A stretch of DNA of 25,242 bases from a virus: positions 1 through 25,242 of IMG/VR virus record IMGVR_UViG_3300035181_001420; one strand, given 5' to 3'. This document shows positions 1 through 25,242 of the stretch, piece by piece. A program made the position numbers and the translations under genes. The notes below the pieces were generated by a model. That model was not told the origin of the DNA. It searched no databases and saw only the letters and a list, made by a program, of their open reading frames with translations. Numbering within the stretch: position 1 is the first letter of the stretch; each line of letters opens with the position of its first letter.

Positions 1-1
1 T

Positions 2-655
2 AATTGGAAACAGAACGGAGATAAGGAATCCTTGGGACAACTTGTCAAACAACTCCATCCAGTTATATACTCTCAAGTAGAGCGTGTGTCTGGAACCCTT
101 CCTAAATCAGCCCTTTCTGCTGAAGCTAAGAAATGGACTGTTAAAGCCTTAGAGTCATACGATCCTACTCGTGGTGTAGCAGTATCTACTCATGTAATGA
201 ACTACTTACCTAAGATTCGTCGTCTCAATTACAAGTTTCAAAACTCAGCTAGATTACCGGAGAACCTACAGCTAGAGTATACCAACTTTACTACCGGCGT
301 TTCTCACCTAGAAGAGACTTTAGGCAGAGAGCCGAATGATGAAGAAATTGCTGAGCATCTTGGATGGAGCAAACCACTAGTAACTAAGTTCAAAGGATCT
401 TTATATAGTGATTTAGTAGAATCAGCTTCTCAGCGACCATCTGAAGTTACTCAGTTTAACTCTAATAGATTCTTAATGGATCACATCATGTCGCAGCTAG
501 ATGCTCAAGAGAAGTTTATACTTCTTGAATCTAATGATATGCCGGCTCAACAAGCAGCTAATAAGCTAGGGGTTAGTTTATCTAGATGGAACTACCTAAA
601 ATCCAAACTCAAAGATAAGTTACTAGCTATTAAGACTGAAGTGAAGATGTACTAA
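2..655 (+). CDS. sigma-70 family-like protein, 5' end outside the window
   Basis: The protein resembles a primary-type sigma factor. Counting from the Leu at base 32, residues 30-67 match region 2 (a Y-DPTRG-ST core followed by KIRR). Residues 91-120 match region 3 (LGREPNDEEIAEHLG). Residues 155-197 form a region 4-like helix-turn-helix (QAANKLGVSLSRWNYLK). A TTG at base 32 has a purine-rich stretch upstream. However, the frame stays open to the window edge and reads NWKQNGDKESLG, which resembles the usual lead-in of such domains, so I treat the gene as 5' partial. It ends one base before the next ATG and is probably co-transcribed with the baseplate genes. Known family role: redirecting RNA polymerase. 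Whether it acts on late promoters here, or is a virion protein that borrowed the fold, is inference. Confidence 0.72.
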   Translation, partial: NWKQNGDKESLGQLVKQLHPVIYSQVERVSGTLPKSALSAEAKKWTVKALESYDPTRGVAVSTHVMNYLPKIRRLNYKFQNSARLPENLQLEYTNFTTGVSHLEETLGREPNDEEIAEHLGWSKPLVTKFKGSLYSDLVESASQRPSEVTQFNSNRFLMDHIMSQLDAQEKFILLESNDMPAQQAANKLGVSLSRWNYLKSKLKDKLLAIKTEVKMY

Positions 656-656
656 A

Positions 657-1052
657 ATGACTATAGCTGCTAGCATAACAAAAGAGTTAAATGACTTCTC
701 TAAAGCTATAAAGGATTATTTCACCGGGGTAAAGACCTTTGTTACTAGTGGAGGATCGTCCCCGTCTTATGCGGATTTCTTCCCAGCTTTAAACAATGAT
801 ACATTACAATCTACTGCCTTAAAAGGGGTTACTTCAGGGTTTACTTCTTCATATGGGGTGATACCACAATCAGCATTTGAAATAGAAGCTTATAAAAGAG
901 AAGCCCGCATGATTTCACTAACCTTCTCAGATTACCATGACCAATACTCCTCAGATATACCTAAGATTATATCCTTTCATAATGGGGAAAGTACTAGGTT
1001 ATTAAATATAATGACTGGCAAAACACCTTCACAAAATCAATCAATACGATAA
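657..1052 (+). CDS. hypothetical protein of the baseplate module
   Basis: This 131-aa soluble protein is not one I recognise. The ATG follows the upstream stop by one base, and the gene abuts the gp25-like gene exactly (stop TAA 1050-1052, next ATG 1053), so it sits firmly in the tail operon. The N-terminal half is Ser/Thr/Phe-rich (for example GVTSGFTSSYGVIPQSAF). The C-terminal half is more polar. No transmembrane segment, signal peptide or Cys pattern is visible. The position just before the gp25-like gene would suit a small baseplate or tail-tip component, but that rests on context alone. Confidence 0.75.
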   Translation: MTIAASITKELNDFSKAIKDYFTGVKTFVTSGGSSPSYADFFPALNNDTLQSTALKGVTSGFTSSYGVIPQSAFEIEAYKREARMISLTFSDYHDQYSSDIPKIISFHNGESTRLLNIMTGKTPSQNQSIR

Positions 1053-1571
1053 ATGGCCGATATATTTGAAGTCTCAAGAATAGGTACTCCAACGAACCTG
1101 GAAACAGGGGCTACCTACGATATGTTATTTGTTCATACACCTGCTTTTCCAGTAGGGCAGATAGAATTTCGTCTGGAACTATACCCTAGAAAAATAACAG
1201 GAATACAGAAAGTTGCTCAGACTTTACTTAAAATATGGTTAACTACTAAAGGCAGTGATTTACTCAGACCTAATCATGGTACTGAACTAAATAATATAAT
1301 CCAGGGTGGAAATACTTGGGCTGGGGACGAAGAAACTAATAATATTATTAGGGATACTTTGACGGATGCAGAGTCCCAAACAAAAGCTATCTTAAATAAT
1401 CTATCCTCAGATCCAGCTTCCAAGCTAAGTAGTGTACAATTTCAAGGAATAGATAGCCAAGGTAGGGGGAACGGTTTATCTATTTACGCTCAGGTAGTGA
1501 CAATGGCTGGAGAGTATGGTAGCATAAGCCTACCCTTCCCAGAACTAGATTTAATAAAAGCTAACTTATAG
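1053..1571 (+). CDS. baseplate wedge protein, T4 gp25 / P2 gpW-like
   Basis: The protein is 172 aa. Residues 53-79 carry the family signature: a helix KVAQTLLKIWLTTKG followed by LLRPNHGTEL, matching the pattern of a helix, then I-L-T-x-x-G and R-P-x-x-G-T. In contractile tails and related injection machines this small protein joins the wedge to the sheath and tube start. The family is typically 100-150 aa, so this copy carries modest extra N- and C-terminal sequence. It lies directly upstream of the J/gp6-like gene, as in P2- and Mu-type gene orders, which strongly supports the call. The ATG directly follows the previous stop. Confidence 0.78.
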   Translation: MADIFEVSRIGTPTNLETGATYDMLFVHTPAFPVGQIEFRLELYPRKITGIQKVAQTLLKIWLTTKGSDLLRPNHGTELNNIIQGGNTWAGDEETNNIIRDTLTDAESQTKAILNNLSSDPASKLSSVQFQGIDSQGRGNGLSIYAQVVTMAGEYGSISLPFPELDLIKANL

Positions 1572-1576
1572 AGATT

Positions 1577-3379
1577 ATGGCAACTAACATAGATTTACTA
1601 ACCTTACTTCCAGGTGTTGAACCCGATGCTAATGAAGTTAAAGAAGCGGAGTTGTTGGCTTATAACATACTATCTACAAAATTTCCTAATTTAGACTTAA
1701 GAGAGGGTACTGCCTTACGGGATTTAGTGATACGCCCTAACGCTACACTTTTGGCTATGATCAATAAGGCACTAGTGTTCTATTTCTCACAGAATTCTAT
1801 CTCCGATGTTACAGATGATACTGTTCCAGAGTTTGTTGATAAGATGATGTCTAACTGGTTCTTAACTAGAAAGACTGGAGAAAAGGCTGTTGTAAATGCC
1901 CGTCTATTCTTTGCTAAATCTAAGTCTATAACGCTATCTCCAGATACCTTTTTCTCTACAGATAATACGATAAAGTATCTCCCTCTCATAGCAACCTCTT
2001 ACACAACAGATCTACTAACCCTAGACGTAAGCACTGGTTTGTATTACATCGACATAGATTTAATAGCGGAAGTCCCTGGAGCAGATCATAATATTAACTC
2101 AGGATCTCTAGTATATTTCTCTACGTTTGACCCATATTTCATTAGCGCAAGTATTAGATACTTGAGTATAAGTGCTAGCGATCCTGAAACCAACACTCAG
2201 TTCATAGCCAGAGCTAAGAATGCTATTTCAACTAGAAACCTTATTAATGGGCCGTCTATCTCCTCTAACATCTCTCAGAACTTTACTGCGGTAACGGATG
2301 TATACACTTCTGGATATGGAAGTATTGAGATGATACGTGACCAGATCCAAGTTAAAGTGGATGGGATTACTGATCCTGTTTGGCTACACTATGGTGGATG
2401 TGTAGACGTATTTTGTAGAACTCCGTTGGAAGTACAAATTGTACAACTGGTTACTGATGCAAATGGAATAGCTACTTATCAAGGGGCATTCTATAAAGCT
2501 ACTCAGTCTAGTCTTTCTGGTGGAGGTCTACCTGATGATATCCCTTACTCAACTGCGTATATCCAAACTAATCCTAATGAAGAGATTGTTTCAATTACTC
2601 AGATAAACACTTCTACAGGTGGCTCGTATAACCCCCTCTCTCCCACTATGACTTTAACTGTAGCCAATCACGGCCTTAACGTTGGAGAGATGGTGGGCAT
2701 ACTTTTAACTAGCACTGGGTATACCTCTCCTAGTGTACAGGCATTGAAAGTAGTAAGTGTTACTGATGCTAATACAGTAGTGACAAGTGTGCCTACTACA
2801 TGGATAGGTGGAGCTATAATGAATAACACAACATTATTCACGGCTATGGGCTTTACTGATTCTGTAGCCAATCTTCATAGAGTAGATCGTAAAAATGATG
2901 TAGGATTTTCCCCTAACCAAGTAGTTGCTTTTGATTTCGGCTTAGGCAATACTTTCAAAACGGTTAGCTTTGCTTTCTATACTTTTAGTAGCATTAACGG
3001 AATTAACTCTTACCTAACAGACCCAGCTAACAAAGTAGCTGCTGGAGATTATTTAGCCCGTGGCTTGAATCTCACTAAATTAACAGTAGACATTGCTGGA
3101 TATGTGTCCTTGCCAGACTCGGCAGTGGCTGCTACAGTAGTTACGGATTACTTAAAGAATCTATCTCCAGGATCCACTTTCATTATGGCCGACTTACTAT
3201 CAGTGCTGTATGCTGCCGGCATTAAAACTATAAAAACACCAATAACCATTACATATGATAAATATAATAGGCATGGTTTTAATCCTGAATCTGGTGTTAT
3301 AACTGATACACACGTCCCTGGTGATGCAACACATGTATTTGAACTAGAAGCACTTACTACTAGCGTTGCTATTATATAA
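1577..3379 (+). CDS. baseplate J / T4 gp6-like wedge protein
   Basis: The protein is 600 aa, in the size range of T4 gp6. The N-terminus (residues 30-60, with LDLREGTALRDLVIRP) has the family's opening in which the wedge arm dimerises. About residues 205-230 (SDPETNTQFIARAKNAIS) match the E-S/T-D-E-x-x-R-x-R segment of baseplate J proteins. The C-terminal part (about 520-585) gives the usual small domain before the J terminus. Residues about 355-415 (LTVANHGLNVGEMVGI and after) look like an inserted beta domain of the type repeated in the 1399-aa fibre downstream. The protein should form the wedge ring around the hub. Its last base overlaps the next start (TAATG), which suggests coupled translation. 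Confidence 0.8.
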   Translation: MATNIDLLTLLPGVEPDANEVKEAELLAYNILSTKFPNLDLREGTALRDLVIRPNATLLAMINKALVFYFSQNSISDVTDDTVPEFVDKMMSNWFLTRKTGEKAVVNARLFFAKSKSITLSPDTFFSTDNTIKYLPLIATSYTTDLLTLDVSTGLYYIDIDLIAEVPGADHNINSGSLVYFSTFDPYFISASIRYLSISASDPETNTQFIARAKNAISTRNLINGPSISSNISQNFTAVTDVYTSGYGSIEMIRDQIQVKVDGITDPVWLHYGGCVDVFCRTPLEVQIVQLVTDANGIATYQGAFYKATQSSLSGGGLPDDIPYSTAYIQTNPNEEIVSITQINTSTGGSYNPLSPTMTLTVANHGLNVGEMVGILLTSTGYTSPSVQALKVVSVTDANTVVTSVPTTWIGGAIMNNTTLFTAMGFTDSVANLHRVDRKNDVGFSPNQVVAFDFGLGNTFKTVSFAFYTFSSINGINSYLTDPANKVAAGDYLARGLNLTKLTVDIAGYVSLPDSAVAATVVTDYLKNLSPGSTFIMADLLSVLYAAGIKTIKTPITITYDKYNRHGFNPESGVITDTHVPGDATHVFELEALTTSVAII

Positions 3380-5646
3380 TGTCTAGAAATATATCAAGCT
3401 TCGATCCCTTAGCCGGCGTAGATATTGGGGGAGATAACAAATCTCTTACCTATTTATACGGATTGTCTGATTTCTGGGCATACATGTTTGAAGATGTCAT
3501 CGTAGTTAATACCTTGTTAGAGGCCAACGCTACCACAGCCTCTGATATTTACACTAAGTTTCTCCAGCTTTCTTCAGGCATAGCAGTAGCAGACATCTTG
3601 CTTGGTGGATCCGCTCAGTTAAAGCTGGTTACCATTACGAGTGCGGACTTAGTACAAAGTACCCTATCTACCTATAATCTCTCTGGAAAATACGCCTCAG
3701 CTAGGCATATTGCTAATCGCCCTTTCCTACCTACTCTGACTTTAGAAGAGGATTCAGATTATAGAATAAGCTCTAATAATGGCACATTGATTCTTGCTAA
3801 GCCTATACAATATTACAATTTCCCTGTTAGAGAACTGCCAGACGGAACCCTGGAATATTCTCTATGGTTAGTAGATACTGTATTTGACGAAGAGCTTATC
3901 TATTCTCAGTATCCTACTCTATTAGGGTTAGTAGCTCCGGCTAACACTTCGGATAATTACCGTAACTTCTTATATGGATTATTCTCTGTATATACTCAAG
4001 GACCTACCATATCCTTATTGAGAAAAGGGCTTAACCTCTCTATTGGTATTCCGTTAGCTAGAGATAATGAAACCATACTCTCAGTGCAGCCATTCCCTAA
4101 TTCTGCTAACTACATGGTTATTACTGACAGGAACAGCTATGTAGTTCCATATGGACTTATCCCTACTAAATCAGTAGATGAAACTCTTAGTATTGGAGAG
4201 GAGTTAGCAACTTGGGTAGAAATAGAAGATTACACAACAGATGGAGAGTGGTGGTTAAACCTGTCCATCCCTACCTCACTAATACCCCACATACCCGCCG
4301 GCCAAACCTCTTTTGCATCTGCTGGCAGTTTTGCTGATACGATGATGGCTAATTACCTTAAACAGAACTCATTCCTGGTTAGGGTTATTACTACTTCATT
4401 TAAAAACATACAGAGTTTCTTAGACATTAGCTCTTTAATAGAGGAAGTTAAACCTGCATACACTATTCCTGTCTACGTATGGACAGTGCCTATTGACGTA
4501 GAAGAGATACACTTAGCCGATTCCCTAGTTGGCCCAAACACTATGTTTATGGAAGATGAGCACATAATGGGGGGAATAGATCGTCTAAAAAGGAATTCTA
4601 ATAATCCTTTGCTTCGCGGTCATATAAACTTCACAAGATACTCTCTATCAGAAAGCTATAATGATCTCTATGGTTTATCTTCAGAATTAAACGGAATTAC
4701 TGGCACATATAATCGTGGGGTTATCTCAGGGTATATACATCCTACTGCTCGTATTACCACCCCTTACTTGGCACTACAAAGTCCAGGCAATCATATTAAT
4801 AATGCTGCCATCAACTCAGGGGTTTATCTCCAAGGTTCTCCGGTAGATACTACCGACGGTGGATTCAATAGTGCAGCTATGAGAATGACTGCTACTCGTG
4901 GACAGAACTACTTCCTATATCCACGCAGCCACATGAATATGTTCCGTAATCATAACTTCTTAGGTGATGTTTCCGGCAAACCTGCTTATCCATTAAAAGA
5001 TAGGTTCGGAGGGAAGAGAGTTGTCCTGTTATATGTAGCCAAAGAATCAGAAATAAACGAAAAGTTAGTTACTGTAGGAAAACCTATTCTATCTACTACT
5101 GATTACATACAAGATGTAGCAATGAGTAAAGATTCCTTACTAGCCAACTTTACTACTCTGTTTACCAGAGATCACCCTACTTCATCTCTAGGGTTCTTTG
5201 GAACCAAGGATTCGTATCGTTCATTTTTACCTGAGCAAAGCGCAATCTTTGAAGGGGACGGTTTATCTTTTGTAAGAATAGTAAAAGACGTTGACAGCCT
5301 TATTGGGGTATGGTGGACGACTACTAACTACCTTTACAAGACTCAATATTTCTGGGATAATAAAACAAATGATCCTCTGCAAATAACCATAGAAGGTGAG
5401 AGAACTCGTGGATCAGCTTTTATGGGTGGGCCATCATACTTTACAAGAGGATCAGCAGTATCATTAACCTATAATAGTATATCAGCGGGATTTGATGGAG
5501 TACCAAACACTTACGCGCTTAATACTTCAGTGCTATACCCGAATAATATGTCAAATGTAGATATTACTTACGCAGACAACCTTAACGCAACCAGACCTTT
5601 TACTAGGAATGGCGGCTCTTACTTATCTAGAAGGATTTTGAAATGA
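3379..5646 (+). CDS. large baseplate-associated structural protein
   Basis: The 755-aa protein starts on the TAATG that ends the J-like gene. The middle (about residues 190-235) holds YRNFLYGLFSVYTQGPT followed by LNLSIGIPLARDNE. This resembles a segment in wedge proteins that follow J in many large phages, with a pattern of GLF-x-x-Y-x-x-GPT and then L-x-x-GIP-x-A. The position suits a tail protein I / T4 gp7-like role linking wedge to fibres. The rest is polar beta-rich sequence without membrane segments, and the C-terminal third (HPTARITTPYLALQSPG and after) has no match I can name. It overlaps the next gene by ATGA. I am confident that it is structural but not of the exact homologue. Confidence 0.7.
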   Translation: MSRNISSFDPLAGVDIGGDNKSLTYLYGLSDFWAYMFEDVIVVNTLLEANATTASDIYTKFLQLSSGIAVADILLGGSAQLKLVTITSADLVQSTLSTYNLSGKYASARHIANRPFLPTLTLEEDSDYRISSNNGTLILAKPIQYYNFPVRELPDGTLEYSLWLVDTVFDEELIYSQYPTLLGLVAPANTSDNYRNFLYGLFSVYTQGPTISLLRKGLNLSIGIPLARDNETILSVQPFPNSANYMVITDRNSYVVPYGLIPTKSVDETLSIGEELATWVEIEDYTTDGEWWLNLSIPTSLIPHIPAGQTSFASAGSFADTMMANYLKQNSFLVRVITTSFKNIQSFLDISSLIEEVKPAYTIPVYVWTVPIDVEEIHLADSLVGPNTMFMEDEHIMGGIDRLKRNSNNPLLRGHINFTRYSLSESYNDLYGLSSELNGITGTYNRGVISGYIHPTARITTPYLALQSPGNHINNAAINSGVYLQGSPVDTTDGGFNSAAMRMTATRGQNYFLYPRSHMNMFRNHNFLGDVSGKPAYPLKDRFGGKRVVLLYVAKESEINEKLVTVGKPILSTTDYIQDVAMSKDSLLANFTTLFTRDHPTSSLGFFGTKDSYRSFLPEQSAIFEGDGLSFVRIVKDVDSLIGVWWTTTNYLYKTQYFWDNKTNDPLQITIEGERTRGSAFMGGPSYFTRGSAVSLTYNSISAGFDGVPNTYALNTSVLYPNNMSNVDITYADNLNATRPFTRNGGSYLSRRILK

Positions 5647-6155
5647 AATTAGCAGACAAATTTAGTATTAGGGGCGACCTAGGCATCTACCTGGACTATG
5701 GCAACGGAAAAGAGAAATTCTTTGAAGAACAGAACCTTATTGTAAACGCAGCTAAGTTAATCCTCCTTAAAAGTGTGTATCTAAGTAGTTCAACTGATTA
5801 TATCTCCTCTTTGAGAGTTGGCACCGGCGGCACTGTAGACGTTCTTGGTGTAGTTCCTAAAATGGAAGAACCTACACAAACTGGATTAATCACAGTTATA
5901 CCTGGAGTATCCTCTTCGGTAAACGGCCAAGATATTCCTGGAGTTGCTACCCTTGTTACTCCCTCTCCTAATGAAGCTGACTTATCAGTAACCTTCCTGG
6001 CATCCATTGATAACTCTAAAGCTAACGGATATGTCATAAGTGAAGTAGGTTTGTTTACTACTGGTGGATCAATGTTTAACGTAAAGAATCACCCTGGAAT
6101 TACTAAGTCATCTTCCTTTGCAGTTCACTATGAATGGACTATTAGAATACTATGA
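5643..6155 (+). CDS. tail fibre-connector-like structural protein
   Basis: The 170-aa protein is translated from an ATGA overlap with the preceding gene. Its C-terminus (VISEVGLFTTGGSMFNVKNH, then I-T-K-S-S and W-T-I-R-I) follows a motif common in small phage tail proteins: N/S-E-V-G-L-F, then F-A/N, then I-x-K, then W-x-I. These proteins usually sit between baseplate and fibre genes. There are no cysteines and no membrane segments, and the predicted content is beta-rich. The role is probably baseplate edge or fibre attachment; this comes from the motif and the neighbours, and no function is proven for the family that I can cite. Confidence 0.68.
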   Translation: MKLADKFSIRGDLGIYLDYGNGKEKFFEEQNLIVNAAKLILLKSVYLSSSTDYISSLRVGTGGTVDVLGVVPKMEEPTQTGLITVIPGVSSSVNGQDIPGVATLVTPSPNEADLSVTFLASIDNSKANGYVISEVGLFTTGGSMFNVKNHPGITKSSSFAVHYEWTIRIL

Positions 6156-6514
6156 GTACACCTATTTCGTTTAGTACAGAGATGTTATCTGACCATTACT
6201 TGGTCACTGCTACTGTTGGTGAGGGCCCTACCTTACCAAAGGACGTTTTTATCTTTACTAACACTGGCACAACAGATATAGGTGAGTATTATGGCGTTTG
6301 CTCAGTAGAAGAACTAAGTAGACTAAATGTTTATTCAGGGGTAGTAGTTCCAGTATTTGGTAATAAGTATTTAAGGTATAGAGAAGTTAAAATAGTAGTA
6401 CCTTTACAGGATGATCCAGCTACGGTAGTTCTTCTACTAACCAAGAATCTCCAAACACTATCGAACGCCCTTAAGACAAAACTTAATACATCTCAGGTTG
6501 TTAACATTTTATGA
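6152..6514 (+). CDS. small hypothetical tail protein
   Basis: The 120-aa protein has ATGA overlaps at both ends, so its translation is tied to the genes on either side. I do not recognise the family. It is acidic to neutral and beta-rich (DVFIFTNTGTTDIGEYYGV). A hydrophobic strand pair (VKIVVPL, TVVLLLTK) near the C-terminus is followed by an amphipathic tail that could mediate assembly. No signal peptide, transmembrane helix or catalytic motif is visible. Context makes it a baseplate or fibre-attachment component. Confidence 0.68.
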   Translation: MSTPISFSTEMLSDHYLVTATVGEGPTLPKDVFIFTNTGTTDIGEYYGVCSVEELSRLNVYSGVVVPVFGNKYLRYREVKIVVPLQDDPATVVLLLTKNLQTLSNALKTKLNTSQVVNIL

Positions 6515-6996
6515 GTACAATATCCCTCTCACCTATTAGATATTACGATGAAAATGATGTCTATCATTACACTGTAGATAACCGCCCGTTAGAGGATTTA
6601 AGAAATAACATTGAATCAATTGTAACTGTAGTAGATAACTTGGACTCTGGCAATGTAAGTGTTATAGGGGACTGGACAGGTATATCCTACACCAAAAACG
6701 TGTTCTCCATGAGAGGTAAACCTTTTGCGTATGTACTAAAACTCTTTGCTATACAAGATAGCTCGGTGTTAACCCAACAAGAAACTACTTACAAATCTCA
6801 GTTAATTATTGGCTCAGTTTCAGACCTAGGGGTAGTAAGCATACACTCTACTAATATTCTTTCCACCAACTACTTTGGTGCTACACCACTAGTTACAAAC
6901 TTCTCTACAACCACTGATAATATAGTTCTGACTTTCTCTGGGTATTCCGGGGCCAACGGCATTGCACATATAGGATTTGATAATTATGTCTTCTAA
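6511..6996 (+). CDS. tail protein with DNRPL docking motif (copy 1)
   Basis: The 161-aa protein opens with PIRYYDENDVYHYTVDNRPL then EDL. I recognise this as an N-terminal motif of fibre-like virion proteins in large myoviruses (Y-Y-x-x-x-D-x-Y-x-Y-x-x-D-N-R-P-L/I-x-D-L). The same motif opens the protein at 7477, so the two probably dock at equivalent virion sites. The rest is a beta-rich domain rich in Thr, Ser and Asn without further signature. The start overlaps the previous stop (ATGA), and the 3' end overlaps the metalloprotease-like gene by 11 bases. The docking role is inferred from the shared N-terminus. Confidence 0.7.
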   Translation: MSTISLSPIRYYDENDVYHYTVDNRPLEDLRNNIESIVTVVDNLDSGNVSVIGDWTGISYTKNVFSMRGKPFAYVLKLFAIQDSSVLTQQETTYKSQLIIGSVSDLGVVSIHSTNILSTNYFGATPLVTNFSTTTDNIVLTFSGYSGANGIAHIGFDNYVF

Positions 6997-7378
6997 AAAA
7001 GTAGTAAAGGAAGATACTCCTGAGTTGGAAGTATTACTTACCTCAGACGTAACCCTGGATGAAGATAGGGGATTTTCTCGGCCAGAAACAGTAAGGATAT
7101 TTGGGAGAAATTATAGATTCACATACCCTACCTTAGAAGGAGGTATGTCATCTCTAGGATTAACTCACTACGAAGAAGCCTTGATTAATATCAGAGAAGG
7201 GCAACTTCCACTAGAAGAAGCTGATACTGTCCTGCATGAACTACTTCATGTAATTGACCATACAGCTGAATTAGAATTAACTGAAAAGCAAGTAACTGTA
7301 TTAGCCCATGGGATCATGGGTATGTTTCAAGATAACCCTGAACTGGCGGAGTATATAACCGCTCAAAGGGAAGATTAA
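6986..7378 (+). CDS. HExxH zinc metallopeptidase-like protein
   Basis: I start the gene at the ATG at 6986 (MSSKK), not at an in-frame TTG nine bases upstream, because AGGA at 6972-6975 is suitably spaced. The product is 130 aa. Residues 78-92 carry EADTVLHELLHVIDH, an HExxH zinc site at 84-88, on a helix followed by E97 and E100, which could supply a third ligand. The layout resembles small phage and ImmA/IrrE- or SprT-like minimal metallopeptidases. There is no signal peptide. A peptidase inside the tail operon could process a tail or fibre protein, act on a host repressor, or be degenerate. The substrate is unknown. The motif is directly seen; activity is inference. Confidence 0.68.
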   Translation: MSSKKVVKEDTPELEVLLTSDVTLDEDRGFSRPETVRIFGRNYRFTYPTLEGGMSSLGLTHYEEALINIREGQLPLEEADTVLHELLHVIDHTAELELTEKQVTVLAHGIMGMFQDNPELAEYITAQRED

Positions 7379-7408
7379 AAATGCAAATGAGGGTAGGCCT
7401 TATTTGTA

Positions 7409-7431
7409 GGGTAGTGTCTATGATGCTACCC
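7409..7431 (+). promoter_or_regulatory. intercistronic RNA hairpin
   Basis: GGGTAGTG (7409-7416) pairs with TGCTACCC (7424-7431) around a 7-nt loop. The last two pairs are G-U only when read on the + strand; on the - strand they would be A-C mismatches, so the stem fits + transcripts. It has no U-tract, so I favour an mRNA-processing or stabilising hairpin over a terminator. It lies in the 98-base gap between the metallopeptidase-like gene and the next docking-motif gene, the longest gap in this part of the operon. Confidence 0.4.
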
Positions 7432-7476
7432 ACCAATTTAAAATAATGTTAGACTAGAAAGTATAGGTGTACATAA

Positions 7477-7884
7477 ATGTCATTAAAAAGTTTAATAACC
7501 GCAGTTAGATATTATACGGAATTCGACCCGTATTTTTATACTATCGATAATAGACCTATCGAAGACTTAGCTCTGCGTGATGATAACATAGCTGACGAAT
7601 TAGATAAACGTGTTCAAGTAGTTGACATTACTGGGCACATAACAACTCCAATAGAAACTTATCTGCCGACTGGCTGGACTCTTACACGAAATGGAGTAGG
7701 TGATTATACTATTACCCATGCTAAGAATTCTACCTCTTACATAGTAACTGGAGTAGTAGTTAATTCTGCTGCCCACATTCTTTTTGTAACAAGTATTGCT
7801 CCAGATTCTTTTAGCATAAAAACAGTAACTTTAGCTGGCGCTGCCGCTGATGTTAAATTCAACTGCCTGGTATCTCAATATTAA
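7477..7884 (+). CDS. tail protein with DNRPI docking motif (copy 2)
   Basis: The 135-aa protein has residues 10-30 reading VRYYTEFDPYFYTIDNRPI then EDL, the same N-terminal docking motif as the gene at 6511. The following helix (RDDNIADELDKRVQ) extends the similarity. The C-terminal domain differs completely (a short beta domain ending AGAAADVKFNCLVSQY), which suggests one anchor with exchanged tips. The gene follows a 98-base gap with a hairpin and precedes another small structural gene by two bases. A short tail-fibre or baseplate-edge role is inferred. Confidence 0.7.
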   Translation: MSLKSLITAVRYYTEFDPYFYTIDNRPIEDLALRDDNIADELDKRVQVVDITGHITTPIETYLPTGWTLTRNGVGDYTITHAKNSTSYIVTGVVVNSAAHILFVTSIAPDSFSIKTVTLAGAAADVKFNCLVSQY

Positions 7885-7886
7885 TT

Positions 7887-8342
7887 ATGGCCTCTACTCT
7901 AACATTATTTGATGCGTTTAAGTTATACATTACAGATGGTACTCTGGATTTAAATTCTAATACCTTTAAGTGTACTTTACATACTAGCGCGTATACCCCT
8001 AACGCTTCTTCTCAAACTCAGATGTCTCATATCAACGCTGAGGTTGCTAACGCTAACGGATATACTACTGGCGGCAAGACTCTTACTACTATTGGGTTAG
8101 TTAACACGGCAGGCACAGTTAAGTGGTCAGCTGATAACTTGGTTTGGTCTGCAACTGGCGGAAGTATTGTAGCTCGCTATGCAGTCATATCTGCTACTAA
8201 TACGGCTAACGGGGTTACTGCTCCTTTGGTTGGATACATTACTCTCAATGATAATGGTGGAAGTCCGTTAGACGTTACCGTTACTGATGGGAATACTCTG
8301 ACGTTACAGTGGAACGTATCTGGTATTATTACCCTTAGTTAA
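7887..8342 (+). CDS. small phage tail/decoration-like protein
   Basis: The 151-aa protein starts two bases after the previous stop. The pattern LFDAFKLYITDGTLDLNSNT, then K-C-T-L-H-T-S-A-Y-T-P, N-A-N-G-Y-T-T-G-G-K and a late R-Y-A-V-I, is one I recognise from a widespread family of small phage structural proteins encoded near fibre genes in many siphoviruses and myoviruses (pattern: G-x-x-D/L-x-S-D-x-I-K-V-A-L, then G-Y-T-x-G-G). Their exact site in the virion is not settled. The protein is beta-rich with no membrane segment. The family call is by pattern, not by alignment. Confidence 0.7.
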   Translation: MASTLTLFDAFKLYITDGTLDLNSNTFKCTLHTSAYTPNASSQTQMSHINAEVANANGYTTGGKTLTTIGLVNTAGTVKWSADNLVWSATGGSIVARYAVISATNTANGVTAPLVGYITLNDNGGSPLDVTVTDGNTLTLQWNVSGIITLS

Positions 8343-8347
8343 ACACA

Positions 8348-8695
8348 ATGGAACTTGCCACATTTAACCCCTATATCCCGTTCTTAACCATTATACTTTT
8401 AATGGTTATAATTCTTTTAAGAGCACATCTGTCTTCAAAACAGAAGTTTAATTTCTACGATGTAATAACAGATTCTAGTACTAGGAAAGCCTCCTTAGAG
8501 AAGATCCTTGTATTGACGGGTGGAGTGTCAATAACCTGGTGGTTCATGGATCTATCATCTTTACATAAAGCTACTTGGGAAGATGCAATAGCTTTTGGAG
8601 GATTGCTTGGATTGTCTAAAGTAGCTGACAAGCTAATCAACTCTAAATACTCTGGATCTAAAATAACTGATGAAGATTCTAAAGATAAAGAGTAA
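8348..8695 (+). CDS. small membrane protein, possible holin
   Basis: The 115-aa protein has one strong N-terminal membrane helix (about residues 8-28, PFLTIILLMVIILL). Two weaker hydrophobic stretches lie at about 50-70 (LEKILVLTGGVSITWWFM) and 80-95 (AIAFGGLLGL). The C-terminus is charged (ITDEDSKDKE). The segment NFYDVITDSSTRKASLEKI resembles a conserved cytoplasmic loop in small phage membrane proteins often annotated as holin-like. The next gene may encode a peptidoglycan hydrolase, so a lysis role is reasonable, but it is not shown; a structural or exclusion role is possible. Confidence 0.6.
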   Translation: MELATFNPYIPFLTIILLMVIILLRAHLSSKQKFNFYDVITDSSTRKASLEKILVLTGGVSITWWFMDLSSLHKATWEDAIAFGGLLGLSKVADKLINSKYSGSKITDEDSKDKE

Positions 8696-8713
8696 ACGTA
8701 AGTGGTGGATTAA

Positions 8714-9187
8714 ATGGCTAAGCTTGGAATAGTTCTAGGAAATAACTGGATGTCCAGCCTTACTAAGATATTTACTAAGTCTAGAGCATATCATACCTTC
8801 TGGCAAACAGAGGATTATATCTACGATATGTGGCTACTTCGTCGTAGACAGCCTAAGGGCACGTATGATGGCAAAGAAGTAATCTGGCACGATTTCCCTG
8901 ATGTAACACAAAACTATTTAGAGTTTATGCTTACCTATGATACTCAGGAGTACGGCTTCAAAGACTACCTGTTGTTTTCTACGAGATGGTTCTTTCACCT
9001 TATTGGAAGACCTACTCCAAATGCAGACGGACAGATATGTTCTGAAATGTGTAACAATGATTTAATAAGGTGTGGTTATGCTACTCCTTGGTGGAATAAA
9101 GAAGAGGTGCCTAGTCCAGGGGATTTTGAACGTTGGATTAGTGAAGATAATACTAAATATAAACAAAGGGAACAATCATGGCATTAG
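8714..9187 (+). CDS. permuted papain/NlpC-like hydrolase candidate
   Basis: The 157-aa protein has H27 (RAYHTFWQTEDYIYDMW) in the N-terminal half and C109 in a helix start (GQICSEMCNNDLIRCG) in the C-terminal half. SPGDFERWI follows at 134-142. The order His then Cys-S/x-E, with a downstream P-x-D-x-x-W, is that of circularly permuted NlpC/P60-like (YiiX/LRAT-type) enzymes, which cleave amide or thioester bonds. It could be an endolysin or a tail-associated murein peptidase. There is no signal peptide. Its end overlaps the next gene by 10 bases. The motif assignment is by eye; a structure prediction placing H27 beside C109 would settle it. Confidence 0.5.
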   Translation: MAKLGIVLGNNWMSSLTKIFTKSRAYHTFWQTEDYIYDMWLLRRRQPKGTYDGKEVIWHDFPDVTQNYLEFMLTYDTQEYGFKDYLLFSTRWFFHLIGRPTPNADGQICSEMCNNDLIRCGYATPWWNKEEVPSPGDFERWISEDNTKYKQREQSWH

Positions 9188-10923
9188 TAGCAACAGATTG
9201 GGCGATCAATACTAACAAGACAATTCGATATATTGGAGCAGTTCATGGTACGGCTGGTGCTGGATATGTGACAGTTCTGGAAATGCACCGTTGGTTGCAA
9301 GATAAAGCCGATGATGCTGCATCAACACTTGACGATTACATGGACATCACACGCGATACTCCATCGGACAAGTCTTTCGATACCATCATTAACTTGATTA
9401 ATGGTTATACTCTTGATGAAGCATACACATCGAAAGCGTCTGAATATATTTACGGCGGTTCGATTATTCAAGGTGGTGGTACAGATATTTGGGACGGGAT
9501 AGCGGTTGTTGCGAATCCAGGATGTTATGTTGACGTAATTCAGAATGGTGCTCGTGTTACTACTGACTTCTGGAACTCAACTCCAAGTGGCGCTTCATAC
9601 CGTGGTTTGAATCCAGATTCCACCACAGGTAAATCAACTCAGTTCATGCTTAAAGTAAGAACTGCCGGCGCCGACATAGATAGCAAACGTGTATTATTCC
9701 AAACTCGTGAATGGGGTAAAACTTATTCTGAGTTCAAGATTCCAGGTACAGGTCGTGGTGTAAACGTTGTTCCATTAACTTATTCAGCCGACTTGAACAA
9801 CACAACCGCTTCTGGTACTGTTGCAGCTTGGACTACAATCACAAACGTTACAGCTGGTTATGTCCAGATTGACATGGATAATAACGGCACTCCAGAATCA
9901 TATTACTCTCAGTGGAATCGTGATACTTATACTATCAAACAGTTCTATGAGCGTATGAAGTATTTAACCGGACGTACTAATGTAACAACAATCTATGGTG
10001 TTCCTGGTGAATTGTTCCGTGGCATTACACACTCAGTTACTTACACTACTCAAGCAGGTGGCAACTTTACTCAAGGAGGTGCAAGCTTAACTTGGGGTAC
10101 TGGCACCACTGCTGGTACTGGTGCAATTCTTGCTGACATCGATGGTGGAACAACCGGCACACTTTACATCCAGTTGCTAACTGGTGTTGCTCCAACAGGA
10201 ACAATTACCCAAGGCGGTGTAACAGCAACAACTGGTACAGTGATAGAAACAACCGTATCAACTCCCTTCTGCGGACAGTCAACTGGTTCTGCGATTGTTG
10301 CAGCATATGGCTTCGCAATGGAATACACAGACGTAACAAAAGATGACTTGTTTACAGCGTTCGATGGTATTGCTCGTAACCCACCAAATAATGTATCATT
10401 CACAGTGTCTAACTTGTTATCAGGCTACTCTGTACTAGTTGCCCCGTCTACTGGATCAGCTATTCAATTTAACCAGTTTACATTGAATGGCGCTCTAACT
10501 GGTGCAGCCGTTACTTCTGTGGTGGTTAATGAGGCGATTCCTGCAGATACCCCCTCTTCTGGTACCATCCGTATTCTGCGTTTGAATGGGCAGTATACTC
10601 GTCATCCATACTCAGCGGTCAATACTAGTACTAAAACGTTTACGATTACATCGGCAGACTTTAGCGGGGTTTCGACATCTTCTACATCTAACGCCGCTAA
10701 CGGGGCGAATACTTTCATAAGCTACATTGACGGTACTGCAAGTGGAGCGACAATGGGTTATAATTGTGTGTATTCAGGAACACCTAGAACTTTAGCAGTT
10801 CGTGCTCGCTTTGGTGGAACAGGTCCTAGTTATTCTGACTCTATTAAGACATTCCAAACATTCTCTGCTTCACTTGGCTCGTCGGGTGGATCACAAGGCA
10901 TCGTTCAGACTAGTGATGCCTGA
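9178..10923 (+). CDS. tail fibre / large virion protein
   Basis: The 581-aa protein has a good ribosome site (AAGGGA, seven bases before ATG). The N-terminal region contains VTVLEMHRWLQDKADDAAS, D-Y-M-D-I-T-R-D-T-P-S-D-K-S, I-I-N-L-I-N-G-Y and Y-G-G-S-I-I-Q-G-G. I recognise this block from a widespread, uncharacterised phage structural family in aquatic phages. Residues about 290-360 are Gly/Thr-rich with short repeats (GGNFTQGGASLTWGTGT, then TGTITQGGVTATTGT). The C-terminus is Ser/Gly-rich. Arg codons are nearly all CGT, unlike the AGA/AGG mix in the baseplate genes, so the gene is either very highly expressed or came from elsewhere. A hairpin 30 bases downstream may be its terminator. Confidence 0.7.
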   Translation: MALVATDWAINTNKTIRYIGAVHGTAGAGYVTVLEMHRWLQDKADDAASTLDDYMDITRDTPSDKSFDTIINLINGYTLDEAYTSKASEYIYGGSIIQGGGTDIWDGIAVVANPGCYVDVIQNGARVTTDFWNSTPSGASYRGLNPDSTTGKSTQFMLKVRTAGADIDSKRVLFQTREWGKTYSEFKIPGTGRGVNVVPLTYSADLNNTTASGTVAAWTTITNVTAGYVQIDMDNNGTPESYYSQWNRDTYTIKQFYERMKYLTGRTNVTTIYGVPGELFRGITHSVTYTTQAGGNFTQGGASLTWGTGTTAGTGAILADIDGGTTGTLYIQLLTGVAPTGTITQGGVTATTGTVIETTVSTPFCGQSTGSAIVAAYGFAMEYTDVTKDDLFTAFDGIARNPPNNVSFTVSNLLSGYSVLVAPSTGSAIQFNQFTLNGALTGAAVTSVVVNEAIPADTPSSGTIRILRLNGQYTRHPYSAVNTSTKTFTITSADFSGVSTSSTSNAANGANTFISYIDGTASGATMGYNCVYSGTPRTLAVRARFGGTGPSYSDSIKTFQTFSASLGSSGGSQGIVQTSDA

Positions 10924-10936
10924 CCTTTAAGGATAA

Positions 10937-11101
10937 TATACATTAGCAATAAAACAGCATACTTTAACTGGTATGCTGTATTTAGGTAAAACTTACTGTA
11001 ACCCTGAGAAGTATAAAGGGTCTGGTGTATATTGGTCTAGTCACATACGCAAGCATGGGGTGGATAAAGTAATTAACCTATGGTATTATTTATTCTATTA
11101 A
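10937..11101 (+). pseudogene. remnant of a GIY-YIG-type homing endonuclease
   Basis: The frame opening after a stop at 10934 encodes about 54 residues without a start codon at the right place. It contains TGMLYLGKTYCNPEKYKGSG directly followed by VYWSSHIRKHG and D, and it ends at TAA 11099-11101. The order T-G-x-x-Y-x-G-K-T, P-x-x-Y-K-G-S-G-x-Y-W, H-I-x-K-H-G is typical of free-standing phage endonucleases related to the GIY-YIG group. Intact family members continue for another 100 or more residues; here the frame stops and no continuation is obvious in 11102-11242. It lies between two fibre genes, a usual site for mobile endonucleases. The fragment is clear; the history is inferred. Confidence 0.65.
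10954..10979 (+). terminator. hairpin terminator candidate after the 581-aa gene
   Basis: ACAGCATAC (10954-10962) pairs perfectly with GTATGCTGT (10971-10979) around an 8-nt loop. An A-run precedes it and ATTT follows. It sits 30 bases after the stop of the 581-aa fibre gene. The U-tract is weak, so termination may be partial. The same bases fall inside the decayed endonuclease frame, so the hairpin either arose after decay or came with the element. Confidence 0.5.
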
Positions 11102-11242
11102 GATAATGGGATGAGTGTAAGGCAAACGGGATCCAGTAATTCAATGGCAAGGATATAATAAGTTCCCTTACCTAAAACAACATTTTCCTATCATGATCTT
11201 GGATTTTATGTTACACTAAAATCAGAAGTTATACTCTAAAAT

Positions 11243-11264
11243 AAGGGAGCTTCGGCTCCCTTTT
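11243..11264 (+). terminator. rho-independent terminator, UUCG tetraloop
   Basis: AAGGGAGC (11243-11250), loop TTCG, and GCTCCCTT (11255-11262) followed by TT form an 8-bp stem with the very stable C(UUCG)G cap. This is the cleanest terminator in the window. It stands 26 bases before the next gene, so the downstream fibre block needs its own promoter or anti-termination. Bases 11102-11242, between the endonuclease remnant and this hairpin, hold nothing else I can identify. Confidence 0.75.
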
Positions 11265-11289
11265 AAATGGCAGGTTAATATCTATAACT

Positions 11290-11688
11290 ATGTTTTACAC
11301 AATCCATAATACATCTAGTGGTAATCTCTTGGATATAACCACATCTCTACCAGACGCCCAACTTCCTGAGTTTACAGTAAAAGGATGGGATCAAGAAATT
11401 CCTGATCTATATTACTATCAGTGGAATCCTACGACAACGTCATTCGAATCAAAAGCTAATGTCGAGCGCATCATGACAGTACACCAATTTCTAAACAGAT
11501 TCACTGCCCCTGAGCGTATTGCCATTAAAGAAGTTGCTAAAACAAATCCTGCATTGGAAGACTTTATGGATATGTTGAACTTGGCGTCATTCGTTAATCC
11601 CGATGCAGCCGAAGTTTATGGTGGTTTATATTATTTGTCTGTTCTCGGTTTAATTGATCAGAATAGAATTATGGAGATTATTGCTTAA
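11290..11688 (+). CDS. small conserved phage tail-fibre-region protein
   Basis: The 132-aa protein has a C-terminal half ([20 protein letters not shown] through [20 protein letters not shown]) that follows a pattern I know from small phage proteins near fibre genes: F-L-x-R-F-T-x-x-E-R-x-A-I, then L-x-L-A-x-x-V, then G-L-x-x-L-x-x-x-G-L-I-x-x-x-R-x-x-E-I. It is helical, unlike its beta-rich neighbours, and could be an assembly chaperone or adaptor for the fibre that follows. The N-terminal half appears to be a short beta domain. It overlaps the giant fibre gene by one base (TAATG), so the two products are probably made together. The chaperone role is inference. Confidence 0.68.
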
Positions 11689-14600
11689 TGGCAGCCATAA
11701 CAGTAGACGCCTCTAGCTCGTTCGACTTACACCAGCAGACTGCCACTTCATCTGCTGCATTAGACTCAACTACCATTAACAATGGCAAATTTAGGGTGGA
11801 TGTTGACACTAAGGTTTGTTCTTGTCACTCAGTTTACGCAGGAGCTTTAGATTCTTATACGATTGCCTCTACTGCGGTCGCCGGCGAATTACAACTTGAT
11901 GGTACTGACGTTTGGATTATTCCGTATAATGCAGGTTCTGGTACACCTCCAACACATGCTACGGTTGCACTATCTCCAACTGCGGCATCTTGGGCAAGTG
12001 GTGTTGCGACAATCACAGTCACACATACCTACGCAGTTGGTGATCTTGTCGGGGTTGGCTCAATTAAAGGATCTGAGTTAGTAAATGGTTATTGTGGCAC
12101 ATTTGAAATCACTGCTGTCAATTCAACAGTTTCATTCTCATATGCTCTTGCAGCAGATCCAGGAACTGCAACTATTACTAACGGAAAAGTTGTTAAATAT
12201 TGGGGGTGTTTTCAAACTCAAACAAGAACCGTATCAACTGCGTCTTGGGCTTCTAACGTAGTGACATTTGTAACAACTGCCGCTGAGACATTCAAGGTTG
12301 GTAATACAGTAGTTGTTACAGGAGCATCTCCTGCTGGATACAATGGAACATTTGTAATCACTGGGATTAATTCGACTACATCATTCAATGCTTCATTGCT
12401 ATCGGATCCTGGAGCATGGACATCAGGCGGCACAATTACTAAAACTGTCAAATCTGCATTCTTAGGGGCTTGGACATCATTCACAGCATTACCTGTTACT
12501 AGCTTGGCAACTCAGCCTACAGGTTGGATGAAAGTTAAAAATTTAACCAACGGTCCATTTGAAGCACAAGTAGCTTTAACTATCCAAGGTGGTACTACTC
12601 CAGTTGCTACTGCAATTGACCGTGAACAAGCTGGCTGGATTGAAGTAGTTGGTGCTGAACTAAGCACAACCCCTGCAACATTTACAATCCCTCGTCTTGG
12701 TAAATTCACTGTTACCGGACAATGGTTCTACCCAAAGTCAGCAGTTCACTCAAACATATCTACTGCGACTTGGGCTGCTGGTGTTGTTACGATCACAACT
12801 GCTGCTGCTCACGGTCTAACTCCCGGATGTTACATTAATATTACTGGTGCGATTACATCAGGTGCTAGTTTAAGCGGCGAGTACAATTGTATTACTGCAT
12901 CTGGATCCTCTATTACGGTGGCATCAGCAACAGACATTGGAACATATACTGCATCATCAGGTTGGTTCTGGGGTGAAATCTGCACATCAGGCGTGGCTCA
13001 ACAATTAGTTCAGCTTCCAGCTTCAACATCAGGTGCTACTACTGTTGGTATTCAGCCGTATGCTGGAGTGTGGGTAGAGACTGCTCAAGGATCTAAAACT
13101 TACGAATGGTATTACAACGTTGGTAACACAACTGCCGCTGCTAGTACATTCTTAACAAATGCTCAATTAGTAAACGCAACTGATCAGTCCTTAGGTAAAG
13201 TTGTTCATAACTTATCTGCTAACGGTCAAATTAGATTTGGTGGTGATGGTACTAACGCTTGGGGCTGGTTGCCTCCTGCTGGATGTCGTATTAGATTTGG
13301 TAATGTAATCTCATCTGACGCAGTAAAAGCAGGTGGAACTACTAGTGGTACAATTCTAAATACAGTCCCAGCGGCTCTACAAACCTCTAGGCCTAAGTTT
13401 GTTACAACATCAGCGGGCGTTATTTCCATTGACAAGTGGATGACACCTTGGTACACAATCTTTGCTCAGCCGTTCTCTGTTGCCATGACGAACGTAGGTA
13501 AGTGCGATGCTATTAACGTATCGGAGATTGCTCAGCCGATTGCGTGGGATAATGTATACGCTGGTGGTGCTACTACTTTAGTCGGAGATGCTACTTGCTT
13601 GCAAGCGTTAAGTCTTGCCACATGTTGGGCGGGTGGAACTATAACCAATTCTCAATTTGAAAATCAACATAATGGTGTATCAGGTTATTATGGACTGTTG
13701 ATGTCCGACGCTAAAGGATTTAATTTTACCAATGTCAAAATCGGTGCTAGATTCGGTACTACTCTAGGTGGCAACATTGCACGAAGTTCATCTTCAGGCT
13801 CAATGTCACTAACTCGTGTTGCTAACGTCAACTTTACAAATTGTACTTTGACTCAAGGTCAAGCTGCCGTTGCAACTTCATTCTATATCAATTTTACTAA
13901 TATTCACTACGCCGATAATCCAACATTAGCAACAACTTCAACTACTCCGATGAGTATTTTTGTACCGTCGGCGGGCTCATCCAATATTACTGTTAATGGT
14001 GTTGACTTCTGCAACGTACTTAACCGGCAGCCTTACACTGGAATATTCTCACCGCTAACTGGTGCTAATAACTTAAAGGTTCGTAACATTGGAACTAAGT
14101 TAGCTCCGATATCAGCTGGCTCTGCTAATGCGATGGGAGTTCTTTGGACAGGTGCATCGAGTGGAGGTTGCTTCAACGTCGAGTTTAAGAAAATTTATAC
14201 CACTCTTGCTAGAACGGGTTTAATGGCGTCTGCTGATAACTCATACACTGGTATTACCTACGAGTCATGTTGGATGGGTAATGGATTAACCTTTACTAAC
14301 ACGACTTTGAACACAGTATCAAAGGGGTTAGCTCAGACCAACTCTACATCTGGGCAGACTTCGGTTTATGGTGCTGCCTTGTATGACTACTTTACTCCAG
14401 TAGGAGCAACGTTAACTACGGGTACAGCTTGGGCATCCAATGTAACAACTTATACTTGCACTGCTGCACATGGTTTGGTTGCAGGCGATCAAGTTACGAT
14501 TTCAGGTGTATTGGCTTCAACTTATAATGATAATGGTGGTTACAATGGAACGTACACTGTTCTTGCATCAGGTTTAACATCGACAGTTTTCAACGTAACT

Positions 14601-15887
14601 CAATTAACAAACCCAGGTACTTGGACTTCTGGCGGCACAACTTCACCAAACTTAGGTAAGATTGTTTGGCAGATGAACGAACAAACTTCTGCTACTCCTG
14701 CTTACACATTGAATAAGATGGGTAACGGTTCCGGTTTCACCTCAGTTGGTGCATTAGTTCTTTTGAACCTAGACGACACTGTTACTTGGGAAACTCCATA
14801 TTACATTAAAGGTCATAAACAGTTTACAAACGGTACTACCGCTCCTTGGACAGTAGCTCAACCGACATTCACATCAACTAACCCAAACAACCACGACTGG
14901 TTCTATGATATTGATACGGGAACTGGTTACACCGGAACTTATAAGAACTTACATTTCAAATCATCAAGAGGTGCTGCATTCTGGGCAATTACTGGCACTA
15001 CGACATGTACCCTAACCCCAGTTACTGCTACTGTGACAGGTTCGATTGCTGGGGATACTTTAACTGCCACAGCAGTGACATCTGGATATTTATACGAAGG
15101 CATGACTCTAACAGGAACTGGCGTTGCGGCTGGAACAGTTATTACTGCGGTTATTGATTCTATCACAGGAAAGGCTGGTACTTATCGGGTAGGCATCATG
15201 ACGGTTGCAGCCGGAACTTATACTATTGGAGTTTCATCTCAAACTGTTACATCGACTACAATCACTGCCTCTACTTCTGTTTATGGAGTTGCAGTTGGTG
15301 ATAACGTATTTGACTTGACAACGGCTGGTAACGTAGCTACTAATGCTAAAGTAGCTTCTATATCCTCTTTGACATCGTTTGTTCTGAATACTGCTTCGAC
15401 TAACTCAACACTACAAATACTAGCGTTCTCAGCAATTCATTCAGAGGCTGCTTGCACTGCTTCGACTGGATTCAAACTTAAAATCAAAGTTAGAGTTAAC
15501 ACTGTTTCTTCCACTAACTCATTAACGACTATTGCAATACCTACAGTCACAAATAGTGTATATCAGCAAGTCGAATATCCACTCGATAATGTTAGTATTA
15601 ACATTACAGTTCAAGATGTTAATACTGGACTTCCTATTCAGAATGCTAGAGTTATTATCAAAGCTGGGACTGGTGGTGGCGCTACAGCAGGAGCAGTGTT
15701 GTTAACTGGAGTTACAGATGCTTCTGGTTACATTACTGGACAAACTGAATTTACTGGACAACCTATCACTGGAGTTGTTCGTAGAGCAACAGTTTCCGAT
15801 GGTACTTTGTATAAACCCAGTGCTATTTCTGGCACAATCAGCACAAGTGGATATGTGAATACAATATTAATGATCCCTGATGAATAA
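11688..15887 (+). CDS. 1399-aa repeat-containing tail fibre
   Basis: This is the largest gene of the window. About four copies of a 70-75 aa beta domain start near residues 97, 183, 358 and 912. Each runs T/S-W-A-S-x-V-x-T, A-H-G-L-x-x-G-D-x-V-x-I-x-G, Y-N-G-T-x-x-I-T, then [10 protein letters not shown]. Databases often label such domains E1 FCCH-like in phage proteins. Residues about 640-870 have short N-F-T-N-C-T-type strands that suggest a beta-helix. Residues about 1105-1250 carry a [15 protein letters not shown]-type domain. Residues about 1300-1360 ([24 protein letters not shown]) resemble a transthyretin- or carboxypeptidase-regulatory-like Ig fold. It probably binds the host surface. 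Arg is mostly CGT. Confidence 0.78.
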
Positions 15888-16510
15888 TGATTACAATTGA
15901 TTGGACAACAAAAATTATCCATATCCCACAGAACTATTTATCATTTGTTTCTGCGGGTAGGTACTCTCTTGATATTGAGGCATTTCGTAATGACTTAAAG
16001 AATATCGAGGATACTGAAGAAGGTATGGTTTTCTCCAATACTCATAGTCGTAATGCTCCTGTTACCCTATCCGGTACTACATATTCTCAGACCTTGGAGA
16101 TCCTAACACCCTATACAGTGACCTTCGAAAACACCGGGATCCCTTACTTGGTTATAGCAAGCGGAGCAAATCATAACATTTCCGACGTTACTAACTATGA
16201 TGGCGGTATGTCTTTGGCTATTGGAAACTCTGCCGGCTTGATTGCGGTTAATACTAGTGGATCTTCCTATACTCTTGCAGATATTCAAGCAGCAGTAAGA
16301 ACTGAACTGACCCCTGAATTGACTAAGATTAATAACCAAGTTGATGGACTCACCTCTACTCAGGCTACTATGTTATTCGAGATGTATCGTATCTTAGGTC
16401 TAGACCCAACCAAACCTCTAATCGTATCTAATACAGAGCGTACTGCTGGAACCGGTATTACTCAGACTGTTACCGACGATGGAACGTCGATGACTGTAAC
16501 TAGGGTTTAA
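15887..16510 (+). CDS. tail-fibre-associated virion protein
   Basis: The 207-aa protein starts on the TAATG that ends the giant fibre. The pattern S-L-D-I-E-A-F-R-N-D-L-K-N-I-E-D-T-E-E-G-M, then P-Y-T-V-T-F-E-N-T, G-A-N-H-N-I-S-D-V and N-S-A-G-L-I recurs in many phage proteins encoded next to fibres. I recognise the family by this order but know of no agreed name. The C-terminus has a coiled-coil-like stretch (ADIQAAVRTELTPELTKINN) and then a helix LFEMYRILGLDPTKPL, common at the end of these proteins and probably used for oligomerisation. The role is likely a fibre tip or adaptor; this is inference from the operon. Confidence 0.7.
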   Translation: MITIDWTTKIIHIPQNYLSFVSAGRYSLDIEAFRNDLKNIEDTEEGMVFSNTHSRNAPVTLSGTTYSQTLEILTPYTVTFENTGIPYLVIASGANHNISDVTNYDGGMSLAIGNSAGLIAVNTSGSSYTLADIQAAVRTELTPELTKINNQVDGLTSTQATMLFEMYRILGLDPTKPLIVSNTERTAGTGITQTVTDDGTSMTVTRV

Positions 16511-16512
16511 CC

Positions 16513-18321
16513 ATGCTCAACCGTCGGGCAGTAGCTCTAAACGGAGTTAGCCCCGGCCTCTCCTACAAGTTCTCAGCCCTACAGGGATTTTACCAGGCAT
16601 CTGGAATCTCTGGAATAATCCTATCTATACCTAGTGGAATAGTGAGTAGTAATGGATACGCTCCTAACCTATCATTAACTACTAACTACGTCAGTAAGGT
16701 CTCTAACGCGTCACTTACTACTAACCCTGTTCCTGGCTTTGCGGTTACTACCGATAACTATTTTGTTAGGTTAGATACTACTGGATTACAAGTAACTGCA
16801 TATCCTTCCCAGGCTAGAGTAGGAACTAATTATAAGGTTCTACCTAACACCAATAACCTGTCATTGACTAGTTATAATCCTAGCAACTCTTTCGGGGTTG
16901 GTGGATTCCCGGCTAGCCTAAGCTTAGCTAAGACTTTCTCTGGTATTGTTCAAACTACTAACTTCTGGAGTAATCAAAAAGCTGCTAAGTTAAAAGTCAA
17001 CTATAGCCATGAATATGATGAGGAAGAAGACGAAGACAGCCGTACTAACTGGTTGTATGTACATATTGGAAAAAACAACTGGTTAGATATACCTACTAAG
17101 AACCTAACCATCTCTAAGGTTGGGTATTCAACCAGAGTTTCAGACAACTATTTAGGCTATGTTCCTAAAGCTTCGGTTTCAGCTTCTACTCCAGCTCCGA
17201 CTTCTATCTGGACTCAGAACGTCTTCGTAAAAGCCATTACGGCGGCTCTGAAGGTGTCTTCCGCAGCTTCGAGTCATACAACCGACCACCAATTCATATC
17301 TCCGAACAAAGTCGGTCTAACGCTCTCTGGAGGCGTTTTAGTTAAATCTACAGCTAATTATGTTGGGCAACTATTACCAGTAGGATTACAAGTAACACCT
17401 CAAAACTTTGCCGGTATCATTTCCGGAGGATGGTACCTAGCTAATATCGATTCTGCGCAAATATCGTTTATTTCTGCCGGTGTTTCTGCCAATCTATCCG
17501 GGAATTATCTAGGACATGTGCCTAATGTTGGGCTAGGAGTTATAGGTCACGCTAACGTTTCCAAGTTATCAGATAACTTTATAGTTAGGGTTACTAAGAA
17601 CGACTTGGTTATTGGCGGATATTCTGCAGTAGTATTATCACAGAATTCTTTAGTCAAACCTGAGACTGCTCTAGTTAAGGCACAGGCTTTTGGCGGAGTT
17701 GTTGTCTCAGATCATAAAGTAGCCTCTCTAGGAACTGTAGAACTGGGGGTAAGTTCTTATCTACATTCTGCGACTATCTCTAGTAATGTCCTGGCTTCGT
17801 TAGTAGCTACTAACCTAAGTCTAATCCCACAAGTTCCAGGAGCTGCTTTAAGTGAGAACGTCTTAGTTTCATTAATGACTAAAGAAGTATTGACTTCGAC
17901 TTCTGCTATTGAACTTGGATGGACTTACTTGGCAGACGTGCCGGCCGAACATTTACAAGTTCTTGGATTGAATCCTACGTTTGATCTCATTGATTCAAGA
18001 AGTAGAATTGTCTTGGCCTATAGCGGCAAGGTAAATGAAAACATACAGGCAAGTAAGGGTTCTCTCAATAACGCCAATGAAGATTGGGTGCATGAGCGCA
18101 AGTCTCTATTCCCTACTATTGGTTGGGAAGCCAATGCCAATAAAGACGAGGTTACACAGCCAGGCCCAATAGTTTCTATTAGTCCAACTCCGTCTACTTT
18201 AAAATCAGGGGTAGTAGTGTCTAGTAGTTCAAGTTCTGGACAAAATTCAGTCAGAGTTAATTCTGGAGCTGGAAAAGTAAACATAAGAGGAACAAATCGT
18301 GGATCTGTTAGAGTTAAGTAA
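16513..18321 (+). CDS. 602-aa virion protein of ~24-aa tandem repeats
   Basis: About residues 48-480 form roughly sixteen degenerate units of 23-25 aa. The consensus, by eye, is N-Y/F/V-x-V-x-V/L-x-x-x-x-L-x-V-x-x-Y/A-x-x-x-A-x-V-S/T-x. Examples are NYFVRLDTTGLQVTAYPSQA, NYLGHVPNVGLGVIGHANVS and NVLASLVATNLSLIPQVPGA. An acidic insert (HEYDEEEDEDS, about 165-175) breaks the array. The C-terminus ends in a Ser run and a basic Gly/Arg/Val tail. One alternating-hydrophobic strand pair per unit suggests a long beta-solenoid or fibrous shaft. No enzymatic motif is present. I do not recognise a named family. Its 3' end overlaps the spanin-like gene by 23 bases. Confidence 0.7.
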   Translation: MLNRRAVALNGVSPGLSYKFSALQGFYQASGISGIILSIPSGIVSSNGYAPNLSLTTNYVSKVSNASLTTNPVPGFAVTTDNYFVRLDTTGLQVTAYPSQARVGTNYKVLPNTNNLSLTSYNPSNSFGVGGFPASLSLAKTFSGIVQTTNFWSNQKAAKLKVNYSHEYDEEEDEDSRTNWLYVHIGKNNWLDIPTKNLTISKVGYSTRVSDNYLGYVPKASVSASTPAPTSIWTQNVFVKAITAALKVSSAASSHTTDHQFISPNKVGLTLSGGVLVKSTANYVGQLLPVGLQVTPQNFAGIISGGWYLANIDSAQISFISAGVSANLSGNYLGHVPNVGLGVIGHANVSKLSDNFIVRVTKNDLVIGGYSAVVLSQNSLVKPETALVKAQAFGGVVVSDHKVASLGTVELGVSSYLHSATISSNVLASLVATNLSLIPQVPGAALSENVLVSLMTKEVLTSTSAIELGWTYLADVPAEHLQVLGLNPTFDLIDSRSRIVLAYSGKVNENIQASKGSLNNANEDWVHERKSLFPTIGWEANANKDEVTQPGPIVSISPTPSTLKSGVVVSSSSSSGQNSVRVNSGAGKVNIRGTNRGSVRVK

Positions 18322-18685
18322 TCAGGCTAAAAGCCTTACAGTTGGGAATGAAATTAAGATAATCTTCTATACGCTGTTGATATCTTTTTTTGTTAGCGTT
18401 ACATGGGCTGCGTACCATTATCATGAAGCATACATAAATTCTCAAGGAGACGTTAAAGTTTTGCAAACGGCTCTTAAAGATCACGTTGATAGATGGGATG
18501 AACTGACTAAGGAAACTAAAGAGAAAGAAGACGCTATTGCTAAGCATAATAAAGAAGTAGAAGTAGAGTCTAAGAAGATAAAAAAAGCCGCTCAAGATAT
18601 TATATTGGTTACTAGAGATCCTAGACTTCCAGTTTGTGAAGATGCCAATAACTTAATGAATACGTATATTAGAGGAATTAAATAA
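18299..18685 (+). CDS. Rz-like inner-membrane spanin (i-spanin) candidate
   Basis: I use the GTG start at 18299 because AGAGGA lies eight bases upstream and the frame runs straight into an N-terminal membrane helix. The product is 128 aa: short cytoplasmic lead, membrane helix at about 20-41 (IIFYTLLISFFVSVTWAAY), then a highly charged coiled coil (about 52-98) and a terminal region with C113. This is the topology of Rz-type i-spanins (N-in, C-out, coiled coil in the periplasm). It overlaps the fibre gene by 23 bases and the following gene by one base. Its position between fibres and the next small membrane-anchored protein supports a two-component lysis pair that would fuse inner and outer membranes. 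Confidence 0.6.
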   Translation: MDLLELSNQAKSLTVGNEIKIIFYTLLISFFVSVTWAAYHYHEAYINSQGDVKVLQTALKDHVDRWDELTKETKEKEDAIAKHNKEVEVESKKIKKAAQDIILVTRDPRLPVCEDANNLMNTYIRGIK

Positions 18686-18954
18686 TGGAAATATTAGCTG
18701 TGTTATTTCTTGGAGCTGCCGTAGGGTGGTTCGGAAAACCTATACCAGATGTACCACCTTGCCCACCACCACTACCTCCAGTAATTGTGCCTTGCAAGAT
18801 CACTCCACCAGTGAAGGATTTTTTACCATTTACTAACGGCGCTACTGAAAAGGATGATATGTTTGACAAAACTAAGAAGGTTTTAGCTGAACTCAAGATA
18901 AGGGATTCTTATGAGCTACAATTAGAAGAAGCAATTACGGAGTGTAATAAATAA
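18685..18954 (+). CDS. proline-rich membrane-anchored protein, Rz1-like partner candidate
   Basis: The 89-aa protein starts on a TAATG coupling with the i-spanin candidate. Residues 1-16 (MEILAVLFLGAAVGWF) form a short hydrophobic N-terminus. It is followed by a proline-rich stretch (about 19-43, including PPCPPPLPP) and then a charged helix ending YELQLEEAITECNK. Proline richness, small size and order fit an o-spanin. However, no lipobox Cys directly follows the hydrophobic segment; the first Cys is C26, inside the proline-rich part. So it is either an unusual spanin held by an uncleaved anchor and Cys bridges, or an unrelated structural protein. The spanin call rests on context. Confidence 0.5.
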   Translation: MEILAVLFLGAAVGWFGKPIPDVPPCPPPLPPVIVPCKITPPVKDFLPFTNGATEKDDMFDKTKKVLAELKIRDSYELQLEEAITECNK

Positions 18955-19331
18955 TGGCTATTACAGATTTGAACATTGATTTAGAAGAAGAAACTGATTA
19001 TACATTATCTATTGTATATACTGATGATAAGACAAACTTACCAAGGGACTTAACAGGATATTTAGCCTACTTTACTATTCGTAGGGAAACTGCAGGGGAA
19101 GTAGTTCTACTTGTTACTTCTAAGGCTGGTGGTGGAATTACCTTAGGTGGAACTGACGGTACTATCGACGTTAGGATCTTGGATACAGATCTTACCTTTA
19201 CCTCTCATCCTCCATTCTGGAGAACTGGGATTTATGACTTGGTTGTTATGAATACAGCTGGTATTAAAACTAAGCTAGCCCAAGGATTTGTTACACTGAC
19301 TCCAACAAGTAGTTTGAACGTTGTTGTTTAA
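18954..19331 (+). CDS. small phage tail/structural protein
   Basis: The 125-aa protein follows by TAATG overlap and is the last gene of the + block. The pattern E-E-E-T-D-Y-T-L-S-I-V-Y, then R-D-L-T-G-Y-L-A-Y-F-T-I-R, G-G-I-T-L-G-G-T-D-G-T-I-D-V-R-I and G-I-Y-D-L-V-V is one I recognise from a common small phage family (G-x-x-x-x-x-x-x-Y-x-D, D-L-T-G-x-x-A-x-x-x-I-R, Y-D-L). It is often found beside tail or fibre genes and is probably an Ig-like beta-sandwich. Its placement after lysis-type genes is typical of minor virion proteins. No enzymatic residues are evident. Confidence 0.68.
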   Translation: MAITDLNIDLEEETDYTLSIVYTDDKTNLPRDLTGYLAYFTIRRETAGEVVLLVTSKAGGGITLGGTDGTIDVRILDTDLTFTSHPPFWRTGIYDLVVMNTAGIKTKLAQGFVTLTPTSSLNVVV

Positions 19332-19333
19332 GC

Positions 19334-19366
19334 TAAAAAAGAGGCCTAAGATTCTAGGCCTTCTTT
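19334..19366. terminator. bidirectional terminator between opposing gene blocks
   Basis: GGCCTA and TAGGCC pair around AGATTC; the stem extends by A-T and G-U pairs and, past one mismatch, by three A-T pairs. It is A-rich on the left and T-rich on the right, so it can stop transcripts from both directions. It begins three bases after the last + gene and lies upstream of the end of the first - gene. A second, weaker hairpin (AGTAG 19397-19401 with CTACT 19406-19410, then TTTT) follows in the same 94-base gap and could reinforce + strand termination. Confidence 0.7.
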
Positions 19367-19425
19367 CTATTTCCTAATACGTAGGAATTTAACACCAGTA
19401 GATCTCTACTTTTTCATCTCTAGGA

Positions 19426-19707
19426 TTAATTATCTGATGATGGTTTCTCATTATTACTTGGAATATTTGAAGTTCCAACTGATTTGGACTTTTTGGTAGT
19501 TTTTTCATTTAGCGCTCCTAAAAGATCGAACACCTCTCTTACCTTGTCCATAGTGTCACCCCCTAGCTTCTTGAGATGTTCCTCTCGGTTAACTCCATGG
19601 ATAAAACTGCAATCCCCCTCTAATAGTGGATGCGTGAGATACGTTCGAAAAACCCCCGGCTGAAGCTCGACCGGAGAACCTACTTCCATAGTGATTTTCA
19701 ATTTCAT
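19426..19707 (-). CDS. hypothetical protein
   Basis: The 93-aa protein has a strong ribosome site (AAGGAGAG, seven bases before ATG). I do not recognise it. The N-terminal two thirds look folded (ELQPGVFRTYLTHPLLEGDC, IHGVNREEHLKKLGG). The last 25 residues are low-complexity Lys/Ser/Asn and probably disordered. It is the last gene of the - strand block and reads toward the bidirectional terminator. No membrane segment or catalytic signature is seen. Confidence 0.7.
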   Translation of the reverse strand: MKLKITMEVGSPVELQPGVFRTYLTHPLLEGDCSFIHGVNREEHLKKLGGDTMDKVREVFDLLGALNEKTTKKSKSVGTSNIPSNNEKPSSDN

Positions 19708-19730
19708 TTAAACTCTCCTTTTTATGTATC

Positions 19731-19988
19731 TTATACCGAAATAGAGGACGCTTCTATTAAGTATCGCTCCATGTATTCTCGTCGAAGGGCCATCTCCCAT
19801 TTCTCTTCTTCGTTTCTAATAAAGAAGCTCTCTGAACCCATCCTACCTTCTCCGAACCATTCCCTGAAATCAGCCCACATATCAAATTCATTTTTATTGT
19901 CTAACATTACTTTTTCGCAGGATATATGGCCTGTAGTAGATTTACTATTAAAGAATATGGTTAGCTTACTAGTTTTATTTATTCCCAC
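19731..19988 (-). CDS. hypothetical protein
   Basis: The longest frame begins with an ATG at 20027, but that would overlap the upstream gene by 53 bases with no ribosome site. I prefer GTG at 19988, which has GGGGAG about seven bases upstream and overlaps by only 14 bases. The product is then 85 aa: a short basic N-terminus (GINKTSKLTIFF), then an aromatic and acidic middle (FDMWADFREWFGEG) and a charged helix (RNEEEKWEMALRREYMERYL). A + strand frame on the same bases (19630-20007) lacks coupling and is rejected. The family is unknown to me. Confidence 0.6.
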   Translation of the reverse strand: MGINKTSKLTIFFNSKSTTGHISCEKVMLDNKNEFDMWADFREWFGEGRMGSESFFIRNEEEKWEMALRREYMERYLIEASSISV

Positions 19989-20268
19989 TTTTACACTCCC
20001 CAAGTAATGCCGAATATGCTGCTGCATCTACATAATCATCCGCTCTGAAACTTCCTTGCCGGCCACGTACTAACTTTAACGCAATCATAAATTCCCACCC
20101 TTCTTCCTCTGTTATATTATGCCCTGTTAGAGCATTGAAGACTTTGACTGTTGCTGCCATGCTACGTTCTCCAGTACCAGTTGCATCTCGTTGAACTGCC
20201 CGATCTTTCATCTGGGCAATTGCATCTGATAGAAGATTGTAGGCTATTACATCTTTATTTCTGTCCAT
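19975..20268 (-). CDS. DUF6378-like phage protein
   Basis: The 97-aa protein contains GTGERSMAATVKVFNALTGH, then E-E-E-G-W-E-F-M-I-A-L-K-L-V-R-G and D-D-Y-V-D-A-A-A-Y-S-A-L-L-G-E. This order (ERs-M-x-x-t-V-x-x-F-N-x-L-t-G-h; W-x-F-M-x-x-L-K-x-x-R; D-x-x-x-D-x-A-a-Y) is that of the small phage and prophage family annotated DUF6378, whose biochemical role is unknown to me. A ribosome site (AAGGA) lies six bases before ATG. It overlaps the upstream membrane-protein gene by 14 bases, so the two are co-translated. The family assignment is by pattern memory, not by search. Confidence 0.72.
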   Translation of the reverse strand: MDRNKDVIAYNLLSDAIAQMKDRAVQRDATGTGERSMAATVKVFNALTGHNITEEEGWEFMIALKLVRGRQGSFRADDYVDAAAYSALLGECKSGNK

Positions 20269-20665
20269 ATTTTTCCTTCAAAAATTCAAATTCAGTTAAG
20301 TAGTTCTCTCTTATATGTAAAACTCCACTTGTTACCATAAAGAAAGAGGAGTAGCCAAGTAGCGCGCTTACAAATACAGGGCCTAGTAAAGACAGAGATA
20401 ATACTTGAAGTATTAGCAAAGCTAACAGATTGGTTTTTATAATACCAAAGTTAGCGTCTTTATTCCATCTTACAAGAAGTCTCTCTGCTATAGTATCATC
20501 CATAGTTCTAAATACAGATTCAAGTAAGTAGATTGATCCGATATAAATAGAGGATACGATTAGTAGAAACCCTGCAATACTCCACATAATTAATGGATTA
20601 GAGAGCGAAGAGGTGACTGCTGCTAGAGTAAAAGAAAGGGCTATCAGTTTTAGGTATGCATTCAT
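20255..20665 (-). CDS. small multi-pass membrane protein
   Basis: The 136-aa protein has four hydrophobic segments at about residues 5-22, 27-48, 75-95 and 97-116, with a charged loop (FRTMDDTIAERLLVRWNKD) between the second and third. The C-terminus is charged and cytoplasmic-looking (RENYLTEFEFLKEKYGQK). It resembles no family I can name. Phage proteins of this form often act in superinfection exclusion or host membrane remodelling, but nothing here is specific. The ribosome-binding GGAG is 11 bases upstream and falls inside a stable hairpin (20670-20709), so translation may be controlled by RNA structure. Confidence 0.62.
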   Translation of the reverse strand: MNAYLKLIALSFTLAAVTSSLSNPLIMWSIAGFLLIVSSIYIGSIYLLESVFRTMDDTIAERLLVRWNKDANFGIIKTNLLALLILQVLSLSLLGPVFVSALLGYSSFFMVTSGVLHIRENYLTEFEFLKEKYGQK

Positions 20666-20669
20666 TATT

Positions 20670-20709
20670 GGTAGTACTCCGGTTCTTGTTTAGAGAACCA
20701 GAGTATACC
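20670..20709 (-). promoter_or_regulatory. hairpin that sequesters a ribosome-binding site
   Basis: Read on the - strand, GGTATACTC (20709-20701) and GGTTCT (20699-20694) pair with AGAACC (20686-20681) and GAGTACTACC (20679-20670). This gives 15 pairs with one mismatch and one bulge around a 7-nt loop. The only Shine-Dalgarno-like GGAG before the membrane-protein ATG (20665) lies in the 3' arm (20680-20677). No U-tract follows, so a terminator is less likely than translational control, as known for late-restricted genes such as T4 e. The hairpin begins one base after the stop of the preceding gene. Confidence 0.5.
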
Positions 20710-20710
20710 A

Positions 20711-20974
20711 TCAGAACAAAGTACATTGCAATAGACAATTATTTTGACGAGAAACTGTTACAAAAGTATCTACAGGGTATTTACTCCAATTTAAGTGGAA
20801 TGCCTTTTTTATTATAGATAGAACTTCATTAGTAGGGATCTCATTTAATACTACTACACTCTGGTCCCCCTTTTTTACCAACAAGCTAGCCTCCCCAGTT
20901 GGCTCAACTACTATTCCAGGATGTGCAGCCCTAAGGATAAGTGTCCTTGCTAGTATTGTTTTATTGATGTTCAT
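20711..20974 (-). CDS. hypothetical protein
   Basis: An open frame extends up to 21055, but the ATG at 20974 (MNINKTIL) has AAGGAG seven bases upstream, and the region before it looks like a leader with a promoter. I therefore take 87 aa. The sequence (LILRAAHPGIVVEPTGEASL, LLVKKGDQSVVVLNEI, EVLSIIKKAFHLNW, ending in CLLQCTLF) suggests a small alpha/beta fold without membrane segments. I do not recognise it. A hairpin sits right after its stop codon and could protect its mRNA or control the next gene. Confidence 0.65.
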   Translation of the reverse strand: MNINKTILARTLILRAAHPGIVVEPTGEASLLVKKGDQSVVVLNEIPTNEVLSIIKKAFHLNWSKYPVDTFVTVSRQNNCLLQCTLF

Positions 20975-21025
20975 GATTGGCTCCTTTGGTTGAAGTATAA
21001 AGTGAAGTTTCCTCACTCTAAACAC

Positions 21026-21055
21026 CTTATACCAAATAATGAAGCAATTCAACAA
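21026..21055 (-). promoter_or_regulatory. sigma70-like promoter candidate, - strand
   Basis: On the - strand TATAAG (21031-21026) is preceded by TTGTTG (21055-21050) with an 18-bp spacer, or by TTGAAT (21052-21047) with 15 bp. It lies 52 bases upstream of the ATG at 20974, and the leader ends in a strong ribosome site. It also borders the TGACAT repeat cluster, so a protein bound there could regulate it. Sequence match is moderate. Confidence 0.35.
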
Positions 21056-21068
21056 CTTATCTTTTTCA

Positions 21069-21464
21069 TGACATCCTCTGACATAATGACATCATTTTCA
21101 GCTTATATATACATATCATAATAAATAAGCATTCTAGACCCCCTATATATATATATTATTTTATTAAATATCTATATATATATATATATAAGGGGGTATG
21201 TCTAAAAATAAATCCATGGGTATAATCATTATACTATTGATGTATATTTGGAAATCGATGTCATTTTGTCATAAAATACTCTTTCCTCAATTTAAACAAT
21301 AACTTATCTTTTTAGGCCATGTCAGAGACTTTTCGTCATTTTTGCTTTTCCTTCAATATCCATTGGCTATTTTCAAATGACATCGATTTGTCTATTATGT
21401 CATTTGATGTCATTTTTTGACATGCCATGACATACCTTTTTCAGGTTTGTCATGGTTGATGTCA
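21069..21464. repeat. TGACAT repeat cluster; candidate origin or operator array
   Basis: Eleven exact TGACAT hexamers (either strand) start at 21069, 21079, 21087, 21258, 21319, 21378, 21397, 21407, 21418, 21428 and 21459. Spacing is 8-11 bp within two clusters (21069-21092 and 21397-21433). Many sites extend to TGACATCA or AAATGACATC. A 15-bp inverted pair, AAATCGATGTCATTT (21252-21266) and AAATGACATCGATTT (21375-21389), spans the right half. The clusters flank a TA-rich palindrome. Iterons plus an AT-rich unwinding element is the usual look of a replication origin; a multi-site operator is the alternative. No gene lies here: bases 21056-21464 lack coding frames on either strand. Confidence 0.6.
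21139..21196. repeat. C5(TA)n...(TA)nG5 palindrome
   Basis: CCCCC (21139-21143) followed by alternating TA mirrors a TA tract of about 20 bases ending in AAGGGGG (21190-21196), with a single-base offset, around an AT-only centre. It can extrude as a cruciform of roughly 17 bp per arm or melt easily. It sits between the two TGACAT clusters. It might serve as an unwinding element or as a bidirectional terminator with an unusual AT stem. Confidence 0.6.
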
Positions 21465-21725
21465 TTAAACCTTGGGGAAGATCCTATCATGGGACCACAT
21501 CGCAATAACTATACCCAATGATCCACCAAGAGCATAAAAGAAGAACTGGACTAAGTCTAATCCGCCTTCTGGTAATACCTTGAAAAGGAGATAATTACTC
21601 AATGTCATACCTATCGATGTTATAGCTGCTAACACATACTTTCTATGTGTAACATTTAGCTGTTGGAATCCTAGTAGGAATACTAGGAAGAATGAAGCGA
21701 AGAAAACTATAATAAGCTTTTCCAT
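21465..21725 (-). CDS. small membrane protein with three helices
   Basis: The frame is open to 21791, but the ATG at 21725 (MEKLIIVFFASF) has AAAGG seven bases upstream and starts the first membrane helix, so I take 86 aa. Hydrophobic segments lie at about 3-19 (KLIIVFFASFFLVFLLG), 30-48 (YVLAAITSIGMTLSNYLLF) and 58-78 (VQFFFYALGGSLGIVIAMW). Short polar loops and a basic C-terminus (SHDRIFPKV) complete it. I have an impression of similar small membrane proteins in other large phages but cannot name the family. Its stop codon touches the last TGACAT repeat. Confidence 0.65.
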   Translation of the reverse strand: MEKLIIVFFASFFLVFLLGFQQLNVTHRKYVLAAITSIGMTLSNYLLFKVLPEGGLDLVQFFFYALGGSLGIVIAMWSHDRIFPKV

Positions 21726-21861
21726 ATCAAACCTTTCTTTAGTGGGGTAAAAAAAGCCAGGATGAATTCTGACCTTTATAACTACTTTCACGTTTACTCG
21801 ACAGGGGATGTACAGATCTCCAAACCTTAGTACTCTGTAGATACTTGGTTTAGAAGACTTG

Positions 21862-22511
21862 GGTCCCGTATTAAGGGGTTGATTCTATTAGAATTAATAA
21901 TAGAGAATTGGCTAGTAGCTAAGCATAGGGACCTATCAAGATCCTTATGCATCTAGACTAAATCATCAAAATATAGAACCCCGTCTTTGTTCCGGACGGC
22001 CGCCGCGCTAGCGAGCGAGCCGTTACCGGTACGGTAAGATAATGTGCTGAAGTATCTCCAGCTAACCTTTTGGTTGTACTAAACTTGTATGAAAGTAGTT
22101 TGTTTTGAAACAGTAGACTAAAATTTCTCTGAGCAGGAGGCGCCTGCAGCTCATCCGGCGAAGGACTGCGTTCGGAAATTAATAAGCGTAGTGTAACGTA
22201 GCGTTTAATTCCGAGAGCTGTCCGGGGCGGAGTGGAAAATGAAGAAGTAACTTCTTCTTACTCCAAACGGAATGGTTACCGTAAGTAGCTGTACTCTACT
22301 TTAATCTTTGATACTGAAAAATACTGCAGGCATAGCCTGCGTGCACTCCAGCCTCTGGTGGAAATCTATCAGCGTTTGGTTACTTTTACGTGGCGTAGCC
22401 CGCAAGGGGCGTAGCTAGGAAAAGTACCAATGCTGAGTTGATTGTAACCAGTGGCTGGTGTGGGTGAAACACTTAGAGTAACTCTAAGCCCACTACTTGA
22501 TATACTATCAA
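21862..22511 (+). ncRNA. large ornate structured RNA candidate (~650 nt)
   Basis: This gene-free stretch is almost all hairpins. Examples: 21923-21950 (9 bp); 22023-22037 (TTACCG, loop GTA, CGGTAA); 22131-22152; 22172-22214; 22229-22264 (two stacked stems); 22283-22301; 22326-22340 (GCAGGC, ATA, GCCTGC); 22370-22435 (16 bp with two bulged U, enclosing a CCC-GCAA-GGG GNRA hairpin); 22447-22459; 22460-22493; 22497-22511. In three stems the non-Watson-Crick pairs (21928/21945, 22374/22431 and one inside 22191-22204) are G-U on the + strand but A-C on the - strand, which favours + transcription. No coding frame is supported. Size, density and phage setting recall GOLLD or ROOL RNAs, but class membership is untested. 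Ends and promoter are not defined; bases 21726-21861 show nothing firm. Confidence 0.65.
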
Positions 22512-22536
22512 AGACTTAAAACTTGAAACTTAAAGC

Positions 22537-22815
22537 TTATCGACCAACCAAGCTAGCAGCTGAGCGAGTAATGTCGGTCAATCCCTTGAAAGAGATATCT
22601 AGGCCACGGCAGATCTTCAGCAAAGTTGTGAGCTGAGGATTATATCTAGCATCGGCTACGATGTTCTGAGCGCGCTTGTGTGTATTGGAGATAGTTGTTT
22701 TTGACAACCCAGACGCTGCAGCCAAGTCACCTTGGGTGTAGCCCTTAGCTTCTTGGATGGCAACGATACGAGAAGCTAGACGGAATGGGATTGCAGATTG
22801 AATTTCGTTAGACAT
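22537..22815 (-). CDS. XRE/Cro-CI-like helix-turn-helix regulator
   Basis: The 92-aa protein has a five-helix XRE-type domain. The helix-turn-helix is at about residues 27-50 (TQGDLAAASGLSKTTISN), preceded by LASRIVAIQEAKG and followed by LTTLLKICRGLDISFKGL, which is the usual late helix. It ends after the DNA-binding domain, as single-domain Cro-like proteins do. It should bind short palindromes; an inverted repeat at 22856-22884 in its own leader is a candidate autoregulatory operator. The ribosome site AAGG lies eight bases from ATG. Its stop is 26 bases from the last hairpin of the structured RNA, which would converge with it. Confidence 0.8.
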   Translation of the reverse strand: MSNEIQSAIPFRLASRIVAIQEAKGYTQGDLAAASGLSKTTISNTHKRAQNIVADARYNPQLTTLLKICRGLDISFKGLTDITRSAASLVGR

Positions 22816-22855
22816 TGAGAGGCCTTTTCTAATTTAGGTTTGTACTACGAGAGGA

Positions 22856-22884
22856 CCGTTTAATCAGGAAATTGATTTAAACGG
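22856..22884. promoter_or_regulatory. inverted repeat in the regulator leader, operator candidate
   Basis: CCGTTTAATCA (22856-22866) and TGATTTAAACGG (22873-22884) mirror each other with one extra T, around a 6-bp centre. It lies between the promoter candidate and the start of the XRE regulator gene, where an autoregulatory operator would be expected. It could equally form an mRNA hairpin. A direct repeat GTACCTTAGA at 22893-22902 and 22962-22971 flanks the promoter and may be a second binding site. Confidence 0.4.
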
Positions 22885-22917
22885 ATTTTAAAGTACCTTA
22901 GAGCTCTTCACAATGAG

Positions 22918-22947
22918 TATATATACCTGAGTGGCCTACACTGTAAA
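22918..22947 (-). promoter_or_regulatory. sigma70-like promoter for the XRE regulator
   Basis: On the - strand TTTACA (22947-22942) and TATATA (22925-22920, or 22923-22918) are 16 or 18 bp apart. They lie about 100 bases upstream of the regulator ATG and just downstream of the HU terminator, so the regulator would need this separate start. Confidence 0.5.
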
Positions 22948-22973
22948 AAATCCTATCCTAGGTACCTTAGAAT

Positions 22974-23003
22974 GAAAAATGGAGGCCCTTTCGGAACCTC
23001 CAT
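22974..23003 (-). terminator. rho-independent terminator after the HU gene
   Basis: On the - strand ATGGAGG (23003-22997) pairs with CCTCCAT (22985-22979), with an inner TTCCGAAAGGG loop region, and is followed by a T-run complementary to 22974-22978. It lies 29 bases past the HU stop codon and separates HU from the regulator. Confidence 0.72.
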
Positions 23004-23031
23004 GCACCCAACAAGTGGAATTCAGAGAATA

Positions 23032-23298
23032 TTACTTCATCTGTCCGCGAGGGGTAAACTTGATAACAGTCTTAGCTGGAATATTCAATGCTGCGCCTGT
23101 CTTAGGATTGCGACCAACTCTAGCTGCACGCTCTTTAGTGCTGAAACGACCGAAGCCCTTGATGATAACTTCTTCACCTGAGTGTAGAGCTTTAGCGAAT
23201 ACACCAACCAAGTCAGTTAATACTTTTTCCGCTACTACTTTAGTAACACCAGCCGATGCTGCGATTACGTCGATTTGTTCTTTAGTTGTAATACTCAT
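23032..23298 (-). CDS. HU/IHF-family DNA-binding protein
   Basis: The 88-aa protein has the typical HU length. GFGRFSTKERAARVGRNPKTG (residues 48-68, shown here at 48-67 plus G) includes the conserved G-F-G-x-F turn. The DNA-intercalating arm motif G-R-N-P-x-T-G (62-68) and the closing K-F-T-P-R-G are also present. The N-terminal half (KEQIDVIAASAGVTKVVAEK) forms the dimer helices. The protein should bend and compact DNA as a dimer, and may help origin or recombination complexes. That fits a phage carrying a RuvC-like resolvase and a possible origin nearby. It has its own terminator downstream and AAGGA ten bases upstream of ATG. Confidence 0.88.
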   Translation of the reverse strand: MSITTKEQIDVIAASAGVTKVVAEKVLTDLVGVFAKALHSGEEVIIKGFGRFSTKERAARVGRNPKTGAALNIPAKTVIKFTPRGQMK

Positions 23299-23312
23299 TT
23301 CTTTATTTCCTT

Positions 23313-24020
23313 TTAATTAATGTATCGATCTCGGATTAGTTTATACAGTCCAAGAAGCTTTTGTTGCTGTTCGGGATTAAACACCCCGATCAGTTCAGGT
23401 AATACTACACCTCTTCCAATACTTTGTAAAGTGTAATCGTCAGTAGTTAGAAGAGTTCCGATAGCAATTTGAATATTCTCCAAAACGCTTAAGGCAGGAT
23501 CATAATTACAGATCTCAAATACCTTGTTATCAGTCATTAACGATTTACAAGTGTCATACCCTAAACGCTTATTAAACAAGTCCTTATAATGACATGATGA
23601 GAAGCTAAACTCAAAGCTTCCGTTCCAAGGTTCTAAGCGCACCATGACAGTAGCACCACGATTAGGATAAAACTCGCCGGTTTTGTCATTCATAATACGA
23701 ACATGGCGAATGAACACCGGAGGCGTCTCTTCCTTCACATTACTTATACCAGTAAAATCAAATTTCTTCTGTGCCTGGTTAACTACCATTCCTAGTGCCT
23801 CTTTAATACGTTCGGTAAAAGTTAAGGTAGGCTCACTTGTTAGGTCAGCGTACTTAGGATATTTAAATGCTTCATTATACATTCTAGATCCTCCTGATTT
23901 AACTATTGACGGTGATAGAAGGTGCTTCATTTTATGATAAGACTGTGTACATCCAGTAGGAACTTCGTAGTGATCTGGGATTACAAGTAGATCATCTGGG
24001 TTTATTAATTCATTTTCCAC
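23313..24020 (-). CDS. hypothetical 235-aa protein
   Basis: The start is GTG at 24020, supported by AAGGAG seven bases upstream; it overlaps the resolvase gene by 11 bases. I do not recognise the family. There are no membrane segments. A basic N-terminal half (PTGCTQSYHKMKHLLSPS, then ERIKEALGMVVNQAQKKFDF) is followed by a beta-rich stretch (PVFIRHVRIMNDKTGEFYPN, VMVRLEPWNGSFEFSFSS). A helical C-terminus (FNPEQQQKLLGLYKLIRDRY) ends it. Cysteines at about 24, 153, 168 and 181 form no clear zinc motif. Coupling to the RuvC-like gene suggests a DNA-metabolism role, by context only. Confidence 0.7.
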   Translation of the reverse strand: MENELINPDDLLVIPDHYEVPTGCTQSYHKMKHLLSPSIVKSGGSRMYNEAFKYPKYADLTSEPTLTFTERIKEALGMVVNQAQKKFDFTGISNVKEETPPVFIRHVRIMNDKTGEFYPNRGATVMVRLEPWNGSFEFSFSSCHYKDLFNKRLGYDTCKSLMTDNKVFEICNYDPALSVLENIQIAIGTLLTTDDYTLQSIGRGVVLPELIGVFNPEQQQKLLGLYKLIRDRYIN

Positions 24021-24513
24021 ATAAGATCTCCTTGGTTAGATAACTCATACAAACCGCATCAGCTTCATGGTCAGACTTAAATTTCTGTCCGGATAAAGTC
24101 TCTGCTACTAAAATCGAATATTTCTTATCGAAGTTTTTATAAGGGTTATTGAAGTCTTGAGTTTTAACTAGGTGATGACATATCTTTACTTTCCAGTCTA
24201 AAGCTCTGATAAGAACTACATCCATACCGTTGGAAGATAGCAAGTAGTCAATTGCTCCGATAAGCATAAGAATGCTCTCACTATTGCTTACTTGAACTCC
24301 GGCATAAGCCACGAATCGTTCCATGAAAACCTGAACAAAATCTGAAGTAATATACTCTTGGTAAGTATCTAACCACTTATTTAACTCTTTAATAAAAGCC
24401 AGTCTAGTTCCAAAGTCTTTTGGCACAAAGCTAGTCTTACCAAGTAGATTACCATCTTTACTTATAGCAATACCAAAGCTGGCCCATCCTGGATCAATTC
24501 CTATTGTTATCAT
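24010..24513 (-). CDS. RuvC-like Holliday-junction resolvase
   Basis: The 167-aa protein carries the RNase H-fold resolvase signature. D7 lies in ITIGIDPGWASFGIAI, E65 in VQVFMERFVAY, and D148-H149 with D152 in KSDHEADAVCMSYL. The spacing matches bacterial RuvC (D7, E66, D138, D141), and the total length is near the 170 aa usual for the family. It should cleave Holliday junctions or branched replication intermediates before packaging, using two metal ions. AAAGGA precedes the ATG. It overlaps the 235-aa unknown by 11 bases. A strong hairpin (24535-24574) lies in its leader. Branched-DNA cleavage is inferred from family. Confidence 0.85.
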   Translation of the reverse strand: MITIGIDPGWASFGIAISKDGNLLGKTSFVPKDFGTRLAFIKELNKWLDTYQEYITSDFVQVFMERFVAYAGVQVSNSESILMLIGAIDYLLSSNGMDVVLIRALDWKVKICHHLVKTQDFNNPYKNFDKKYSILVAETLSGQKFKSDHEADAVCMSYLTKEILCGK

Positions 24514-24534
24514 GTAAGTCCTTTGTTTATAGGT

Positions 24535-24574
24535 GGCCGGAGTGAGTAACTAGGAGGTAAACCTCACCCCGACC
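24535..24574 (-). promoter_or_regulatory. stable hairpin in the resolvase leader
   Basis: On the - strand GGTCGGGGTGAG (24574-24563) pairs over 12 positions with CTCACTCCGGCC (24546-24535) around a 16-nt loop. Two of the pairs are G-U; on the + strand they would be A-C, so the structure belongs to - strand transcripts. It ends 21 bases before the resolvase ATG and leaves the ribosome site free. There is no U-tract. It is probably an mRNA-processing or stabilising element, or a partial terminator between the two genes. Confidence 0.5.
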
Positions 24575-24583
24575 CAGAAGTCA

Positions 24584-24796
24584 CTATACAGCGCCCTCTG
24601 ATTCTAATTCTGAGATCACAGATTCTACTTCTGAGATAATATCGGATTCATCTTCTTCTAACTCTGGAGCAGAGAAATCACTAGCCCATAGTTGAATAGC
24701 ATCTTTACTATTACCCATAGAGCAGAGGTCAGATGCCTTGGCTCGAAATTGACACATGCCGCATCCACACATAATTGTTCTAACTTGTCGTTGCAT
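24584..24796 (-). CDS. small Cys-rich acidic protein
   Basis: The 70-aa protein has C9, C11, C14 and C25 in its N-terminal part (TIMCGCGMCQFRAKASDLCS), a C-x-C-x-x-C-x10-C arrangement that could hold one zinc ion. An acidic helix (EEDESDIISEVESVISELES) forms the C-terminus. GGAG lies seven bases before ATG. I do not know the family. Small zinc-binding proteins with acidic tails in phages often target host transcription or DNA-binding proteins, but that is not shown here. It is the first - strand gene visible and starts next to the second structured RNA. Confidence 0.65.
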   Translation of the reverse strand: MQRQVRTIMCGCGMCQFRAKASDLCSMGNSKDAIQLWASDFSAPELEEDESDIISEVESVISELESEGAV

Positions 24797-24841
24797 TTAA
24801 TTCTCCTGGTTGAATTGGGTTTCTCTTTTCTATCCCTCGTG

Positions 24842-25242
24842 AGACTCTATACGACGTCCTGTTTTAGTGGCGTCGAAAACAAACTGTGAGAGTAACTCTC
24901 ACCATATCGATGTTTTGATAAAAATACGGATAAAGAAAAGAGGGTTGAGTAAACTGTTTTTCGGCTTTCTGGGTTACCTGGGATCCGGATACTTTAAAGT
25001 TATGCCCGGCCGGCTAGCGGCGACATCCGGCCTCTAGGACGAGGGTTTTTCCGAGTCCGTAAGGCCGGTTAGTAATAGTGAATGTTACATTCACCTAACC
25101 TGCTTGATGCAAGTAAGTACTTTACTCTATATTACTTATACCACTTCTTTACCAAAAATCTAACTGGTCCAGGAGTGGTATAATGCTTCTATCTCTGCTT
25201 GAGTGGCGCCTCGGTTTATATGAGAGGCTTGACCCCACGAAG
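24842..25242 (+). ncRNA. second structured RNA candidate, continues past the window
   Basis: No coding frame is supported in 24797-25242. Stems by eye: 24886-24902 (GTGAGAG, TAA, CTCTCAC); GGCCGG 25008-25013 with CCGGCC 25027-25032; 25037-25058 (GGAC-GA-GG, CC-GA-GTCC, a symmetric tandem G-A element); 25067-25100 (GGTTAG/CTAACC enclosing GTGAATG/CATTCAC); 25136-25148 with 25171-25183 (13 bp, one U-G); and GCCTC/GAGGC closed by GTGG/CCAC near the right edge. The non-Watson-Crick pair 25146/25173 is U-G on the + strand but A-C on the - strand, so + transcription is favoured. It shares the AG-UAA-CU capped stem with the RNA at 21862. Both ends, and whether it is one RNA, are unknown. Confidence 0.55.

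Follow-up and report, generated by a model that had tools for sequence, protein, structure and literature searches.

To our knowledge, only a handful of classes of very large RNA have been described in phages, and we know of no established function for the cages of GOLLD and ROOL. Both GOLLD and ROOL form RNA-only cages; the GOLLD linker sometimes contains tRNAs, and a ROOL member of 659 nt has been described (PMC12286853). An ~800-nt non-coding RNA of Vibrio phage ICP1, its most abundant transcript as reported, lies between gp139 and gp140 in a gene-free interval where the lysis cluster begins (PMC7567579).

We analysed a 25,242-base stretch of viral DNA (the window), which is a separate virus record. 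No DNA similarity to this stretch was found among 50,697 phage genomes. In protein searches, the window proteins matched Salmonella phage Arash and the group of Vibrio phage D181 at 29-38% identity; these matches identify the window as part of an Arash-like phage (~180 kb). Late genes lie on the plus strand up to 19331, and the genes from 19426 to the end of the window lie on the minus strand. Between two of these minus-strand genes, the interval 21792-22536 contained no ORF of at least 60 aa, which bore out the original prediction that the stretch is gene-free. Short ORFs of 20-41 aa were present in the stretch without support. The stretch most likely encodes a folded RNA of ~740 nt, with a predicted 5′ end at about 22495-22522 and a 3′ end at the terminator. 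The features of the locus are listed in the order of minus-strand transcription:

22979-23003, minus strand: terminator-like hairpin after the HU gene (consensus scan)
22885-22913, minus strand: candidate sigma-70-like promoter, TTGTGA-17-TAAAAT, upstream of the HTH gene (consensus match only)
22537-22815, minus strand: Cro/C1-type HTH gene (Pfam HTH_3, 4.7e-8), directly upstream of the RNA
22500-22527, minus strand: weak promoter candidate with a low score (−1.6), TTTCAA-N15-TAGTATAT, on the RNA's 5′ boundary
21778-22522, minus strand (taken as sense): predicted large structured non-coding RNA (no ORF of at least 60 aa, folding z-scores, synteny in seven relatives)
22472-22488, minus strand: hairpin CUUAGAG-UUA-CUCUAAG, with similar hairpins in two relatives (L181, G017)
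22345-22462, strand unassigned: longest arm, from folding energies, with 3x3 loops that read GUA/GUA and GGA/GUA on plus
22326-22340, minus strand: hairpin GCAGGC-UAU-GCCUGC (local hairpin analysis)
22241-22257, minus strand: hairpin GAAGAAG-UUA-CUUCUUC (local hairpin analysis)
22163-22223, minus strand: domain X, a stem, internal loop and hairpin AUUAAAC-CUACG-loop-CUACG-UUAAU, conserved in one relative (G009)
21780-22100, minus strand: 3′ domain, closed by a long-range helix of 11-12 bp (21780-21791 / 22089-22100)
21749-21777, minus strand: intrinsic-terminator-like hairpin AAAGGUCAG-AAUUCAUC-CUGGCUUUU followed by more U (−8.7 kcal/mol, z −2.6)
21465-21731, minus strand: holin-like gene (PHROG 7045, 1.9e-14), downstream of the terminator
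21056-21464, strand unassigned: AT-rich, origin-like palindromes past the holin gene, with repeats ATGTCA/TGACAT

The hairpin at 21749-21777 was not picked up by the consensus scan. The candidate promoter at 22500-22527 was the top minus-strand match to the phage promoter matrix within that interval. The hairpin after the HU gene would insulate an HTH-RNA unit from transcription further upstream, and because this hairpin (22979-23003) and the candidate promoter at 22913-22885 bound the unit, the HTH gene and the RNA may have a common transcript in the window.

Folding of 21750-22530 gave −272.9 kcal/mol on the plus strand (z −6.6) and −250.7 kcal/mol on the minus strand (z −10.6), and no shuffle was equally good on either. 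Compared with 80 shuffles, 21778-22536 had z-scores of −7.7 (plus) and −7.0 (minus). The dense packing of stem-loops seen in the original prediction was therefore confirmed as structure on both strands; its extent was revised, as the real span is about 21778-22522. We are highly confident that this span is a structured-RNA gene. A 16-bp helix had been placed at 22370-22435. We observed that this arm is real and larger (22345-22462), but that it is broken up by internal loops and bulges and does not have 16 pairs in a row. The GNRA hairpin said to lie inside it is weak: either GCAA is closed by three G-C pairs with a G-G clash next to them, or a 5-nt GCAAG loop is closed by four pairs. In the tetraloop count, stems of 4 bp or more carried no GNRA tetraloop on either strand of the window.

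We compared the element with all Rfam models, including GOLLD, ROOL, OLE, HEARO and raiA, and obtained no family match at E ≤ 5 in the window (both strands) or in its relatives. At gathering and relaxed thresholds, the matches apart from tRNA were chance-level terminator-like or repeat-like hits far below the cut-off, and none of GOLLD, ROOL, HEARO or OLE matched the window. The Rfam models for group I and group II introns recognised no catalytic core. Like the element, GOLLD is a large, multi-domain phage RNA of variable size that can have a tRNA within it, as one relative (G012) does; unlike GOLLD, the element has no covariance-model match at E ≤ 5 and no tRNA cluster in the window. ROOL is also phage-encoded and of similar length, but its model had no match in the window or the relatives. 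OLE, HEARO and the group I/II introns resemble the element as large structured RNAs and likewise differ from it in the lack of a model match.

The ICP1 RNA is like the element in size, in its ~1-kb ORF-less space, in adjoining a lysis gene, in having no tRNA near and in a terminator on the strand of its neighbours. It differs in its weaker folding (z −2.7) and shows no convincing sequence similarity in either orientation, and its flanking proteins, read by eye, have no evident resemblance to those of the element. Membership with the ICP1 RNA was not supported, as the two regions are not alignable. The scale, the setting and the architecture of the element recall those of GOLLD, ROOL and the ICP1 RNA. 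Because the Rfam models fail and the ICP1 region cannot be aligned, the element at most works like these three, and is not a member of any of them. The original prediction had left a choice between a known class, such as GOLLD or ROOL, and a new one; these comparisons support the new class and speak against the known ones.

Protein searches yielded ~30 related IMG/VR records. A search based on the HTH gene yielded no relatives, a motif scan of IMG/VR gave 24 matches (23 read as chance, the other being G009), and the DUF6378-like gene, searched against a set with one genome for each prokaryote species, returned a single short contig lacking the RNA region. The name DUF6378 for this neighbouring gene is our own reading; the window copy is phosphofructokinase-like according to PHROGs. 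We observed counterparts of the element in seven related IMG/VR phages (G009, G011, G012, G013, G017, G021 and L181), each gene-free, hairpin-packed and in the same gene neighbourhood. The members are few and diverged, and every relative with the element is a metagenome contig. Their length ranges from about 0.35 to 1.7 kb, with G011 and G012 at 1.5-1.7 kb, and the element of G017 is weakly structured (z −1.4). G009 is the nearest relative by its DUF6378-like gene (71% identity) and RuvC-like gene (44%), and has a gene-free, hairpin-rich stretch at the corresponding locus.

Along the locus, an HTH-like gene comes first, often followed by a small IED..GKY protein; then come the RNA, the terminator, usually repeats and/or a DHH phosphoesterase gene, and the DUF6378-like gene. 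An HTH-like gene was present in the window, G011, G012, G013, G021 and L181 (relatives judged from translations) and was not seen in the G009 or G017 loci. The gene downstream of the RNA varies: a holin in the window, repeats in G009, G011 and G012, and a DHH gene in G021 and L181. The small uncharacterised protein (~53-65 aa, IED..GKY-like motif) adjoins the RNA in G011, G012, G013, G017, G021 and L181; three of its sequences were scanned and had no Pfam match. At several loci the last residues of its ORF are ..MLT*, ..LLT* or ..MML*, and the structured stretch begins there.

Long gene-free stretches were screened in the complete phages Arash and D181 and in three further relatives. Arash has no clear counterpart, its largest gene-free stretch being 406 nt, and a 24-nt match found in four phages, Arash among them, was rejected as a coding coincidence inside a structural gene. 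D181 has two long gene-free stretches, at 98970-100066 (1097 nt) and 100714-101552 (839 nt). Origin-like AT-rich palindromes flanked by short repeats (TGACAT, TGACAAA, TGTCCA) occur at 21056-21464 in the window, 96427-97000 in G009, where the repeats are TGACAAA, and 104281-104930 in G013. The counterpart region of G017 (54171-51900, within L124) contains an HNH-like ORF, sequences resembling tRNA 3′ halves and several GAGCCG...GGTTATCTA elements that recur. These elements were not recognised by ARAGORN or Rfam and may be tRNAs interrupted by unclassified introns.

The members are only weakly similar in primary sequence, and pair counts were possible only for G011/G012 and window/G009, two sequences each. 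G011 and G012 have a common 1.3-kb core. On the sense strand, one stem is recast between them with a loop change from GAAA to UUCG, and for that stem RNAalifold showed double changes in two cases and single changes of G-U type in three. Between the window and G009, domain X kept 14/14 pairs, three of them with changes on both sides (slid controls, 0); this pattern was spotted by eye before testing, and the counts therefore overstate its significance. In the shuffle control built into the tool, 45 of 500 shuffles reached the observed value. A covariance model of domain X matched G009 and the window only in 1.56 Mb, having been built from those two. The search gave no confident copy beyond them; its weak top-ranked further match was in G012, on the sense strand (E 1.2). 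The whole-region alignment of the window with G009 beat 982 of 1000 shuffles. With orientation-aware alignment, reading both in the same orientation gave the greater similarity between the window and each relative (7/7), and did so in 20 of 27 pairs overall. The comparison of homologous intergenic regions thus yielded homologues with compensatory changes, in G011/G012 and in domain X of the window and G009.

The RNA had been proposed to be transcribed against its neighbours. Our data do not support this: terminators, promoters, an embedded tRNA and the tetraloop exchange favour the strand of the neighbouring genes, and the minus strand is probably the functional one. A terminator hairpin with a U-run was found at the same end and on the same strand in 8/8 loci (relatives from sequence, two of them folded); this synteny was complete, and an upstream HTH gene was kept in most loci. 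G012 has a tRNA-Met inside its RNA region on the sense strand (L088:12939-13014; G012 about 132939-133014), which is absent from the otherwise similar G011. The original prediction had noted no tRNA cluster nearby; this holds for the window, in which no tRNA was found, but not for the element of G012. GNRA/UNCG tetraloops favoured the sense strand 9 to 1 over six loci, of which G011 and G012 are not independent.

Promoters pointed the same way. A phage promoter, TGGTATAA preceded by a TTCAATAAAT-like box, occurs in 15-58 copies per relative, almost only on the early-gene strand (G009, G011, G012, G013, G017, G021). Strand counts of TGGTATAA were 34:0 in G011, 23:0 in G013, 0:22 in G017, 2:25 in G009 and 7:51 in G012. 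In G009 this promoter is found at the RNA's 5′ edge; in G011, G012, G013 and L181 it closely precedes the small gene. The window has four good-scoring copies on the minus strand (20447, 21034, 23751, 25143), and none directly before the RNA.

We weighed these data against a functional RNA on the plus strand, running toward the HTH gene, in which case the minus-strand terminator merely ends the HTH mRNA. The plus fold of the window is the better one by 25 kcal/mol, and the big arm, the main argument for plus, is likewise more stable on plus by 17.6 kcal/mol (−62.8 on plus, z −7.4; −45.2 on minus, z −6.4). In the window, G009 and G017 it is the plus strand that has 3x3 loops of a stable type (GNA/GNA), local hairpins lean against the sense strand, and a 14-nt segment of the window plus strand matches the ICP1 sense RNA (E 0.07). 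Over the eight loci, the sense strand had the more stable fold in seven. G-U contacts in helices predicted on both strands numbered 10 on minus and 7 on plus in the window, and 84:65 over all eight loci, slightly favouring the sense strand. The argument from G-U versus A-C asymmetry, which had pointed to the plus strand, stood within the big arm but not overall, as the local hairpins of the window gave 2 for each strand and the contacts favoured minus. Consensus and promoter-matrix scans found no convincing plus-strand promoter or terminator, in the relatives it is the other strand that has the tetraloop swap, the tRNA and the terminators, and the window is co-linear with its relatives in the minus orientation. 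A plus-strand RNA is therefore improbable.

A 3x3 internal loop, UAC/UAC (GUA/GUA on the other strand), recurs in the window, G009 and G017. It is conserved though unfavourable on the presumed sense strand.

A second explanation keeps the minus strand and makes the structure a long 3′ UTR of the HTH or small-protein mRNA, which would protect or regulate the message and have no separate RNA job. In most loci a short gene does lie between promoter and RNA, and in several the small-protein ORF ends inside the first bases of the structured stretch. Against this, the G009 promoter is at the RNA 5′ edge, where only a 12-codon ORF is possible, the upstream gene is inconstant while the RNA region persists, and the element is far larger than usual 3′ UTRs. 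We regard a 3′ UTR without a role of its own as unlikely.

A cis-acting leader or attenuator would fit the position of the element upstream of the holin gene with a terminator in between, but the downstream gene is not constant and no Rfam riboswitch matched, which makes this very unlikely. Equally improbable is a DNA-level element of the origin-like repeats (replication origin hairpins or a primer RNA): repeats and AT palindromes lie near the element in the window, G009, G011, G012 and G017, but G013, G021 and L181 carry the RNA without adjacent repeats, similar repeats in G013 lie some 60 kb away, and the tetraloop exchange is of RNA type. A role as origin primer or leader was rejected, as the neighbour varies between members. 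More generally, control of a fixed neighbour gene is unlikely because the neighbours differ between members.

The best reading is that the element, which matches no catalogued RNA family, belongs to a new family, one of large phage RNAs comparable in kind to GOLLD, ROOL and the ICP1 ~800-nt RNA. Judged from sequence, it is a structured gene-free element with synteny, one conserved covarying domain and terminators on one strand. We assign a probability of about 0.6 to the whole reading, namely a new family of large structured minus-strand RNAs that act as RNA and are syntenic in Arash-like phages. The RNA would be transcribed from the minus strand together with neighbouring non-structural genes, would be released at the intrinsic terminator (21777-21749), and would fold into several domains and act as RNA. 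By analogy with GOLLD, ROOL and the ICP1 RNA, it would be abundant, architectural and made during infection, and an architectural function is the most likely role. It may self-assemble and may carry cargo such as tRNA; a tRNA is present within one member. A self-assembling scaffold is a tentative idea drawn from the same analogy. The stronger proposal, a third class of self-assembling phage RNA cage of up to 1.7 kb, unrelated to GOLLD and ROOL and able to enclose or carry tRNA, is doubtful.

The element keeps its position across a group of phages that has cultured relatives (Salmonella phage Arash, itself without an obvious copy). Its members would add to the sequences in which a common property of such RNAs, be it assembly, tRNA cargo or host targeting, can be sought. 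If an unrelated lineage does a similar thing, large structural RNAs would arise repeatedly in phages.
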